Below, in pieces: positions 1 to 64,000 of a DNA stretch of 64,000 nucleotides (position 1 is its first letter; every line of letters starts with the position of its first letter). The position numbers were made by a program, and so were the translations under genes. Under the pieces are notes generated by a model. The model had not been told where the DNA came from. It did no database searches and was given only the letters and a program-made list of their open reading frames with translations. The DNA is taken from positions 310,001 to 374,000 of the forward strand of contig NZ_WYEU01000001.1 in NCBI RefSeq assembly GCF_015143595.1. The letters run 5' to 3'. This stretch comes from Sneathiella sp. P13V-1 (lineage in GTDB: Bacteria > Pseudomonadota > Alphaproteobacteria > Sneathiellales > Sneathiellaceae).

Positions 1-1500
1 AACCGGAATTTCACCTGCATAGGCGTCAGGCCGCCCAACCGCAGCGGCCAATTGAACAGACGGATGCTGATGCAGGCATTCCTCAATCATGCTGGGTTCA
101 ATATTATGACCTCCCCGAATAATCAGATCTTTTGCACGGCCTGACAGCCAGAAATATCCGTCCTTATCGATATAGCCCAAATCACCCGTGTCCAGCCACC
201 CATCCCCAACAAACAGTTTTTCATTAAACTGTTCCTGAATATAACCGCGAATGGCGTTAGGCCCTTTGATACAGATATGCCCTGCTTCTCCGATATCACA
301 GTCCCCGTAATACGCCCCGTCTTCATCCACCCGTTTTACAGCGACCTGCTGATAGGGATAACGAATACCGATGGATCCCACAGGGCGCGGTCCATTTGCC
401 GGATTACAAAGAGAGACAGACGTCCCTTCGGTGAGACCATACCCTTCCAGAATGGAAATTCCCGTCACGCTTTCAAACTTACGAATGACCTCCTGAGGCA
501 TGGGTGCCGCTCCGCAGATACCAAACTTCAAAGACGATACATCCACCCCATTTAGCGGGACATTCAGAAGAGCCGAATAAATTGTAGGCACTGCTGAGAA
601 ATGGGTCACCTTATGGGTATCCACAATTTTCCAGAAATTAGGGATCAATTGCGGTGTTCTGAAGCCTGCAACACCGGCAAACAAGACCGTTGCCCCCGCC
701 TTAAAGCCAGCCAAGGAACTTACCAGCACCGCGTTTACGTGGAACAGAGGAAGTCCAACAAGAACAACACTGTCGCTGTCATATCCCGCGGTATATTGGG
801 TTGCCCATGCTTCATAGACTTCACCGCGGAAAGAATGTTGTGCCACTTTTGGCGATCCCGTAGTGCCACCTGTATGGAAGTAGGCGCAGACATCATCCTG
901 ATCAAACTGTCGATCGAAGTTGAGTTTATCTGACGGGTGCTTTGCCAATTCTTCTTCAAACGACAAAATCTTGTTGCCTGGATCTGCACTTCCCCCAACC
1001 TGAAACACAAGCTCAAGTTCTGGCATCTGTTCGATCACTTCGGCGGTTTTCTCCCAGATATCGGAACCTGCCATCGGTCCCAAGGCGACCAGCATCTTGG
1101 ATCCGGTCGCCCGCAAAATTTCGACAATCTGCTCTGCCCGAAGCAGTGTATTGACGGCGCTTACGATCCCTGCCGTCTGTCCGCCCCATATGGCATACTG
1201 CGCTTCCGGCACATTAGGAAGAAGGTAGGTAACCGCTTCGTCTTCTTTAAGCCCATGAGCACGAAACATGTTGGCCGTTTGCGTTACTTTGTCCAAAAGT
1301 TCCTGGTACGTAATATCAACCGCTGCTTCGCTCACCTCACAGGTCGGCAAGAACCGGACAGCAACTTTGTCAGGATTGGCTTTCGCAGCATTCACTAGAA
1401 TATCGTATGTGCTAACTTCATCAAACCGCTCCGATAATGGCGTTTTTTCGATTTCCTCGATATCTTTTACAGAACGGATTTTTCCCTTCAGATCGGCCAT
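1..1500 (-). CDS. Acyl-CoA synthetase (AMP-binding), C-terminus cut by window edge
   Basis: Adenylate-forming ligase that activates a carboxylic acid with ATP and transfers it to CoA. The 500 codons visible start at ATG 1500 and run off the left edge without a stop. Seen in the translation: the AMP-binding P-loop TGGTTGSPK near residue 210, the GYGLTEGT motif near 352, and TGDLGY followed by GRAKDLIIRGGHNIEP near 438-466, so nearly the whole catalytic core is present and only the small C-terminal domain is missing. It is a stand-alone enzyme in the FadD / fatty-acyl or aryl-CoA synthetase group; the substrate cannot be told from sequence. The gene lies just downstream of the coiled-coil gene on the same strand (about 56 bp gap). 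An alpha-methylacyl-CoA racemase further upstream suggests lipid or sterol side-chain catabolism (inference). Confidence 0.9.
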   Translation of the reverse strand, partial: MADLKGKIRSVKDIEEIEKTPLSERFDEVSTYDILVNAAKANPDKVAVRFLPTCEVSEAAVDITYQELLDKVTQTANMFRAHGLKEDEAVTYLLPNVPEAQYAIWGGQTAGIVSAVNTLLRAEQIVEILRATGSKMLVALGPMAGSDIWEKTAEVIEQMPELELVFQVGGSADPGNKILSFEEELAKHPSDKLNFDRQFDQDDVCAYFHTGGTTGSPKVAQHSFRGEVYEAWATQYTAGYDSDSVVLVGLPLFHVNAVLVSSLAGFKAGATVLFAGVAGFRTPQLIPNFWKIVDTHKVTHFSAVPTIYSALLNVPLNGVDVSSLKFGICGAAPMPQEVIRKFESVTGISILEGYGLTEGTSVSLCNPANGPRPVGSIGIRYPYQQVAVKRVDEDGAYYGDCDIGEAGHICIKGPNAIRGYIQEQFNEKLFVGDGWLDTGDLGYIDKDGYFWLSGRAKDLIIRGGHNIEPSMIEECLHQHPSVQLAAAVGRPDAYAGEIPV

Positions 1501-1556
1501 CTGACGACACTCCTACTTATTATTCTTATTTGTAACTTTGTTTTTTATTCTCTGGT

Positions 1557-4500
1557 TCAGTGCACGGATCCCAACGCGTCATTGAGCATAAAATAGACTT
1601 TCCCCAGATCTGAGCTGGCATATGTCTCCGCGAGCAGATCGGAAAATTCAGAATTTTCTGCTTCCTGCAACAGCTGTTCAAACGCTGCACGATATTGATC
1701 TACATATCGCCTGAAATCACCCTGTTCCTTGTATAGGTGTTGTATCCGCTCTTCGTCTCTGTTTTTGATCAAGCGTCTTGTGAAAATACTTTTTTCACCC
1801 TTACGGTACCGGTTCCAAAGCTCATCCGGCAGCGTATTATCAATGGAGCGGGCAATATCAATCGACATGGAATGCATACTGTCCATGATGAGGGCAGACG
1901 CCTTTCGCATCGCATCTCCTGTTTTTTCCCGGCGATCACTCTCGATATATTCCAGCTGACGACGGACAACTTCTGAGGCTGTTTTAAGACGATCCGCTTG
2001 TTGCTGGAATTTAAGGGACGTCACCAGTGCTTCCTCTGACGCACTGGTGGACGCCTCCCGCAGGTTCCTGCTTTCTTCACTCAGCATGCTGGACGTTTCC
2101 TGCAACGAGTTTTCAACCTGCTTAGCTGTAACCTCGATACGTTGGCGTTGTTGTTCAAACTGATCCAGTAGCCCTTCTGTTTCTTCACGGGCGCGACCTG
2201 TGAATTTCAGCAGGTCCGACGCGCGTTCTTCGAAAATGGTTGCCGCTTCGCTTCCCATTTCCGTTGCCTGACGGCCTGCATCTCCCACTTGCTCGGTGAC
2301 CCGCGTCATATCCAATTCAAATCGCTTTCGGGTCTGATCAATTTCCTTGCGGTGCCGCATCAAGGCCTGATCCGCCTGTTGCAAACCTGACAGCATCAAC
2401 TCGCTTGCCTTGGCAAGTTCAACCGTCTTACGGCGAAACCCTTCACCCACAATATTGGCCTGCCCGGCGGATTTATGCAGAAGGCGCGTACGATCTTCCA
2501 AAGAAGTCCGAATATAGTCCGCACGATCCGCCAATTGCCTCGCAATCTCAGTTAAGGCAGCCGTTTCCTTGCCGATCACCTGCTCCATATCTACACTGCT
2601 CTGTTTTGCTTTTTCGGAAAGCTCTGCCAGTTTTTCAAATTGCGCATTCGCCAAATCACTAGCGGTGGCCAAACGCTCTACATTTCCAGCTGTCGTCTCT
2701 GAAAGGCTGGAGGCTTGCTCATTTGCGGTGTTTGCCGCTTTCGCAAGACTATCAAGATGTTCCCGTGCCTGATCCCCCATGGCCCGCAGCTCACCTGATG
2801 CTTTTTCCGCCATGCGCGCAAGCTCTGCACTTTGCGAGCTTGCCGCTTCTCCCGATTGGCGGGCCTGCAATGTTGCACGCTCTGCGCTTGCCATCAGATC
2901 CTGATGTTGGCGCACCGCATCTTCGGCCGCCGCTTTCAGTTTCGCAGTTGAAACATCCGCGGTATTTCCAAGTTGCTGGTTTTGTTTTTCCAGATCTTCT
3001 GCGGCAGTCTTGATGTTTTTAGCGGCTTTTTCACCGTATAGTTCGATGCTTTCGCTCTCCCGGCGAATTTCTTCTCCGGCTTCCCTGATTTCACCCGCAA
3101 CCTTGTTGGTAGTGGAGGTAATAATATCCGCCTGCCTTTGAAAACCTGTCCCCAACTGGGTGATTTGATTACTGGTCTCCAGACTTGCCTGAGAGAGATT
3201 ATCAACATTTTCACCGAGCTTAACGGCAATTTCTTCGGTCAAACTATTCACATGGTTGGACGCCTGCTCCAGCGCGTTTAATTGCTTACGTAACGCGGCT
3301 TGCATTTCCTGCGCCCGGCCATAGGCCAGTTCCGCGCTTTGATCGAGGCGGTTCGCATGGCCTGCAAATTGCTCGCCCAAACTTCTGGAATCACGCAGTG
3401 CCTTATCACCAGATGCCGCGATCAACTTCTGCGCTTCATCCAGTAAATTTTCTACAGCTTTGATTTTGTCCTCGGCCTGATGCAGGCTACTTTCCATCAT
3501 CGCAGCCTCATCGGAGATTTTCTGGCTGGATGTGCCAAGACTTTCACTCAGCTCCTGCCCCAACGTAGAAAGACGAGAGGCTTCCGCTTCCAGTTGCGCA
3601 ATCGCGTTCATGGAGTCATTAGACGCATCCACTGCCTGTTGCCGAACGCGATCCTGTTTGCTTTCCAATTCGGTAAGAATGGTCTCAACCGCCTCTCGGG
3701 CAGAATATAAGCCGTCGCGCAGTCCGGAAAGGCGGCCGATGACCTCATCACCTGTACGCTTTGAATCCTCTCCGCCCTGACGCAGAGTTTCAGTGGCTTT
3801 CTCAATCTGGAAAATAATATCCCGGGATTGTTTCTCCAACTGATCCGCACGGGAGCGAAATTTCTCACCACCGATCTCAAGCTCGCTCAAGGTCTTGTCT
3901 CGCGCCTCTTCCATTTCATTCAGGCTGGCAAGCATGGATTTATTGCTGAGCTGCACCCTCTCTTCGGAGCGTTTCGCCATTCCTTCAATTGCCTGACCTG
4001 ATTTTTCAAGTTCCTGGACAAGATTTTGGCTGGCTGTTTCACTGTCGGTGATGGACGCTTGAAGCTGTTCAACCTGCTGCGTGATCGCGCTTTGAATTTT
4101 CTCGGACTTCTCAGCCGCCAAATCCAAGGACTTCTCAAACTGTTCGGTTTGCGTCAAAGCGAGATTATCAAGAGTTTCTCTCTGGCCTTCGGCTTTGGCC
4201 AACAGGTCAGCCAGCTCGGCAATCCGGCTTTGCAACTCGTCCCTCAACGCACTGTTCTGAGAAGATAATTCATCCATCAGATTTTCCGCTACGTCTTGCT
4301 GCTGGCTCAAAGCAGCCGTCGCAATTTCGATTCTCCTTGCCGCTTCTTCTGTTCGAACCTGAACTGCGCTGGCATGCTCTTCAAGGGTGCGGGTGAGGCT
4401 TGCCACACGTGCCTCCGCTTCCGGGCTTGGATACCCAAGCTCCCGCATCAACTGATCCAGCGCGGCACCTTTGTAGTAAGCTTCGTTGCTGCGGCGCGCA

Positions 4501-4796
4501 TAGGACACAAGTAACCAGAGAAAAGCAATCGGCGTGAAGGCCCCGGCAAACAAAGCCCCAAGTTCATGGGGGAGCAATTGCAGGATATTGCTGAGGCCTA
4601 CATTCTGATCCACATAGAAACCAACCGCGGCGAGCCAGAGAATTGTCACCAGAGAGACGGCGATGAGAAGCAGGACGTAAAATACACGTGTCTTGTGTGA
4701 AGCCGTTGCCTGCTCTGCAGCTCCCAAAATCAGCGGACTGTCATCTTTGAGAGTTTCCCCCTCAAGCGTTTCCAATCCGTTTTGTTTCCCAGTCAT
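1557..4796 (-). CDS. Large two-TM membrane-anchored coiled-coil protein
   Basis: No function can be assigned from a named domain. The 1079-residue protein has a short cytoplasmic N-terminus, two hydrophobic helices at about residues 38-60 and 80-98, then some 850 residues of almost unbroken coiled coil rich in Ala, Glu, Gln, Ser and Lys with MCP- or apolipoprotein-like heptads. It ends in a conserved-looking 110-residue tail (Asp-Glu-Leu-Trp-Asn-Arg-Tyr region, then a YASSDLGKVYFML stretch). This order, two TM helices followed by a long cytosolic coiled coil, resembles the Caulobacter polarity factor TipN, but that is an architectural comparison, not demonstrated homology. There is no methyl-accepting hairpin tip, so it is unlikely to be a chemoreceptor. 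ATG at 4796. It shares direction with the acyl-CoA synthetase and may be co-transcribed with it. Confidence 0.8.
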   Translation of the reverse strand: MTGKQNGLETLEGETLKDDSPLILGAAEQATASHKTRVFYVLLLIAVSLVTILWLAAVGFYVDQNVGLSNILQLLPHELGALFAGAFTPIAFLWLLVSYARRSNEAYYKGAALDQLMRELGYPSPEAEARVASLTRTLEEHASAVQVRTEEAARRIEIATAALSQQQDVAENLMDELSSQNSALRDELQSRIAELADLLAKAEGQRETLDNLALTQTEQFEKSLDLAAEKSEKIQSAITQQVEQLQASITDSETASQNLVQELEKSGQAIEGMAKRSEERVQLSNKSMLASLNEMEEARDKTLSELEIGGEKFRSRADQLEKQSRDIIFQIEKATETLRQGGEDSKRTGDEVIGRLSGLRDGLYSAREAVETILTELESKQDRVRQQAVDASNDSMNAIAQLEAEASRLSTLGQELSESLGTSSQKISDEAAMMESSLHQAEDKIKAVENLLDEAQKLIAASGDKALRDSRSLGEQFAGHANRLDQSAELAYGRAQEMQAALRKQLNALEQASNHVNSLTEEIAVKLGENVDNLSQASLETSNQITQLGTGFQRQADIITSTTNKVAGEIREAGEEIRRESESIELYGEKAAKNIKTAAEDLEKQNQQLGNTADVSTAKLKAAAEDAVRQHQDLMASAERATLQARQSGEAASSQSAELARMAEKASGELRAMGDQAREHLDSLAKAANTANEQASSLSETTAGNVERLATASDLANAQFEKLAELSEKAKQSSVDMEQVIGKETAALTEIARQLADRADYIRTSLEDRTRLLHKSAGQANIVGEGFRRKTVELAKASELMLSGLQQADQALMRHRKEIDQTRKRFELDMTRVTEQVGDAGRQATEMGSEAATIFEERASDLLKFTGRAREETEGLLDQFEQQRQRIEVTAKQVENSLQETSSMLSEESRNLREASTSASEEALVTSLKFQQQADRLKTASEVVRRQLEYIESDRREKTGDAMRKASALIMDSMHSMSIDIARSIDNTLPDELWNRYRKGEKSIFTRRLIKNRDEERIQHLYKEQGDFRRYVDQYRAAFEQLLQEAENSEFSDLLAETYASSDLGKVYFMLNDALGSVH

Positions 4797-4875
4797 TTAG
4801 CCGCTCCCTGTTATCCTGATTAGGTTCCTGCAAATTGAAAGCGGCGTCAAGTCTCCCCTGTGACGGCAAGGCAAT

Positions 4876-4902
4876 AAAAAAGGCCGGAATTACCGGCCTT
4901 TT
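4876..4902 (-). terminator. Rho-independent terminator of the racemase gene
   Basis: An 8-bp perfect stem (AAGGCCGG / CCGGCCTT) with a 5-nt loop is followed on the minus strand by a run of T. It sits 15 bp past the stop of the racemase gene, and separates it from the coiled-coil gene. Confidence 0.85.
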
Positions 4903-4916
4903 AGTCGATTTTTATC

Positions 4917-6059
4917 TTATTTAATGATGCCTTGCTCTTTCAAACCGCTTATGCGGTCACTTGCAACCCCCCAGTCAGTGAGCGCTTCTTCTGTATGCTC
5001 ACCTTTCTTTAAAGGTGGACGCTGAATTTCAGAAGGAGTTCGAGAGAATTTCGGTGCAGGCCCAGGCTGTTTCACCCCACCTACCTCTACAAAACTGCCG
5101 CGCGCAACGTTATGCGGATGCTCCATGGCTTCTTCCATGGAAAGAACCGGCGCAAAACAGATATCTGTGCCTTCCATGATCTCACACCACTCAGCACGGG
5201 TTTTGGTTTTAAAGATATCGGCAAACTTGTCTTTCAGTTCTGCCCATTTGGTCGCATCCATCTGATGCGGCAACTCTTCGTTCTCAAGTCCCATTTTCTC
5301 CAGCAAGAGCTTGTAGAATTTGGCCTCGATAGAACCGATGGTCACATATTCACCGTCGCTGGTCTCATAGACGCCATAGAAATGAGCACCCCCATCAAGC
5401 AGGTTCTGTCCGCGTTTATCTGACCAGAAGCCGGACGCAGAAAGACCGTAGAACATAGTGATAAGGCTTGCCGCTCCTTCCACCATGGAAACGTCAACAA
5501 CCTGCCCTTTACCGGAAGCACGTGCTTCCAGAATAGCAGCCAACATACCCATCGCCAGATACAAGGCACCGCCGCCAAAATCACCGACAAGATTTAGTGG
5601 TGGAACAGGCGCACCATTTGCCGGGCCAATTGCGTGAAGCGCCCCGGACAAGGCAATATAGTTAAGGTCATGCCCAGCAGCATGCGCCATCGGACCATCC
5701 TGCCCCCAACCCGTCATACGGCCATATGCGAGTTTCGGGTTTCGTTCCAATGCCACGTCAGGACCCAGTCCTAAACGCTCCATCACGCCAGGGCGAAATC
5801 CCTCAATAAGGCCATCCGCCCCTTCGATAAGCTCAAGGATAAGCTCACGCCCTTCTTCTGTTTTTGTGTCCACAGCGATAGAGCGACGCCCCCGCATCAT
5901 CAGATCGTATTTTTCACCTTTATTGACCCCTAGCCCTGGATCGACAAGGCGATCTACACGGATAACATCGGCCCCCATATCAGCGAGAAGCATTGCACAC
6001 ATTGGTCCCGGGCCAATGCCCCCCATTTCGACGATTTTAACCCCTTTTAGCGGTCCCAT
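4917..6059 (-). CDS. Alpha-methylacyl-CoA racemase (CoA-transferase family III)
   Basis: Family III CoA-transferase fold protein of 380 residues. AMACR enzymes interconvert (2R)- and (2S)-2-methylacyl-CoA so that branched chains can enter beta-oxidation. Supporting features are the N-terminal [19 protein letters not shown] stretch typical of racemases, the HDLNY segment (the His that pairs with Asp in the mycobacterial MCR active site) around residue 125, a GDFGGGAL Asp around 155, and a [15 protein letters not shown] segment near 187. Formyl-CoA or other CoA-transferases share the fold, but the HDxNY and GDFGGGA pair favours racemase. The ATG at 6059 has an AAGGAA ribosome site. It ends in a strong terminator. 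Confidence 0.88.
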
Positions 6060-6254
6060 TATTCTTCCTTTCTTAATTTAAGACGCTAGCTAACTAATTT
6101 TCATGGTAACTCGAAAAACCCTTCGAAGCTATCATTCAATTTCGCACCTAACGACCGTTTGAAAGGGAGACTACTCGACTATTAAATATTTGCAAGCCTC
6201 ACGAAAACATCGTTATATCCGTATATCAGCTGATCCAATATAAAAGGGACAATT

Positions 6255-7076
6255 ATGGGTAAGGTCATTGGGGGCGCCATCGCGCTAGTTGCCATCATTC
6301 TGGCAGTCATTGTTGGGGTATTTTACTTCAATCTGGACAAAATCATTATCGCTGCTGTTGAAAAATACGGTTCCGAAGTTACGAAAAGCGACGTTAAACT
6401 TGCTGAAGTTGACTTGGATCCGACATCCGGCAGCGGCGGCCTTCGAGGCCTGACTGTGGGCAACCCCTCAGGATTTAAGGAGCCAAGTGCCTTTGATCTT
6501 GGCGGCATTTCCTTGAAAGTTAATGTTGCTGGTTCCAGCGAAGAACTCATCCATATCGAGGAAATCATCGTTTCCTCCCCTCAAATCACCTATGAGGTGA
6601 ATGAAAATGGGAACAATCTGGATGTTCTTAAAAAGAATATCGACGATTTCATCAAAGCGCAGGGCGGGGAATCAAAAGATAGCAGCAGCTCCAGTTCCGA
6701 CGGTGAAGAGGGACCAAAACTCATTATTGATCGTCTATCCATTACAGGCGGCAAGGTCACCGTCAGTGCACCGATTACAATGAACCAGAAGATCGAAGGT
6801 AATCTTCCTGACATTAACCTGAAAGATATTGGCAAAGACAGCGGAGGTGCTGACCCCGCTGAAGTTGCCGCGCAGATCGCAGATTCCATTACGGAAGGTG
6901 CCCTTGGTGTTGTTTCCGGTTTGGGTATCGGCAAAACACTCGACAGTTTGAAAGAAGGCCTGTCAGGAGTAACGGGTGCTGTTGAAGGTGTGACTAAAAA
7001 TCTGCCAACAAGTGGCGGCGGTGCAACCAAAGCCGTGGAAGATGCGGCAGGTGGTATCAAGAAGCTGTTCGACTAA
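6255..7076 (+). CDS. AsmA-like envelope protein, single N-terminal TM
   Basis: 273 residues. One N-terminal hydrophobic helix (about 5-27) is followed by a periplasmic region resembling the start of AsmA/DUF748 proteins: beta-rich segments with the pattern IHIEEIIVSSPQITYEVN and a NNLDVLKKN motif, as in AsmA family repeats. A Ser-rich linker (about 142-150) and a Gly/Ala-rich tail follow. AsmA-type proteins are tied to outer-membrane lipid homeostasis; the exact role of this short member is unknown. A GGGAC site precedes the ATG by 4 bp. An MscS-type channel follows after 26 bp on the same strand, so the two probably form an envelope operon. Confidence 0.7.
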   Translation: MGKVIGGAIALVAIILAVIVGVFYFNLDKIIIAAVEKYGSEVTKSDVKLAEVDLDPTSGSGGLRGLTVGNPSGFKEPSAFDLGGISLKVNVAGSSEELIHIEEIIVSSPQITYEVNENGNNLDVLKKNIDDFIKAQGGESKDSSSSSSDGEEGPKLIIDRLSITGGKVTVSAPITMNQKIEGNLPDINLKDIGKDSGGADPAEVAAQIADSITEGALGVVSGLGIGKTLDSLKEGLSGVTGAVEGVTKNLPTSGGGATKAVEDAAGGIKKLFD

Positions 7077-7102
7077 AAAGTAATTGAGGGGGTCGGATCG
7101 AA

Positions 7103-7990
7103 ATGGAAAATCTTGAAAGCAATCTGGATACTGTTGCAAAACTTCTGGATTTAGCGATGGAATTTGCCGTCAAATACGGCTTTCAGATATTGGGTGCACT
7201 TGTCTTTTTCGCCTTTGGTTTTCTTGTGGCGAACTGGATTGGCAACCGGGTGGCCAAACTCGCCATTTCCAAAAATATTGATCCGACTCTTTCCCAATTC
7301 ATAGGCAGCACTTCCAAACTCATCTTGATTGTCATGCTGGTGATTATCACCCTTGGCAATTTTGGTATAAGCATCGCCCCGCTTATTGCCTTGGCAGGTG
7401 CTGTCTCTTTGGGCGCGACACTGGCCCTACAGGGACCCATGTCCAACTTCGGCGCCGGTATCGCCATTATTCTGACCCGCCCTTTCGTTGTTGGCAATGT
7501 GATCACGGTGCTGGGTGTTCATGGGATTGTCGATAAAGTTACCTTGGGCATGACATTTCTCACGGGTGAGGATGGAGAACAGATCGCCATTCCCAACAAG
7601 GAAATTGTCGGCCAAGTTATCGTGAACTCGCATGACACGCGTATTCTAGAACTGGATTTTGCGGTCCCGGAAGATGCAGACATCGACAAACTTATTCCTG
7701 CTATTCAGGGCATTCTCGATGACCACTCAGAAATTACAAAAGAACCAGCCCCTCAGGTGGGACTGCATGATTTCACATACGGCGGATTAGTCATTGGCTT
7801 CAGGGCCTGGATCCCGGGGCGGACCTATTTCAGCGTTCGTTACGAAGTAAATAAAAAGATCCGCGATCTTTTGAAGGCGCAAGAAATTCATTTATTTGCT
7901 CCGGAAGGGGTTGCCATGCCATTGCAACGTCGCACTGCGGGTACAATGACGCGCCCTGACATAGTTCCCCCAACCAAGCAAAACCCTTAA
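7103..7990 (+). CDS. MscS-family small-conductance mechanosensitive channel
   Basis: 295 residues, about the length of E. coli MscS. Three N-terminal membrane helices (roughly 20-42, 63-85, 90-115) lead into the Gly/Ala-rich pore helix TM3 (AGAVSLGATLALQGPMSNFG), then the beta domain with FVVGNVITVLGVHGIVDKV and the cytoplasmic vestibule with the IPNKEIVGQVIVN motif. MscS channels release solutes when turgor stretches the inner membrane. The gene follows the AsmA-like protein at 26 bp, with a GAGGGGG-type ribosome site. Its TAA stop overlaps the stop of the convergent kinase gene. Confidence 0.93.
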   Translation: MENLESNLDTVAKLLDLAMEFAVKYGFQILGALVFFAFGFLVANWIGNRVAKLAISKNIDPTLSQFIGSTSKLILIVMLVIITLGNFGISIAPLIALAGAVSLGATLALQGPMSNFGAGIAIILTRPFVVGNVITVLGVHGIVDKVTLGMTFLTGEDGEQIAIPNKEIVGQVIVNSHDTRILELDFAVPEDADIDKLIPAIQGILDDHSEITKEPAPQVGLHDFTYGGLVIGFRAWIPGRTYFSVRYEVNKKIRDLLKAQEIHLFAPEGVAMPLQRRTAGTMTRPDIVPPTKQNP

Positions 7991-8481
7991 TGCTGTTGCA
8001 ATGTGAAGCCTTCTTCCATGGAAGGGGCTTCAAAGTAGCTGGTCACACTCATAAACTCTTCAGGTGAGGTGAGTTTTGATCCAAACGGGCGCTCTTTGTT
8101 CCGCTTTTTAAGCTGCACCAGACATTCCGCATTGGAACGATCCAGAAAATGCAAAACATGGGGTACACCAGCTTCCCGGGCGAGGGTTTTGAACCACGCA
8201 CGTTGGGATTTGGTATTACCCGGAAAATCCATGACAACTGTCACACCGGATCTCAGCAGATCTTTGACATGCTCGGACAGGATCCGTTTTAGCCGGGAAG
8301 AACAGGTCAGGTAATCTTCAAAAGTATGGATTGTTTCAGGGAAGAGCCGCGCGAGCCACTGATCTTCACTAATGAGTACCGCATCCACATCATCCGCAAG
8401 CTTACGTGCAAGCGTAGATTTCCCTGCAGCCATTTTGCCGCAAAAGAAATGTAACGATGGTTCAGGATATTGGGTATTCAT
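7987..8481 (-). CDS. Small P-loop kinase / zeta-toxin-like AAA protein
   Basis: A 164-residue P-loop NTPase with a clear Walker A (GKMAAGKSTLARKL) at the N-terminus, a VVMDFPGN strand with Asp near residue 80, and an Arg-rich lid (KKRNKERPFGSK). This is the layout of small kinases that phosphorylate sugars, nucleosides or antibiotics, and of zeta-toxin-like ATPases; the substrate is not recognisable. I start it at ATG 8481 because GGAGAA lies 6 bp upstream; a further 14 in-frame codons upstream look non-coding. No antitoxin-like gene sits beside it, so a toxin role is unlikely. The 3' end overlaps the mscS stop by 4 bp on opposite strands. Confidence 0.75.
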   Translation of the reverse strand: MNTQYPEPSLHFFCGKMAAGKSTLARKLADDVDAVLISEDQWLARLFPETIHTFEDYLTCSSRLKRILSEHVKDLLRSGVTVVMDFPGNTKSQRAWFKTLAREAGVPHVLHFLDRSNAECLVQLKKRNKERPFGSKLTSPEEFMSVTSYFEAPSMEEGFTLQQH

Positions 8482-8717
8482 TGTTCTTCTCCATAAGGTT
8501 TTGTCCGGTACGGGGAAGAACACACATGCAATCCACCCCGGTAACGGGCGGATGCTTTATTCAGATACGACTAAAACTCCGCCATTATTTCCTTAATAAT
8601 GACGGCCACGAGTGCCACAGGTTTGATTGCGTAAGTTCTAGTCATGGGCAGGATGCTAGTAAGACATTTTCAGATTGTAAAGGGGGAAAATCCCACCCAT
8701 TGTAATTTTGTTGCCCT

Positions 8718-9179
8718 CTAGCTTTCCACCTGATGCGGTTTTCCCACACCTGTATCTAGGAAAGATTTCAAGCTATCGACAAGGAAATGATCCCAGCTGC
8801 GAGAGCAAACATCATAACAAACAAGCTGATCGTTTAATCCTTCATGATTGAATTTCACCAACGTTCCGGAAGGTTTGCTTTGCATTTTCCAATCCAGATG
8901 TGATCCCAACCAGTCCCGATCGATTTCGTCAGGATGGTCCAATAACAGAAGATGCGCTTCAGTACATTTCAACCTGACATGTTCAGGGGAAAGCTCTTCT
9001 GCTTCGAACACCCAATAGCTTTCTCCCCCAAAAGCGAACTTGGACTGATCTCCCACAGCTTGAAAAGAATGACTGGGTTCTGTCCACCAATTGCCATACC
9101 CAGTTGTGAGGCACTTAAATACCTCCTCTATGGGCGCGTCCGTAGAAAACTCGGTGTAATAATCACTTGTTGTCATCAT
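8718..9179 (-). CDS. SRPBCC / START-domain protein
   Basis: 153 residues with the pattern of an SRPBCC (Bet v1 / AHSA1-like) domain. It begins with the short beta strand YYTEFSTDAPIEEVFKCLT, then a TGYGNWWTEP loop, a W-V-F-E-A-E beta run, and ends in a long helix (SRSWDHFLVDSLKSFLDTG). These domains form a hydrophobic ligand cavity; no ligand can be named. A GAGGGGGAA site precedes the ATG. It lies between the Rieske oxygenase gene upstream and the kinase gene on the same strand. The roughly 235 bp between this gene's stop and the kinase start holds no other gene I can see. Confidence 0.75.
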   Translation of the reverse strand: MMTTSDYYTEFSTDAPIEEVFKCLTTGYGNWWTEPSHSFQAVGDQSKFAFGGESYWVFEAEELSPEHVRLKCTEAHLLLLDHPDEIDRDWLGSHLDWKMQSKPSGTLVKFNHEGLNDQLVCYDVCSRSWDHFLVDSLKSFLDTGVGKPHQVES

Positions 9180-9250
9180 TTCCCCCTCGATGTGAACGCG
9201 CCCTGCTCAATTACATGCTAATTGGCTCCCCCCAATTAAAAAGCAAGTGA

Positions 9251-10375
9251 TCAAAGTTTAGAGATGGCGTCATCCAGATATTTGTGGAAATGGATTATAC
9301 CACTTTCATTCTGGCCAAATGTGAAATGTGTATTGGCCTCTGTCGCAAGTGATTCCTGAATTGCAATGGCCGCATCCCGATCTTCAACCAATCCAACATC
9401 TTTCACAAAATCCACATCTTTTTTGATTTCTTCGAGGCTCTTTTTCGGGCCTTCGCCTGGCTTATTTGTCATTCTGTAAAAATACCAGTGGGTCTCACTT
9501 GGTGAAATGGGTTCCAAAACGACCATGACAGTATGATTGGATAGCTGCGATAGATGCGTATTTGGAAACAGTTGATTTACATAGGTAACCATTCCGCTTA
9601 TGCGACGCTCTTCCTTCGGAATATCACGCAATTTTTCAATGCGCCTGAACGGAAATGTAATCCGGAAGTTTGGACCGAAGGTCTCCACAACATTCACATT
9701 GTCCATGCCATAAGGATAGAAGGATTTATTATGCAGGGATTTAATGTGATACCCCTCCATTGAAGTCTCCGCGATCAGTTTCCAGTTGGACTTGTCGACA
9801 AATTCGATGCTGCCAAAATATTCCTGCTCTGGGGACAGCATTTCCGGCATAGCTTCCAATGCACCATCCGAAATAGGATCATCCTGAGTTACAAACACAA
9901 GCCCGCCTTTTTCAACTGCGGTGACTTCAACAAGACCGTGATCCCCTTTTTCGACCCCCGGAAACCCTTCACTGCCAGGAATGTGTTTCAGCTTACCATC
10001 CAAGCCATATGTCCAAGCGTGATACGGGCATACAAACGCACGGGAACAACCTTCACCTTCGGTTGTAACGGACATTCCGCGATGTCGGCAGGCATTCTTA
10101 AAGGCGCGGACGACACCATCATCGCCTCTCACAACAATAATTGGTCGCCCTGCCGCTTTACGGGCGATATAGGATCCCGCTTCTGGCAATGCCGCGGAAG
10201 GGCAGAAAGCAACCGGAGTGCGCCGCAAGACTTCCAATTCCTGCTGGAAACGTTCCTCACTGATGTAATTTTCAACCGGTTCTTTCCAGGTAACATTCCC
10301 CAAATCGGTGGTCTTGTTGTCCACATGTTCGAAAATACGATCAATAACGTCAAGGTCGCTCATCAGATAGGTCAT
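9251..10375 (-). CDS. Rieske non-heme iron oxygenase, alpha subunit
   Basis: 374-residue ring-hydroxylating-type oxygenase large subunit. The N-terminal Rieske [2Fe-2S] domain carries C-R-H (CRHRGMS) and C-P-Y-H (FVCPYHAWTYG). The catalytic domain has the mononuclear iron ligands in ETSMEGYHIKSLHNKSF (two His) and a C-terminal Asp within VEDRDAAIAIQESL. The ferredoxin reductase partner is not in the window. Size and motifs fit aromatic, carnitine/betaine or phenylpropionate-type oxygenases; the substrate is unknown. It is divergent from the alcohol dehydrogenase at 10563, and the space between holds an operator-like half-site also found before the nitroreductase at 13.3 kb, suggesting shared control. 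Confidence 0.88.
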   Translation of the reverse strand: MTYLMSDLDVIDRIFEHVDNKTTDLGNVTWKEPVENYISEERFQQELEVLRRTPVAFCPSAALPEAGSYIARKAAGRPIIVVRGDDGVVRAFKNACRHRGMSVTTEGEGCSRAFVCPYHAWTYGLDGKLKHIPGSEGFPGVEKGDHGLVEVTAVEKGGLVFVTQDDPISDGALEAMPEMLSPEQEYFGSIEFVDKSNWKLIAETSMEGYHIKSLHNKSFYPYGMDNVNVVETFGPNFRITFPFRRIEKLRDIPKEERRISGMVTYVNQLFPNTHLSQLSNHTVMVVLEPISPSETHWYFYRMTNKPGEGPKKSLEEIKKDVDFVKDVGLVEDRDAAIAIQESLATEANTHFTFGQNESGIIHFHKYLDDAISKL

Positions 10376-10408
10376 TTTCTAACTCTTCTCTTTTATTTCC
10401 CATTTTTC

Positions 10409-10451
10409 TTTAGTTTAACGGCCTCTTTCTACAATTTCAATGTGCGAAATT
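10409..10451. promoter_or_regulatory. Divergent control region with operator half-site and dyad
   Basis: TTTAGTTTAACG at 10409-10420 repeats exactly the 12-base core of the two operator-like sites at 13366-13401. Next to it is an inverted repeat AATTTC / GAAATT (10433-10438 and 10446-10451, 7-nt spacer). Both lie in the 187-bp space between the divergent Rieske oxygenase and alcohol dehydrogenase genes. That this is regulatory is inferred. Confidence 0.45.
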
Positions 10452-10562
10452 ATGTACCTTCTACGCATATGTGAATTTTTGTTCCCAAAATGCCAACTTC
10501 ACTGCTAAGGTTAGAAAAACAGAATAAACAAACCGATCAAGGTTGAATAAGGGGGATCCACC

Positions 10563-11621
10563 ATGCATTTGCATTGCCAGCAAGTCGTCGAGTTTGGCGC
10601 ACCACTGGAAGCACGCGATTATCCAGCACCAGAGCCACAAGGAACTGAAATCCTCATAAAAATTGATGCCTGTGGTGTCTGTCATAGCGACCTGCATCTG
10701 TGGGAGGGATATTTTGATCTCGGAAACGGGATGAAACTGGATTTGGCGGATCGTGGCATGTCCCTTCCCTTCACCATGGGCCATGAAATTGTTGGGGAGG
10801 TCATTGCGGTTGGTCCTGATGTAGAAGGAGTCGAAATCGGAGATAAAAGGATCGTATTCCCCTGGATTGGCTGTGGAAAATGTCCTGTCTGCCAGGCGGG
10901 GGATGAACTTTATTGCAATAACCCACTCACCTTGGGAACACGTTACAACGGCGGATATGCGGACATGGTCATTGCCCCACATCCGAAATACCTGATCCCA
11001 TATGATGGCGTTCCTACTGAGCTTGCCTGTACCTACGCCTGTTCGGGTCTCACCGCCTATAGTGCCCTTAAAAAACTCTCTCATCTCACGGAAGATGATC
11101 ATGTGGTCATTATAGGTGCTGGTGGTGTTGGCTTATCCGCAGTGCATTTTGCATCATCCGTACTGAAGGCCAAAATCATTGTTGCCGATATTGATGACAC
11201 AAAACGTGCTGTTGCGCGGCAAGCAGGGGTTTTCGACACCATTGATAACAGCGATCCAACAGCCCTTGAAAAACTGATGGAAATCACTGGCGGTGGTGCC
11301 GCGGGTGCCATCGATTTTGTGGGGGCACCAGCCTCCGCTCAATTTGGCATGAACGGCCTTCGGAAAGGAGGCACTTACGTCTGCGTGGGTCTGTTTGGCG
11401 GCGCAGCTCCCGTTCCGCTCCCTGTACTCCCTCTTACCATGCGCACCATTACCGGATCTTATGTGGGCACATTGGATGAGATGCATGAACTCATGGAGTT
11501 GGTAAGGTTGGGCAAAATTGCCCCTATCCCTTATGAAACAAGACCTCTTGAAGAAGCGAATAATGCCTTGGAAGATCTGCGGGATGGCAAAGTAAAAGGG
11601 CGTGTTGTCCTAAAACCGTAA
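10563..11621 (+). CDS. Zinc-dependent alcohol dehydrogenase (MDR family)
   Basis: 352-residue medium-chain dehydrogenase. Catalytic zinc ligands are the Cys in ACGVCHSDLH (about residue 40), the His in MGHE near 71, and a later Cys. The structural zinc site is complete as C-x2-C-x2-C-x7-C in CGKCPVCQAGDELYC (about 102-116). The NAD(P) fold shows GAGGVGLSAV near 186. It oxidises an alcohol to an aldehyde or ketone; the substrate is unknown, though being divergent from a Rieske oxygenase makes a role on the same catabolite likely (inference). AAGGGGGATCCACC supplies the ribosome site. It ends 4 bp from the convergent marR gene. Confidence 0.92.
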   Translation: MHLHCQQVVEFGAPLEARDYPAPEPQGTEILIKIDACGVCHSDLHLWEGYFDLGNGMKLDLADRGMSLPFTMGHEIVGEVIAVGPDVEGVEIGDKRIVFPWIGCGKCPVCQAGDELYCNNPLTLGTRYNGGYADMVIAPHPKYLIPYDGVPTELACTYACSGLTAYSALKKLSHLTEDDHVVIIGAGGVGLSAVHFASSVLKAKIIVADIDDTKRAVARQAGVFDTIDNSDPTALEKLMEITGGGAAGAIDFVGAPASAQFGMNGLRKGGTYVCVGLFGGAAPVPLPVLPLTMRTITGSYVGTLDEMHELMELVRLGKIAPIPYETRPLEEANNALEDLRDGKVKGRVVLKP

Positions 11622-11625
11622 AGGA

Positions 11626-12069
11626 TTACCTGTTTTCATCCAAATACTGCCTCAGTTCCTGTAACGGAGGCAGTATCCCTTGTAAAAACTCACTTGAAAA
11701 TTGGCTCATGAGCTTTTCAATCTCTGGCATCAGCCGAAAAATACACTGCTGGTACATTTCCTCCCCTTCCTTATTGAGCCGAACCAGCTTACCCCGTCCA
11801 TCTTCAGGATCCGGAATTACATCGATCAATCCTCGGGCTTCAAGGCGTTTGATCGTATTGGTCATCGCCCCTTTGGTCACCTGGAAGGCATTTGCCAACC
11901 GAACGGGACTCCACTCCCCGCCCAGACGGACAAGATGACTGAGCACACCAAATTGGGAAATCTTCAACCCGTCAGGCAATTGTTTTTCCAGTAGGCTACT
12001 GGAAAGCTGGCTAATGATGCCAATTTCAGTGAAGACAGCAAAGGCTGACGGGATGTCGGACGATTTCAT
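11626..12069 (-). CDS. MarR-family transcriptional regulator
   Basis: 147 residues with the MarR winged helix: the recognition region NAFQVTKGAMTNTIKRLEARGLIDVIPDPEDGRGKLVRL holds the helix-turn-helix and the DGRGK wing. MarR proteins bind palindromes as dimers and usually release DNA on binding a phenolic or other small ligand. It lies 49 bp downstream of the Tat nitroreductase on the same strand, so they are probably co-transcribed and auto-regulated. The 16-bp palindrome upstream of that operon (13393-13408) is a good candidate operator; the shared core near the Rieske/ADH pair points to a small regulon. Confidence 0.9.
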   Translation of the reverse strand: MKSSDIPSAFAVFTEIGIISQLSSSLLEKQLPDGLKISQFGVLSHLVRLGGEWSPVRLANAFQVTKGAMTNTIKRLEARGLIDVIPDPEDGRGKLVRLNKEGEEMYQQCIFRLMPEIEKLMSQFSSEFLQGILPPLQELRQYLDENR

Positions 12070-12077
12070 GTAACTTT

Positions 12078-12112
12078 GAGGATCCTCGTTTTTAAATAAG
12101 GGTATTCCCTTA
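12078..12112. promoter_or_regulatory. Two dyads in the nitroreductase-marR gap
   Basis: A perfect 10-bp palindrome GAGGATCCTC (12078-12087) and a 6-bp inverted repeat TAAGGG / CCCTTA with a 4-nt loop (12097-12112) lie in the 49-bp gap before marR. The first dyad covers the likely marR Shine-Dalgarno (GAGG), so it could modulate translation or serve as an auto-operator. There is no T run that would make either a clear terminator. Confidence 0.35.
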
Positions 12113-12118
12113 AGGTAC

Positions 12119-13333
12119 TCAGATCAACACTTCCCGAACAGGTTTACGCGGGCTTATAGGTGCCGAGCCATCCCGATATCCCATTCTGAAAGCAAATGTG
12201 GGTTGCCAATCCCGACTACCTAAAAGTTCTGAGATCTGTCGATCAAAAGTCGGGGCTTTGCCCAGTTGTTTCTCCCGATCAATCATTTCTACGGGTTGGT
12301 TCATGGGGTGCATGGAAAGCCCATATGTTGTAGCGAGCAAGTGCAATCGTTGCCAAACCTGTCCGGCGATAACGTTATCTGATTTATCATAACGGTCTAT
12401 TACTGACAGAAACCCCGTAACAGGTGCCGTCGCAAGATGAGAACTCTCAGTCGCATCACGCCACATTTCATGGCCAGTTTTAGCGCTTGGATCAGGAAAA
12501 ATCTTTGCCGCATACTTAATCATGGCTGGCAAGCCGGCACCATCCAGCGTTGGTCCATCTTTGTGCTTTTGAATGGCTGCATCAGTTGTCCTGATCCAAT
12601 CGTGACTAGCCTGTACCATGCTCATATCAGACACAATCGCATTGGTCGCCGCCATCATGATTTGGTCGAATTTTGTCCGGCTTTCACCTTCCTCAAATAA
12701 TTTTAAGTCAACCCCCGAACCTTCAGCCATTTCCGTCATTTTCTGAAGAATTTTCTGAGGGACAGCTTTGCTGCGATCATAAGGGGATCTATCCGTATGC
12801 CTGTGCGGAATGGCCTTAAACAAATCCGACACCTGTTTGCCTGCGGCCACCAGATCAATCACGGCGATCAGTTCTGATCCATTAGATTTTATACCTAAAT
12901 CCAATGTCCCTTGCTTAATCGCCAACTTAGCGTCTAAGCCATGCGCCGGGGCGGACTGAACAATGTTTTCTATGGCACACCCAAAACCGATTTGCATCTC
13001 TCGCCGATAAGGGTCGAAATCTCCAAGGTGTCTTGCCCGATCCGCATAAATCTCAATCCGGTTATCGGTGACTTTAAACCGCCAAGGCTGAGTATTGTGG
13101 GGACTGGCCGCAAGAATGGCCATCTGAACCAAAGCAAGAGGACCTTCCATTGGGTCCGTTTTCCATGTGCTCCATGGCTCGTAGGCAGGCCCATCAAAGG
13201 GTGAAAAAATATCCTCTTCCAAACCTCGCCATACCAAACCACCCGCAGCTACAACTGCAACACCACCAGACACCAGAAAACCTTTCTTCAACAAGCCGCG
13301 TCTTGATACCAGATTAGAGTTTCGCTTTTCCAT
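12119..13333 (-). CDS. Tat-exported nitroreductase-fold (Acg-like) protein
   Basis: 404 residues. The N-terminus has a twin-arginine signal (SRRGLLKKGFLVSGG, then a hydrophobic stretch), so it should be exported folded with its cofactor. The rest matches large nitroreductase-like proteins of the Acg type: AASPHNTQPWRFKV near residue 90 (the flavin-contacting S-x-N-x-Q-P-W segment) and a second half lacking obvious repeats. The substrate is not known. I prefer ATG 13333, with GGGAG 8 bp upstream, over the GTG three codons earlier that overlaps that site. It is followed by marR; two operator-like repeats lie upstream. Confidence 0.8.
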   Translation of the reverse strand: MEKRNSNLVSRRGLLKKGFLVSGGVAVVAAGGLVWRGLEEDIFSPFDGPAYEPWSTWKTDPMEGPLALVQMAILAASPHNTQPWRFKVTDNRIEIYADRARHLGDFDPYRREMQIGFGCAIENIVQSAPAHGLDAKLAIKQGTLDLGIKSNGSELIAVIDLVAAGKQVSDLFKAIPHRHTDRSPYDRSKAVPQKILQKMTEMAEGSGVDLKLFEEGESRTKFDQIMMAATNAIVSDMSMVQASHDWIRTTDAAIQKHKDGPTLDGAGLPAMIKYAAKIFPDPSAKTGHEMWRDATESSHLATAPVTGFLSVIDRYDKSDNVIAGQVWQRLHLLATTYGLSMHPMNQPVEMIDREKQLGKAPTFDRQISELLGSRDWQPTFAFRMGYRDGSAPISPRKPVREVLI

Positions 13334-13365
13334 TTTGATCACTCCCTCAGGAAAACACTACAACA

Positions 13366-13408
13366 TTTAGTTTAACGATAAACCAAATATTTAGTTTAAC
13401 GTTAAACT
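13366..13408. promoter_or_regulatory. Tandem MarR-type operators before the nitroreductase
   Basis: Two copies of TTTAGTTTAACG start 24 bp apart (13366 and 13390). The second copy is inside a perfect 16-bp palindrome, AGTTTAACGTTAAACT (13393-13408); the first is the same palindrome with two mismatches (13369-13384). They lie 33-75 bp upstream of the start codon, where a repressor would block the promoter. Binding by the neighbouring MarR protein is inferred. Confidence 0.65.
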
Positions 13409-13459
13409 TTACAAGTATCATTTAAGCGTTTTGTTATGTTGATCACAATTTTAGGGGAA

Positions 13460-13536
13460 TGGTGGGTGTAACAAGATTCGAACTTGTGACCTCTGCCATG
13501 TCAAGGCAACGCTCTAACCAACTGAGCTATACACCC
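13460..13536 (-). tRNA. tRNA-Val (GAC)
   Basis: 77 nt including an encoded CCA end. The acceptor stem GGGTGTA pairs fully with TACACCC; the D arm is GCTCAGTTGGTTAGAGC, the anticodon arm TTGCC-TTGACAT-GGCAG gives anticodon GAC, and the T arm ACAAG-TTCGAAT-CTTGT is intact. Confidence 0.97.
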
Positions 13537-13626
13537 TCATGCAACTGCATTTGAAGTTCGGGTCTTATAAGCCTCGCCAAAGCTCAATGCAAGACCCTTT
13601 TTGCGAAGACGTTTAAATTATAAAGA

Positions 13627-13998
13627 TCAGGACGCTTCACGTGCTAAAAGCGCCCTATCAACAGCATCAACCAAAGAATTCAGGTGAAATGGTTTGGACA
13701 ATAGCTGTGTAATCTCGCCAATATTCACGTCCGCTTCAGTTGCGACCGCAGCGAATCCGGTAATGTAGATAACTGGCAATCCCGGTAGGATTTTTTGCGC
13801 CCGCTTAGCAAGTTCAAAACCGCCCAAGCGTGGCATCACAACATCAGTGATGAGAATATCAAAAGGACTTGCATCTAAAGCTGGAAGCGCATCTTCTCCA
13901 TCCCCGAAGGCAAGAACTTCATGACCCGCCATTTCCAGACTTCTCGCCAGAAAATGCCTCATGGAGTTATCATCTTCGGTCAGTAATATACGCGCCAT
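13627..13998 (-). CDS. cpdR: CpdR-like single-domain response regulator
   Basis: 123 residues, a receiver domain and nothing else. The acidic pair is in LLTEDDNSMRHFLARSLE, the phosphoacceptor Asp is in DILITDVVMPRLGG (about residue 53), the Thr in YITGFAAVA (about 81) and the Lys in LLSKPF (about 103). The opening sequence and TGFAAVA segment closely match CpdR of Caulobacter and rhizobia, which when unphosphorylated directs ClpXP to CtrA and other cell-cycle proteins. Standing next to N-formylglutamate amidohydrolase is a common CpdR neighbourhood. The C-terminal LLAREAS lacks the double-Ala degron seen in Caulobacter CpdR. Confidence 0.85.
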   Translation of the reverse strand: MARILLTEDDNSMRHFLARSLEMAGHEVLAFGDGEDALPALDASPFDILITDVVMPRLGGFELAKRAQKILPGLPVIYITGFAAVATEADVNIGEITQLLSKPFHLNSLVDAVDRALLAREAS

Positions 13999-14101
13999 CT
14001 ACTCTTTGCCTATTTCGGTCTTTTTGTTGAAATCCATGATACAAACTATACCATTGCATAATGACAGGGACCAAGCCTCTAACGAAAAACTGTGATCAAG
14101 C

Positions 14102-15016
14102 GTGAACAATAGTGACGAAAAAATAGGATTTAATGATCCCAATCAACATAACGAGGAACAAATTAACCTTGTTGAACCAGGTTATTGGGATTTTCCAGCC
14201 GTTTTTTCCTCGCCTCACAGTGGACAGATCTACTCCGATTCCTTTCTTACACAAACAATCCTGGATCCCGTTGACCTGAGACGCTCCGAAGATTTTTGTG
14301 TGGATGAGCTATTTGAGCATGTCAGTGAATTGGGCGCACCGTTATTAGCAGCGCATTTTCCAAGGGCATATTGTGACGTGAACCGGGCTGCGAACGAGTT
14401 GGATACGGGTATGTTTGAAGGTTCCCTTCCTTTATCGCAAGGTCATCAAAGCGCCCGTGTTCATGCTGGCCTAGGCGTCATTCCAAGCCGGATCAATGAA
14501 GACTTAAATATTTATAGCGGTAAAGTTCCCTCCAAAGAGGCTGTTCAAAGACTGGAACAGTGCTACCACCCCTACCATAAGGCATTGAAAAAATTACTAT
14601 ATCACGGTCAGATCCTCTTTGACCCTTTGCTCTTGATAGACTGCCATTCAATGCCAGGACATTTAGGAGACAAGGGACAACGCTTCTATCTTGCCGATAT
14701 CGTTTTGGGCTCACGCTTCAAGACCAGTTGCCCGGTGCACATTCTTGATTTTGTGGCTCAGAAATTCAGAGAACACGGCCTGACCGTATCTTATGACGAG
14801 CCTTACGCAGGTGGTTACATCACCCAAACCTATAGCCTGCCGGCGCGGGGAACCTACACGCTTCAAATCGAATTAAACCGAAATCTCTATATGCTTCCGG
14901 GCAGGCTTGAGAAAAACAGCAACTTCACGTCATTGCAATCCAGCATCCGTCAAATCATGACAGAATTGAAAGCCTGCTTGATCTCTACACAATCCCTGAA
15001 ACAAGCGGCAGAATAA
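14102..15016 (+). CDS. N-formylglutamate amidohydrolase
   Basis: 304 residues, FGase family: hydrolyses N-formyl-L-glutamate to glutamate and formate, the last step of one histidine-degradation route. Characteristic segments are PAVFSSPHSG (about 29-38), AHFPRAYCDVNRAANELD (about 80-97) and LLIDCHSMPG (about 180-189). No hut genes are nearby, so here it may act as a general N-formyl amidohydrolase. The first in-frame start is GTG 14102 without a convincing Shine-Dalgarno; no better start is seen before the conserved part. Divergent from cpdR, 103 bp apart. Confidence 0.88.
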   Translation: MNNSDEKIGFNDPNQHNEEQINLVEPGYWDFPAVFSSPHSGQIYSDSFLTQTILDPVDLRRSEDFCVDELFEHVSELGAPLLAAHFPRAYCDVNRAANELDTGMFEGSLPLSQGHQSARVHAGLGVIPSRINEDLNIYSGKVPSKEAVQRLEQCYHPYHKALKKLLYHGQILFDPLLLIDCHSMPGHLGDKGQRFYLADIVLGSRFKTSCPVHILDFVAQKFREHGLTVSYDEPYAGGYITQTYSLPARGTYTLQIELNRNLYMLPGRLEKNSNFTSLQSSIRQIMTELKACLISTQSLKQAAE

Positions 15017-15076
15017 CTTCGCCCAAAATCGGCACAGCCTTTGCATTTAAATTCTGCAGATGAAAGGAGCTGCAGA

Positions 15077-15763
15077 ATGCGCAAATTTTTAACCCTCGTG
15101 ATTTTCACCTCAGCACTTATGATGAGTACTGCGGTGGCGGCTGCCTCATTTCCTGGCGGCGGCAAAAAACACTTGGAAACCTGTAGGTTAGCAACTGAAA
15201 AGGTCGAAACGGAACTCAGGCTTCCCAAAAGACTACTAAATGCCATCTCCCTTACTGAAACAGGTCGCTGGCATAAAGAGCGCCGGGAAAAAATTGCCTG
15301 GCCTTGGACCGTCTATTCCGAAGGAAGAGGAAGATATCTTCCCACCAAAGCAGCAGCTATCGAAGAAGTTAGGAAGTTGAAAGACAAAGGTGTTAAAAAC
15401 ATCGACGTGGGTTGCATGCAGGTAAATCTTTATTGGCACCCTAATGCCTTTTCTTCACTGGAAGAGGCCTTTACCCCTATTGAGAATGCACGTTATGCCG
15501 GAAGCCTTCTTAAAAAGCATCGCGATGACAGTCGATCCTGGAATGTGGCCATCGCCCATTATCATTCACAAACAAAAAAATACTATGTGCCTTATCGCAA
15601 GAAGGTCATGAAAATCTGGCAAGAAGAAAGAAACAAAGACACCCAACGTCGTATGGCGAAGGCGCGGGCAGCTTATGAAAAACGCCGCACCGAAATTCAA
15701 AAAAAACAGGAAGAGTTTAAAGCTCGCAGAATTGCTGCCCGAAAGGAAGACGCTGAAGGATAA
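15077..15763 (+). CDS. Secreted lytic transglycosylase-like protein (SLT fold)
   Basis: 228 residues with a signal peptide (MRKFLTLVIFTSALMMSTAVAAA). The lysozyme-like SLT domain shows LLNAISLTETGRW with the probable catalytic Glu, GCMQVNLYWHP, and NVAIAHYHSQTKKYYVPYRKKV near the end. It would cleave the MurNAc-GlcNAc bond in peptidoglycan. The last 50 residues are a highly charged helix rich in Lys, Arg and Glu, probably a coiled coil or wall-binding tail. ATG 15077 is chosen because AAAGGAG lies 8 bp upstream and the signal peptide starts there. It ends 2 bp from the convergent transporter gene. Confidence 0.82.
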   Translation: MRKFLTLVIFTSALMMSTAVAAASFPGGGKKHLETCRLATEKVETELRLPKRLLNAISLTETGRWHKERREKIAWPWTVYSEGRGRYLPTKAAAIEEVRKLKDKGVKNIDVGCMQVNLYWHPNAFSSLEEAFTPIENARYAGSLLKKHRDDSRSWNVAIAHYHSQTKKYYVPYRKKVMKIWQEERNKDTQRRMAKARAAYEKRRTEIQKKQEEFKARRIAARKEDAEG

Positions 15764-15765
15764 CC

Positions 15766-16677
15766 TTAAACAGCTAAAGCCACCCTCTTTGGTTTTCTGA
15801 TTTCTGCAGCAATCGTCACACAAATACCAACTGTGATTACAGCAGCACCAACCCATGTAAGCGGGCTGTAAATTTCGCCAAGGAACAACGTCGCTGCCAG
15901 CAACCCAACCGCTGCCGCCACATATCCAATCTGGCTTAACAGGACAGGACCTGCTGCTTTTTGTAACCTGAAGAACAGCGGAAATGTCATTCCTGCAAAA
16001 ACAAGCTGAAACAGCAAAGCTTCTGGTACATTAAAAACAGACCATGTCATCTCCAGGTTCTGCTGATACCCGAGCAATATTAGGTAGATAATTACAGCCA
16101 CAGCATGGCTCCAAAAAGCAAGTGCATCGGGGCTTTCGCCTTCAGGCCAATCTATTGTTCGATATACATTTCCAAAAGCGAGAGAAAGAGGAACTGCAAG
16201 CGCCGCCAAGATCCAGAAATAGGAACTGACATCCGCATGCTGGCTTCTGGAAAAACTGACAATGGTTGCTCCAATAAGCCCAAGCACAATCCCGACAACC
16301 CCCAAAAAACTTGGCCCCTTCAACCTCGCCATCAATGAGATGGTCAAAGTAAAGACGGGGGAGAGTGCAAACATCAAACCACTAAAACCCGACCCCACAT
16401 GGGGGATCACCGTAAAAAGAAGAATGTTAGGGATTACAAACGAGATGACCGCTGAGATCACAACGTATCGGATGGCTTTACCTTTTGGGAAACTGAACTT
16501 ACCGCCAAGTAAAAGAAGGGGCAATAATGTCAAGCATACACCTGCGGACAAGACGAGCGCCCAAACCATTGGGGGGACACCCGCTTCTGCTGAGATTTTG
16601 CCCAAAGGAAAGTTGAAACCAATGAGGGCTCCGGTCGCCAATAAAAGGGCGACCGGATTTTTAAGCAAATCACGCAT
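15766..16677 (-). CDS. EamA/DMT-family transporter
   Basis: 303 residues with ten predicted membrane helices in two EamA halves, each starting with an ALxGFNFPLGK- or LAFGNVYRT-like helix. DMT transporters export amino acids, metabolites or drugs; the substrate is not known. The start is ATG 16677, which overlaps the end of the nitroreductase gene by 8 bp, so the two are translationally coupled. With the divergent MarR regulator this makes a three-gene detoxification-like cassette (inference). Confidence 0.88.
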   Translation of the reverse strand: MRDLLKNPVALLLATGALIGFNFPLGKISAEAGVPPMVWALVLSAGVCLTLLPLLLLGGKFSFPKGKAIRYVVISAVISFVIPNILLFTVIPHVGSGFSGLMFALSPVFTLTISLMARLKGPSFLGVVGIVLGLIGATIVSFSRSQHADVSSYFWILAALAVPLSLAFGNVYRTIDWPEGESPDALAFWSHAVAVIIYLILLGYQQNLEMTWSVFNVPEALLFQLVFAGMTFPLFFRLQKAAGPVLLSQIGYVAAAVGLLAATLFLGEIYSPLTWVGAAVITVGICVTIAAEIRKPKRVALAV

Positions 16678-17257
16678 GTTGAAAACTGCCTCTATAGGCA
16701 ATCTCTTCAACAGCTTTACGAGGGGATGGAACCTCAGCTGCTTTTTGTTCTGCGTCTAAAGCATGATCGGCAATGCGTGTTCCCACTGCAATACCAGCTT
16801 CAATTTTGAAACGCTCCGGGATTTCCAGTTTTTCGCGGATCTGATCATACTCGATACCAGCCATTGCATGTGCATGATATCCCATCTGTGTTGCCTGAAG
16901 CGCAAGTTGAACCCAAGCACCGCCAGCATCCAGGCTATTTGTTGTCGCCGGCATATCAGGACGATCACCGTCTCCGGGCATAATTGTATCGGATACAAGG
17001 AAAAACAGTGCGGAGGCATCCTTCGCCCATCCCGCATTGAACGGATTCAGTAAAGATACAAACTCTTCCCAGTTTTCATCATCACGCAGCGCATAAACAA
17101 AACGCCATGGCTGAATATTATATGCGGATGGCGCCCAGCGGGCTGCTTCCAACATACGATTTACATCTTCTTCAGGGATGGATACAGGATCAAAAGCCCG
17201 TGGGGACCAACGGCTTACAAAAATGGGATCAACATCAAACTGTGTGCTTCTTGTCAT
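16670..17257 (-). CDS. Nitroreductase-family FMN oxidoreductase
   Basis: 195 residues. Family motifs are FVSRWSPRAFDP (about 13-24, FMN phosphate contact), ARWAPSAYNIQPWRFVY (about 34-50), and a C-terminal AEVPSPRKAVEEIAYRG. Cytosolic NAD(P)H-dependent flavin enzymes of this kind reduce nitro compounds, quinones or flavins. The next gene downstream, overlapping by 8 bp, is a DMT exporter; a MarR regulator is divergent. It is not closely similar to the Tat-exported nitroreductase-fold protein at 12.1-13.3 kb. Confidence 0.9.
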   Translation of the reverse strand: MTRSTQFDVDPIFVSRWSPRAFDPVSIPEEDVNRMLEAARWAPSAYNIQPWRFVYALRDDENWEEFVSLLNPFNAGWAKDASALFFLVSDTIMPGDGDRPDMPATTNSLDAGGAWVQLALQATQMGYHAHAMAGIEYDQIREKLEIPERFKIEAGIAVGTRIADHALDAEQKAAEVPSPRKAVEEIAYRGSFQHA

Positions 17258-17306
17258 TGTCTCGCGCCTTTACTCAGTATAAGATCAGTTAGTTAGACAT
17301 AAAGAA

Positions 17307-17364
17307 TTTTGACGCCTCATATTTTGATATAATATATTTTGACGTCGAACTATTCGATATCGAA
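17307..17364. promoter_or_regulatory. Operator-like repeats between nitroreductase and second marR
   Basis: The 138-bp divergent space holds a perfect 12-bp palindrome TTCGATATCGAA (17353-17364) and three copies of ATTTTGA, two of them extended to TTTTGACG (17307-17314 and 17337-17344). This spacing and symmetry suit a dimeric MarR repressor controlling both directions. Which element is bound is not known. Confidence 0.5.
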
Positions 17365-17395
17365 GCATATATATTTTTGGTTGGTAGAGATCAAT

Positions 17396-17941
17396 ATGGA
17401 AAATGAAAAAATGCGACCTGTGTCACAAAAAGGCATGTCCTGCCCGACGGAAGGTATGAGCATTGATTGCCCAACTGACCGCATTGTTGCCCAGTGGCGC
17501 GCTGTTAGACCAGACCTGGACCCAAGCCCAATGGCGGTTTGCGGTGATGTATGGCATGCCGGAGATGTTCTTAAGAAAGGCGTCCTGGATAACATCGCAG
17601 AATACAAACTGGATTTCCCGCAATTTGACGTGCTGATGACGTTACGCCGTCAAGAAGGGGGCAAAACCCTGTCCCCGTCTGAACTGGCCAAAGAAATGAT
17701 GCTGTCCACTTCGGCCATGACCAACAGATTGGACCGGTTAGAGAAACGAGGCTTTATTGAACGCCTCACCGATCCCAGCGACCGGCGCGGTCAGAAAATT
17801 GCTCTTACAAAGTCTGGATTTGAAGTGATCGACCATATTGTAGTCTCTCATCTGGAGACAGAAGAAGAAATGCTGACAAATCTTAACATGGAAGAGCGGG
17901 ATCAACTTCGCAGCCTGCTGTCTAAAGTAATCAACAAATAG
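17396..17941 (+). CDS. MarR-family transcriptional regulator (second)
   Basis: 181 residues. The C-terminal two-thirds is a MarR winged helix: LSPSELAKEMMLSTSAMTNRLDRLEKRGFIERLTDPSDRRGQ holds the recognition helix and the D-x-R-x wing. The first 50 residues are an unusual Cys-containing extension (Cys-Pro-Thr-Glu and Asp-Cys-Pro-Thr-Asp stretches) that could sense oxidants or metals (inference). I start at ATG 17396; the TTG at 17339 would read through the operator-like palindrome. It probably represses the divergent nitroreductase-exporter pair. It ends 2 bp from the convergent ada gene. Confidence 0.88.
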   Translation: MENEKMRPVSQKGMSCPTEGMSIDCPTDRIVAQWRAVRPDLDPSPMAVCGDVWHAGDVLKKGVLDNIAEYKLDFPQFDVLMTLRRQEGGKTLSPSELAKEMMLSTSAMTNRLDRLEKRGFIERLTDPSDRRGQKIALTKSGFEVIDHIVVSHLETEEEMLTNLNMEERDQLRSLLSKVINK

Positions 17942-17943
17942 GC

Positions 17944-19002
17944 TTAAGCATACTTATGTTCCATCTGGCGAAGCTGTTCTTTACGCGGAAGACCCCAGCG
18001 GTACCCATGTAACTTACCATCTGTTCCTACCACACGGTGGCATGGGACGATTAAGGAAACCGGGTTCGTCGCGCAGGCCCGCCCCACCGCGCGGGAGGCT
18101 TTCTCATTTCCAAGATCTCGCGCGATATCCATATAGGTGCGGGTCTCCCCAGGTGCAATTTTCAAAAGTTCCTGCCAGACTTTCCGTTGAAATGCGGTGC
18201 CATACATATCCAGTGGAATGTGACGTGGCACTGTCATATCCCTCTGGAGATAATCCAGAATATTGGCTACCCATTGTGACAGATCACCGATTTCTTTTCC
18301 GATCTCCGCCTTTGGAAACTCGCCTTTAAGCTCTTCCACCAACGCATCATCATCGTCCCCGAAATAGATAGCACAGATTCCATGATGGGTGCCAGCCGCC
18401 AACATTCGGCCGAGATGGCAATCAACAATCACATAAGCGATCTCTGCCCCTTTGCCGCCTTTTGCATATGAAGCTGGCGACATTCCCAAATTATCCGATG
18501 ATTTCTCGTAAACACGGCTTAAGGACCCAAAACCTGTCTCATAGGCCGCTTCACTGATAGACTGCCCTGACTTTAACGCTTGTTTGAAGGCTTTTTGCCG
18601 CAATAGCTCGTAATAATCAGCGCCACTAATCCCCAATGTTTTTTTAAACATTCGGCTTAAATGATCAGGGCTACATCCTTCTGCCTCGGCAAATGCTTTC
18701 AGGGGAACCTTGCATCCATCATTATCGTTCAAAGCCTCACTCATGCGCCCAATGACAGATTTGACCAAAATCTCCGCATCACTTCCCCCTCCCAAATGAG
18801 GAGAACATTTCCTGCAAGGGCGAAAACCATTACTTGCAGCAAAGGCTGGTGTTTCAAAGAACACCATATTTTCATCCTTTGCAGGGCGGGATTTGCAGGA
18901 CGGCTTACAAAATATCCCAGTGGTTAAAACCCCATACACAAAAACATCGTCATATTTTGCAATCCGGTTTTTAATGGCCTGCAACATTTCATCTCGTGTC
19001 AT
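17944..19002 (-). CDS. ada: Ada: methylation-response regulator and O6-methylguanine-DNA methyltransferase
   Basis: 352 residues with full Ada architecture. N-terminal zinc/methylphosphotriester domain: GIFCKPSCKSR and GFRPCRKCSP supply the four Cys. A central AraC-type helix-turn-helix follows (about 85-180; AAYETGFGSLSRVYEKS). The C-terminal suicide methyltransferase domain carries the active-site PCHRVVG near residue 320. It repairs alkylated DNA by irreversible methyl transfer and, once methylated on the N-domain Cys, activates adaptive-response genes. ATG 19002 is preferred, with GGAG 7 bp upstream. No alkB or alkA is adjacent. Confidence 0.95.
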   Translation of the reverse strand: MTRDEMLQAIKNRIAKYDDVFVYGVLTTGIFCKPSCKSRPAKDENMVFFETPAFAASNGFRPCRKCSPHLGGGSDAEILVKSVIGRMSEALNDNDGCKVPLKAFAEAEGCSPDHLSRMFKKTLGISGADYYELLRQKAFKQALKSGQSISEAAYETGFGSLSRVYEKSSDNLGMSPASYAKGGKGAEIAYVIVDCHLGRMLAAGTHHGICAIYFGDDDDALVEELKGEFPKAEIGKEIGDLSQWVANILDYLQRDMTVPRHIPLDMYGTAFQRKVWQELLKIAPGETRTYMDIARDLGNEKASRAVGRACATNPVSLIVPCHRVVGTDGKLHGYRWGLPRKEQLRQMEHKYA

Positions 19003-19091
19003 GATCAAACTCCGCAATTGTTCACGACATAGGGGTAGCAGATACAATACAGGTATTTATATCCGGAAGACGATCAGCAATTTGAATTATC

Positions 19092-19358
19092 TTAAGTCGA
19101 TGTTTCTTCTGTTTTTCCGTCCTTATCTTCATCATCCATCTTTTTCTTTTTACGAATGATGATGTCACCATTTTCAAGGATTTCCGGGGTTTCATACTGC
19201 GGGATATTGTCAACAAACAAGCGAAGCGCATCCATGAGTTTGGAAATTCCTTCGACCGCAAGATCACCAGCGCCTTTATCATCCTGCGCCTGAACAGGCA
19301 TAGCAAGCATGGCCGTCATTGAGGCAACAATAACTGGTGTCAAAATGCGTTTTTTCAT
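19092..19358 (-). CDS. Small secreted hypothetical protein
   Basis: 88 residues. A clean signal peptide (about 1-24, cut after PVQAQ-like AxA) is followed by a short helix (LAVEGISKLMDALRLFVDNIPQY) and a very acidic/basic tail with KKKKMDDEDKD. I recognise no named family. It lies between cca and ada on the same strand, with its own AGACAGATCC upstream region; function unknown. The approximately 80 bp on its 3' side hold no clear terminator. Confidence 0.65.
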   Translation of the reverse strand: MKKRILTPVIVASMTAMLAMPVQAQDDKGAGDLAVEGISKLMDALRLFVDNIPQYETPEILENGDIIIRKKKKMDDEDKDGKTEETST

Positions 19359-19438
19359 GGATCTGTCTCCAATAGACCTTGTTTATTTATCCAAACTTAA
19401 GGATAGAATTTGTCTTTTTCGTGAAATGGTCGAGCTGC

Positions 19439-20656
19439 TCAGTCGATATGCGTGGGCAACTGCGAAAGAAGCGCTTCCTTAGAAAGTTTAAATTCACTCT
19501 CTATCCAACTTTTCTCCAGTTCCTTTAGAATCTTACCAACAAGTGGTCCAGCGCGCACTCCGGCCAGCAGAATATCCCTGCCTTTTACAGGCAACTCGGG
19601 CACCTCCCAGGTCCTCACCAACTCCACCCGGGAATTGAGAAGAGAGTGATTTCCATCCTCCAAAATGGCGAGAACACACTGATCTTCGATAATTGCGGGA
19701 CCAAAGGTGTATATTAAAGACTTCAGTTCTTTATCATCTGTTTGCCCAAATACAACGGGAGTGCATCCGCCGATTACCCTATTATGCTCTGATAGCGGGA
19801 GGCGAAGATGATTGGAAAGGTTTTTCGCCCAGCCTAAATCCCTCTCAAAATACGCAACCAATCGCACAATGGGATCAGATGTCACCTCACTGATCGCCTT
19901 TAGCTTTTCAAGCGACGAGGCACCCGGCAATATCGCATTCTGTACCCCGGTCAGATCCATCACCCTTACCGCATCCATAGGTGCGAGTGTTGAAAAGAGC
20001 AACTTAATTTCCCGGGTCACCCTTTCAATGGATAAAGATCCAAGTTTATCTTTCGCTTTGGCGCATGCCAGAAAAGCGTCTTCATCGACATCCCCTTCGC
20101 CATAGCGCGCATAAAACCTGAAAAACCGGAGGACACGAAGACGGTCTTCTTCAATCCGCTCAGAAGCATTTCCGATAAAGCGCACCCGCCCCTCCCGTAA
20201 ATCTGACAAGCCATCGAAATAATCGAATAGCTTCCCATTTTCGTCTACAGACAGGGCATTAAACGTAAAGTCTCGGCGCGCAGCGTCTTCTTCGAAGGAA
20301 GTGGTGTAGGCAACTGTCGCATGACGACCATGTGTCTCCACATCATGGCGCAAAGTGGTCACCTCAAACTTTCGGTCATTCATTAGCGCCGTGACAGTGC
20401 CGTGATCTATACCTGTGGGGATAACGCGAAAGCCCGCCTCTTCAAGCACTTTCATGGTCTGATGCGGCTCTAGGTCAGTGCAAATATCAAGATCGTCGCT
20501 GACTTTGTCAAAGAAGGCATCCCTGACACATCCGCCAACAAACCTCCCGCTCCCGCCAGCTAGACTAATCGCAGAAAACAGCTTTTTGCTTTCTGGATAA
20601 TCCAGCCATTCCGGTTGCCCAAGTGACAGGTTTTGGCTTTTGAACGTATCAGACAC
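19439..20656 (-). CDS. cca: CCA tRNA nucleotidyltransferase
   Basis: 405 residues. Pol-beta-type nucleotidyltransferase head: GGSGRFVGGCVRDAFF and the DDLDIC metal-binding acidic pair, then EVTTLRHDVETHGRHATV (motif B-like) and DAARRDFTFNALS. It adds or repairs the 3' CCA of tRNAs, although both tRNAs in this window have CCA encoded. The likely start is GTG 20656, 8 bp after the DUF6111 stop with GAGG upstream; an earlier ATG at 20698 would overlap that gene by 35 bp. It is the last gene of the DUF1285-NUDIX-DUF6111-cca operon, an order common in alphaproteobacteria. Confidence 0.93.
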   Translation of the reverse strand: MSDTFKSQNLSLGQPEWLDYPESKKLFSAISLAGGSGRFVGGCVRDAFFDKVSDDLDICTDLEPHQTMKVLEEAGFRVIPTGIDHGTVTALMNDRKFEVTTLRHDVETHGRHATVAYTTSFEEDAARRDFTFNALSVDENGKLFDYFDGLSDLREGRVRFIGNASERIEEDRLRVLRFFRFYARYGEGDVDEDAFLACAKAKDKLGSLSIERVTREIKLLFSTLAPMDAVRVMDLTGVQNAILPGASSLEKLKAISEVTSDPIVRLVAYFERDLGWAKNLSNHLRLPLSEHNRVIGGCTPVVFGQTDDKELKSLIYTFGPAIIEDQCVLAILEDGNHSLLNSRVELVRTWEVPELPVKGRDILLAGVRAGPLVGKILKELEKSWIESEFKLSKEALLSQLPTHID

Positions 20657-20663
20657 AACCGCC

Positions 20664-20939
20664 TCAATCAGAAGGTTTAGGTATAATCTCGGATTCAATC
20701 AACTTGCCATCTTTATATCTTGTGGGTACATAGTCGCCATCTGGCGTCTGTTCAGTAAATGCCCAAAGCGCAACAAAACTGAGGCTCATCAGAATTAAAC
20801 CGATCATCGCCAATACAGCCACGGTTTTTCCGGCCCAGGTTTTCTCCCCACCCGCCTTATTCACATAATACAAATACACCGCATAGACGAGAAACGGCAG
20901 AAGTAACGGGATTACGTGAACAAGAAAAGTACGGATCAT
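20664..20939 (-). CDS. DUF6111 small membrane protein
   Basis: 91 residues with two membrane helices (about 7-27 and 38-62) and a soluble C-terminus ending in a VPTRYKDGKLIESEIIPKP segment, the pattern of DUF6111 proteins found between NUDIX and cca genes in alphaproteobacteria. Its function is unknown. The start codon overlaps the NUDIX stop as ATGA, indicating coupled translation. Confidence 0.75.
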   Translation of the reverse strand: MIRTFLVHVIPLLLPFLVYAVYLYYVNKAGGEKTWAGKTVAVLAMIGLILMSLSFVALWAFTEQTPDGDYVPTRYKDGKLIESEIIPKPSD

Positions 20940-21589
20940 AATGAATGCACCCTTTCCGAAAGATCCTTAATCATGCCGGCGGTTGCCCCCCAGATGTAAT
21001 AGTCATTGTAAGGCATTGCGTACCAGAAACGCTCAATGCCGTTATGAAAGCCGCTATGTTTCTGATGATTACTCTTATCGAGCAGGAAGCCAAGCGGTAC
21101 TTCGAAAATCTCAGAAACTTCTCCCTCTTCGGGAGTTAAATCAAAATCAGGCTCGACCAATCCAACAATGGGAACAACAGAATATTGCGTAACGGTGACA
21201 TAGGTACTCAACGTTCCAACCACATCGACCAGATTTGGATTAAGGCCGATTTCTTCTTGGCTCTCCCGTAGGGCCGTATGGACAATGCTGTCATCAGCAT
21301 CCTCTGCACGTCCTCCCGGAAAACTGATCTGCCCCGCATGTTTCTTTAAGTGACTCGCCCTTCTGGTCAAGATGACAGAAGGTTCTTCTTGCCGCATGAC
21401 AATAGGCACTAGAACAGCAGCAGGTTTGAAGGTGGTAACTTCTCCCGGAAAACTCGCCGGGTTCAGATCATGATCCCCCCGATAAGAAGCATCAATTTCA
21501 GCCAAAGAAAGATGGGCTTCAGGAAAAGGGTCAAGAACCGGTTCGATGGTATTCCTGAAATCCATCTGATTATGCTTCAAAAAGTTCAT
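20936..21589 (-). CDS. NUDIX hydrolase, CoA pyrophosphatase type
   Basis: 217 residues. The NUDIX box is intact (GGRAEDADDSIVHTALRESQEEIGL pattern, about residues 92-116, with the metal-binding REsqEE), and the preceding LTRRASHLKKHAGQISFPGG matches the CoA-pyrophosphatase (YeaB/NUDT7) signature. It would split CoA or acyl-CoA into phosphopantetheine and 3',5'-ADP. Its first 20 bases overlap the end of the DUF1285 gene. Confidence 0.9.
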   Translation of the reverse strand: MNFLKHNQMDFRNTIEPVLDPFPEAHLSLAEIDASYRGDHDLNPASFPGEVTTFKPAAVLVPIVMRQEEPSVILTRRASHLKKHAGQISFPGGRAEDADDSIVHTALRESQEEIGLNPNLVDVVGTLSTYVTVTQYSVVPIVGLVEPDFDLTPEEGEVSEIFEVPLGFLLDKSNHQKHSGFHNGIERFWYAMPYNDYYIWGATAGMIKDLSERVHSL

Positions 21590-22154
21590 CCATTACCCCA
21601 AAATCAAAAAACTCACCGCTACTCCAAACACCGAAATGCCGGACGCCGTCTACTTCTTTTTCAACACCCAAACCAATCAGATCATAAAATACTGATCGGA
21701 TGATCAGCGCTTCCAGATTTGCTCTTACTAACACATACGGCGCGGGCTCCTTGCTGGATGCATCAATTGTTAGTCTGATCGGGTGTTCTTTATCGACAAT
21801 CACGAAATCTTCAACATGTGTGCGAAAGCTGATCACCTGATCCTGACTGCTTCCCTCTACAAACATTTCAACCGCGACAAAAGGGGCATCCTCAACCGTA
21901 ATTCCGATTTTCTCAACCGGTGTCACCAGATAGTATTTCCCGTCATCATCATAGCGAATAACGCTAGAAAACAGCTTAACAAGCGGTTTTCTCCCGATCG
22001 GTGACCCCAGATAATACCAGGTTCCATCTCGGGCGATTTTCATATCCAGATCACCGCAAAATTCCGGGTTCCATAGATGGACGGGCGGATGCTTTTTATC
22101 TTTGATCTGCGCGATGATGGCGTTTAGACCGTCCGTAGATGCAGAACTTGTCAT
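21570..22154 (-). CDS. DUF1285 family protein
   Basis: 194 residues. Recognised as DUF1285 from HLWNPEFCGDLDMKIARDGTW and GSPIGRKPLVKLFSSVIRYDDDGKYYLVTPVEK. It is a soluble beta-rich protein with no proven role. It is first in the operon with the NUDIX and cca genes and is divergent from the moxR operon (80 bp apart), an arrangement kept in many alphaproteobacteria. Confidence 0.88.
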   Translation of the reverse strand: MTSSASTDGLNAIIAQIKDKKHPPVHLWNPEFCGDLDMKIARDGTWYYLGSPIGRKPLVKLFSSVIRYDDDGKYYLVTPVEKIGITVEDAPFVAVEMFVEGSSQDQVISFRTHVEDFVIVDKEHPIRLTIDASSKEPAPYVLVRANLEALIIRSVFYDLIGLGVEKEVDGVRHFGVWSSGEFFDFGVMDELFEA

Positions 22155-22234
22155 ATTTTGGCCTTATCCTACCTTAATTCTGTTACTATATTTACTAAAC
22201 AACGGTCGATTTTCAAAAGGAACTTACCTGCATC

Positions 22235-23233
22235 ATGGAAAATCTCAGCAATCCGGAACAAAAAACACTAGAGCAAATCGAAGCGTTGAGTGAAAAACTC
22301 GACAAATTGCAGGAAGAAATCCGCGGCCAGGTATTTGGTCAGGAAGATGTTATTCAGAAAACTATTATCACCCTTCTGGCAGGTGGGCATGCGCTTCTAG
22401 TAGGTGTTCCCGGGCTCGCTAAAACGAGGCTCGCCCGCACCCTTGGAACGGCAATGGGTTTAGACGAAAAACGGGTTCAATTCACCCCGGACCTTATGCC
22501 CGCTGATATTTTGGGCTCTGAAATTCTGGATAAAGATAGCACCGGACGCCAGCATTTCAGGTTCGTTAAAGGCCCTGTATTCAGTCAGCTATTAATGGCG
22601 GATGAGATTAACCGGGCCAGCCCCCGCACCCAGTCGGCACTGTTGCAGGCAATGCAGGAAAAGCATGTCACAATCGCGGGGCATCAATATGACCTGCCGA
22701 CACCCTTTCATGTGCTTGCTACGCAGAACCCGATAGAACAGGAAGGGACCTACCCTCTACCTGAAGCCCAACTTGACCGTTTTTTGATGCGGATTGATAT
22801 CGACTACCCGTCCATCGAGACAGAAAAGCAGATCCTTTTGGAAACCACGGGTAACCAGGAAACCCCTTTAAGTCAGGCCCTTAGTTCAAATGATCTTATA
22901 GAAGCGCAAACTCTGGTCAGAGACATTCCTGTAAGTGATCAGGTTATTGAAGCCATTTTGAAAATTGTGCACTCGGCAAGACCGGGAAGCAGTGACAATC
23001 CATTGGTTCGCGATTACGTAATTTGGGGACCCGGCCCTCGCGCCAGTCAGGCTATGATCCTCGCGGCCAGAGCGCGGGCCCTTCTTCAAGGACGTTTCAG
23101 TCCGTCAATTGAAGATGTTATCTATCTGGCGCCGTCCATTTTGGGCCACCGCATGTCCATCAGCTATCACGCCAGAGCTGAGGAAATCTCGCTGGACGGC
23201 ATTATTCAAAATCTGCTGGAATCCATAAGGTAA
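22235..23233 (+). CDS. MoxR-family AAA+ ATPase
   Basis: 332 residues. Walker A GVPGLAKTRLA (about 55-65), Walker B LLMADEINRASPRTQSALL (about 121-139), and sensor ATQNPIEQEGTYPLPEAQLDRF (about 165-186) are complete. MoxR ATPases act as chaperones for vWA-domain partners. Here it heads a four-gene operon with a DUF58 protein and two membrane proteins, each joined by 2-4 bp junctions, as in the Bat/aerotolerance-type loci. Confidence 0.95.
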   Translation: MENLSNPEQKTLEQIEALSEKLDKLQEEIRGQVFGQEDVIQKTIITLLAGGHALLVGVPGLAKTRLARTLGTAMGLDEKRVQFTPDLMPADILGSEILDKDSTGRQHFRFVKGPVFSQLLMADEINRASPRTQSALLQAMQEKHVTIAGHQYDLPTPFHVLATQNPIEQEGTYPLPEAQLDRFLMRIDIDYPSIETEKQILLETTGNQETPLSQALSSNDLIEAQTLVRDIPVSDQVIEAILKIVHSARPGSSDNPLVRDYVIWGPGPRASQAMILAARARALLQGRFSPSIEDVIYLAPSILGHRMSISYHARAEEISLDGIIQNLLESIR

Positions 23234-23235
23234 GT

Positions 23236-24126
23236 ATGAAATCCATTCAGGATCATTATCGAAAGGTGAATGAAAGCAGGGCTGCCGCTGACGAGCTTGT
23301 CGCCGGTCTCCCTGCGTTGACGCTTTCGGCTGAGAAACTATCCCGGATGATAATTAATGGACCTCATGGCCGCCGCAGATCTGGTGAAGGACAGGATTTT
23401 TGGCAATTCAGGCCTTATGAAGCTGGTGAAGAAGCCCAGCAAATCGACTGGCGACAATCTGCAAAACGCCAATCGCCTCACATCCGCCAAAGCGAGCAAC
23501 AGACAAGTGATGCGATGTATTTTTGGTTGGATCGCAGCCGGGGTATGTCTTATCGCTCCGACCGTGAAATCAGGAGCAAAGAAGAGTATGGTCTTCTTCT
23601 TATTCTCTCACTTGCCATTCTTCTAGACCGAGGTGAAGAGGATTACACTTTAATCAGTGGGGAGCTCTCTCTGTCCCATGGTCAGCTTCATTTGGACCAT
23701 TTTGCCCGAGCTCTGGTGGAAAGGCGCAAATCCAGCTATGCCTTAAACAAAAACGCAACGAAGCGAACAACGGGTCATGTTCTGATGGTCAGCGACTTCC
23801 TGATGAACGAGGAACATTTGGAAGATTTGGTCGAAGAATTTTCTTCCATCGGCAGAAGAGGAATTTTCCTTCATCTTGCTGACCCTGCTGAAATCACACT
23901 TCCTTTTGAAGGGCGTATAAAATTCTCTCACTATCAAGATGAAGACACCGTGACGATTGAGAAAGTCTCTGAGGTGCGAGAGGCCTATCAGAGTAGATTC
24001 AAATCACACTGCAAGAACATACAGAAACTGGCGCAAAAAATTGGTTGGACCTATCTATTTGCAGATACGTCTGAACCGGCAGTAGATATACTTGCAGAGC
24101 TCATGCACCAGGTCGGAGGGCGATGA
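23236..24126 (+). CDS. DUF58 domain protein
   Basis: 296 residues. The DUF58 core is seen as GRRRSGEGQDFWQFRPYEAGEEAQQIDWRQSAKRQSPHIRQSEQQ (about 38-82) followed by a vWA-like fold in which WLDRSRGMSY takes the place of the D-x-S-x-S metal site. It is the usual partner of MoxR. The reading frame begins 2 bp after the moxR stop and overlaps the next gene by ATGA. Confidence 0.92.
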   Translation: MKSIQDHYRKVNESRAAADELVAGLPALTLSAEKLSRMIINGPHGRRRSGEGQDFWQFRPYEAGEEAQQIDWRQSAKRQSPHIRQSEQQTSDAMYFWLDRSRGMSYRSDREIRSKEEYGLLLILSLAILLDRGEEDYTLISGELSLSHGQLHLDHFARALVERRKSSYALNKNATKRTTGHVLMVSDFLMNEEHLEDLVEEFSSIGRRGIFLHLADPAEITLPFEGRIKFSHYQDEDTVTIEKVSEVREAYQSRFKSHCKNIQKLAQKIGWTYLFADTSEPAVDILAELMHQVGGR

Positions 24127-26894
24127 TGTTTTCCTCACTTTCCAGCCTGACATTTGCCTTCCCATGGGTTTTAAGCCTGTTCATTTTCCTGCCACTTCTT
24201 TACTGGTTTTTGAAAATCATTCCACCGCGGCCAAGAGAAATTGTCTTCCCCGCGATGCGCCTCTTACTCTCACTCCCAAACACTGAGCAAACAGCCAAAT
24301 CAATTCCCTGGTGGTTGCTCCTGATCCGAATGTCGCTTGCTGCCCTTATTATTGTTACGCTTGCCGGACCTCGCCTTCACGCTGAAGCGGATCAGGCGCG
24401 CTCAGGCCCTCTCGTACTGTTGATAGATAATAATTGGCAGCTTGCACCCAGTTGGCGCGATGCGGAGATTCGCATTTTACAGCTGATCGAGCAGGCGGAG
24501 AAGAATGAAAGACTTATTGCATTCCTGCCTTTGGCAACACTGGATGATAAGACCAAGAACACGGTCGATCTCCTGACACCTGACGTGGCAAAATCACGTC
24601 TTGGGGAATTGACGCCACTTTCCATCCCGCTTTCGCCGGATTTCAAGCCTGAACAATTGGCCGCCTTAAAAAACCTGACCACACCAGAGTTTGCTTACGT
24701 CAGCTCTGGCTTTATCAGCAAAAGCGATGAAAAATCCCATTTGGCTCTTCTCAGGTTTTTAGAAGAACTGGGTCCTGTCACCGTTTATCAATCTGACCTA
24801 CCGGATGGCCCACACATCATTGCCCCCCCAACCCATCAAGGCAGCCGCTTTGTTATCCCTGTATCCCGCGCGCAGGGAAGTAAACTTGCCATTGGCCGGG
24901 TGAGCGGCAAAGACAGCAACGGAAAGGCACTATTTGTAAGAGACTACCTGTTTGAAGCAGGCAAGGATGCAATGGAGGTAGCGATTGATCTACCGGTCTC
25001 GCTTATCAATACGATAGAACGTCTGGAAATTGTGGGCGGGAACAGTGCCGCGTCGATCTACTTACTGGATAATCGCTGGCAGAGACCAGAGATTGGAATT
25101 GTTGATCAATCAAGGCAGAAAACGTCTCATGCCTTACTGGATGAGTTGCATTACTTAAGGAAAGCACTACACCCCTTCTTCACGATCCAAAACGCCCCAA
25201 TTGACGAACTAATCGCGGAAAAAGTCCAGATTATTATCTTGCCGGACACAGGCCAATTGCCCCTCATCACTCGGCAAAAACTTACAACTTGGATCGAGCG
25301 CGGCGGCCTTTTAATACGCTTTTCTGGCCCTTTACTGGCGGCGTCAGGTACTGATTTCACACCTGTTCGCCTCAGAACCGGCAATCGCAATCTGGATGGC
25401 AGCATTTCCTGGAGCAAGCCCGCTGCGCTTGGCCCCATGCCAGAAGACAGCCCGTTTCGCAACCTGAGCATTCCGAAAAATGTAGAAGTTCGAAAGCAGG
25501 TATTAGCGGTTCCCTCCTCTGACCTTACAGGTAAAATCTGGGCACAATTGAACGATGGCACACCTTTGGTAACCGCTGCCAAAATGGGAGGCGGTCAGAA
25601 TATTCTATTTCATACTACGGCCTCAACGGCATGGTCAAATCTGGTATTAAGCGGCCTTTTTGTTGAAATGTTACGTGAAATTGGCTTTCAGGCAAACAAT
25701 CCGTCTGAGTTCAGATCCGCAGAGGCCACGCTTCCCCCGCTTATGATCTTGGACGGGCTTGGGCGCGCCGTTCTAGGGGCCTATGACATATCACCCGTCG
25801 CATTGGCACCCGGTGCATTCCCTGAAGTCAGCGCTGCACATCCTGCGGGGTATTATGGTGACACCACACAAAGAACCGCTTTGAATGTGGGTAGTGCAAA
25901 CCTCTCCTATAAGATCACTGATTTTTCCAGCTTGAAGGCTCCTATACTACCTCTTGTTACAGAGCAGGAACTGGATCTGAAGCCCTACCTGATCAGCGCC
26001 ATTTTTCTTCTACTGCTCGTTGACCTTATCGGTCTCCTTTATTTGCAAGGACCGAGCATTGCTCGATTTGGCAAAAAGCCAACAGAGGCACTAACGCTTC
26101 TCATTGGTCTGTCCATCTTGTCCTTTTTTATAGGTGCGCCTGAGGCGTTGGCGGAAGAAACTGAGGAACGTATTCTTGCCGCGACGCTGAAAACCAGATT
26201 GGGCTATATCGTCACTGGAGATCCTGAAGTCGACCGCATTACGCGCGCTGGAATGAACGGCATCAGTCTGCTGATTAACAAGCGAACTTCCGTCGAAATT
26301 GCAGAACCAATGCCCGTAAACTTGTCGGAGAATGAGCTGCTTTTCTACCCTTTTGTCTATTGGCCCATGACAGCTGATTTCCCTATTCCTGATGATAAGG
26401 CGATCGAGAAAATCAGAGCCTATATGGCGAACGGTGGAACGCTTGTTGTCGACACACGCAATCAGATTAAGAAAAGTGTTTTCGGCGGCAGCCTGTCAAA
26501 CAGTCCAGAAAATCGGCGCCTTCAAGAAATCATGGCAAAGCTCGATGTTCCAAGGCTGCGACCTGTGCCAGTGGATCATGTCCTAACTCGTGCTTTCTAT
26601 CTTATGCAGGCCTTTCCTGGCCGATATTTTGACGGAGAAGTCTGGCTCGCGGATACCGAGGATATTCTGGGGAATGACGGTGTATCACCGATCATCATTG
26701 GCAGCAACGATTGGGCAGCCGCCTGGGCCATTGATGAGAGCGGGCGGCCTACAATTGCCGTCTCCCCGGGAGGGCCGCGTCAAAGAGAGCTTGCCCGACG
26801 ATTTGGAATTAATCTGGTGATGTATACCCTGACAGGTAGTTACAAGTCGGACCAGGTTCATATACCTGCTATTCTGGAACGATTAGGCCAATGA
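24123..26894 (+). CDS. BatA-like / DUF4159 large membrane protein
   Basis: 923 residues. N-terminus: two membrane helices (about 12-32 and 60-78) in the BatA/aerotolerance N-terminal domain, with a PRPREIVFPAMRLL segment. A long middle region resembles a vWA/GATase-like fold (IIILPDTGQLP, RGGLLIRFSGPLL). Two more helices at about 620-645 and 660-680 lead into a C-terminal DUF4159 domain (about 690-920: FYPFVYWPMTADFPIP, GGTLVVDTRNQ). It probably spans the inner membrane and takes part in envelope integrity; no enzymatic function is established. Start and stop both overlap neighbours by 4 bp. Confidence 0.88.
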   Translation: MMFSSLSSLTFAFPWVLSLFIFLPLLYWFLKIIPPRPREIVFPAMRLLLSLPNTEQTAKSIPWWLLLIRMSLAALIIVTLAGPRLHAEADQARSGPLVLLIDNNWQLAPSWRDAEIRILQLIEQAEKNERLIAFLPLATLDDKTKNTVDLLTPDVAKSRLGELTPLSIPLSPDFKPEQLAALKNLTTPEFAYVSSGFISKSDEKSHLALLRFLEELGPVTVYQSDLPDGPHIIAPPTHQGSRFVIPVSRAQGSKLAIGRVSGKDSNGKALFVRDYLFEAGKDAMEVAIDLPVSLINTIERLEIVGGNSAASIYLLDNRWQRPEIGIVDQSRQKTSHALLDELHYLRKALHPFFTIQNAPIDELIAEKVQIIILPDTGQLPLITRQKLTTWIERGGLLIRFSGPLLAASGTDFTPVRLRTGNRNLDGSISWSKPAALGPMPEDSPFRNLSIPKNVEVRKQVLAVPSSDLTGKIWAQLNDGTPLVTAAKMGGGQNILFHTTASTAWSNLVLSGLFVEMLREIGFQANNPSEFRSAEATLPPLMILDGLGRAVLGAYDISPVALAPGAFPEVSAAHPAGYYGDTTQRTALNVGSANLSYKITDFSSLKAPILPLVTEQELDLKPYLISAIFLLLLVDLIGLLYLQGPSIARFGKKPTEALTLLIGLSILSFFIGAPEALAEETEERILAATLKTRLGYIVTGDPEVDRITRAGMNGISLLINKRTSVEIAEPMPVNLSENELLFYPFVYWPMTADFPIPDDKAIEKIRAYMANGGTLVVDTRNQIKKSVFGGSLSNSPENRRLQEIMAKLDVPRLRPVPVDHVLTRAFYLMQAFPGRYFDGEVWLADTEDILGNDGVSPIIIGSNDWAAAWAIDESGRPTIAVSPGGPRQRELARRFGINLVMYTLTGSYKSDQVHIPAILERLGQ

Positions 26895-28984
26895 TGAATT
26901 ACGGGACAATAACATCACTTGAACTTGCCCCGCTCATACCAATTGTGTGGATCGGGTTGCTCATGGGTGTTGCCGCTCTTCTTTGTGCGGCTGCTTGGTG
27001 GCTGCGTATTGGCGGCTCACTCATGCGGATTTTGGCATTTGGGCTCTTAAGTATCTACCTTCTTAAACCAGTCATGACACAGGAAAAACGCGATCCTCTT
27101 CAGGATGTCGCAATTGTCATTGTTGACAAAACTGATAGTCAAAAAATTGGAGGGAGAGAAGACGATGTTTCTAAAACTCATCAAGAGATCCACAACAGAT
27201 TAAGCGAATTTGAAAATCTTGAGATTATTACAAGCTATGTGCAAAACCCCAAAGCGGGTAGCGGCGCCGAAGATATTGGAACAGCCCTTTTTGAAAACCT
27301 GAAGGAAACTTTGAAATCAGTGGACCGGGGCCGCGTTGCAGCAACATTTCTCGTTACCGATGGTCAAATTCACGATATCCCAAAGACCACATCCGACATT
27401 TTTGATAATACCGGACCGATTCACACGGCCTTGACCGGAACCAGAAACCAAACTGATCGGGTTCTGGAACTGATTGCCCCACCCACATTTGCTCTGGTTG
27501 GTAAACCAATAACGTTGCGTTTCAAGGTAACAGATTACCCTAATCCGTCAGAGGCACGCGCAACCGTTGTCAGCATTGAAGTGGATGGTGAAATCGTCCG
27601 ACAAATGGCTGTCAGAAATGGTGAGGTGAGCGAAGTTGATATCAAGTTGCCCCATGCAGGAGCTAACCATATCGTCTTACGTGCGGTAGAAAAAGAAAAC
27701 GAAATTTCGAAGCTGAATAATTTAGCCGTCGCCCAAATCAATGCCGTCCGGGATCGCCTGAAAGTTCTACTGGTCTCGGGGGAGCCGCATATGGGAGAGC
27801 GCGGCTGGCGCAATATTCTGAAATCAGACCCCTCCGTTGATTTGGTCCATTTCACAATTTTGCGCCCACCAGAGAAACAAGATGCAACCCCTCTAAATGA
27901 ATTGTCCCTCATTCCGTTTCCAATCGTGGAATTGTTTGAAAGAAAGCTCTCTGACTTTGATCTGATTGTTTTTGATCGTTACAGAAAACGGGGCGTTCTG
28001 ACAGATCGATATTTAGATAACATCGTCAATTATGTTGCTGATGGAGGCGCCCTCTTAGAGGCCGCGGGGCCTTCATTTGCAACACCGTTGAGCCTTTACA
28101 GGACACCACTTGCCAATATCCTACCTGGCGCCCCAACCGGTGCCATTTTAGAGGCTCGATATACCCCAAAATTAAGTGACCCGGGGAAACGACATCCGGT
28201 AACTGGCAGGTTGACGTCCTCCAAAAACAGTCAAGATAACTGGGGACCCTGGTTCAGGCTGATCGATGTACGGAACAGAAATGGCACTGTCCTCATGACA
28301 GGAGCTGACGAAAAACCTCTTCTCATTTTGAACCGATTTGGTAAAGGGAGGGTTGCTCAGCTTGCCTCGGATCATGCCTGGCTTTGGGGGCACGGGTTCG
28401 AAGGCGGTGGACCGCAATCTGAGTTGTTTCGTCGGATTGCTCACTGGTTGATGAAAGAGCCGGATCTGGAAGAGGAGAAACTTACCGTCACACGGGTAGG
28501 CGGTGCGTTAAAGATTGAACGCCAATCCATGGAAGATACGGCGCGATCTGTAACTGTGGATTATCCAGACGGAACAAGGGAGACCGCGCCCTTTTCATCC
28601 TATAAAGAGGGAAAAGCCAGTGCTTCTGCACCTGTGAAAGGCATTGGCCTTTATCAGCTTAATTCCGGTGGTCTCAGAACCATGGTAGCTATTGGAAACC
28701 TCTCCCCAAAAGAGAACCGCAAGATAAGAACGACGGACGAACTTATTTTCCCGATCAGTGAAGTCACTGGAGGCGGCATGATTTGGGCAAGTGAAGAAGC
28801 CCTTCCCTCCCTTCGTTACATGTCGTCCGCTACAAATTATACCGGGCGCGGCTGGTGGGGACTTCGCCAAAATAATGCTTTCGAAATCTCAGGCTACACT
28901 CGTGACACCCTGTTCCCTGCCTGGTTTGTCCTGCTTATTCTGGTGGGCCTCCTCATGACCATCTGGTATCGGGAAAGTCGCTAA
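26891..28984 (+). CDS. Membrane protein with GATase1/vWA-like domain (last gene of moxR operon)
   Basis: 697 residues. Two N-terminal helices (about 15-40 and 42-60), a long extracytoplasmic region, and one C-terminal helix (about 672-692) before a WYRES tail. The middle contains VAIVIVDKTDSQ (vWA-like first strand, but without D-x-S-x-S), VLLVSGEPHMGERGWRNIL and FDLIVFDRYRKRGVLTD plus GGALLEAAGPSF, resembling glutamine-amidotransferase-like domains in such operons. The catalytic Cys of GATases is not evident. Overlaps the DUF4159 gene by ATGA and the convergent GNAT gene by 4 bp. Confidence 0.82.
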   Translation: MMNYGTITSLELAPLIPIVWIGLLMGVAALLCAAAWWLRIGGSLMRILAFGLLSIYLLKPVMTQEKRDPLQDVAIVIVDKTDSQKIGGREDDVSKTHQEIHNRLSEFENLEIITSYVQNPKAGSGAEDIGTALFENLKETLKSVDRGRVAATFLVTDGQIHDIPKTTSDIFDNTGPIHTALTGTRNQTDRVLELIAPPTFALVGKPITLRFKVTDYPNPSEARATVVSIEVDGEIVRQMAVRNGEVSEVDIKLPHAGANHIVLRAVEKENEISKLNNLAVAQINAVRDRLKVLLVSGEPHMGERGWRNILKSDPSVDLVHFTILRPPEKQDATPLNELSLIPFPIVELFERKLSDFDLIVFDRYRKRGVLTDRYLDNIVNYVADGGALLEAAGPSFATPLSLYRTPLANILPGAPTGAILEARYTPKLSDPGKRHPVTGRLTSSKNSQDNWGPWFRLIDVRNRNGTVLMTGADEKPLLILNRFGKGRVAQLASDHAWLWGHGFEGGGPQSELFRRIAHWLMKEPDLEEEKLTVTRVGGALKIERQSMEDTARSVTVDYPDGTRETAPFSSYKEGKASASAPVKGIGLYQLNSGGLRTMVAIGNLSPKENRKIRTTDELIFPISEVTGGGMIWASEEALPSLRYMSSATNYTGRGWWGLRQNNAFEISGYTRDTLFPAWFVLLILVGLLMTIWYRESR

Positions 28985-29496
28985 CCGCGCATCATCTCAG
29001 CTGCCGGATTTCCTGAAACCATCCCGCTAACACCGTCCAATGCACCTTCTTCCAATGGAGCGATAAGAAAACGCCGCCTTTCAACAGGACCAGGAAGCTC
29101 AAGCCCCAAATCTGCGGCGGAAACGAAACCGAACCGTTCATAATATTCAGGATCTCCGACTAGGATAACCCGCTTATGACCAAGTTTTTTGGCTTGCTCC
29201 ATGCTGTACCGAATGAGCGCAACACCTATTCCTTCTCCCTGATGAGAGGGCTGGACAGCAATGGGGCCCAATAAAATAGCATCATGCATATTTCCAACAA
29301 GAAGTGGCCAATAACGGATCGACGCCAGCAACTCACCCTCGTCTGATCGTGCAACAAGGCTCAGCTCCCAGATTGGAAACAGGTTTTTCCGCACTGTGTA
29401 TACAGTTTTTGTGAAACGATCTTTGCCGAAACACTCATCAAGCAGAATTTCGATTGTTGCCGCATCTTGCGGTTTTTCAGAGAGAATTTTAAACAT
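28981..29496 (-). CDS. GNAT-family N-acetyltransferase
   Basis: 171 residues. The acetyl-CoA site is GPIAVQPSHQGEGIGVALIRYSM (Q-x-x-G-x-G/A) near 85-107, followed by KRVILVGDPEYYERFGFVSA near 120. This matches the YhbS-like predicted acetyltransferases. I prefer ATG 29496; an upstream TTG frame adds 16 doubtful residues. The substrate is unknown. About 265 bp upstream, up to the flavin reductase start at 29763, contain no gene I can support and presumably hold the divergent promoters. Confidence 0.85.
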   Translation of the reverse strand: MFKILSEKPQDAATIEILLDECFGKDRFTKTVYTVRKNLFPIWELSLVARSDEGELLASIRYWPLLVGNMHDAILLGPIAVQPSHQGEGIGVALIRYSMEQAKKLGHKRVILVGDPEYYERFGFVSAADLGLELPGPVERRRFLIAPLEEGALDGVSGMVSGNPAAEMMRG

Positions 29497-29762
29497 GACA
29501 ATAATCCGAACAGGAAGAAATACAGGCGCCCGTTCAGGCTTCAATGTCAGTTATCAATGAAGGGAAACGGGCAGGATCAACGGTTTGCGCAGGGCAGCGC
29601 AACCTGTCGTCGTCGTCGAATTATGATCCAGTTCTCGTTCATGCTTTGCGAAATAGCATATCGGCATTCGGAGATAAACTTAAAAATTGCGCCTTGTACC
29701 ATTGATCGGGCAAATTATATTTGGAATACTCGTTCAAAACGCCATACAGGAATACTGAAAAC

Positions 29763-30404
29763 ATGTTCTATGAAGCTTCTGGCCCGCACGGACTCAAACA
29801 CAATCCATTTAAAGCCCTCGTCTCACCGCGCCCTATAGGCTGGGTCAGTAGTATGGATAAAGACGGTGATCTTAACCTCGCACCGTTCAGTTTTTTTAAT
29901 GCGATCGCGGATAATCCCCCTCAGGTGGTTCTTGGGGTTAATGGCCCACATCCTGAAGGCGGATCAAAAGATACACTGTCCAATATTCGTGAAACCGAAG
30001 AATTTGTGGTCAATCTGGTATCATATGAACTTCGGGATGCCATGAATGCGACATCTGAAATGGTCGCGCGCAAGGTGAACGAGTTTGAATTAGGTGGGCT
30101 AACGTCGGCGCCTTCGAAAATGATTAAGGTCCCGCGCGTCAAAGAAAGCCCAGCTAATCTGGAATGCAAACTCCAACAAATTATCGAGTTGCCAACCAAT
30201 AATCCGGATCACATCAACAGCATGATCATTGGCGAGGTCGTTGGCATCCACATTGATGATGCGGTTATCGATGATGGTATGGTGAATATGGAGAAATACC
30301 AGCTTTTGGCGCGCCTTGGCTATAAAGACTACACTTACGTCAATAACGTGTTCAGTCTGGATCGTCCGGATCAGGAAGCCCAGAACAAATACCTCAATCG
30401 CTAA
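29763..30404 (+). CDS. Flavin reductase-like FMN-binding protein
   Basis: 213 residues of the flavin reductase (FMN-binding split barrel, DIM6/NTAB) family: KALVSPRPIGWVSSMDKDGDLNLAPFSFFNAIADNPPQVV near the N-terminus is the FMN-binding signature. It could supply reduced FMN to a monooxygenase or reduce another substrate. ATG 29763 has AGGAA 9 bp upstream and begins the typical MFYEA sequence. Its stop overlaps the convergent DUF1194 gene by 4 bp. Confidence 0.87.
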   Translation: MFYEASGPHGLKHNPFKALVSPRPIGWVSSMDKDGDLNLAPFSFFNAIADNPPQVVLGVNGPHPEGGSKDTLSNIRETEEFVVNLVSYELRDAMNATSEMVARKVNEFELGGLTSAPSKMIKVPRVKESPANLECKLQQIIELPTNNPDHINSMIIGEVVGIHIDDAVIDDGMVNMEKYQLLARLGYKDYTYVNNVFSLDRPDQEAQNKYLNR

Positions 30405-31093
30405 CTGCCATACCAGTTGCCGCGAATTTCCCTAACCAATTTACGTAAAATTGCTTTTGGGAAGGCTTTGAAATCCGGTGCAGATTCTACAAAAGAGCCT
30501 GCGCCGACAATGACATTTTTCATGTAGTAAAAATCAAGTTCGGGCACTTCGTTCAGGATCGTCACCCCGTTGATGGTAACACCCCGTTTCAATGCCAATT
30601 GCTTTGCGGCAGCTAGATCTGCACCATGGCTTTGCTTGCCGTCACCAGAAACATCAATAACCCGTCTAAGCGCCGTGCCGGGTGCACTGTTAAACATCGC
30701 CAATGAGGCAACGATCGCATCTGCAATAGCAGTACCACCTGCCGGAAATCTCCGCGGCACATATTCCAATCGGTCCGCAAATGCCCCAAGATCCTTCGCA
30801 CTTTGAAGCACTATCCAATTAGTGACAGGTTCCGCTTGTTCGGGATTTGCCCACTGCAGCATAGCAACCGCAATCCTGCCGTTTTTGCCGCTTTTAATGG
30901 CTTCCAGAATTGCGGGATCACGAAAAGCAGAAACATATCCCCGCATCTGCTGATCAAACTCCCTGTAATCAATACTGGAAGACACATCCACTGCCAGAAC
31001 CAGATGCAAGTCCACTTCTTCGGCAATCACCTGGCGGCAAAATCCTATTAGAACAGACAAAGACAATAAGGAAGACATTAAAAGTCGAAACAT
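30401..31093 (-). CDS. DUF1194 vWA-like secreted protein
   Basis: 230 residues. A signal peptide (about 1-24) precedes a von Willebrand A-like domain: LHLVLAVDVSSSIDYREFDQQ holds an intact MIDAS D-x-S-x-S, and VIDVSGDGKQSHG holds the later Asp. DUF1194 is common in alphaproteobacteria, with no known role. The chosen ATG 31093 lies inside a long inverted repeat (31088-31139); the longer reading frame from 31135 would translate that repeat. It follows the TRAP transporter genes on the same strand. Confidence 0.85.
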   Translation of the reverse strand: MFRLLMSSLLSLSVLIGFCRQVIAEEVDLHLVLAVDVSSSIDYREFDQQMRGYVSAFRDPAILEAIKSGKNGRIAVAMLQWANPEQAEPVTNWIVLQSAKDLGAFADRLEYVPRRFPAGGTAIADAIVASLAMFNSAPGTALRRVIDVSGDGKQSHGADLAAAKQLALKRGVTINGVTILNEVPELDFYYMKNVIVGAGSFVESAPDFKAFPKAILRKLVREIRGNWYGS

Positions 31094-31139
31094 GATCCAG
31101 CCCGGTTGATATCCAACCATGATAGGCCGGATCATGTTT
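31088..31139. repeat. Large inverted repeat over the DUF1194 start
   Basis: An 11-bp perfect arm AAACATGATCC (31088-31098) matches GGATCATGTTT (31129-31139). Nested inside are GCC / GGC and GGTTG / CAACC, with a short loop, so almost the whole 52 bases can fold. On the minus strand the second arm contains the proposed ATG and the GGA of its ribosome site. It may be a weak terminator for the TRAP operon or a translational switch. Confidence 0.6.
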
Positions 31140-31153
31140 AAACTATGGCACCT

Positions 31154-32551
31154 TTATCCCTTTTTCAAACCATCCAGAAACTCAGGTAAGAACAGAGAAA
31201 TTTCCGGGATATAGGTGACCAGTATCAGGAAGAATAAAAGCAAACCGAGCCAAGGCAATGCTGCCTTCACAACCCACAAAATACTTCGCCCCGTAATCCC
31301 GGCGGTCACAAACAGATTAAGCCCCACCGGCGGGGTGATCATACCGATTTCCATATTGACCACCATGATGATGCCAAGGTGAATTGGATCAATTCCATAC
31401 TGCAACGCAATGGGGAACAGGATGGGAGCCATGATCAACAGGATCGCTGACGGTTCCATAAAGTTACCCGCCGCGAGCAATAACAAGTTCATGACGATCA
31501 GGAAACCCCAAGCGGGCAACCCCATACCTGTAATAACCTCAGCAATGATATGCGGGATCCGTTCAGTGGTCAGTACATGGGCGAACAGCATTGCGTTTGC
31601 GATGATAAACAGCAGAACAAAGCTCACCTTTGCGCCATCTAAAACAACCTTCTGAACATCTTTCGAAAAGAAACTTACCGGCAAGGCAACAAGTGATTGC
31701 CCTGTATTTCGGACAATCGCCGCGCCGATGCTCTCCCCGTCTTTGCGCCAGGGAATTCCTTTCAAAGGCCCCATGTCCCGGTAGCCTACAACAGCGATTG
31801 CGAAGGCATAAAACGCTGACACCGCCGCAGCCTCCGTGGGACTAGCCACACCGCCATAAATTGCGCCAAGAATAATGAAGATAAGTAATATCCCGCCCGA
31901 CGCACTAAAAGCAGAGGAGAAAAACTCTCTCGCCGTTGCCCTGGGCTGTGCAGGTAATCCTTTCACTTTGGCATAGATGTAGATGGCGATCATCAGCAAC
32001 AATCCCATCATGATGCCCGGGATGAAGCCCGCCATAAACATGCGCGCAGCTGATACTTCTGTTGCAGCTGCATAAACCAGCATCACAATGGACGGTGGGA
32101 TCAAGATACCCAAAGTCCCTGCATTGGAGATAACACCCGCAGCAAAACTTTCAGGATACCCTGTGCGGACCATTCCTGCGATCACAATAGAGCCGATTGC
32201 CGCCACTGTTGCTGGAGAGGAGCCTGACACCGCCGCAAATAACATGCACGCGAGAACAGAAGCCATGGCAAGGCCGCCCTGAATATGCCCAACACCCGCA
32301 TTGGCAAAACGGATCAAACGTCTTGCCACACCACCCGTTGACAGAAATGCACTGGAGAGAACAAAAAACGGGATCGCAAGAAGGGTGTAATGTTCCGTGA
32401 GGTTATCGATGAATTTCAAACCCATCGACGCGATACTGTCACCGGAGAGGAAGTAAATCGTGACAACGCTTGAAAAACCAAGCGCAATTGCGATCGGCAT
32501 TCCCATAAACATACATAGGAATAATAAGATGAAGAGAACCGCAGCCGTCAT
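31154..32551 (-). CDS. dctM: TRAP transporter large permease (DctM)
   Basis: 465 residues with about twelve membrane helices. Family landmarks are LFLCMFMGMPIAIALG at the N-terminus, GTLGILIPPSIVMLVYAAATE near 145, EAAAVSAFYAF near 235, and VNMEIGMITPPVGLNLFV near 395. It forms the sodium-driven membrane core of a TRAP importer together with the DctQ and DctP proteins encoded upstream; it overlaps dctQ by 4 bp (ATGA). The substrate class (C4-dicarboxylate or other organic acid) cannot be fixed by sequence. Confidence 0.95.
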   Translation of the reverse strand: MTAAVLFILLFLCMFMGMPIAIALGFSSVVTIYFLSGDSIASMGLKFIDNLTEHYTLLAIPFFVLSSAFLSTGGVARRLIRFANAGVGHIQGGLAMASVLACMLFAAVSGSSPATVAAIGSIVIAGMVRTGYPESFAAGVISNAGTLGILIPPSIVMLVYAAATEVSAARMFMAGFIPGIMMGLLLMIAIYIYAKVKGLPAQPRATAREFFSSAFSASGGILLIFIILGAIYGGVASPTEAAAVSAFYAFAIAVVGYRDMGPLKGIPWRKDGESIGAAIVRNTGQSLVALPVSFFSKDVQKVVLDGAKVSFVLLFIIANAMLFAHVLTTERIPHIIAEVITGMGLPAWGFLIVMNLLLLAAGNFMEPSAILLIMAPILFPIALQYGIDPIHLGIIMVVNMEIGMITPPVGLNLFVTAGITGRSILWVVKAALPWLGLLLFFLILVTYIPEISLFLPEFLDGLKKG

Positions 32552-33090
32552 TTGCCTGCCTCCTCTTCATTCTTGATGCCAATTTCTTCCAGCGCCTCTT
32601 TCGCTTCATCCGCAAGATGGAAGCCATCCTCTTTGCCGATGATCATTTTCCAAAGCAGCTCACCAAAGCGTATAAACAGCAGCCCAAAACCAATCACCAG
32701 AATCGAATGAGCCACCCACTTTGGGAACTCCATGTCTTCCAGCTCAAGATTGATTTTATAAATCTTCGCCAGATATTCCCATGACCCGATAAATAAAAGG
32801 GCGCAATAGAACATGCACATCAAAACGGCGGCGATAGAAATCAACCGGCGTGTGTTGGGAGGAAATTTTTTAACAAATACATCAACACCGATATGGGCAC
32901 CAACGCGCACACCATAAGACGCACCCAGCAAGACAAACCAGCCCGACACTAGAAGGGTTAGTTCCTGTATCCACAAAAATCCGGCATTGAAACCAAATCG
33001 CATGACCACTTCCAGAAACACCAGAAATGTCATACTGACGAGAAGGAGGGAAATTAACCCCTCCTCCGCTTTATCAAAAATGTTACGCAA
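32548..33090 (-). CDS. dctQ: TRAP transporter small permease (DctQ)
   Basis: 180 residues with four membrane helices (about 12-34, 45-65, 85-107, 128-148) and the family-type FLWIQELTLLVSGWFVLLGASYGVR segment. The C-terminal 30 residues are charged and cytoplasmic. It is the small membrane subunit that joins DctM in TRAP transporters, and the gene lies between dctP (35 bp) and dctM (4-bp overlap). Confidence 0.93.
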   Translation of the reverse strand: MRNIFDKAEEGLISLLLVSMTFLVFLEVVMRFGFNAGFLWIQELTLLVSGWFVLLGASYGVRVGAHIGVDVFVKKFPPNTRRLISIAAVLMCMFYCALLFIGSWEYLAKIYKINLELEDMEFPKWVAHSILVIGFGLLFIRFGELLWKMIIGKEDGFHLADEAKEALEEIGIKNEEEAGK

Positions 33091-33125
33091 AGTGGGTCTC
33101 CGCGATTTAAAAGAACCGCAGAAGA

Positions 33126-34109
33126 TTAGTTATTGGAAGCAACCGCTGCGTCGATAAGATCCTGACCAATTTGATCTGCAAATTTCGCCCAAACAGGTTT
33201 CATCGCATCGACCCATTTGGCGCGCTCAGCATCGCTCAGCTCAAGAATTGTGGAGATACCGGAATCTTCAATTCTTTTCCGGTCACTGGAGACTTTCTCC
33301 GCGGCAATCATGTTACCATGCGCAATCGCATCCTTCATCGCCGCATTTAAGACAGCGCGATCAGCGTCCGGAACACTGTTCCAGAACTCAGCGGATGTCA
33401 CCACAAGGTAATCAATCAACCCGTGGTTTGAGGCTGTGATATGTTTCTGTACTTCAAAGAACTTCTTGGAAAAAATGTTGGACCAAGTGTTTTCCTGACC
33501 ATCAATACCTTTTGTCTGCAAAAGCAAGAACACTTCAGAAAACGGCTTTTTAAGTGGCAAAGCACCTATAGCTTCAAACTGAGCAGCCAAAACATCAGAC
33601 GCTTGAATGCGGAATTTCAATCCGTTTGCATCTGTTGGATTGCGAAGTTCACTATTTGCAGAAAGTTGCTTCAGACCATTATGCAGATATCCAAGGCCCA
33701 GCAGGCCTTTGCTTTCCATGGATGCCAGAAGCTCCTGTCCCTTTGGTCCGCTTTGGAATTTTTCTACAGCTGTCATGTCTTTAAACAGGAACGGTAGATC
33801 AAAAACCTGTAGTTTTTTCGTATACTTATTGAATTTGGAAAGTGACGGCGCAGCAATCTGAACATCACCAAGCAGCATGGCTTCAAGAACTTTACCATCA
33901 CCAAAAAGCTGAGAGTTTGGGTAAACTTCGACAACATACTTCCCTGCAAGTTTGCTCTCGACCAGTTCCTTAAAGCGAAGCGCCATCTGACCTTTAGGTG
34001 TGTTTTCCGCAACAACATGAGAAAACTTAATTTTCACAGGCTCAGCAGAGACTATTCCTGCCGCAAGCGTCATAGCAGCGGCAACTGCCGCAGTAACGAG
34101 TTTATACAT
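33126..34109 (-). CDS. dctP: TRAP transporter substrate-binding protein (DctP)
   Basis: 327 residues. A Sec signal peptide (about 1-22) is followed by a DctP-type solute receptor: KIKFSHVVAENTPKGQMALRFKELVE, the ligand-binding LKFRIQASDVL with the conserved Arg that contacts the carboxylate (about 165), and TKGIDGQENTWSNIF near 210. Organic acids are the usual ligands. It is first gene of the dctPQM order. No DctBD-type two-component genes lie nearby. Confidence 0.94.
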   Translation of the reverse strand: MYKLVTAAVAAAMTLAAGIVSAEPVKIKFSHVVAENTPKGQMALRFKELVESKLAGKYVVEVYPNSQLFGDGKVLEAMLLGDVQIAAPSLSKFNKYTKKLQVFDLPFLFKDMTAVEKFQSGPKGQELLASMESKGLLGLGYLHNGLKQLSANSELRNPTDANGLKFRIQASDVLAAQFEAIGALPLKKPFSEVFLLLQTKGIDGQENTWSNIFSKKFFEVQKHITASNHGLIDYLVVTSAEFWNSVPDADRAVLNAAMKDAIAHGNMIAAEKVSSDRKRIEDSGISTILELSDAERAKWVDAMKPVWAKFADQIGQDLIDAAVASNN

Positions 34110-34415
34110 GTATTCCTCCCTTGATTTGGAATATTCAAATTAGATTTTTGTTTTAGAGAATATATTTATAACGTTAGCCTCTCAAGGCTGTTTTTTTCTG
34201 ACATGAAAACACAGTTCAAAATTACTGAGAACAAAGTTGCACCTGTGAGGTTCGGGGAGTAGGCTAATAGCATCAGCTAACGCTCGATATGTAGTTGAAA
34301 ATCAGCCTTTCTGTAGATGTTCCAGTACCAAGTATTCCATATATAAAAAATTCCCGAACTGACAGGGAATGCCGTCGACAGTTTATCGTCTTTCGCAATC
34401 AGGAAGAGAGAACCC
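34110..34415. other. Divergent intergenic region between dctP and the AsmA gene
   Basis: About 306 bp without a supportable gene. It should hold the promoters of dctP (leftward) and of the AsmA-family gene (rightward). I see no convincing operator palindrome, riboswitch or sigma-54 site. Confidence 0.5.
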
Positions 34416-36401
34416 ATGAAAAAAGCGCTTTACGCGGTTTTGATACTTGTTGGATTAGTCATCGCAGCCGTTATCGCCCTGCCGTTTCTCATACCCGCTG
34501 AAAGACTGAAAGAAGAACTCATTCTTGCTGTTGGCGACGCCACAGGACGAACGTTGTCCATTGATGGTGAGTTAGGTGTCAGCTTTTTCCCAACCTTGGG
34601 CCTTACTGCCTCAAAAGTGTCTTTGTCGAACTCTCCGCAAAGCTCCAAGCCAAATATGGCCAGTATCGATGACTTAACCGTTGCGCTAAACCTGATGCCG
34701 CTCTTGAGCGGCAATGTATCCGTCGACAAATTTATCCTGACTAAACCTGTGATTAGTCTGGAAGTTGACAAAAACGGGAAGAAAAACTGGGAATTTGAAA
34801 CGGCAGCAAAAGAAGAAGCTCCTAAAGAAAGTGATGCGACTTCTTCTGATGGAGGCTCAGGACTAGGGATTTCGGATTTGAACCTTGGTGATGTTCGTAT
34901 CGTTGATGGTGCAATCAGCTATATCGATGCACAGAACAATGTGACCCATGAAGTGACAAACGCCAATTTAACATTGGACCTTCGCGGCCTTGATCAACCT
35001 TTTAAAACAGAAGGGTCTGCGGATTGGCAAGGTGAGACAATTACTCTCAACACAGAAGTTGGAGCTTTGCGCGCCCTTTTGGAAAACAAGTCAACTTCAG
35101 TTGCCGCAAATGTTTCCTCCACAAAGGTTACACTGGATTTCAACGGTGAGGTTGCAAAGCTGGATCCGCTTGCAGTTGGCGGGAAAGTTAATCTGGCGAT
35201 CCCGTCACTTAAAGATCTGACCGCATGGGTTGGCTCTCCCATGGAAGCTCGGGAGGGCACTTTTGGCCCTGTTTCCATTGAAGGAAATGTTGCCGTAAAG
35301 GGGACTACGTACAGCTTCTCAGACGCTAAGATGGCCTTTGATCAGATCACCGGCACGGGAAGTTTTTCCGCAGATACCGGTGGTGCGGTTCCAATGCTAA
35401 CCGGCATTCTCGACATCCCTGCACTGGATGTAAATCCATACCTACCTGAAGGAACAGGCGAGGCTTCTAAACCTGCTGAAAGTGCTGAAAAACCTATAAA
35501 TAGCGACGAAAAATGGGATAGCACGCCTATCGACCTGTCTGGCCTCAAAGCTGTCAATGCGGACCTCAAACTCAAAGTCCAGAAAATCCTTGTTCAGAAA
35601 GTTAAGATAGATTCAAGTCAAGTATTTGCAAATCTAAAAAACGGTGTACTCAACCTGAGACTAGGTGAGCTTGCTTTGTATGAAGGGAAGGGAACAGGCG
35701 AAGTGGTTTTGGATGCCAGTTCATCTGTTGCAAAACTTTCTGAAAGCTTCAATCTTGAAGGGCTTCAACTACTTCCTTTCCTAACTGATGCCGCAGATTT
35801 TGATAAGCTTGAAGGCACTGGTCGATTTGATTTCGCAATCACAACATCAGGTCAGTCCCAGAAAGACATGGTCGAGAAACTTAACGGCAAGGGCTCCTTC
35901 CTGTTCAATGATGGGGCCATTAACGGCATTAATCTGGCTGCCATGGCCCGGAATGTCACAAGTGCCTTCACAGATAGCGGTGGGGCGCAGAAAACTGACT
36001 TTGCGGAATTTAGCGGCTCCTACACAATTACCAATGGTCTTGTTGAAAATAGCGACCTGAAACTGCTTAATCCATTTATTCGGGTTACTGGTAAAGGCAC
36101 AGCCAATATGCCACCTAAAACGGTAGATTACCGGGTGGAGCCAAAAGTCACGGCTTCCACCGAAGGGCAAGGCGGCAAAGATGCTGGCGGCCTCATGATC
36201 CCGATTTTGATCACAGGCAGCTGGGAAGATCCAAAGTTCGCGCCTGATCTGGCCGGCACTATCGGAAATGTTGCGGATCCTAAAGCCTTGAAGGAAAATC
36301 TTGAAAATGTCAGCAAAGAAAAGCTGAAAGAGCAGCTCGGTGGTGGCGATATCAAAGATACCCTCAAAAAAGGTCTCGGCGGGTTCCTCGGCAAACAATA
36401 A
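34416..36401 (+). CDS. AsmA-family inner-membrane/periplasmic protein
   Basis: 661 residues. One N-terminal anchor helix (about 5-25) and a long beta-rich periplasmic region with the AsmA N-terminal features (GRTLSIDGELGVSFFPTLGLTASKVSLSN, about 45-73) and the AsmA_2-type C-terminal part (KLEGTGRFDFAITTSGQSQKDMVEKLNGKGSF, then NPFIRVTGKGTANMP). AsmA proteins are lipid-transfer-like bridge proteins affecting outer-membrane composition. AGGAAGAGAG is the ribosome site. A strong terminator follows. It is the second AsmA-type gene in the window; the one at 6.3 kb is much shorter. Confidence 0.9.
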   Translation: MKKALYAVLILVGLVIAAVIALPFLIPAERLKEELILAVGDATGRTLSIDGELGVSFFPTLGLTASKVSLSNSPQSSKPNMASIDDLTVALNLMPLLSGNVSVDKFILTKPVISLEVDKNGKKNWEFETAAKEEAPKESDATSSDGGSGLGISDLNLGDVRIVDGAISYIDAQNNVTHEVTNANLTLDLRGLDQPFKTEGSADWQGETITLNTEVGALRALLENKSTSVAANVSSTKVTLDFNGEVAKLDPLAVGGKVNLAIPSLKDLTAWVGSPMEAREGTFGPVSIEGNVAVKGTTYSFSDAKMAFDQITGTGSFSADTGGAVPMLTGILDIPALDVNPYLPEGTGEASKPAESAEKPINSDEKWDSTPIDLSGLKAVNADLKLKVQKILVQKVKIDSSQVFANLKNGVLNLRLGELALYEGKGTGEVVLDASSSVAKLSESFNLEGLQLLPFLTDAADFDKLEGTGRFDFAITTSGQSQKDMVEKLNGKGSFLFNDGAINGINLAAMARNVTSAFTDSGGAQKTDFAEFSGSYTITNGLVENSDLKLLNPFIRVTGKGTANMPPKTVDYRVEPKVTASTEGQGGKDAGGLMIPILITGSWEDPKFAPDLAGTIGNVADPKALKENLENVSKEKLKEQLGGGDIKDTLKKGLGGFLGKQ

Positions 36402-36429
36402 AAAGAGGGGCCGGTTAAGGCCCCTCTTT
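36402..36429. terminator. Bidirectional terminator between AsmA and rhodanese genes
   Basis: An 11-bp perfect stem (AAAGAGGGGCC / GGCCCCTCTTT) with a 6-nt loop lies 1 bp past the AsmA stop and 19 bp beyond the convergent rhodanese stop. A/T runs on both flanks suit termination in either direction. Confidence 0.85.
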
Positions 36430-36447
36430 CCCACTCCATCCTCGAAA

Positions 36448-36843
36448 TTACTTTCGGGATGATTTCTCCTCTATGGGAGCTCCGGCTTCTCTCCAAGCGG
36501 AAAAGCCACCGTCAATGTGAGCCACATTTTCAAGGCCCATTGATTTTACTGTATCTGTTGCAAGCGCTGATCGCCAACCAGCGGCGCAGAAAAAAACAAA
36601 CTTGTTTCCGCTTGCGAACACATCTTTATGATATGGGCTCTCCGGGTCAACCCAAAATTCCAACATACCGCGCGGGGCGTGAACAGCGCCGGGGACAACG
36701 CCCTCCCGCTCTAATTCCCTTACATCGCGAATATCCACGAAAGTTACGCTCTCGTCTCCCAATAACGCTTGCGCCTCCTCCACAGAAAGAGTTTCAATTC
36801 GGGAATTTGCGTCCGCCACCATCTGTTTGACTGTTTTTTTCAT
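36448..36843 (-). CDS. Rhodanese-like sulfurtransferase domain protein
   Basis: 131 residues, a single rhodanese domain. The active-site loop FFCAAGWRSA carries the catalytic Cys near residue 86; the FVDIRDVRELEREGVVPGAVHAPRG and HIDGGFSAW segments are family-typical. It would carry a persulfide on Cys or move sulfur to an unknown acceptor. ATG 36843 is chosen, with CGGAG 9 bp upstream. No export signal is seen, so it is cytosolic. Confidence 0.9.
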   Translation of the reverse strand: MKKTVKQMVADANSRIETLSVEEAQALLGDESVTFVDIRDVRELEREGVVPGAVHAPRGMLEFWVDPESPYHKDVFASGNKFVFFCAAGWRSALATDTVKSMGLENVAHIDGGFSAWREAGAPIEEKSSRK

Positions 36844-36965
36844 TGGTACTCCGCCGCTCAGGTTGTATGTTTTTTTTAGTTTATGCGCCAACTGGCATTT
36901 TATGCTACAGATAACATCAGGGCCGCGCTAGATAGAATAAAAGAAATAAAAATAAGAGGGCATTC

Positions 36966-38171
36966 ATGGACCTTTCATTCACAAAAGACGATAACGCCTT
37001 CCGCGAGGAAGTCATCGAGTTTATTAATGAAAATCTGACAGATGATTTAAAACAAAAAATGGCAGAAACCAGAAACAGTTATCTGCCTAAAGAAGATCAT
37101 GAAAGATGGCAAAAGGCTCTCCATGCAAAAGGTTGGGCTGCACCGGATTGGCCCGTTGAATATGGCGGACCCGGATGGACAACCACTCAGAAATATATTT
37201 TTGAAACTGAGATGGCGAACCACAACGCACCTGGCATTATGCCATTCGGCATTAAGATGTGTGCCCCTGTTCTGATGAAATTTGGCAGTGAAGAACAAAA
37301 GCAACGCTTCTTGCCTAAAATGCTCGCGAGTGAAGACTGGTGGTGTCAGGGGTATTCTGAGCCAGGCTCTGGATCTGATTTGGCATCACTTGCGTGTAAA
37401 GCTGAAGACAAGGGTGACCACTTCCTCGTCAATGGATCAAAAATCTGGACAACCCTTGCACAATATGCGGACTGGATTTTCTGTCTCGTACGTACATCCA
37501 ACGAAGGCAAGCGTCAGGAAGGCATTTCCTTCCTTTTGATCGACATGAAATCCGAAGGTATCACTGTCGATCCAATTTACACGGTTGATCAGCCGATTGA
37601 AGGCTTTCAGGAAGTAAACCAGGTATTTTTCCAGGATGTAAAAGTACCTAAAGAAAATCTGGTGGGTGAGGTCAACAAAGGCTGGACATACGCCAAGTAT
37701 CTTCTGGAATTTGAACGCGGCAACGCCTATGCCGGTCGCCTGAAGCGCGGTGCCAAGAAAATTCGCGCCATTGCCAGCAACGAAGTAGAAGGCGGCGTGC
37801 CGGTTATTGAAAACACTGAATTCCGCAGCAAACTTGCCAAGCTGGAAGTTGCGATCGAAGCACTGGAAATGACCGAACTTCGTATCCTCAGCAAACTGAC
37901 ATCCGGACAGAATATGGGCCCTGAATCATCGTTGATGAAATGCCGCGGAACTGATCTCTATCAGGAAGTTGTGGAACTCGCTATGGAAGCTGTTGGCAGC
38001 TATGCCATGCCATTTATCCCGTTGCGTCCTGGTGCCAATGACGAAGGCGTTGGCCCTGACTATGCAAATGGATCCGCTCCGCGATACTTTAATGCACGTA
38101 AAGTATCCATTTATGGCGGTTCCAACGAAATTCAGCGGAACATTATGGCCAAACTCATTCTTGGCCTTTGA
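36966..38171 (+). CDS. Acyl-CoA dehydrogenase
   Basis: 401 residues of the FAD-dependent acyl-CoA dehydrogenase family, which introduces the alpha-beta double bond in acyl-CoA and passes electrons to ETF. Signatures are WWCQGYSEPGSGSDLASL (about 119-136), the NGSKIWTT strand, and the C-terminal FNARKVSIYGGSNEIQRNIMAKLILGL (FAD-binding GGxxEIQ). The long C-terminal insertion with FIPLRPGAND is typical of the sterol/branched-chain (FadE-like) group. A GAGGG site precedes the ATG. ETF-QO, encoded at 47.9 kb, would accept its electrons by way of ETF. Confidence 0.93.
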   Translation: MDLSFTKDDNAFREEVIEFINENLTDDLKQKMAETRNSYLPKEDHERWQKALHAKGWAAPDWPVEYGGPGWTTTQKYIFETEMANHNAPGIMPFGIKMCAPVLMKFGSEEQKQRFLPKMLASEDWWCQGYSEPGSGSDLASLACKAEDKGDHFLVNGSKIWTTLAQYADWIFCLVRTSNEGKRQEGISFLLIDMKSEGITVDPIYTVDQPIEGFQEVNQVFFQDVKVPKENLVGEVNKGWTYAKYLLEFERGNAYAGRLKRGAKKIRAIASNEVEGGVPVIENTEFRSKLAKLEVAIEALEMTELRILSKLTSGQNMGPESSLMKCRGTDLYQEVVELAMEAVGSYAMPFIPLRPGANDEGVGPDYANGSAPRYFNARKVSIYGGSNEIQRNIMAKLILGL

Positions 38172-38222
38172 TAAATTGCGGCAGATGGTTTCAAATCATC
38201 TGCCCATTCTCACGCGGGTACT

Positions 38223-38897
38223 ATGTTAAAACGCGAAGACCTGACCGAAGAACGTGTCGAAATGCTGATCAAAGAGGCCCGCAAACTAGGCCCCTTTGAA
38301 GCATTAAGCCGCGAAGAGCGCGAAGCCAACAGGCGAAATTTTCTGGACGCACGGCCTAATGACGATGACCAAGGTCTCTGGGTCTTTGGATATGGCTCCC
38401 TCCTCTGGAATCCGGCTTTCCTTTATACCGAAGACACCCCTGCACGACTCTATGGATATCGGCGGCGCTTCTGCCTGCACCTCACTATGGGACGGGGTAG
38501 CCCTGAAAAACCAAGCCTGATGCTTGCTTTGGACACCTCCGGCTCCTGTAACGGTCATGCCTTCTTCGTCAGGCCAGATCAAGTCGATAGCGAAACTACA
38601 ATCCTCTGGCGTAGGGAAATGATGTCAGGTGCCTATCAACCCAAATGGATTACCCTTTATCTTGAGGGCGGCCACAAAGTGACGGGTATGACTTTTGTGG
38701 TCAATAAAGACCATTCCCGTTACATACAGCATCTGGAAGAAGATGAAGTTGTGCGCAGGTTATCTCATGGCGAAGGGCATTTGGGCACAAGTCGGGAATA
38801 TCTGGAAAATACGGTTGCCCATTTAGAGGAAAGTCAGGTGAAGGATGTCTACCTTCACAGGCTGTGCCGCAAACTGCGGGAAAAATACCCCTTATAA
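38223..38897 (+). CDS. ChaC-type gamma-glutamylcyclotransferase
   Basis: 224 residues. The GLWVFGYGSLLWNPAFLY segment (about 50-67) is the ChaC/GGCT substrate loop, followed by GYRRRFCLHLTMGRGSPEKPSLMLALD. ChaC enzymes cleave glutathione to 5-oxoproline and Cys-Gly. The acid residue expected near the middle is plausible in WRREMMSGAY. It begins 52 bp after the acyl-CoA dehydrogenase stop on the same strand and may be in the same transcript. Confidence 0.9.
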   Translation: MLKREDLTEERVEMLIKEARKLGPFEALSREEREANRRNFLDARPNDDDQGLWVFGYGSLLWNPAFLYTEDTPARLYGYRRRFCLHLTMGRGSPEKPSLMLALDTSGSCNGHAFFVRPDQVDSETTILWRREMMSGAYQPKWITLYLEGGHKVTGMTFVVNKDHSRYIQHLEEDEVVRRLSHGEGHLGTSREYLENTVAHLEESQVKDVYLHRLCRKLREKYPL

Positions 38898-38905
38898 AAA
38901 AAATG

Positions 38906-38932
38906 TCCCGGCACGAGGGGTCAGTGCCGGGA
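38906..38932 (-). terminator. Hairpin with terminator character on the minus strand
   Basis: A 9-bp perfect stem TCCCGGCAC / GTGCCGGGA with a 9-nt loop lies just past the chaC stop. A run of A precedes it on the plus strand, so the T run follows it only on the minus strand; it would stop leftward, not chaC, transcription. Confidence 0.6.
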
Positions 38933-38944
38933 TCATATTATCAG

Positions 38945-39110
38945 CTGGTATTTGGTTTCCCATCTACCAGAGGGGTACTAGGGTACTTGGTACTACAATA
39001 CGCAAAGGGTACTTCTATACTACTTCCATACTCGGGTACTTGGTACTAGCGGATATCGGGGGGATATCCTGCCTGATCGGATGCGCGCCCGATCAACTGA
39101 ATACAGTATT
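38945..39110. repeat. GTACT-repeat, dyad-rich intergenic element
   Basis: Within this span GTACT occurs six times (38975, 38983, 38990, 39009, 39036, 39043), and the 15-mer GGGTACTTGGTACTA is present twice (38981 and 39034). Around it are CTGGTA / TACCAG (38945-38970), two GGATATC blocks (39051-39069), a 7-bp stem TGATCGG / CCGATCA with 8-nt loop (39074-39095), and the palindrome AATACAGTATT (39100-39110). The region lies between convergent genes, so it is not the promoter of either. The following 39120-39310 is AT-rich and has no supportable gene. Confidence 0.6.
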
Positions 39111-39324
39111 GCCGCGGGGCCTTAAAAATTCAAGTAAATTAAAATTTTACAATAAATTCATCAACGAAATTAAATGTAGTATAATAGTAATATTTCACTG
39201 TCTCAGGTTGATTACTTTGGTGAATATTTAAGTTTCATAAGTAATTATTTGGTTACACTTTAGTCAGTATATGTAATTTTTTTATTACACACATCCGAAT
39301 CACCGCTCAAAACTAATGGACAAC

Positions 39325-39351
39325 AAAAAAGGCGCCCCGAAGAGCGCCTTT
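39325..39351 (-). terminator. Terminator of the VPLPA-CTERM gene
   Basis: A 7-bp stem AAGGCGC / GCGCCTT with an 8-nt loop, followed on the minus strand by TTTTTTG, 26 bp past the stop of the gene at 39377-40054. Confidence 0.85.
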
Positions 39352-39376
39352 CAAATTGTGTATGTTTCCCGAAGTC

Positions 39377-40054
39377 TTATGCAGATTTACGACGACGACG
39401 TCCGAGGAAACCAAGACCAGCAAGCGCTGCGCCGAACAGCATTACTGCTGGTGGCAGAGGAACTGCTGTCAAGCGAACATCATCGATGTAACCACCGAGA
39501 CGGTCAGCTGTACCAGTTGCTTCAAAGATCACATCAACAGATGCGTCAGCTGCAAGTGTGAAAGTCCGTTCGATCAATGTCCAACCGTCGCTCGCAATAC
39601 CAGTTACGAAGTCTGGGCCAACAGTTGTGTTTGTCAGAACAAAGTCGATACCATTGGTACCGGAGTTATTTGTACGACCACGGTACATGAATGAGAATTT
39701 ATACTGACCTGCAGTCAACTGAACGCTCTGCTGCATGTCAGAGTTTGTTGTTGTTGCCTGGCCATCACCACCGCGGTTCGGGTCACTGTCCAGCTCAACT
39801 TTGTTGAGGCCTTCAAATGCAGTGGAACCACCGATGTTACCGCGTTGAATTTCGATACCAGTACCTGTGAAAGATTCCCAACCAGGAATGTTCTGATATA
39901 CACCCCAATCTGGGTTACCCAGTGGGTCGATACCTGTCATATCTTCAAAACCACCGTTCTGAAGAAGGTTGACGCCCATTGCGGATGCTGGAGCAGCTGC
40001 AAAAGCAACTACGGAAATAGCAGCAGCAGCAACAAGTGCTTTTAGCTTTTTCAT
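39377..40054 (-). CDS. Secreted DUF642-like protein with VPLPA/PEP-CTERM sorting tail
   Basis: 225 residues. A signal peptide (about 1-25) ends in ASA. The mature protein starts NLLQNGGFED, a DUF642/CBM-like opening, and runs as a beta-sandwich (PGWESFTGTGIEIQRG, YKFSFMYRGR, GYIDDVRL). The C-terminus is a sorting signal: VPLPPAVMLFGAALAGLGFLG then RRRRKSA, i.e. short motif, membrane helix, basic cluster, as in VPLPA-CTERM/PEP-CTERM proteins handled by an exosortase. No exosortase is in this window. AGGAG lies 8 bp before the ATG. It should be surface or matrix located; function unknown. Confidence 0.85.
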   Translation of the reverse strand: MKKLKALVAAAAISVVAFAAAPASAMGVNLLQNGGFEDMTGIDPLGNPDWGVYQNIPGWESFTGTGIEIQRGNIGGSTAFEGLNKVELDSDPNRGGDGQATTTNSDMQQSVQLTAGQYKFSFMYRGRTNNSGTNGIDFVLTNTTVGPDFVTGIASDGWTLIERTFTLAADASVDVIFEATGTADRLGGYIDDVRLTAVPLPPAVMLFGAALAGLGFLGRRRRKSA

Positions 40055-40404
40055 TTAAGATCTCCTACTCGTCTTGCCCGGCAATATGAAAATTCTCAAA
40101 ATACGTTTGAGAAAAGCATCGCACCCTGTTCAGGTACGCGTAACATAAACAACTCTATACAACATATTCATGCTGCGCGGATCTGTTAATACTTTATTAA
40201 CCAATTGATACTTGCAGGGGATGTTTCGAGTCAACACAACTTTACCAAAGCAGCTTAAAACAAGGTATTTTTTGCCGGATATCGACAAAATTACAGCTAT
40301 TATGATTAACGAAAATGGTTAATTTCTAATATTTAAGGTTAATACGAAATCGGTTTCATATTATTTATGTTGCAAGTGCGAATCACATATGGATATGCAA
40401 TTAA
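40055..40404. other. AT-rich upstream region of the VPLPA-CTERM gene
   Basis: 350 bp without a supportable gene. It is AT-rich with several TTAA and TTAACC words (around 40196-40200, 40308-40345), but none spaced as a classical CtrA box (TTAA-N7-TTAA). It presumably holds the promoter of the leftward VPLPA-CTERM gene and the 3' end of DUF1501. Confidence 0.4.
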
Positions 40405-41574
40405 TCAGATAAAGAGATTCCCATAAGGTACCAACTCTCGCTTTGGAAGTACCTTTTGGCGCACTGTTTTATCGCTAAGGCCCAAATGTTCCTTTAAAAT
40501 TACGGCAATGACATTGTCCAGATTATTTTCTGGAAACACATCCCGACCCTGATACAGATCACCTTTTGCAAGGCCCGGCCATTTACCCATAATCTTACCA
40601 CCGCGCACCGCACCGCCCAATAAAATGGCAAGGCCGCCTGTTCCGTGATCCGTACCGCCAGTTCCATTCTCTGCAGCGGTTCGGCCAAATTCTGACACCA
40701 CAAGTACGGCGGTTCGCTTCCAACTCGCTCCAAGCCCATCCATCAAGGCAACGATCCCGTCATCCAGCGCCTCAAATTGCCGATCCAGTCGCCCAACCTG
40801 TCCAAAATGAGTATCCCAGCCGCCCATTTCCAAAACAGCGACCCTGGGCCCTTTTTCTTTTATAAGAAGCGCCGCCGCTGACTTTGCTGCATCTGCCAGA
40901 CTGTCTTTCCTTGTTTTCCCGCCCATCACATTGCTATCCGGCTGCGGCGACATCATGGCTGTTTGCAGGGATTTCTGAAATGCCGGAAAGTCGCTATAGG
41001 CATAATCCAGCCGGTTCAGGAAATCTTCCCCGGTCTCCCGAAACGGGCTTTTGCCATATGTTTGAATTCGCGCCTCCCCCTGCAGGATCAAGGGAAGGTT
41101 CGATCCAATGGTAAGCCCTAAACGATCATCATCATCCTTTGGCAATTCAGATATGGCCCGGTTAAGCCAGCCATCTTTCAGCTCAAACGGACTTCGCCCG
41201 CCGATCTCCAACACATTTTGCCCGTCAAAATGCGACCGCTCCCGATAGGGGGTAGAGGTGGCGGGGAAAAGCGCAAGCTGTCCTACCTTATATAATTCCG
41301 ACAATCGTTTGAGCTTTCCATGCAGGGCAAACGCGTCATTAAGACGAATTAGCTTTCTTGGAGCCTCAAAAGATTTCCAAAGCTTGGGACGCAAATTCCG
41401 GTAATTTCTATCCGCATACGGGACCAGCGCATGAAGGCCATCCATGCCACCGCGCAAAACAATCACCACAAATCGCTCTTCCATATTCGCAGCGGCAAGA
41501 CAAAGGGAGACAGGCATGGTTGCCGCAGCCGTCATAGCCATGGTTGATTTCATCAAATTCCGACGATTAATCAT
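40405..41574 (-). CDS. DUF1501 family protein (Tat-type signal)
   Basis: 389 residues. The N-terminus MINRRNLMKSTMAMTAAA has a twin-arginine pattern. The body matches DUF1501, a predicted alkaline-phosphatase/sulfatase-fold protein: FVVIVLRGGMDGLHALVPY, LFPATSTPYRERSHFDGQN, LVVSEFGRTAAENGTGGTDHGTGG (likely metal-binding His/Asp). The function is unproven. It begins 3 bp after the DUF1800 stop; the two families are nearly always encoded together. Confidence 0.9.
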   Translation of the reverse strand: MINRRNLMKSTMAMTAAATMPVSLCLAAANMEERFVVIVLRGGMDGLHALVPYADRNYRNLRPKLWKSFEAPRKLIRLNDAFALHGKLKRLSELYKVGQLALFPATSTPYRERSHFDGQNVLEIGGRSPFELKDGWLNRAISELPKDDDDRLGLTIGSNLPLILQGEARIQTYGKSPFRETGEDFLNRLDYAYSDFPAFQKSLQTAMMSPQPDSNVMGGKTRKDSLADAAKSAAALLIKEKGPRVAVLEMGGWDTHFGQVGRLDRQFEALDDGIVALMDGLGASWKRTAVLVVSEFGRTAAENGTGGTDHGTGGLAILLGGAVRGGKIMGKWPGLAKGDLYQGRDVFPENNLDNVIAVILKEHLGLSDKTVRQKVLPKRELVPYGNLFI

Positions 41575-41577
41575 GCC

Positions 41578-42930
41578 CTATCTCCTTTGAAACTCGGCGG
41601 AGGCAAATAAAAGCGCCATCCCATCCGATGCGGTTTCGGCCCCCGCCACCATTTTCATCGCCTCGTCAGAGGCCTGATCCCCCACCGCTTCTTTGAAATA
41701 ACGGGCAGGGTTATGCTCAATCTTCATATTACGGCTCAAACTTTGCCCCCACTCAATTCGCCGCATTAACGCCTCGGGCGTTAGCCAGTGCTTTTCCGTA
41801 TCTGCCCAGCCTTGGGGGCTATCGGCGTTAAAGGGCACATGCCCCAATGTAACGAGCCCCTTGGTAACTTGCTTATCTTTACGTGGGTAGGTGCCGGTAA
41901 GACGGTAAATGGACAAAAGAAGCTCATAGGGTGTTTTCATTTTTGGAAAACCGGGCTGCCAGGCCTCCTCCATGGATACCAGCGCCCGATAAAGGGACGG
42001 AAGATCTCCGTCAGTTTTCATATAAACTTTCACAAGCTTGTCCACGGCCCGCGCCGGTGGGTTATCTGCAATGAAATGACGACAGAGCTTTGTCGCGATA
42101 AACCGCGCGGTAGAGGGGTGCCGCGCCAGATCTTTCAAGATCCGCACAACCTCCTGCTCCCCTTCCTCGCCATATCTTTTGCCAAGGATGGTCTTCGCGC
42201 CCGGCTCGTGAAGGTTTGGGTAGAACTCAAACCCGCCGTGATAGCTGCCACTTTCGATTTTTCGCTTACCGCCCAATGCCCCATGGCTCCAGCCTGTCAG
42301 GGCTTTGGCAAATTCGGTGACGTCTTGTTGGTTATAACCACCGCGCACCCCCAGGGTGTGAAGCTCTAAAATCTCCCGCGCCAGATTTTCATTCAGGCTA
42401 CGTCCGCGCCGTTTACCCGCACGGGAGTTCGGCCCCACGGAAATGGCGTTATCCAGATAAATGAGCATCCCCACATGCCGGGTGGCAGACAGAAGCAGAT
42501 CTTCAAAACGGCCGAACACATGGGGCCGGATGGCTTCGCGCTCATAGGCGGCTGTGGCCAGACCAACCAGCGGCCGCTGCCCTGAGATGGTGAAATGATT
42601 AGACCAGAAATAGACGAGCCGTTCTGCAAAGGGTGTGTTTGTCTCTATCCCATATTGAAGGCGCGCCGCCAATTCACGGCGCAGATTTTGCCGGTATGTC
42701 TTTCGAAGGCTTTTCTTCTCATCCTGATCTTTGATAAAGCGTGTCTTGAACACGGCCTTCATGATCTCATCTGACGGCAGGAATTTATCCAGCATCGGCG
42801 CTTTCGCTGCGGCAGGGGTGATCTGCGCTTCCAGCCAGGCACACCCTTCCCGGCCAATCACCGCCCCTTCCCCAAACTGCGCCCCCAGCCCAAACCGGTT
42901 CAACGCAATAAATGTCGTCTCATCCTGCAT
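41578..42930 (-). CDS. DUF1800 family protein
   Basis: 450 residues. Recognised as DUF1800 by LNRFGLGAQFGE at the N-terminus, RLVYFWSNHFTIS near 110, LNENLAREILELHTLGVRGGYNQQDVTEFAKALTGWS near 180-216, and GSYHGGFEFYPNLHEPGAKTILGKRY. Paired with DUF1501 on the same strand. Its role is unknown; similar pairs occur with carbohydrate or sulfated-polymer loci in planctomycetes and marine bacteria. There is no obvious signal peptide at the chosen ATG. Codon use looks more GC-rich than in the neighbouring 43-44 kb stretch. Confidence 0.9.
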   Translation of the reverse strand: MQDETTFIALNRFGLGAQFGEGAVIGREGCAWLEAQITPAAAKAPMLDKFLPSDEIMKAVFKTRFIKDQDEKKSLRKTYRQNLRRELAARLQYGIETNTPFAERLVYFWSNHFTISGQRPLVGLATAAYEREAIRPHVFGRFEDLLLSATRHVGMLIYLDNAISVGPNSRAGKRRGRSLNENLAREILELHTLGVRGGYNQQDVTEFAKALTGWSHGALGGKRKIESGSYHGGFEFYPNLHEPGAKTILGKRYGEEGEQEVVRILKDLARHPSTARFIATKLCRHFIADNPPARAVDKLVKVYMKTDGDLPSLYRALVSMEEAWQPGFPKMKTPYELLLSIYRLTGTYPRKDKQVTKGLVTLGHVPFNADSPQGWADTEKHWLTPEALMRRIEWGQSLSRNMKIEHNPARYFKEAVGDQASDEAMKMVAGAETASDGMALLFASAEFQRR

Positions 42931-43170
42931 AACAACACCTCACATTTACAATGTAACGCGCGTGAGAGGTTTTTCCGTCGGGGAAAAAAGTATGCACCCA
43001 CCATCATCAAATAAGCAATAACTAAACAGGGGTCTAATGGCAGTTCGTAAAGCACGCTTTGTGTCTAAAGATAGCAGTGTGAAAAACAGACATCTTGTTA
43101 CAATTCCTTAGGTAGATTAAATTGTAATTCGATTCTATCTTTTTGACGAAGTAAAAGGCCATTTAGTGAG

Positions 43171-44069
43171 ATGCACGAAGAACCAGCCAGAAATAACTTG
43201 GGCACGGAAACACAATGGTATGAGCAAAAGACACCAATTAGAGGGTGCAGCCTTTCTCTGCCAGAATTAAAAAAAGCTTGCAAAGAATTGGAAACACTTA
43301 ACAGAGAAACAGGAATGAAAATAATAAGGGAGCTTGTTAAGCCCGACGATACAACTGAAGCTGCCTTTGATGAACACAAAAAACATCTTCTAGAAGATGC
43401 ATTTAAAGTAACGTCTCTGTCATTGGTTATGATGGACAGACCACTTATGGTGAGTCTGCGGATGTCTTTGATGCAAACGATCTTCCTCATCCAATCCAGA
43501 GGGTGTATTTTACAAATGCCAATGCCTACAAAAGAAATGCAAATGGTGGAGATCCTTCTAACCTGTTTTCAGCTTGGATTGATTTTGACAAACCTCCACT
43601 ATTTGATCCAAACCCTTTAGTCTCTAGCCCAACCCCTAACGCTAGCATGGCTCTAATAAAGGCTAGTGATCTGAGCTTTTTCCGAGCAGCACAAAAGATT
43701 ATGGAGGAACGATTTTTTCAAAAGAAAAAATGGTTTTCCTTTGTACATGAAAAGTTTGCTTACGATGCGGGTTTATGGTTTCTGGGGCTACCTTATGCCC
43801 TATATTGGATAACCATCTACTCTGAAAAATGGTTCTCTACAGGCAGCAAGTTCCATTCTTTCAATATTGCGTTTTTTATATACAGTTTGGGTTTATCTCT
43901 TTTGGTCTATAGAGCCCTGTTTTCCTATTTAAAATGGGCGTTCCCTGTGAATATTCTCAGTGAGAACAAAGACACGGCAATGCGTCATAGAATTTTTTTA
44001 GGCGCAATTGTTCTTGGCCTCATAACCGCGGGCGCACAATCATTACTAAAGACCATCTCCGGATTATAG
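43171..44069 (+). pseudogene. Orphan membrane protein gene with a -1 frameshift
   Basis: Two reading frames join to one coherent protein of about 300 residues. From ATG 43171 the first frame gives a charged N-terminal part ending near LLEDAFKVT; from 43413 the frame shifted by -1 continues VSVIGYDGQTTYGESADVFD and runs to the stop at 44069, with two or three C-terminal membrane helices (roughly WFLGLPYALYWITIY, FIYSLGLSLLVYRALF, IFLGAIVLGLITAGAQ). A one-base loss near 43411-43415 explains the break; no slippery heptamer is in register there. Sequence is AT-richer than its neighbours and it sits by a tRNA, so it may be acquired. A sequencing error cannot be excluded. Family unknown. Confidence 0.65.
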
Positions 44070-44158
44070 CTCGAAATCACCCTAGTGTTCGCTTTGTAGG
44101 TTTCAAAAACTGAGCTACCGAAAGACCTTGTAGTACTGGATAATCAATTCTGGAAAAA

Positions 44159-44233
44159 TGGCTGGGGTGGCAGGATTCGAACCTGCGCATGGCGATACCA
44201 AAAACCGCTGCCTTACCGCTTGGCTACACCCCA
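44159..44233 (-). tRNA. tRNA-Gln (UUG)
   Basis: 75 nt with encoded CCA. The acceptor stem TGGGGTG pairs with CACCCCA; the anticodon arm GCGGT-TTTTGGT-ATCGC gives anticodon TTG; the T arm GCAGG-TTCGAAT-CCTGC is intact. Confidence 0.97.
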
Positions 44234-44306
44234 ACGAGGAGCCTTTTTCTATCGAAATAGGCGGGGAAGCTCAAGAGGAAATTTCAAAAAAATTTAAAAG
44301 TCCGAT

Positions 44307-45122
44307 TTATCGGAACATTTGCTGATCAAAAAACTGCAGCATTTGAGTAAAAACAATAGGTTCCGCCAGAATATCCCGGGGGTAGAGCATGGGCAGTGTG
44401 AGCTTTCGGCTTTGCGGATTTTGGTCAAAATATCGGCTGCATCCCCCTTCAAGGGCGGGCACATAGGCCGAGGTCACCGCAAAAGAGGCGAGCTTGTCCG
44501 CATCCCGAAGCCCAGAGATCGCCTGACCACCTCCGCAATCCCATTCCGCAAGAACGCGCCCCTTCACCCGCGCGCCATAAAGATACGCCACTGCGGGGGC
44601 CGCCTCCGCCATGCCGATGATGAAGATATTATTCTGATCCGCCCAGCTACGACCTTCCAGCGCCTTTAAGGCGTAATTCAGGGTCGCTTGCCGATCCCGC
44701 ATATCCTCGGCTGCGCGACCGTGAAGCAGCTTGTTGGGGTCACATTTCAAAGGTCGGGTCAGACGATGACGGCTGTCCAGTTGCAGGACGACAAAACCCT
44801 GCTCGGCAAGCCCTTTGATCGTAGCTTCAGACGGGAAGGCCTGACACCCGCCATAAATCATTACCACCGGCCACCTAACCCCCGGATTGGTACCTGAGAG
44901 ATTATAGAATTTGAGATTGGGATCATTTGTGGTGATCAGGGACCCCGTTGTACCGCGAACGGGAATGGCAAGGCGGGCGCGACGCCAAACACCTTCCGCG
45001 TCTGAGTATTTCGGGGCGGCAAAGGTCGCTTTTCGGGGGACAAGATCGGGATTGCCATAATCAGGCCCGCTGCATGCGGCGAGCAGCAGGAAAAGCACTC
45101 CTATAAACAGCCCCCGCCCCAA
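44307..45122 (-). CDS. Alpha/beta-hydrolase-like lipoprotein lacking the nucleophile Ser
   Basis: 271 residues. I start at TTG 45122, 5 bp after the ispE stop, with GGGAG 8 bp upstream; this puts the lipobox LAAC at Cys17, so it is a predicted lipoprotein. The rest resembles dienelactone-hydrolase-type alpha/beta hydrolases (PVVMIYGGCQAFP, GFVVLQLDSRHR). The nucleophile elbow, usually G-x-S-x-G-G, reads GMAEAA (residues 170-175), with Ala in place of Ser. So hydrolase activity by the usual mechanism is unlikely. It is last in a TPR-ispE-lipoprotein operon. Confidence 0.7.
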   Translation of the reverse strand: MGRGLFIGVLFLLLAACSGPDYGNPDLVPRKATFAAPKYSDAEGVWRRARLAIPVRGTTGSLITTNDPNLKFYNLSGTNPGVRWPVVMIYGGCQAFPSEATIKGLAEQGFVVLQLDSRHRLTRPLKCDPNKLLHGRAAEDMRDRQATLNYALKALEGRSWADQNNIFIIGMAEAAPAVAYLYGARVKGRVLAEWDCGGGQAISGLRDADKLASFAVTSAYVPALEGGCSRYFDQNPQSRKLTLPMLYPRDILAEPIVFTQMLQFFDQQMFR

Positions 45123-45127
45123 TGCGC

Positions 45128-45997
45128 CTACTCCCTCGCCGTCACAGGCATCAGCTCGGCCCACCAGTCAGGATGCGCTTTGGTAACTTCCTCAAGCACC
45201 TTCTGCCCTGCGTTTTTCGTATCAAACTGGCCAAAACAAGTAGCCCCGCTTCCGCTCATCCGATGGAAGAGACATGTCTCTGATTGATCCAGAAAATCCA
45301 GAACATCAGCAATTTCAGGAATGAGTGACACCGCTGGCGCTTGAAGGTCATTGGTGAGCGCTTCCAAAGACATCACCAAATCATCCAAACTCTCGGCGGC
45401 ACCCACTTCTTTTGGGCGCGCTTCCTCTTGCCCTATTGGGTAGGCGAGGGCTTTAAAAATCTCAGGTGTTGAGACAGACTTTCGGGGATTGACCAGCAAC
45501 ATATGGAAATCAGGAAGAGATACTGGATCAGAAAGCTCTTCCCCGATCCCACGCATATATCGCGTTTTGCTGTCAATACAGACCGGAATATCAGCCCCGA
45601 ACTTTATCCCGATGCCTTCCAATTGAGAGACGGACAGGTTCAGACCCCATAAACGGTTGACCCCCCGAAGGGTCGCCGCCGCATCCGCAGATCCCCCCCC
45701 GATGCCAGAGGCGACCGGCAGGTTTTTCTCAAGTCGGATGTGTGCGCCTGTCGTGATGGTGTATTGAGTTTTCAAAAACTCGGCGACGCGGTAGACCAGA
45801 TTTTCCTCCGCCGGGCCAATCTCACTAAGGCCTTCGCCCGTCACCTCAAGGGTCAGATCATCCGCTTTTTCAAAGGAGAGGACATCCCCGCCTTCTGGAA
45901 AAACGACGAGACTGTCCAGCAGGTGATACCCATCAGATCGGCGCCCCACCACTTTTAAGGAGAGATTGACCTTGGGTCGGGCCAGCTCGGTGATCAT
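45128..45997 (-). CDS. ispE: 4-diphosphocytidyl-2-C-methyl-D-erythritol kinase
   Basis: 289 residues, GHMP kinase. PKVNLSLKVVGRRSDGYHLLDSLVVF is the N-terminal substrate-binding segment, and PVASGIGGGSADAAATLRGVN (about 95-115) is the ATP-binding Gly/Ser loop. It phosphorylates CDP-methylerythritol in the MEP isoprenoid pathway. It overlaps the TPR gene upstream by ATGA; TPR protein upstream of ispE is a frequent alphaproteobacterial order. Confidence 0.95.
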   Translation of the reverse strand: MITELARPKVNLSLKVVGRRSDGYHLLDSLVVFPEGGDVLSFEKADDLTLEVTGEGLSEIGPAEENLVYRVAEFLKTQYTITTGAHIRLEKNLPVASGIGGGSADAAATLRGVNRLWGLNLSVSQLEGIGIKFGADIPVCIDSKTRYMRGIGEELSDPVSLPDFHMLLVNPRKSVSTPEIFKALAYPIGQEEARPKEVGAAESLDDLVMSLEALTNDLQAPAVSLIPEIADVLDFLDQSETCLFHRMSGSGATCFGQFDTKNAGQKVLEEVTKAHPDWWAELMPVTARE

Positions 45998-47745
45998 TTG
46001 TCACTGCCACCGTCTGGCATACCTTCATCCAGCTTCTTCTGAATGCCCGGCACCAGATCTTCTTCAGGCTCCAACCAGAGCGCACGCTGCCACTGATAGC
46101 GGGCCTCGGATTTGCGTCCGACTTTCCAGTAGGCATCGCCCAGATGATCATTGATGGTGGGATCTTCTGGCTGCAACGCCACGGCTTTTTCAAGCTGGAT
46201 CACGGCATTTTCAAAATCGGCAAGGCGATAATAGAGCCAGCCGAGACTGTCGACGATATAACCATCTTGCGGGCGGAGGGCGACGGCCTTGATAAGAAGG
46301 CTTTTCGCTTCCTCCAGATTTTCACCGCGATCTACCCACGAATATCCAAGATAGTTCAGGATCTGCGGGTTATCCGGGCGAAGCTCCATCGCTTTTTTAA
46401 GGTCTGCTTCTGCCTTATCCCAAGTGCCTTTGCGCTCATAGGCGATGCCCCGCGCATAATAGAGGGACCAAAGTCGCGACTTGGCAGAGCCGATATTATC
46501 AATGGCAAAACCATAATTTCGCGCGGCCCGGTCCCAGTCTTTGCGGTCCCGGCTTAAATCCGCCAGCACAATCAAAGGCTCAATATTCCCCGGATTTTCT
46601 GCGATCAGCTGTTCCAGATTTTGAATGGCCTGATCTTCTTCTCCAAGACGATAGGTGAGCCATGCCACCCGAATGCGGGCATTAAGCGCATAAGGAGAGT
46701 TTTTAGGGATCGCACTGTAATACTCACGTGCACGGGCATATTGCAGACGATCTTCCGCCACTTCCGCCAGTAAAATACGGGCAGGTGTAAGGTCCGGACG
46801 AAGACGAAGGGCAAAATTTGCCAGAGTGACGGCAACATCATTGATCTGTTGCTGCGAAATGATGCTGGCGGAACTGTAAAGCGCTTCTGCGGCTCCTTCC
46901 GCAGGGTTACCGATCAAAGGCTCCAATGATCCGCCCGCTTCCAGTGTCGTAATGATCTTCTGGATGGTTGGGCTCATGGGATAGCGTGTGCGATAATCCG
47001 TAAACAGTTTTAAGGCCGCGTCCCGCTGCCCCTGTTCCAGCAGGAAAATGCCATAAGATTGCACAAGGCGCACGGCGCGACCTGAGGGTCCTTTGAGCGC
47101 CGCATCATAGGCTTCCCGCGCCACGTCATCCTGACCGGAGGCATGGGCAAGCAGCGCCAGATGATAAGGTTTTAACAGCTTAAAACCGTTATATTTATCC
47201 AGCTCATCCAGCGCCTTGTTGGCTTCCAGCAAATTGCCTTGCGCCACCAAAATCCAGGCCTGCAGAACAGGTTTTAAAAGGATGTTAAACCGATCCGGCT
47301 GGATTTTTGCAACCCGGCCCGCGGCCTCTTCAAAAGCGCCGGTGCGGATATTCTCAATAGCCAAGACGAGGCGCGCGGTGGAAACCCCCACCAGATTTCG
47401 CGCCTCCACCAAACGGGCAAGGGAAATCGCCTCTTCTATCTGCCCATCTGCCAAAGCTGCCTGAAACGCGCTTCCCAGAAGGAGTTCATCTTCCGGGTCA
47501 TTTTGATAGGCTTTGCTGAAATATTCCCACGCGGCTTCGGTATCACGGGCGCGAAGGGCCTGACGGCCCGCAAGATAGTGTCCGGACAGTGTACCTTCGA
47601 CAGCTTGGGATGTGCCGCCTTCATCCAGGAAAGTGCCGGGGACAACATCATTTCCTGCCCCAACGGTTGAACACCCGACCAGTGATAGCAACAAAACCCC
47701 GCCTGCGGCGCTACGTTTTAGTCTGCTTAACAATCTGGTATTCAT
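45994..47745 (-). CDS. TPR-repeat lipoprotein
   Basis: 583 residues. A lipoprotein signal (MNTRLLSRLKRSAAGGVLLLSLVGC) puts the lipidated Cys at about residue 25. The mature protein is built of tetratricopeptide repeats, clearest at LSGHYLAGRQALRARDTEAAWEYFSKAY near the start and in four consecutive repeats at the end (KAEADLKKAMELRPDNPQILNYLGYSW; AVALRPQDGYIVDSLGWLYYR; AVALQPEDPTINDHLGDAYW). It is likely an outer-membrane scaffold. ATG 47745 is preferred, with GAGG 8 bp upstream. Starts the operon with ispE. Confidence 0.9.
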   Translation of the reverse strand: MNTRLLSRLKRSAAGGVLLLSLVGCSTVGAGNDVVPGTFLDEGGTSQAVEGTLSGHYLAGRQALRARDTEAAWEYFSKAYQNDPEDELLLGSAFQAALADGQIEEAISLARLVEARNLVGVSTARLVLAIENIRTGAFEEAAGRVAKIQPDRFNILLKPVLQAWILVAQGNLLEANKALDELDKYNGFKLLKPYHLALLAHASGQDDVAREAYDAALKGPSGRAVRLVQSYGIFLLEQGQRDAALKLFTDYRTRYPMSPTIQKIITTLEAGGSLEPLIGNPAEGAAEALYSSASIISQQQINDVAVTLANFALRLRPDLTPARILLAEVAEDRLQYARAREYYSAIPKNSPYALNARIRVAWLTYRLGEEDQAIQNLEQLIAENPGNIEPLIVLADLSRDRKDWDRAARNYGFAIDNIGSAKSRLWSLYYARGIAYERKGTWDKAEADLKKAMELRPDNPQILNYLGYSWVDRGENLEEAKSLLIKAVALRPQDGYIVDSLGWLYYRLADFENAVIQLEKAVALQPEDPTINDHLGDAYWKVGRKSEARYQWQRALWLEPEEDLVPGIQKKLDEGMPDGGSDK

Positions 47746-47838
47746 GCACACAACCTCGGATCTCATTCTGTTAGATATTGGAAACAGTAAAGTATTCCGC
47801 ATCCAATGAGAACAAAGATAATTGCTTTTTAAATAAGA

Positions 47839-47863
47839 ACGAGGGGTTTTTTAGGCCCCTCGT
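47839..47863 (-). terminator. Terminator after ETF-QO gene
   Basis: An 8-bp stem ACGAGGGG / CCCCTCGT with a 9-nt A-rich loop lies 14 bp past the ETF-QO stop, followed by a T-rich stretch on the minus strand. Confidence 0.75.
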
Positions 47864-47876
47864 GATCAAATCAAAG

Positions 47877-49526
47877 TTACATGTTTGGATAATTCGGACC
47901 GCCGGCCCCTTCAGGGACAACCCAGTTAATGTTCTGGGTCGGATCCTTAATGTCACATGTCTTACAATGCACACAGTTCTGCGCGTTGATCTGCAGACGT
48001 GGGTTTGAACCATCATCATCTGTCAGGAACTCATAAACACCCGCAGGGCAGAAACGCTGTTCTGGACCGGCATAGTCTTTGTAGTTCACAGAAACAGGCA
48101 CACTGTCATCTTTCAATGTCAGGTGAACCGGCTGATCTTCTTCATGGTTCGTTGCAGACAGGAACACGGAAGATGGCTTATCGAAAGAAACCACGCCGTC
48201 ATATTTTGGATATTCGATCGGCTTGCACTCGCTTGCTTTCTTAAGCTGCGTGTGATCGTCATGCACTTCAAATGTCCAAGGCTCTTTACCACGGAACAGT
48301 TTCAGGGAAAGACCTGTGTAGAGTGTACCCGCGAGCAGACCCCAGCGGAAGGCTGGCTTACTGTTACGAACGGTATGCAGTTCTTTGTAAACCCAGCTGT
48401 TTTCATAAAGTTCTGGATATTCGGACAGAACCTTAACAGGGGCTTCATGGTTTTCTTTCAAGGCATTAAAGGCGGCTTCTGCTGCCATCATGCCGCTTTT
48501 CATTGCGGTATGCGTGCCTTTAATTTTCGGCACGTTCAGGAAACCAGCGGAACAACCAATAACGGCACCGCCCGGGAACACCAATTCAGGAATGGACTGG
48601 AAACCGCCTTCGTTGATGGCGCGGGCACCGTAAGCGACGCGCTTACCACCTTCCAGCATTTCCCGCATCATTGGATGGGATTTGAACTTCTGGAATTCAT
48701 CATATGGAGACAGGTATGGATTTGTGTAATCCAGCGCCACGACGAAGCCCACATAGGCTTGGTTATTTTCGAGGTGATAAACGAAGGAACCACCATAGGT
48801 GCTTGTATCAAGCGGCCAGCCAAATGTGTGGAAGATCTGACCTTCATGATGCTTGGAGGGATCCAGATCCCAAATTTCTTTGATACCGATACCGAAAGAT
48901 TGTGGGTCACAATCTTTACGCAGATCAAATTTTTCAAACAGCGTTTTTGTTAGTGAACCGCGAACACCTTCCGCGAACAAAGTGTATTTCGCGTGAAGTT
49001 CCATGCCTGGCTCATGTGTTGGTTTTGGCTGACCATCACGACCAATACCCATATCACCGGTTGCGACACCTTTAACACTGCCATCTTCATGATAAAGAAC
49101 TTCAGCCGCAGCAAAACCTGGATACACTTCGACACCCAGTTCTTCAGCCTGTTCAGCAAGCCAGCGGCACAGGTTACCAAGGCTGATGATATAGTTGCCA
49201 TGGTTATGAAGCTGCCCCGGCAGAAGGAAGTTCGGGAACCGCATTTCGCTATGTTCCGTCATAAAATAGAACTTCTCTGATTTCACAGGTGTGTTGAGCG
49301 GCGCGCCCTTTTCTTTCCAATCGGGGATAAGTTCATCCAGCGCGTGCGTTTCAAACACGTTACCGGAAAGAATGTGGGCACCTACTTCGGATCCTTTTTC
49401 AAGAACGCAGACGCTTAAATCCAATCCAGCTTCCATGCTCAGCTGGCGTAGTTTGATAGCCGCAGATAGTCCGGAGGGTCCCCCGCCTACAACAACGACG
49501 TCAAATTCCATAGATTCGCGTTCCAT
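47877..49526 (-). CDS. Electron transfer flavoprotein-ubiquinone oxidoreductase
   Basis: 549 residues, the usual length. The FAD Rossmann motif [19 protein letters not shown] is at the N-terminus, and the [4Fe-4S] site is at the C-terminus (CPAGVYEF, then [22 protein letters not shown]). It takes electrons from reduced ETF, fed by acyl-CoA and other dehydrogenases, to ubiquinone at the inner membrane. AGAGG precedes ATG 49526. The ETF subunits are not in this window, but an acyl-CoA dehydrogenase is (36.9 kb). Confidence 0.96.
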
Positions 49527-49843
49527 AACAAGCCTCTTCTAGCTATTTATCGTTACTACAGTAGCCCGATACGAAATTATATCCACAAATGCTTTGAGAA
49601 AAATCGCGCCCGACTTCTGCTTTTTTTCCACGACACTATATTTTTTTTGCGGTGCGTCAATCCCGAATTTACAATCTGAATGGCAGTTTTCTGCCCTTAG
49701 ATGATTTTATTAGCAGTTTGTTTGTACACATACTCCCCCACCTAGCCCCATATTTACCCTAGGAAAATGGTCTAAGAACAAGCCGATGTTATTCCTATAA
49801 TTGGTCCTTCTAATTTCTACCCGCTGCCTGTTATGATGCGCCC
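49527..49843. other. Divergent intergenic region between ETF-QO and UDG-like gene
   Basis: About 317 bp, AT-rich, with no reading frame worth calling. Expected to contain two divergent promoters. No operator palindrome or RNA structure stands out to me. Confidence 0.45.
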
Positions 49844-50662
49844 ATGCAAAGCAGGGAAGAAATTTTAGAAACCTTACACTTCTATATAGAGGCAGGTGTG
49901 GATGAGGTTATTGGTGACACTCCGGTGGATCAATACGCGTTGTCTGCACAGCCAAAGGCGGCCCCTGCACAAAAACCATCCGCTCCTACAATTAGAGCTT
50001 CTGCTGCGATTGCCACGCCAGCGCCGAAAGCAAAAGCGCCGAGCCTCAACATTTCCGAAGAAATTGCACGGGCTGAAAAACTGGCGGCTGAAGCCTCTAC
50101 GCTGGAAGAGCTTAATTCTGCAATTGCTTCTTTCAATGGATCAGCCTTGCAAAAAATGGCGATGAACACGGTATTTGCAAAAGGCAATGCCGGAGCGCGG
50201 TTAATGGTGATCGACCGTCCACCGGGGGCAGAGGAAGATCGCCAAGGCATCCCCTTTGCGGCTGCCAATGGTCAAATGCTGTCGCGGATGCTGAAAGCCA
50301 TCGGGATTGAAGAAGATGGATTTTATGCCGCTGCTTGCTTGCCGTGGCGCCCGCCGGGGGGACAAGCCCCTGCGAAAGAAGATCGGATGTTGTGCCTACC
50401 CTTCTTGAAAAGGCACATCGAATTAGCCGCACCGGAAATGCTGCTTCTTTGCGGTGAGGCTGCCGCCATTCTTCTTGAAAAAGACAGAGTGGGCATCAAC
50501 AAACTTCGCGGAAATTGGGAAAGTGTAGAAGTTGGCGATAAGTCTATTCCAGCCCTTCCCATCTTTCACCCCGCATTTCTAATGGATCATCCTGCGTCTA
50601 AAAAACTGGCGTGGCGCGATCTATTGGATCTGAAAAGTCACTTGGCCTCAGGCACACAGTAA
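49844..50662 (+). CDS. Diverged family-4-type uracil-DNA glycosylase-fold protein
   Basis: 272 residues. An Ala/Pro/Lys-rich linker (about 36-68) precedes a UDG-superfamily domain clearly related to alphaproteobacterial family 4 proteins: NTVFAKGNAGARLMVI, EEDRQGIPFAAANGQMLSRMLKAIGI, LPWRPPGG, CLPFLKRHIELAAPEMLLLCG, and FHPAFLMDHP. The catalytic sites differ: the GEAPG motif reads DRPPG (residues 124-128, the catalytic Glu replaced by Arg125), and the Asn of the ITN segment is Ala164. His242 of the HPA motif is kept. The four Fe-S Cys are not all present. It may be inactive or repurposed. Next gene slt starts 4 bp on. Confidence 0.8.
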   Translation: MQSREEILETLHFYIEAGVDEVIGDTPVDQYALSAQPKAAPAQKPSAPTIRASAAIATPAPKAKAPSLNISEEIARAEKLAAEASTLEELNSAIASFNGSALQKMAMNTVFAKGNAGARLMVIDRPPGAEEDRQGIPFAAANGQMLSRMLKAIGIEEDGFYAAACLPWRPPGGQAPAKEDRMLCLPFLKRHIELAAPEMLLLCGEAAAILLEKDRVGINKLRGNWESVEVGDKSIPALPIFHPAFLMDHPASKKLAWRDLLDLKSHLASGTQ

Positions 50663-50666
50663 TTAC

Positions 50667-52502
50667 ATGTCATCAGAGTTTATTATCAGTATGGTCTCCT
50701 GGTTCGGTTCAATGCGCCAAAATTTAACAAAATGCCTTACGCTTTCTCTTTTGGTCATTGTGACGCTTGTTGCTGTTAGCGTATCTAATATTGCGCTCGC
50801 CGACACACAGGAACTTCCCCAAATCTTATCAGAAAAAGATGCGGGCCTTTATCAACGCATTTTTGATCTGCAGGAACAAACCAAGTGGCGCCAAGCAGAC
50901 AAGTTGATCAAAAAACTGGATAGCCAGCTTTTGATGGGGCATGTGCGGTATCAGCGCTATATGCACCCAACGGCTTACAGATCCACATATCCTGAACTTC
51001 ATTTGTGGATGAAAGCCTATGCGGATCATCCGGATGCAGAAAAGCTATATCGCCTAGCGGTTTCCCGTCACCGGTCTGACTGGAAGCCCACACCAAGACC
51101 AAAATCAGGAGGGTATTTGGGAGGTACTGGTCCGGGACAACCTTTCTTTTATTCAAGGCCCTACAAAAGCAAGCGCAAAAGGTCTGGTCAGATTGCCAAC
51201 GAAGTGGATCATGCCAAAAGGGTTGTACGGCGTTACTTGTTCAGAGGTCAGCCAACAAATGCATCTGATTATCTGAATAAGGAAAAAACCCGTAAACTTC
51301 TGGACGATGTGGAAGAGGCCCAACTTGAAGAGAAAATTGCCTTAAGTTTCTTCCTGTATGGCAAAGACAAAGAAGCCATGGAATATGCAGATGCGGCGTT
51401 GAAGAAAAGCGCATATTACGCGCCACATGCCAATTGGACCGCAGGTCTCGCCTCTTGGCGCATGGGTAACTTTGAAAAAGCGAGCAAATACTTTGCGGCT
51501 TTGTCAAAAACCAAGAAGATCTCTGGATGGACAGCCAGCCGCTCCGCTTGGTGGGCCTCCAGAAGTCTCTTCCGGATTGGGAAAGCGGGCGAAGCGGTCA
51601 AGTATTTGAAGAAAGCGGCCGCTTACCCCAGGACTTTTTATGGATTGCTCGCCTTGCGTCAGTTGGGGGTCCAAAAACCATTTGATTGGGCGTTACCGGA
51701 ACTTAACGACAAAGACCTTAAAATGCTGAGCAAACTTCCCGCCGCCAGAAGGGCGATGGCCCTCAGCGAAGCAGGACAGTTCCACCTTGCTGAACGGGAG
51801 CTAAGATCTGCCTTCCCAAGCGCGAAAGCGAAACTGGCCCCAATGCTCGTCTCTTTGTCTCATAAGATCGGTGCCCCTTCCGTCGCCATGCGGATGGGTC
51901 TCTATCTATGGGAATATAAAGATACCACATGGGATGCGGCCCTTTACCCTGTGCCAGCGTGGAAGCCTGAAAAAGGTTTTAAAGTGGATCAAGCACTGAT
52001 TTTCGCATTTATGCGTCAGGAATCAGGTTTTTATAGCCGCGCCCAAAGTTCTGTTGGCGCCAAAGGCTTGATGCAATTGATGCCCAGCACGGCCGCTTAC
52101 CTTTCCGGTGACAAGAGCCTTAGAAACCGGAAAAACCGGAAATTGTTCGACCCGGAATATAATCTGCAACTTGGGCAGAAGTATTTGCAGTATTTGATGG
52201 AGCTCAAAGATGTGGGGCCGAACCTGTTCTACCTTACAATCGCGTATAATGGCGGTCCGGGCAACCTGATAAAGTGGAAGAAACGCGCTAAAGGAAGCCA
52301 TGACCCACTCTTTTTCATTGAAGCCATGCAAAGCCGTGAGACAAGAAGCTTCATCAAACGTGTTTTGACAAACTTCTGGGTGTATCGCCATCGTTTAGGT
52401 CAGGATTTGCCAGCACTTGACGAAATAGCGGAAGGCCGCTGGCCCACATATCACGCACTAGATAACAAAAGCAGAAAGGTTGCAGATCATGCCAGGAATT
52501 GA
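50667..52502 (+). CDS. Soluble/periplasmic lytic murein transglycosylase (Slt type)
   Basis: 611 residues. A hydrophobic signal segment (about 22-45) is followed by a long alpha-helical superhelical (U/L-like) region and a C-terminal SLT domain: ALIFAFMRQESGFYSRAQSSVGAKGLMQLMP (about 440-470, catalytic Glu in RQESGF), YNLQLGQKYLQYL and LTIAYNGGPGNL. It cleaves glycan strands with 1,6-anhydro ends. I keep ATG 50667, 4 bp after the UDG-like stop; starts at 50691 or 50712 would also leave the signal. The moaB gene begins inside its last 14 bases. Confidence 0.92.
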   Translation: MSSEFIISMVSWFGSMRQNLTKCLTLSLLVIVTLVAVSVSNIALADTQELPQILSEKDAGLYQRIFDLQEQTKWRQADKLIKKLDSQLLMGHVRYQRYMHPTAYRSTYPELHLWMKAYADHPDAEKLYRLAVSRHRSDWKPTPRPKSGGYLGGTGPGQPFFYSRPYKSKRKRSGQIANEVDHAKRVVRRYLFRGQPTNASDYLNKEKTRKLLDDVEEAQLEEKIALSFFLYGKDKEAMEYADAALKKSAYYAPHANWTAGLASWRMGNFEKASKYFAALSKTKKISGWTASRSAWWASRSLFRIGKAGEAVKYLKKAAAYPRTFYGLLALRQLGVQKPFDWALPELNDKDLKMLSKLPAARRAMALSEAGQFHLAERELRSAFPSAKAKLAPMLVSLSHKIGAPSVAMRMGLYLWEYKDTTWDAALYPVPAWKPEKGFKVDQALIFAFMRQESGFYSRAQSSVGAKGLMQLMPSTAAYLSGDKSLRNRKNRKLFDPEYNLQLGQKYLQYLMELKDVGPNLFYLTIAYNGGPGNLIKWKKRAKGSHDPLFFIEAMQSRETRSFIKRVLTNFWVYRHRLGQDLPALDEIAEGRWPTYHALDNKSRKVADHARN

Positions 52503-53037
52503 CGAAAGCCGCCCTTTTATTCCTGTCAGAATAGCGGTTTTGACCGTATCTGACACCCGCGGACTTGAGGAAGATCGCTCCGGCAACACACTGGTTGAGC
52601 GCCTAGAGAAAGCGGGGCATATTCTTGCCGACCGTATAATCGTCAAAGATGAAGTTAGCGATATTCAGGCTGTGCTTAAAAACTGGATTGCGTCTGACGA
52701 GGTGGACGTGGTGATTTCTACAGGAGGCACGGGGGTCACCGGCCGTGATGTCACACCAGAGGCATTCTCTGAACTTTATGAGAAAGAAATCTCCGGCTTC
52801 GGTGAATTATTCCGAATGCTCAGTTATCAGAAAATTGGCACCTCCACCATTCAATCGCGTGCAACCGGCGGCGTTGCGGGCGGCACCTATTTATTTGCTC
52901 TTCCCGGCTCCACCGGTGCTGTAAAAGACGGTTGGGATGACATTCTTGTCCATCAACTGGACTACCGTTACATGCCGTGCAACTTTGTAGAATTGTTTGG
53001 TCGCCTTCAGGAACATCAAAAACGCAGTAAAAGCTAA
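52489..53037 (+). CDS. moaB: MoaB/Mog-type molybdopterin protein
   Basis: 182 residues, MogA/MoaB fold. IAVLTVSDTRGLEEDRSGNTLVERL near the N-terminus and VVISTGGTGVTGRDVTPEAF (about 68-87) bind molybdopterin; LPGSTGAVKDGWDDIL near 140 is also conserved. It adenylates molybdopterin or takes part in molybdenum cofactor assembly. I choose ATG 52489, with AAAGG 9 bp upstream, over TTG 52480. It overlaps the slt 3' end by 14 bp. Confidence 0.92.
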   Translation: MPGIDESRPFIPVRIAVLTVSDTRGLEEDRSGNTLVERLEKAGHILADRIIVKDEVSDIQAVLKNWIASDEVDVVISTGGTGVTGRDVTPEAFSELYEKEISGFGELFRMLSYQKIGTSTIQSRATGGVAGGTYLFALPGSTGAVKDGWDDILVHQLDYRYMPCNFVELFGRLQEHQKRSKS

Positions 53038-53107
53038 TTTTGAATACCATTTTTTAAACAATTGTCGTGAATACTTATTTTTCTAATAGGGGACATTCAC
53101 AACAAAG

Positions 53108-53470
53108 ATGGCAAATTTCTTCACAGTTGGGGCTCACCGACCTCATAACAGAAAAGACAGACGCTATGATATGCCGCGGCTGTCCTTGAAAATTGGTGAC
53201 AAAGAGTTTGAAACCTTCGACTGGAGCCTTGGGGGATTTCGCATCCCTGACTTTAAAGGCCGCCCCCCTGTTGGTGAAGTTATGCGTGTTACTGAACTTT
53301 GTTATTCAGACACTCACCGCGTCCCTGTTAATTGTGAGGTAACAGTTACTCGCGTTGTCTTAGGTAAAAATCAGGTCGCCTTCTCGTTCAAAACAATTGA
53401 TGACACCGCTTTTGATTTTCTGGAATCCGCGAGCTTACAGCGTTTATCACTTCTGTCTAAAAACAACTAG
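53108..53470 (+). CDS. PilZ-domain protein
   Basis: 120 residues, essentially one PilZ domain. The Arg motif is RKDRRYDMPRLSL (about 15-27; R-x3-R) and the second motif DWSLGGFRI (about 38-46; D/N-x-S-x-x-G). Both together bind cyclic di-GMP. It has no other domain, so it is likely an adaptor that alters a partner. AGGGGAC is 11 bp upstream of the ATG. The following radical SAM gene starts 47 bp later. Confidence 0.87.
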   Translation: MANFFTVGAHRPHNRKDRRYDMPRLSLKIGDKEFETFDWSLGGFRIPDFKGRPPVGEVMRVTELCYSDTHRVPVNCEVTVTRVVLGKNQVAFSFKTIDDTAFDFLESASLQRLSLLSKNN

Positions 53471-53517
53471 TCAACAATTGTTCTTCTTTTGTTCCATTTT
53501 TTCTGCTATGCTTTTGC

Positions 53518-54612
53518 ATGGCAGAACACTCCTTAAATAGGCATGAAGATCCCCGATATCGTGGAAGAGGCGCAGGAATAAACCCAGCGGGGCGATTCGA
53601 AAAGACATCCTCAGAAATATCTGATGATGGGTGGCGCGACTATCGGGAAGAACTACCTCCTCTTAGAACTTCGGTTACAATCGAAACACCAAAATCAGTT
53701 CTCACACGCAATCAATCTCCGGACGTCCCGTTTGATCGATCCGTAAACCCCTACCGTGGATGTGAACATGGATGCATTTATTGTTTTGCACGACCAAGTC
53801 ATGGCTATTTGAATTTGTCCTCCGGTGTTGATTTCGAAACCAAATTATTCGCAAAGCCAACTGCAGCGGCTTTGCTACAAGCTGAGATTTCTGAGAAAAA
53901 CTACAAATGCCGGCCAATTGCCTTTGGAACAAATACCGACCCCTATCAGCCCATAGAAAAAGAACGTAAGATCACCAGAAGCATACTAGAGATGTTAGGA
54001 AATTGTGCGCACCCGTTTACCGTCACAACCAAATCAGCTTTGGTGACCAGAGATATTGATATTCTGGCCCCGCTTGCGGAACGCAGATTAACGGCTGTTG
54101 GCATTTCGGTAACAAGCCTTGACCCGCATCTTTCCAGACGGATGGAACCCCGCGCCAGTAGCCCTGCCAAACGTATTGATGCCATTAAGAAGCTAACGGA
54201 CAAGGGCATCCCCGTCGTTCTTCAACTCGCTCCCGTCATTCCCGCTATAAACGACATGGAAATGGAACGCATAATGGAGACGGCAAAAACCGCTGGGGCG
54301 ACCCAAGCTATATTCCTGCCAATTCGCCTCCCCTTTGAAGTCTCAGAGCTTTTTCAAAACTGGCTGCAAGCACACTTTCCTGACAGAGCCTCAAAAGTCA
54401 TGGCGCAAATTCGAAGCCTACGCGGAGGCAGGGAAAATGATCCGAGGTTCAAAGAACGTATGAAAGGACAAGGCGCTTATGCAGAAATTATGCATCAACG
54501 TTTCACAAAACTGTCCAAAAAACTTGGATTTTCAGCCCGAAAGTACGATTTGGACTGCAGCCAATTCAAGGCACCGGGCGCGCCGATTAGTCAACTTCCT
54601 CTCTTTTCTTAA
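53518..54612 (+). CDS. Radical SAM protein, PA0069/Rv2578c family
   Basis: 364 residues. The [4Fe-4S]-SAM motif is CEHGCIYCFARPSHGYL (about 80-96; C-x3-C-x2-C), preceded by NPYRGCEHGC in the FDRSVNPYRG segment. The N-terminal GRGAGINPAGRFE stretch is typical of the PA0069 family of radical SAM proteins (spore photoproduct lyase-like core). The reaction is unknown. No strong ribosome site is seen before ATG 53518. Confidence 0.9.
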   Translation: MAEHSLNRHEDPRYRGRGAGINPAGRFEKTSSEISDDGWRDYREELPPLRTSVTIETPKSVLTRNQSPDVPFDRSVNPYRGCEHGCIYCFARPSHGYLNLSSGVDFETKLFAKPTAAALLQAEISEKNYKCRPIAFGTNTDPYQPIEKERKITRSILEMLGNCAHPFTVTTKSALVTRDIDILAPLAERRLTAVGISVTSLDPHLSRRMEPRASSPAKRIDAIKKLTDKGIPVVLQLAPVIPAINDMEMERIMETAKTAGATQAIFLPIRLPFEVSELFQNWLQAHFPDRASKVMAQIRSLRGGRENDPRFKERMKGQGAYAEIMHQRFTKLSKKLGFSARKYDLDCSQFKAPGAPISQLPLFS

Positions 54613-54654
54613 ACATCTTTTTGGCATGGGGTACTTTCTTTCATTGCCATTTAA

Positions 54655-54669
54655 TAGACGATCGGTCTA
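54655..54669. promoter_or_regulatory. TetR-type operator-like dyad
   Basis: TAGACGATCGGTCTA, an imperfect palindrome with arms TAGAC / GTCTA, ends 9 bp before the TetR start; another TAGAC follows at 54674-54678. Position and symmetry fit auto-regulation by the TetR protein; binding is inferred. Confidence 0.55.
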
Positions 54670-54678
54670 TAAATAGAC

Positions 54679-55347
54679 ATGACAGATAAGCAACCGATCA
54701 AAAGAGGTCGCGGAAGACCCCCGAAAGTTCATGAAGGCGAATGGGATACAAAACAGCGCCTGATAAGACATGGCACAGCGGTACTAACCGAAAAAGGTTT
54801 TGCCAGTACTGGCATTGATCAAATCCTGAAAGAAGCTGGAATTCCTAAAGGTTCCTTCTACCATTACTTTGATAGCAAAGACGATTTCGGTCTGGCGATG
54901 GTCGCAAATTACAAACAGTATTTTGCCAATCGGTTGGACCGGTTTCTTTTAAATAAAGAAAAGCCCGCATTGGATCGGCTGCAGGATTTTATTAATGACG
55001 CGAAATCCGGACTTGAGCGTTTTGATTTCAAACGTGGATGCCTCGTTGGAAATCTGGGACAGGAGCTGGCTTCTTTAAGCGATACGTTTAGGGAGCCTTT
55101 GGAAGAGATTTTTCAGGATTGGCAGTGCCGTGTTAAAGCCTGCCTCGATGAGGCTGTCATTGAAGGCAGTATGGATAACCGGCTGGATACGGCTGAAATG
55201 GCCGCAACCTTCTGGATAGGATGGGAAGGCGCGATTTTAAGATCGAAACTCGTCCGCTCCACAGCCCCTGTAGATTTATTTGCCAAAAGTTTTTTCCGGT
55301 GCCTGTCATCGGACCCATACCCCCACCACCCCAAAAAGGGAGAGTAG
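54679..55347 (+). CDS. acuR: TetR-family regulator (AcuR-like)
   Basis: 222 residues. An N-terminal Arg/Pro-rich arm ([13 protein letters not shown]) leads to a TetR helix-turn-helix, [35 protein letters not shown] (about 37-71). Its position, 2 bp before acuI, and its sequence suggest AcuR, the repressor that releases acuI when acrylate or an acrylyl product binds. The gene symbol rests mainly on context. Confidence 0.75.
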
Positions 55348-55349
55348 AA

Positions 55350-56330
55350 ATGAAAGCCATCGTAATTACAAATGATGACAATAACTATAAAGCAGAGCTC
55401 ACCGACATCAGTGAAGATCAACTGCCAGAAGGTGATGTAACCGTTAAGGTCGACTATTCCACCATCAACTTTAAAGAAGGTCTTGCGATTACGGGTAAGT
55501 CCCCTGTGGTTCGCAAATTCCCAATGACACCGGGCATTGATGTTGCCGGCACCGTAGAGACAAGCACCCATCCAGATTACAAAGCGGGTGATAAAGTGAT
55601 CCTGAACGGTTGGGGTGTGGGCGAAGTTCATCCGGGTGGCCTTGCAGAAAAGATCCGCCTGAACGGTGACTGGCTCGTCCCGATGCCCGAAAAATTCTCC
55701 TCCAAACAGGCGATGGCAATCGGAACAGCTGGATACACAGCAATGCTCTGCGTGATGGCGTTGGAGCGCCAAGGCGTGACACCTGATAAAGGTGAGATCC
55801 TGGTCACTGGTGCCGCCGGCGGTGTTGGCAGTGTTGCCATTTCCATCCTGTCCAAACTTGGCTACACCGTTGTCGCCTCCACAGGTCGTCCAGAAGAAGC
55901 GGACTACCTCAAAAAACTAGGCGCTTCTGATATTATTGATCGTAATGAGCTTTCTGAAAAAGGCCGCCCGATGGGTAAAGAGCGTTGGGCGGGTGCTGTA
56001 GACACAGTTGGCAGCCACACCCTTGCAAATGTCTGCGCCACAACAAAATACGGCGGTGTCGTCACAGCATGTGGCCTTGCACAAGGCATGGACTTCCCGG
56101 CAACGGTTGCACCTTTTATCTTACGTGGTGTGATCCTAAACGGCATCGACAGCGTATATTGTCCAAAGGAAACGCGTTTGGAGGCTTGGCGTCGTCTTGC
56201 AGAGGATCTGGACACCTCTAACATTGATCTGATGACAACAGAAGTTCCGCTTTCAGAAGCCATTCCAACGGCCGAGAAAATCCTGGAAGGAAAAGTTCGC
56301 GGCCGCGTCGTTGTGAATGTAAACGCGTAA
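55350..56330 (+). CDS. acuI: Acrylyl-CoA reductase (NADPH), AcuI
   Basis: 326 residues, MDR oxidoreductase without zinc ligands. It begins [20 protein letters not shown], and shows [51 protein letters not shown], and the NADPH motif [12 protein letters not shown] (about 150-161), all AcuI/YhdH-specific. It reduces toxic acrylyl-CoA to propionyl-CoA, as in DMSP cleavage or 3-hydroxypropionate metabolism. AAAGGGAGAG is 7 bp upstream of ATG 55350. It follows acuR by 2 bp and precedes the AhpD-like gene by 17 bp. Confidence 0.93.
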
Positions 56331-56347
56331 CATTGGGGGGAAGCAAA

Positions 56348-56920
56348 ATGTCAGAACAACCAATTAGCAGATATCCGGTTCCAGATGTGATGGAACTCCC
56401 AGAAGATATGAGGGACCTTATACTCGGCGTTCAGGAAAAGGCTGGATTTATTCCGAATGTATTTTTGGCCCTTGCCCATCGTCCGGACGAGCTTCGAGCT
56501 TTCTTCAATTACCATGATGCCATCATGCTTCGTGAAGACAGCAAGCTGACCAAAGCCGAAAAAGAAATGATTATTGTCGCAACGTCATCAGACAATAATT
56601 GCCTTTATTGTGTCGTTGCCCATGGGGCACTGTTGCGAATTTACTCAAAACAGCCACTTCTTGCCGATCAACTCGCGACAAATCACAACAAGGCGGACAT
56701 CACACCGCGCCAGAAGGCGATGATTGATTTTGCCCTGAAAGTTTCAAACGATGCTGGCTCCATTGGAGACGCTGATTACGAAAACTTGAAGTCTCATGGC
56801 TTTGACGAAGAAGACATTTGGGATATCGGTGCCATCACAGCATTTTTTGGTCTCAGCAACCGCATGGCAAACCTGACCTCCATGCGACCAAATGACCAGT
56901 TTTATACGATGGGAAGATAG
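56348..56920 (+). CDS. AhpD-like peroxidase-related protein
   Basis: 190 residues of the carboxymuconolactone decarboxylase/AhpD superfamily, peroxidase-related branch. The redox motif is NNCLYCVVAHGALLRI (C-x2-C-x3-H, about 82-97), preceded by LTKAEKEMIIVATSS. Such proteins reduce peroxides through the Cys pair. ATG 56348 is selected with GGGGGA upstream; an in-frame TTG five codons earlier is less likely. It is the third gene of the acuR-acuI cassette and may handle oxidants or a reactive product there (inference). Confidence 0.88.
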   Translation: MSEQPISRYPVPDVMELPEDMRDLILGVQEKAGFIPNVFLALAHRPDELRAFFNYHDAIMLREDSKLTKAEKEMIIVATSSDNNCLYCVVAHGALLRIYSKQPLLADQLATNHNKADITPRQKAMIDFALKVSNDAGSIGDADYENLKSHGFDEEDIWDIGAITAFFGLSNRMANLTSMRPNDQFYTMGR

Positions 56921-56983
56921 TTTATGGGTTTGCGCACAATCATGATTGATTGCATTCAAACTATTTGAACATCTTTCATAATT

Positions 56984-57033
56984 GGAGGCAGGCATGTGTA
57001 TTGGCTCCCCCCTCTGCCAATTTGCCTGTCTTT
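56984..57033 (+). ncRNA. Possible structured leader with small reading frame
   Basis: GGAGG (56984-56988) stands 5 bp before ATG 56994, which opens a 31-codon Cys-rich frame (MCIGSPLCQFACLSPQPS...). The same RNA can fold CAGGCA (56989-56994) with TGCCTG (57023-57028) around an inner TTGGC / GCCAA hairpin, which would cover the start codon. A terminator follows directly at 57034. It could be an attenuator or small RNA ahead of rnhB, but there is no proof of expression. Confidence 0.3.
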
Positions 57034-57069
57034 CCCCTCAACCGTCCCCCCGGTTGAGGGGATTTTTAT
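57034..57069 (+). terminator. Strong rho-independent terminator
   Basis: A 10-bp perfect stem CCCCTCAACC / GGTTGAGGGG with an 8-nt loop is followed by ATTTTTAT. It ends the AhpD-like transcript and separates it from rnhB. Confidence 0.9.
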
Positions 57070-57132
57070 ATCTACATCTATTTTCCTGACGATATCAGCA
57101 CGATAAGATATCTCCATTGAAGGAGAGATATT

Positions 57133-57753
57133 TTGAGTGAACCGGATTTATCTTTGGAGCAGGAAATGGGCGGCATTGTTGCCGGGGTGGATGAAGTGGG
57201 ACGTGGGCCTTTTGCGGGTCCTGTCATATCAGCCGCTGTCATTCTCGATCCGGATAACATCCCAATGGGCATTCGCGACTCCAAAAAGCTCTCCAAAAAG
57301 AAACGCGAGATCCTGTTTGATCAGATACTGGAGACGTCTATCGTCGGGATTGGCCGGGCGGAGGTCACCGAAATTGATGAGTTGAATATCCTACAAGCCA
57401 CTTTTGTTGCCATGCGTCGGGCCGTGAAAGAACTCGGCACCCCCCCTTCCAATATATTGGTTGATGGCAATAAAGATCCGGATTTTGGCCTTCCGACACG
57501 AACAATTGTGAAAGGAGACAGCCTTTCTTTGTCCATTGCAGCCGCTTCTATTGTTGCAAAAGTGACACGCGACCGGGAAATGTTAACCTTATCAAAGCTC
57601 TATCCACACTACGGATGGGAGAAAAATTCCGGATACGGAACAGCCGAACACCGCAAGGGATTGAGTCTATTTGGCGTAACACCACAACATAGGCGAAGTT
57701 TTGCCCCCATTCGCAAAATTCTTGATTCATGTAAAGTTAAAAATGAACTGTAG
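57133..57753 (+). CDS. rnhB: Ribonuclease HII
   Basis: 206 residues. IVAGVDEVGRGPFAGPVISAAVIL (about 15-38) carries the Asp-Glu of the metal site; DSKKLSKKKRE near 52, LVDGNKDPD near 112 and SIVAKVTRDREM near 137 complete the DEDD-type catalytic core. It removes ribonucleotides and RNA primers from DNA. The start is TTG 57133, with AAGGAGAG 6 bp upstream. The gene ends about 100 bp before ccrM, and this order is common in alphaproteobacteria. Confidence 0.95.
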   Translation: MSEPDLSLEQEMGGIVAGVDEVGRGPFAGPVISAAVILDPDNIPMGIRDSKKLSKKKREILFDQILETSIVGIGRAEVTEIDELNILQATFVAMRRAVKELGTPPSNILVDGNKDPDFGLPTRTIVKGDSLSLSIAAASIVAKVTRDREMLTLSKLYPHYGWEKNSGYGTAEHRKGLSLFGVTPQHRRSFAPIRKILDSCKVKNEL

Positions 57754-57766
57754 CCACTAAAGCACT

Positions 57767-58927
<1,161 letters not shown>

Positions 58928-58962
58928 AAGGGGTTATCCCCTTCAAAATAACAGGGGATAAC

Positions 58963-59382
58963 ATGAAAAAAGCACTTCTCACCACTTCGCTGGCCGTCTT
59001 CTATTGCCTATTATTACAAACGGCCAGCGCACAAAGTTTTAACAGTGCACAGTTTATCGGCATCGACCGGGACGCCAGTAACGCCATCAGCAAAAGCGAA
59101 GCCGCCAATTTCCGTCAGCGGTATTTCACCACTTTGGACATAAACGGGGATGGTCAAGTTACCTATGATGAGTATGTAGAAGCGAACCAGTTGAAAGGTG
59201 CCTCTACCAATCCTGATTATAAAGTCCCCGTTCCAGAAGATTTCAGCCAAACAGATACGAATAAAGACAAGATATTGAACGCTGACGAGTTCGCCGCTGA
59301 GGGTGTGCGGAGGTTCGAGCTGCTGGATAAAGATAAAGACGGTTCCGTTAGCCGCGCAGAATTCGTTGCTCCGGGCCTCTAA
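58963..59382 (+). CDS. Secreted EF-hand protein
   Basis: 139 residues. A signal peptide (about 1-24, ASA) is followed by three canonical EF-hand loops: DINGDGQVTYDE (about 65-76), DTNKDKILNADE (about 97-108) and DKDKDGSVSRAE (about 122-133). An N-terminal DRDASNAISKSE loop is a degenerate fourth. Calcium binding in the periplasm or outside the cell is expected; the partner is unknown. It starts 35 bp after ccrM, close enough for co-transcription, and ends 1 bp from the convergent mutY. Confidence 0.9.
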   Translation: MKKALLTTSLAVFYCLLLQTASAQSFNSAQFIGIDRDASNAISKSEAANFRQRYFTTLDINGDGQVTYDEYVEANQLKGASTNPDYKVPVPEDFSQTDTNKDKILNADEFAAEGVRRFELLDKDKDGSVSRAEFVAPGL

Positions 59383-59383
59383 A

Positions 59384-60478
59384 CTATAGAGACAAACTCT
59401 TTTGTTCTTCCAAGACCCTGCCTGCGACTTTGGTCATTAATGTGGGCAGGGCATAACTATCCAACTCTCTATGATCCACCCATTGTCCCCAGTTTAGTCG
59501 CGGACTGTTGTCTTCAATAAGCGTCACCTGAAATGGGTGCAGGAATAAATGGAAGTGGGTAAATGTGTGTTTAATTGGGGCATGCGCGGCAACTTGATGT
59601 TTGAATCTGCCAAGCCCCAACTCTTCAATCAACCGAGTGCCAAGTGTTTTCATCTCATCGGTTGTTACACTTTGCTCCCGCCACTCAGCGGATGGAAACT
59701 CCATCATCCCCCCTAAAAGCCCCTTCTCCTCGCGCTTTTGGATCAGGACTTTCCCTTGGTTGTTTTCGATCCAAAGGACAGGTGCATATTTTGTTGGCTT
59801 GACCTTTTTCGGGGCTTTCTTTGGAAAGGCTTCCATATCCCCAACCTCAAAAGCCTTACACATACTGGATACAGGGCATTCACCACATAAAGGCTTCTTA
59901 GGCTTACAAATACCAGACCCCAAATCCATCAAACTTTGCGCATAATCTCCGGGCCTTGTGTTCGGTGTCAAAGTTTCTGCAAAAGCCCGGATTTCAGAAC
60001 GCGCTTTGGGAAGTTGCTCTTCAATCCTGAAAACTCGGCTCACAATTCGTTCGATGTTGCCGTCTACAACAACAGCAGGTTGCTCAAAGGCTATGGCGGC
60101 AATGGCTGCCGCGGTATAGGGACCAACCCCTGGAAGGGAAAGAAGTTCTTCTTCTGTTTCAGGGAATTTTCCGCCCCATTTGTGACATACTTCGACGGCA
60201 CATTTATGCAAGTTGCGGGCGCGGGCATAATAGCCCAATCCCGCCCAATGAGTTAATATATCATCCAAGGGGGCAGCAGCCATCGCCTCAACCGATGGCC
60301 ATAGTTTTATAAATTTCTCGAAATAGGGTTTTACTGTCACCACTGTCGTTTGCTGCAGCATAATTTCGCTAAGCCAGACATGATAGGGTTCAGGATGTGC
60401 TTGCCCCGCAATGCGCCAGGGGAGGTCACGGGCATTCTGATCAAACCAGTTCAGCATTGCATCGGCAAAGTTGCTCAT
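59384..60478 (-). CDS. mutY: A/G-specific adenine DNA glycosylase
   Basis: 364 residues. The helix-hairpin-helix is LSLPGVGPYTAAAIAAIAF, the catalytic Glu is in WLSEIMLQQTTVVTV, and the [4Fe-4S] cluster ligands are C-x6-C-x2-C-x5-C in CKPKKPLCGECPVSSMC. The C-terminal NUDIX-like domain (KYAPVLWIENNQGKVLIQKR) recognises 8-oxoguanine. It removes adenine opposite 8-oxoG. I choose ATG 60478, which begins the conserved MSNFADAMLNWFD; further upstream the sequence has no homology-like character. Divergent from the DUF721 gene, 86 bp apart. Confidence 0.95.
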   Translation of the reverse strand: MSNFADAMLNWFDQNARDLPWRIAGQAHPEPYHVWLSEIMLQQTTVVTVKPYFEKFIKLWPSVEAMAAAPLDDILTHWAGLGYYARARNLHKCAVEVCHKWGGKFPETEEELLSLPGVGPYTAAAIAAIAFEQPAVVVDGNIERIVSRVFRIEEQLPKARSEIRAFAETLTPNTRPGDYAQSLMDLGSGICKPKKPLCGECPVSSMCKAFEVGDMEAFPKKAPKKVKPTKYAPVLWIENNQGKVLIQKREEKGLLGGMMEFPSAEWREQSVTTDEMKTLGTRLIEELGLGRFKHQVAAHAPIKHTFTHFHLFLHPFQVTLIEDNSPRLNWGQWVDHRELDSYALPTLMTKVAGRVLEEQKSLSL

Positions 60479-60564
60479 TTTTTCGTGATCCAATAAAACT
60501 TCCAGCAAGATGTCCCATCTATATGGTATTGATCGGGGAAAGCAAACAGAGAGGTTCAATTCAG

Positions 60565-61062
60565 GTGCGCAAGTTTGGCAAACAGGCCGGACCAAGAGCT
60601 ATAAACCAGTTTATTGGCAAGTCGGCGCGGGCGACTTTGGTCAAGCGTGGCTTTGCGCAAGCCGACATCCTGTCCAAATGGGAGAGCATTGTCGGCCCCA
60701 CTTTGGCACGCGCTTCCAGCCCGGAAAAAATGAACTTCAGCCGGCATCAAAACCGGGATGCATCTTTGCGGGTGAGAGTGGCGCCTGGCTTTGCCCCTGA
60801 GTTCACCCAATTCGAACCTTTGATCATTGAGCGAATCAATAGCTTCTTCGGGTATAGAGCCGTTGGACGTCTGCAAATCATTCAGGCACCGGTAAAATTA
60901 CCCCAAAAGCCTGAAAAACAGCCAATTCCGCAACCATCAAAAGCGCAAAAGGCGGAAATTTTGGAGGTCGTGAGCTCCGTTCAGGATCAAGATCTACGCG
61001 ATCGATTAGCCCATTTGGGAGGGCTGCTCAAAGCCCGAAACCAGCAACCAAGATCGAAATAA
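60565..61062 (+). CDS. DUF721 / DciA-like protein
   Basis: 165 residues. GTG 60565 with GAGAGG 10 bp upstream is preferred over ATG 60523. The conserved DciA/DUF721 core is seen in ALVKRGFAQADILSKWESIVGPTLARASSPEKMNF and the following beta-strand LRVRVAPGFAPEFTQFEPLIIERINSFFGYRAVGRLQIIQ. DciA is the helicase (DnaB) loader of bacteria without DnaC; alphaproteobacterial members remain less studied. It lies between divergent mutY and the DsbA-like gene, a common arrangement. Confidence 0.85.
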   Translation: MRKFGKQAGPRAINQFIGKSARATLVKRGFAQADILSKWESIVGPTLARASSPEKMNFSRHQNRDASLRVRVAPGFAPEFTQFEPLIIERINSFFGYRAVGRLQIIQAPVKLPQKPEKQPIPQPSKAQKAEILEVVSSVQDQDLRDRLAHLGGLLKARNQQPRSK

Positions 61063-61126
61063 ACTTTTAATAACATATAGTTACTTAGAAATCAGCGATA
61101 CATCAGAAAAGTTTGAGGAATCAGAA

Positions 61127-61804
61127 ATGAAAAGATATAATGACACAACATCTAGTATGAAAGGTAGTGAATTGGCGATTTCACGTCGACATTTTGTGTC
61201 TTCCTCTTTGATTGCACCAGCCGCAATTGGTGTTGCAGGCAGCATGTTCGCGTCAAAAGCGCAGGCTGGCGTTATGGATATCACAGAGGATGACATGGTG
61301 CTCGGCGACGAAAACGCACCTATCACAATCGTGGAATATGCGTCATTGACATGCGGTCACTGTGCAAACTTCCACAACAATACGTTTCCAAAGCTCGAGG
61401 AAGACTTCATTAAAACTGGCAAAGCCAAACTGATTTACCGGGACTTCCCGTTGGACCGTTACGCATTTCAGGCCTCTGTCCTCGCCCATACAGCAGGTGA
61501 GAAACTTTTCTTTCCTGTCCTGAAGATGTTGTTTGCTGAACAGGATGACTGGGCTGGCAATCCAAATGAAACAACTGAAAAGCTGATTGCAATCGGCCGC
61601 AAAGTTGGCATTTCTCGCGCCCGCTTCGAAGAAGCCTTGAAAGATCAGAAGCTGGGCGAAGCGATCTTGACGGACCGAATGGTTGGGGCGAACGAGTATA
61701 ACGTGCGCGGCACCCCTACTCTCTTTATCAATGGCGATCTTTATGAAGGTAACTGGTCAAATTACGACGAGTTCTCTTCTGATCTGAAAGAACTGATCGC
61801 ATAA
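61127..61804 (+). CDS. Tat-type DsbA-family thiol oxidoreductase
   Basis: 225 residues. The N-terminus carries a twin-arginine signal (LAISRRHFVSSSLIAPAAIGVAG, about 17-40), so export would be by Tat. The thioredoxin-fold domain has the active site CGHC in ASLTCGHCANFHNN (about 75-78) and the cis-Pro loop in VRGTPTLFING near 200, as in the DsbA/BdbD-like family. It should oxidise or isomerise disulfides in the periplasm. It ends 18 bp before smc, with which it is probably co-transcribed. Confidence 0.93.
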   Translation: MKRYNDTTSSMKGSELAISRRHFVSSSLIAPAAIGVAGSMFASKAQAGVMDITEDDMVLGDENAPITIVEYASLTCGHCANFHNNTFPKLEEDFIKTGKAKLIYRDFPLDRYAFQASVLAHTAGEKLFFPVLKMLFAEQDDWAGNPNETTEKLIAIGRKVGISRARFEEALKDQKLGEAILTDRMVGANEYNVRGTPTLFINGDLYEGNWSNYDEFSSDLKELIA

Positions 61805-61822
61805 AACCATGATGGAGGGGCC

Positions 61823-64000
61823 GTGAAATTTTCTCAATTACGTCTGTCAGGCTTCAAATCTTTTGTTGAACCAACAGAACTTTTGATTAAAGACGGCCTC
61901 ACCGGCATCGTCGGGCCCAATGGATGTGGTAAGTCCAATCTGGTCGAGGCCCTGCGTTGGGTGATGGGGGAAACCTCCGCCAAGAATATGCGTGGCGGTG
62001 CCATGGATGATGTCATCTTCGCGGGCACCACCAGCCGCCCTGCGAAAAACGCAGCTGAAGTTACACTTGGCCTTGATAACAAAGACCGAACTGCACCGCC
62101 AAGCTATAACGAGAATGAAGAACTGGACGTTACCAGACGTATCCGGCGCGATACAGGCTCTGACTATCGCATTAACGGCAAAGTCACGCGCGCCCGTGAC
62201 GTGCAGTTGTTATTTGCCGATATGGCAACGGGCGCAAACTCAACAGCCATCGTTAGTCAAGGCCGTGTGGGGTCGTTGATCAACGCCAAGCCAAAGGATC
62301 GCCGTCACTTGCTAGAAGAAGCCGCAGGTATTTCAGGGCTTCATTCCCGCCGTCATGAGGCGGAACTTCGCCTTCGTGCCGCAGAAGGAAATCTGGAACG
62401 GGTCGATGACGTCACGGGACAACTTGAAGTACAACTGGGTAGTTTAAAACGTCAGGCACGACAGGCCACACGCTATCGCAATATTTCTGGACATATCCGC
62501 ACGGCGGAGGCGCTTCTTTATCTGAAACGACAGGAGATTGCCGAAGCTGCGCTGACAGAAGCCAAAGAAAAATATAAAGAGGCCAGCAGTGCTGTGGCAG
62601 AGCTGACGAAGCATGTGGCCCTTGCGCAAAATGCATCGCTTAAAGCCGGCGAAGCCCTTTCCCCTCTTCGCGAAGCCGAAGCGGCGACAACAGCCAAGTT
62701 GCAACGCCTGACGTTAGAGAAAGAACAAATCACCAGCGAAGAAGAGCGTATTCAGAAGACCAAGAAACAGCTTGAGGACCGAAAAAACCAGATCCAGAGC
62801 GATATGGAACGTGAAAAAACGCTGGAACAAGAAGCTGAAGAAGCGCTTGTGCGTCTGGAAAAAGAAGAAAAAGAAATTGTGGCACTTACGGCAACTACAA
62901 AGCCGGAAATCGAAAAAAGCAATGCCTTGATTTCTGAAAAACAACAACTGGTGCGCGAAACCCAGCAGGCACTGGATCATAAAACAGAAAGCCTCGCAGA
63001 AGAACGTGCGCGTCAAAACGCCTTGGAGCAACAGATACGCAATCTGGAGCAAAATCAGGAACGTCTTCAGAACCGGAAAAAAGAAACTGATAAAGAAATT
63101 CTGATTCTGCAAAATCAGCTCGCCAATATGGAAACCACTGACAACGCCTCCGATGAACTCAAAGGCCTGATTGCAAAACTGGACGATCTTAGTGTCCAGA
63201 TTGAGAGCGCGGAAGAGAAACGTCAGGAAGCAGATCGTATTGAGCGCTCCCTTCGCGACAAACTTCGCCAGCAGGAAAAAGATCTAACAGCAACTGAGAC
63301 CGAGATTAAAACTCTAGAGCGCATGATTGATCAGGGCCGCGATGGCAACTGGCGCCCTGTTGCGGATAATCTGAAAGTAAAAAGCGGGTATGAAAAGGCG
63401 CTCGGCGCGGCCCTTGGCGATGACCTGGATGCCCCGACCGATAACGGGGCGCCGTCCTTCTGGCAGATACGTGATGATTGCAAGATCTCTGCATCCGGAT
63501 CATCGCTTCCAACTCTTGATCAATATGTAAAGGGATCGGATGAGCTTCACCTTCGCCTGAAGCATATTCTTGTGGCAGGAACTGTCGAGGAAGCTGCGAA
63601 CGAGGCCTCAAATTTGTTGCCCGGATATCGTATCGTCACCAAGGAAGGTGACCTGTGGCGCTGGGATGGATATTCCCAAAAAGCGAGCGCCAAAACGGCA
63701 GCGACCATTCGGCTTGAGCAGAAAAACAGACTGCAGGAACTGCAAGCGGAGTTGGAAGAGAAATCACGCGCCACCTCTGCCATGGCAACTGAGCTTGAAG
63801 GAGCAGAGGAAAATCTGCAACTCCTTAAACAGCAGGAGCAGGAAGCCCGCGGCGCACGCCGTGATCTGGAAAAGCAACGGAACCAATTACAGTCGAAGGT
63901 TGCCGAGCAACAACGCGCCCTTAATGCAAAAACATCTCGTCTTGAAAGCCTTCAGGAAACCCAAAAAGAACAGGAAGTTGAGATCACTGACAGCGCTGGC
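61823..64000 (+). CDS. smc: Chromosome segregation protein SMC (5' part)
   Basis: 726 codons seen before the window ends; a complete SMC is about 1150 residues. GTG 61823 has GGAGGGG 5 bp upstream. The N-terminal head holds the Walker A loop GIVGPNGCGKSNLVEALRW (about 29-47) and the DDVIFAGT segment. A first coiled coil (about 165-480) leads to the hinge (PVADNLKVKSGYEKALGAALGDDLDAP near 513-539, VTKEGDLWRWDG near 612). The second coiled coil begins after that. SMC with ScpAB compacts and segregates replicated DNA. It is the last gene in view. Confidence 0.97.
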   Translation, partial: MKFSQLRLSGFKSFVEPTELLIKDGLTGIVGPNGCGKSNLVEALRWVMGETSAKNMRGGAMDDVIFAGTTSRPAKNAAEVTLGLDNKDRTAPPSYNENEELDVTRRIRRDTGSDYRINGKVTRARDVQLLFADMATGANSTAIVSQGRVGSLINAKPKDRRHLLEEAAGISGLHSRRHEAELRLRAAEGNLERVDDVTGQLEVQLGSLKRQARQATRYRNISGHIRTAEALLYLKRQEIAEAALTEAKEKYKEASSAVAELTKHVALAQNASLKAGEALSPLREAEAATTAKLQRLTLEKEQITSEEERIQKTKKQLEDRKNQIQSDMEREKTLEQEAEEALVRLEKEEKEIVALTATTKPEIEKSNALISEKQQLVRETQQALDHKTESLAEERARQNALEQQIRNLEQNQERLQNRKKETDKEILILQNQLANMETTDNASDELKGLIAKLDDLSVQIESAEEKRQEADRIERSLRDKLRQQEKDLTATETEIKTLERMIDQGRDGNWRPVADNLKVKSGYEKALGAALGDDLDAPTDNGAPSFWQIRDDCKISASGSSLPTLDQYVKGSDELHLRLKHILVAGTVEEAANEASNLLPGYRIVTKEGDLWRWDGYSQKASAKTAATIRLEQKNRLQELQAELEEKSRATSAMATELEGAEENLQLLKQQEQEARGARRDLEKQRNQLQSKVAEQQRALNAKTSRLESLQETQKEQEVEITDSAG

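Follow-up and report, generated by a model that had tools for sequence, protein, structure and literature searches.

Introduction

In the parts of the published accounts used for this comparison, GsrN, the general stress sRNA of Caulobacter, is described with six tandem cytosines in its 5' loop and with targets that carry G-rich sites; its gene is under sigma-T, and homologues found by BLASTn are limited to Caulobacteraceae (PMC5869019). The SmelA075 and SmelA099 families of Rhizobiales, as far as the account drawn on here describes them, form several hairpins, each with a C-rich loop of the anti-Shine-Dalgarno type (PMC3927594), and in the corresponding section on Agrobacterium PmaR it is an accessible C-rich single-stranded loop that binds the targets (PMC6234868). 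Decoy RNAs such as CsrB/CsrC and CrcZ are outlined in the excerpts used as binding and sequestering several copies of a regulator (PMC5027483, PMC4063720). For Caulobacter, the excerpt on the CrfA sponge and SisA-D describes an alphaproteobacterial RNA that titrates sRNAs with an anti-Shine-Dalgarno type motif (PMC12559287).

Here, a stretch of 64,000 nucleotides from Sneathiella sp. P13V-1 (the window) was analyzed, in which a preliminary description had pointed to repeated GTACT words and stacked palindromes behind chaC. Judged from sequence comparison, these repeats and dyads are almost certainly parts of one small-RNA gene on the minus strand, from about 39098 to 38896.

The predicted RNA resembles GsrN in being an alphaproteobacterial sRNA with a C-rich 5' loop (here that of hairpin 2), a resemblance and not a homology; it differs in its repeat array, none being mentioned for GsrN in the sections compared (PMC5869019). 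Where the available description of SmelA075/SmelA099 gives CCUCCUCCC in three or four hairpins (PMC3927594), two of the four hairpins of the RNA described here carry C-rich loops (CCCCC and a CCCC-containing one), and a linear array separates the two. With PmaR it shares a C-rich loop, here predicted to be mostly unpaired, but PmaR consists of a single long, spoon-like stem bearing a large loop, and the part of its description considered mentions no array. For the array, in contrast to CrfA as outlined in the excerpt above, searches of the own genome gave no complementary RNA. The likeness to CsrB and CrcZ lies in the many copies of one short motif within one RNA. The motif is GGA in CsrB/CsrC and A-rich in CrcZ, whereas the word here is AGUAYC and its cognate protein is putative.

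Results

Repeat words and dyads in the gap behind chaC

The gap is convergent, as had been described: chaC ends at 38897 on the plus strand and the VPLPA-type gene (40054-39377, minus strand) heads toward it. The six GTACT words start at 38975, 38983, 38990, 39009, 39036 and 39043 and lie within 73 bp (38975-39047). The plus strand of the window holds 23 GTACT words in total, and in none of 2000 random placements did six of them fall within 73 bp. The 15-mer noted as present twice, GGGTACTTGGTACTA, occurs in exact copies at 38981-38995 and 39034-39048. The preliminary description had proposed a search for multiple copies; in the whole genome, with up to two mismatches, GGGTACTTGGTACTA has one match beyond this gene compared to 12 for the reversed control, and the words are therefore not dispersed. 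On the opposite strand, the six GTACT words read as an array of AGUAYC words.

All five dyads that had been listed are present, and four of them correspond to hairpins of the predicted RNA. Those at 38906-38932 and 38945-38970 were picked up by a repeat search. The dyads at 39051-39069 and 39074-39095 are absent as such from this search, which pairs 39055-39069 with 39079-39093, and form two hairpins both in the predicted fold and in the consensus structure. The fifth, a palindrome at 39100-39110, looks incidental, because it overlaps the predicted -10 box and is not conserved among relatives.

A terminator-like hairpin at 39327-39352 (minus strand), 3' of the VPLPA-type gene, separates it from the RNA gene, which is read from that strand too. 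Two GTAAY-N6-RTTAC dyads, possible regulator sites, were observed at 39273-39288 and 39241-39256, upstream of the predicted promoter. Dyads of this form are found upstream in five of the 12 members of the family; in six of the other seven, the cut stretch is too short, or nearly so.

Parts of the predicted RNA gene

The gene was compared in 12 members, i.e., 11 genomes and the additional record L064, which are mutually related and whose alignment blocks were trimmed by eye. All 12 share the same order: CTTG, 21 bases, ATACT, hairpin 1, hairpin 2, the array, hairpin 3, the terminal hairpin and a U-rich tail. The coordinates in the window are given in Table 1.

Table 1. Predicted parts of the small-RNA gene and its upstream region in the window.
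Feature	Position	Strand	Evidence
AT-rich stretch, upstream of predicted promoter	39135-39300	-	sequence; 82% identity to G029 across query bases 17-421 (421-base block)
Predicted -35 box TTGAAT (CTTG at 39134-39131)	39128-39133	-	CTTG invariant in 12/12, always 21 bases before ATACT
Predicted -10 box AATACT	39105-39110	-	ATACT invariant in 12/12; GATACT in 10/12 members
Hairpin 1, kept as structure	39074-39095	-	both-side changes in 6/10 consensus pairs
Hairpin 2, GGATATC-CCCCC-GATATCC, C5 loop, nearly fixed	39051-39069	-	7 consensus pairs standard in 12/12; both-side changes in one
AGUAYC array	38974-39047	-	six AGTACC copies without mismatch in the window; usual distance between words 7-8 nt
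Hairpin 3, kept as structure	38945-38970	-	94% pairing in the outer six pairs across the 12 members
Terminal hairpin, CCCC-containing loop, then U8; predicted terminator	38896-38936	-	extends into chaC stop codon; eight-pair core standard in 12/12

By conservation alone, the arrangement CTTG-N21-ATACT points to a promoter belonging to the gene itself: its words and their distance are invariant in 12 of 12 members and the spacer sequence varies. In the window, the predicted promoter consists of TTGAAT, a 17 bp spacer and AATACT, and transcription would be predicted to start at about 39098. These boxes are unlike the sigma-EcfG type promoter, whose consensus is GGAAC and cGTT, which sets the gene further apart from gsrN. 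The strongly AT-rich stretch noted earlier is present; that it lies upstream of a minus-strand promoter had been overlooked. A generic promoter scan did not list this predicted promoter (eight of 12 consensus bases compared to nine required), and the only promoter-like site it gave here, at 39206-39178, is another site, with 1.6 such sites expected by chance. The predicted terminator was likewise not listed by a generic terminator scan, which allows loops of at most eight bases, its own loop having nine. It has a stable stem and U8 in the window; in several members the U tract is broken.

Folding, covariation and coding potential

The whole RNA folds better than 150 shuffled sequences in all 12 members (z -3.9 to -7.5). 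In the window, the fold compared with shuffles gave z -3.7 for the minus strand and z -2.1 for the plus strand. The check for conserved folding with covariation that had been proposed turned out positive, as hairpins 1 and 3 carry compensatory changes, which among 12 related members are not independent of each other. When the arms of hairpin 3 were re-dealt among species, its outer six pairs were formed at a mean of 83% compared to the observed value, which was reached by one in 5000 re-dealings. From this result and the both-side changes in hairpin 1 it follows that hairpins 1 and 3 are conserved as structures. The eight-pair core of the terminal hairpin is invariant at seven of its eight pairs across the 12 members, and given this invariance and that of the pairs of hairpin 2, these two hairpins are conserved almost letter by letter. 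Their letters would thus appear to be under selection, either for pairing or for recognition. Their C-rich loops are predicted to be largely accessible, with unpaired fractions of 0.63-1.00 for hairpin 2 and 0.88-1.00 for the terminal loop.

The predicted RNAs range from 186 to 367 nt in length and share no common reading frame of at least 15 amino acids. Such frames differ in place and sequence among the 12 RNAs, two of which have none at all, and a protein-coding reading was therefore rejected. Taken together, the comparison shows a conserved unit that is predicted to be structured and non-coding, with promoter-like and terminator-like ends.

A tandem array of variable length

The arrays contain 4-27 AGTA words each, compared to shuffle means of 0.3-1.3 in the 12 members. 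The number of AGTAYC copies ranges from one in G009 to 26 in G006, the window having six. Among 162 distances between NGTA words, 70 are 7, 37 are 8 and 17 are 3. The antisense word GRTACT does not occur in any of the 12 arrays. The commonest unit is AGTATCAAGTACCC (22 of 71 tabulated units), followed by AGTACCAAGTACCC (9 of 71), and in G006 and G028 AGTATCAAGTACCC is repeated almost perfectly. AGTA words and the 7-8 nt spacing survive in arrays whose units have diverged, i.e., those of the window, G007, G011 and L064. In the predicted folds, AGUA words often pair with one another, and their mean unpaired fraction is 0.23-0.48. Taken alone, arrays fold clearly better than shuffles (z < -2) in four of the 12 members, and that of G009 folds worse (z +1.1). 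In seven of the 12 members, including the window, TTGCGTA breaks into the array.

Distribution of the gene

The gene is conserved in relatives, contrary to the refuting condition set in the preliminary description, being present in 11 of 24 genomes of the genus. A blastn search of these 24 genomes with a 421-base block (E ≤ 1) gave matches in 14; 11 of them lie at one homologous locus, and those in G001, G002 and G030 are weak and at other places (E 0.36-0.75). Two half-gene models, R1 and R2, found the same 11 genomes strongly and once each (R2 E ≤ 1e-10, R1 E ≤ 2.6e-13), E values to be expected since the models were built from these members; weaker model matches (R2 E 0.10-0.82; R1 E 0.04 and 0.08) were taken as chance. 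In nine of ten homologous loci chaC is found within 1.5 kb, and in the tenth, G011, at about 2 kb, and it lies near the gene in all 11 carriers. A relative of the VPLPA-type gene was matched by blastn in four of the ten loci.

In a ChaC tree of 24 rows (22 from the genus and two outgroups, G027 and G030 giving no ChaC match at the cut-off), the 11 genus non-carriers group together with a support of 100/100. The carriers fall outside this group and are not resolved as one clade. Presence of the gene needs two state changes on this tree, and none of 500 shuffles needs as few. The DNA after chaC in G001, G002 and G003 contains no such RNA gene; in G001, a frame of 268 amino acids, tentatively read as glycosyltransferase-like, begins 37 bases past the chaC frame.

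A search of genome_contigs with the pattern of the terminal hairpin returned seven records (four Sneathiella, one Sneathiellales, two Alphaproteobacteria), five of which hold members identical to those of the numbered genomes; L064 is additional and L061 contains just an end of the gene. One strict pattern of the same hairpin gave no match in viral_contigs. R2 found the same 11 carriers among 25 genomes of the order, in which one genome, negative, comes from another genus. In 385 genomes of the class, R1 identified three carriers of the genus and a match in G252 at 31.7 bits, and no convincing member outside the genus. The G252 match was rejected as a terminator-like hairpin without an array. 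Diverged members may have been missed in this class search, because its filters were stricter and 11 candidates were scored per genome, compared to 150 of about 800-2300 in the genus searches.

No Rfam 15 family reached its gathering score in positions 38000-40400 of the window. The best match over the gene, NsiR1 (26.8 bits compared to 39), was rejected, being below gathering and not recurring in the ten homologous loci, where the only match to exceed gathering belongs to a tRNA that lies outside the gene. A literature search found no description of such an RNA, which does not prove that it is unpublished. As judged from these comparisons, there is very probably a genuine small-RNA gene at this locus; in the genomes searched it is confined to part of one genus, and its repeat array is unusual and varies in length.

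Search for partners of the array

The complement of the array, AGGGTACTTG, occurs six times in the own genome, once inside this gene, compared to nine times for the reversed control, and the contexts inspected show no shared arrangement. No targets with long complementarity to the array were found; the counts of both GGGTACTTGGTACTA and AGGGTACTTG in the own genome are below their controls. AGTAYCAAGTAYC was searched in 18 of the 24 genus genomes, nine carriers and nine non-carriers; G006 and G028, whose long arrays would fill the list of matches, were omitted, as were G002, G010, G027 and G030. Of its 21 matches, 16 are at this gene and five elsewhere, compared to 11 for the control. In these genus and own-genome searches, the motif and its complement show no enrichment outside this gene, and no partner or target for the array was found.

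Three AGTAYC words in close succession were identified in eight of 24 genomes, compared to none for the control, and all of them are at this gene apart from two places. At G007:C71:12327-12345 (L131 1501-1519), three AGTACC words lie between the stop codon and the terminator-like hairpin of another gene. At G020:C1:687089-687108 (L119 1501-1520), a tandem GATACTC, a word resembling the -10 box of the RNA gene, lies upstream of a reading frame. Within the window, AGTAYC has 37 matches, six of them in the array, compared to 23.7 expected, and none of 100 shuffles reaches 37.

Discussion

The preliminary description had left three readings side by side: a small RNA locus, a cluster of binding sites for a regulator and the remnant of a mobile element. 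The small RNA locus is the one that finds support, from the conservation of the promoter words, the covariation in hairpins, a predicted terminator and the lack of a common ORF; that all features are read together from the minus strand had not been recognized. We propose that the gene's own promoter would yield a trans-acting non-coding RNA, about 200 nt long, in which four hairpins surround a central AGUAYC array and a terminator closes the transcript, transcription being inferred from the comparison. The two hairpins with fixed sequence would present C-rich loops that may pair with G-rich sites or ribosome-binding sites of mRNAs, a role suggested by analogy with the C6 loop of GsrN and with the multi-loop anti-Shine-Dalgarno RNAs of Rhizobiales, for which we see the chances as evenly balanced. 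Several copies of a partner, either an RNA-binding protein or another RNA, would bind to the repeated sites of the array, which mostly follow each other at 7-8 nt, and the number of repeats would then set the capacity. That the array is such a multi-site platform or sponge is put forward tentatively, as somewhat short of an even chance. A small-RNA gene with at least one of these two roles is the reading that we regard as probable. In a more specific form, which is on the unlikely side, the RNA would be a sponge with a hypervariable tandem repeat: an RNA-binding protein would recognize AGUAYC words 7-8 nt apart, and species would tune titration by gain or loss of units (one to 26 words), the array being framed by two fixed C-rich hairpins that pair with mRNAs. 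The sites of the array may not be free, because many AGUA words are paired with each other in the predicted folds.

This pairing is also where a structural role of the array would start, in which the self-complementary GUAC words form a ladder of 4-bp helices with small internal loops, or link RNA molecules. It agrees with the predicted folds, where most AGUA words are in pairs and their partners are usually other GUAY words, and with the base that follows GUA in the first word, which in 64 of 71 units is one that pairs with G (C or U). However, in 16 of the 71 units the last base of the second word is neither C nor U, which breaks that pair, and the two-thirds of arrays that do not clearly fold better than shuffles, with G009 at the far end, also speak against it; we consider this role unlikely. 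Alternatively, the hairpins could be functional and the array a neutral, slippage-prone spacer (VNTR) within the RNA. The wide range in AGTAYC copy number fits such a spacer, as do the near-perfect AGTATCAAGTACCC repeats of G006 and G028, which recent expansion would leave behind. Drift alone would, however, erode the AGTA words and their spacing, which persist in the diverged arrays, and a neutral spacer, too, is improbable. The direct repeats and their regular spacing would suit iteron-like DNA sites for a DNA-binding regulator, but a conserved promoter precedes the words, RNA hairpins with compensatory changes flank them and the predicted transcript includes them, and this reading is very unlikely. 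Patchy presence in the genus is what a mobile-element remnant or a chance cluster would have in its favor. Against both stand the constant neighbourhood of chaC, the clustered presence on the ChaC tree, the conserved structure, a single strong copy per genome and, with one strict pattern, the lack of matches in viral_contigs, which make them extremely improbable.

If transcribed, the gene would represent a small-RNA family with no counterpart in Rfam; for its genus, the literature search gave no paper on small RNAs. In the RNA, an expandable repeat array would be combined with two conserved C-rich loops. The array may serve as bait for a new RNA-binding protein, and the natural series of array lengths would permit a direct test of how the number of sites relates to the capacity of an RNA sponge.
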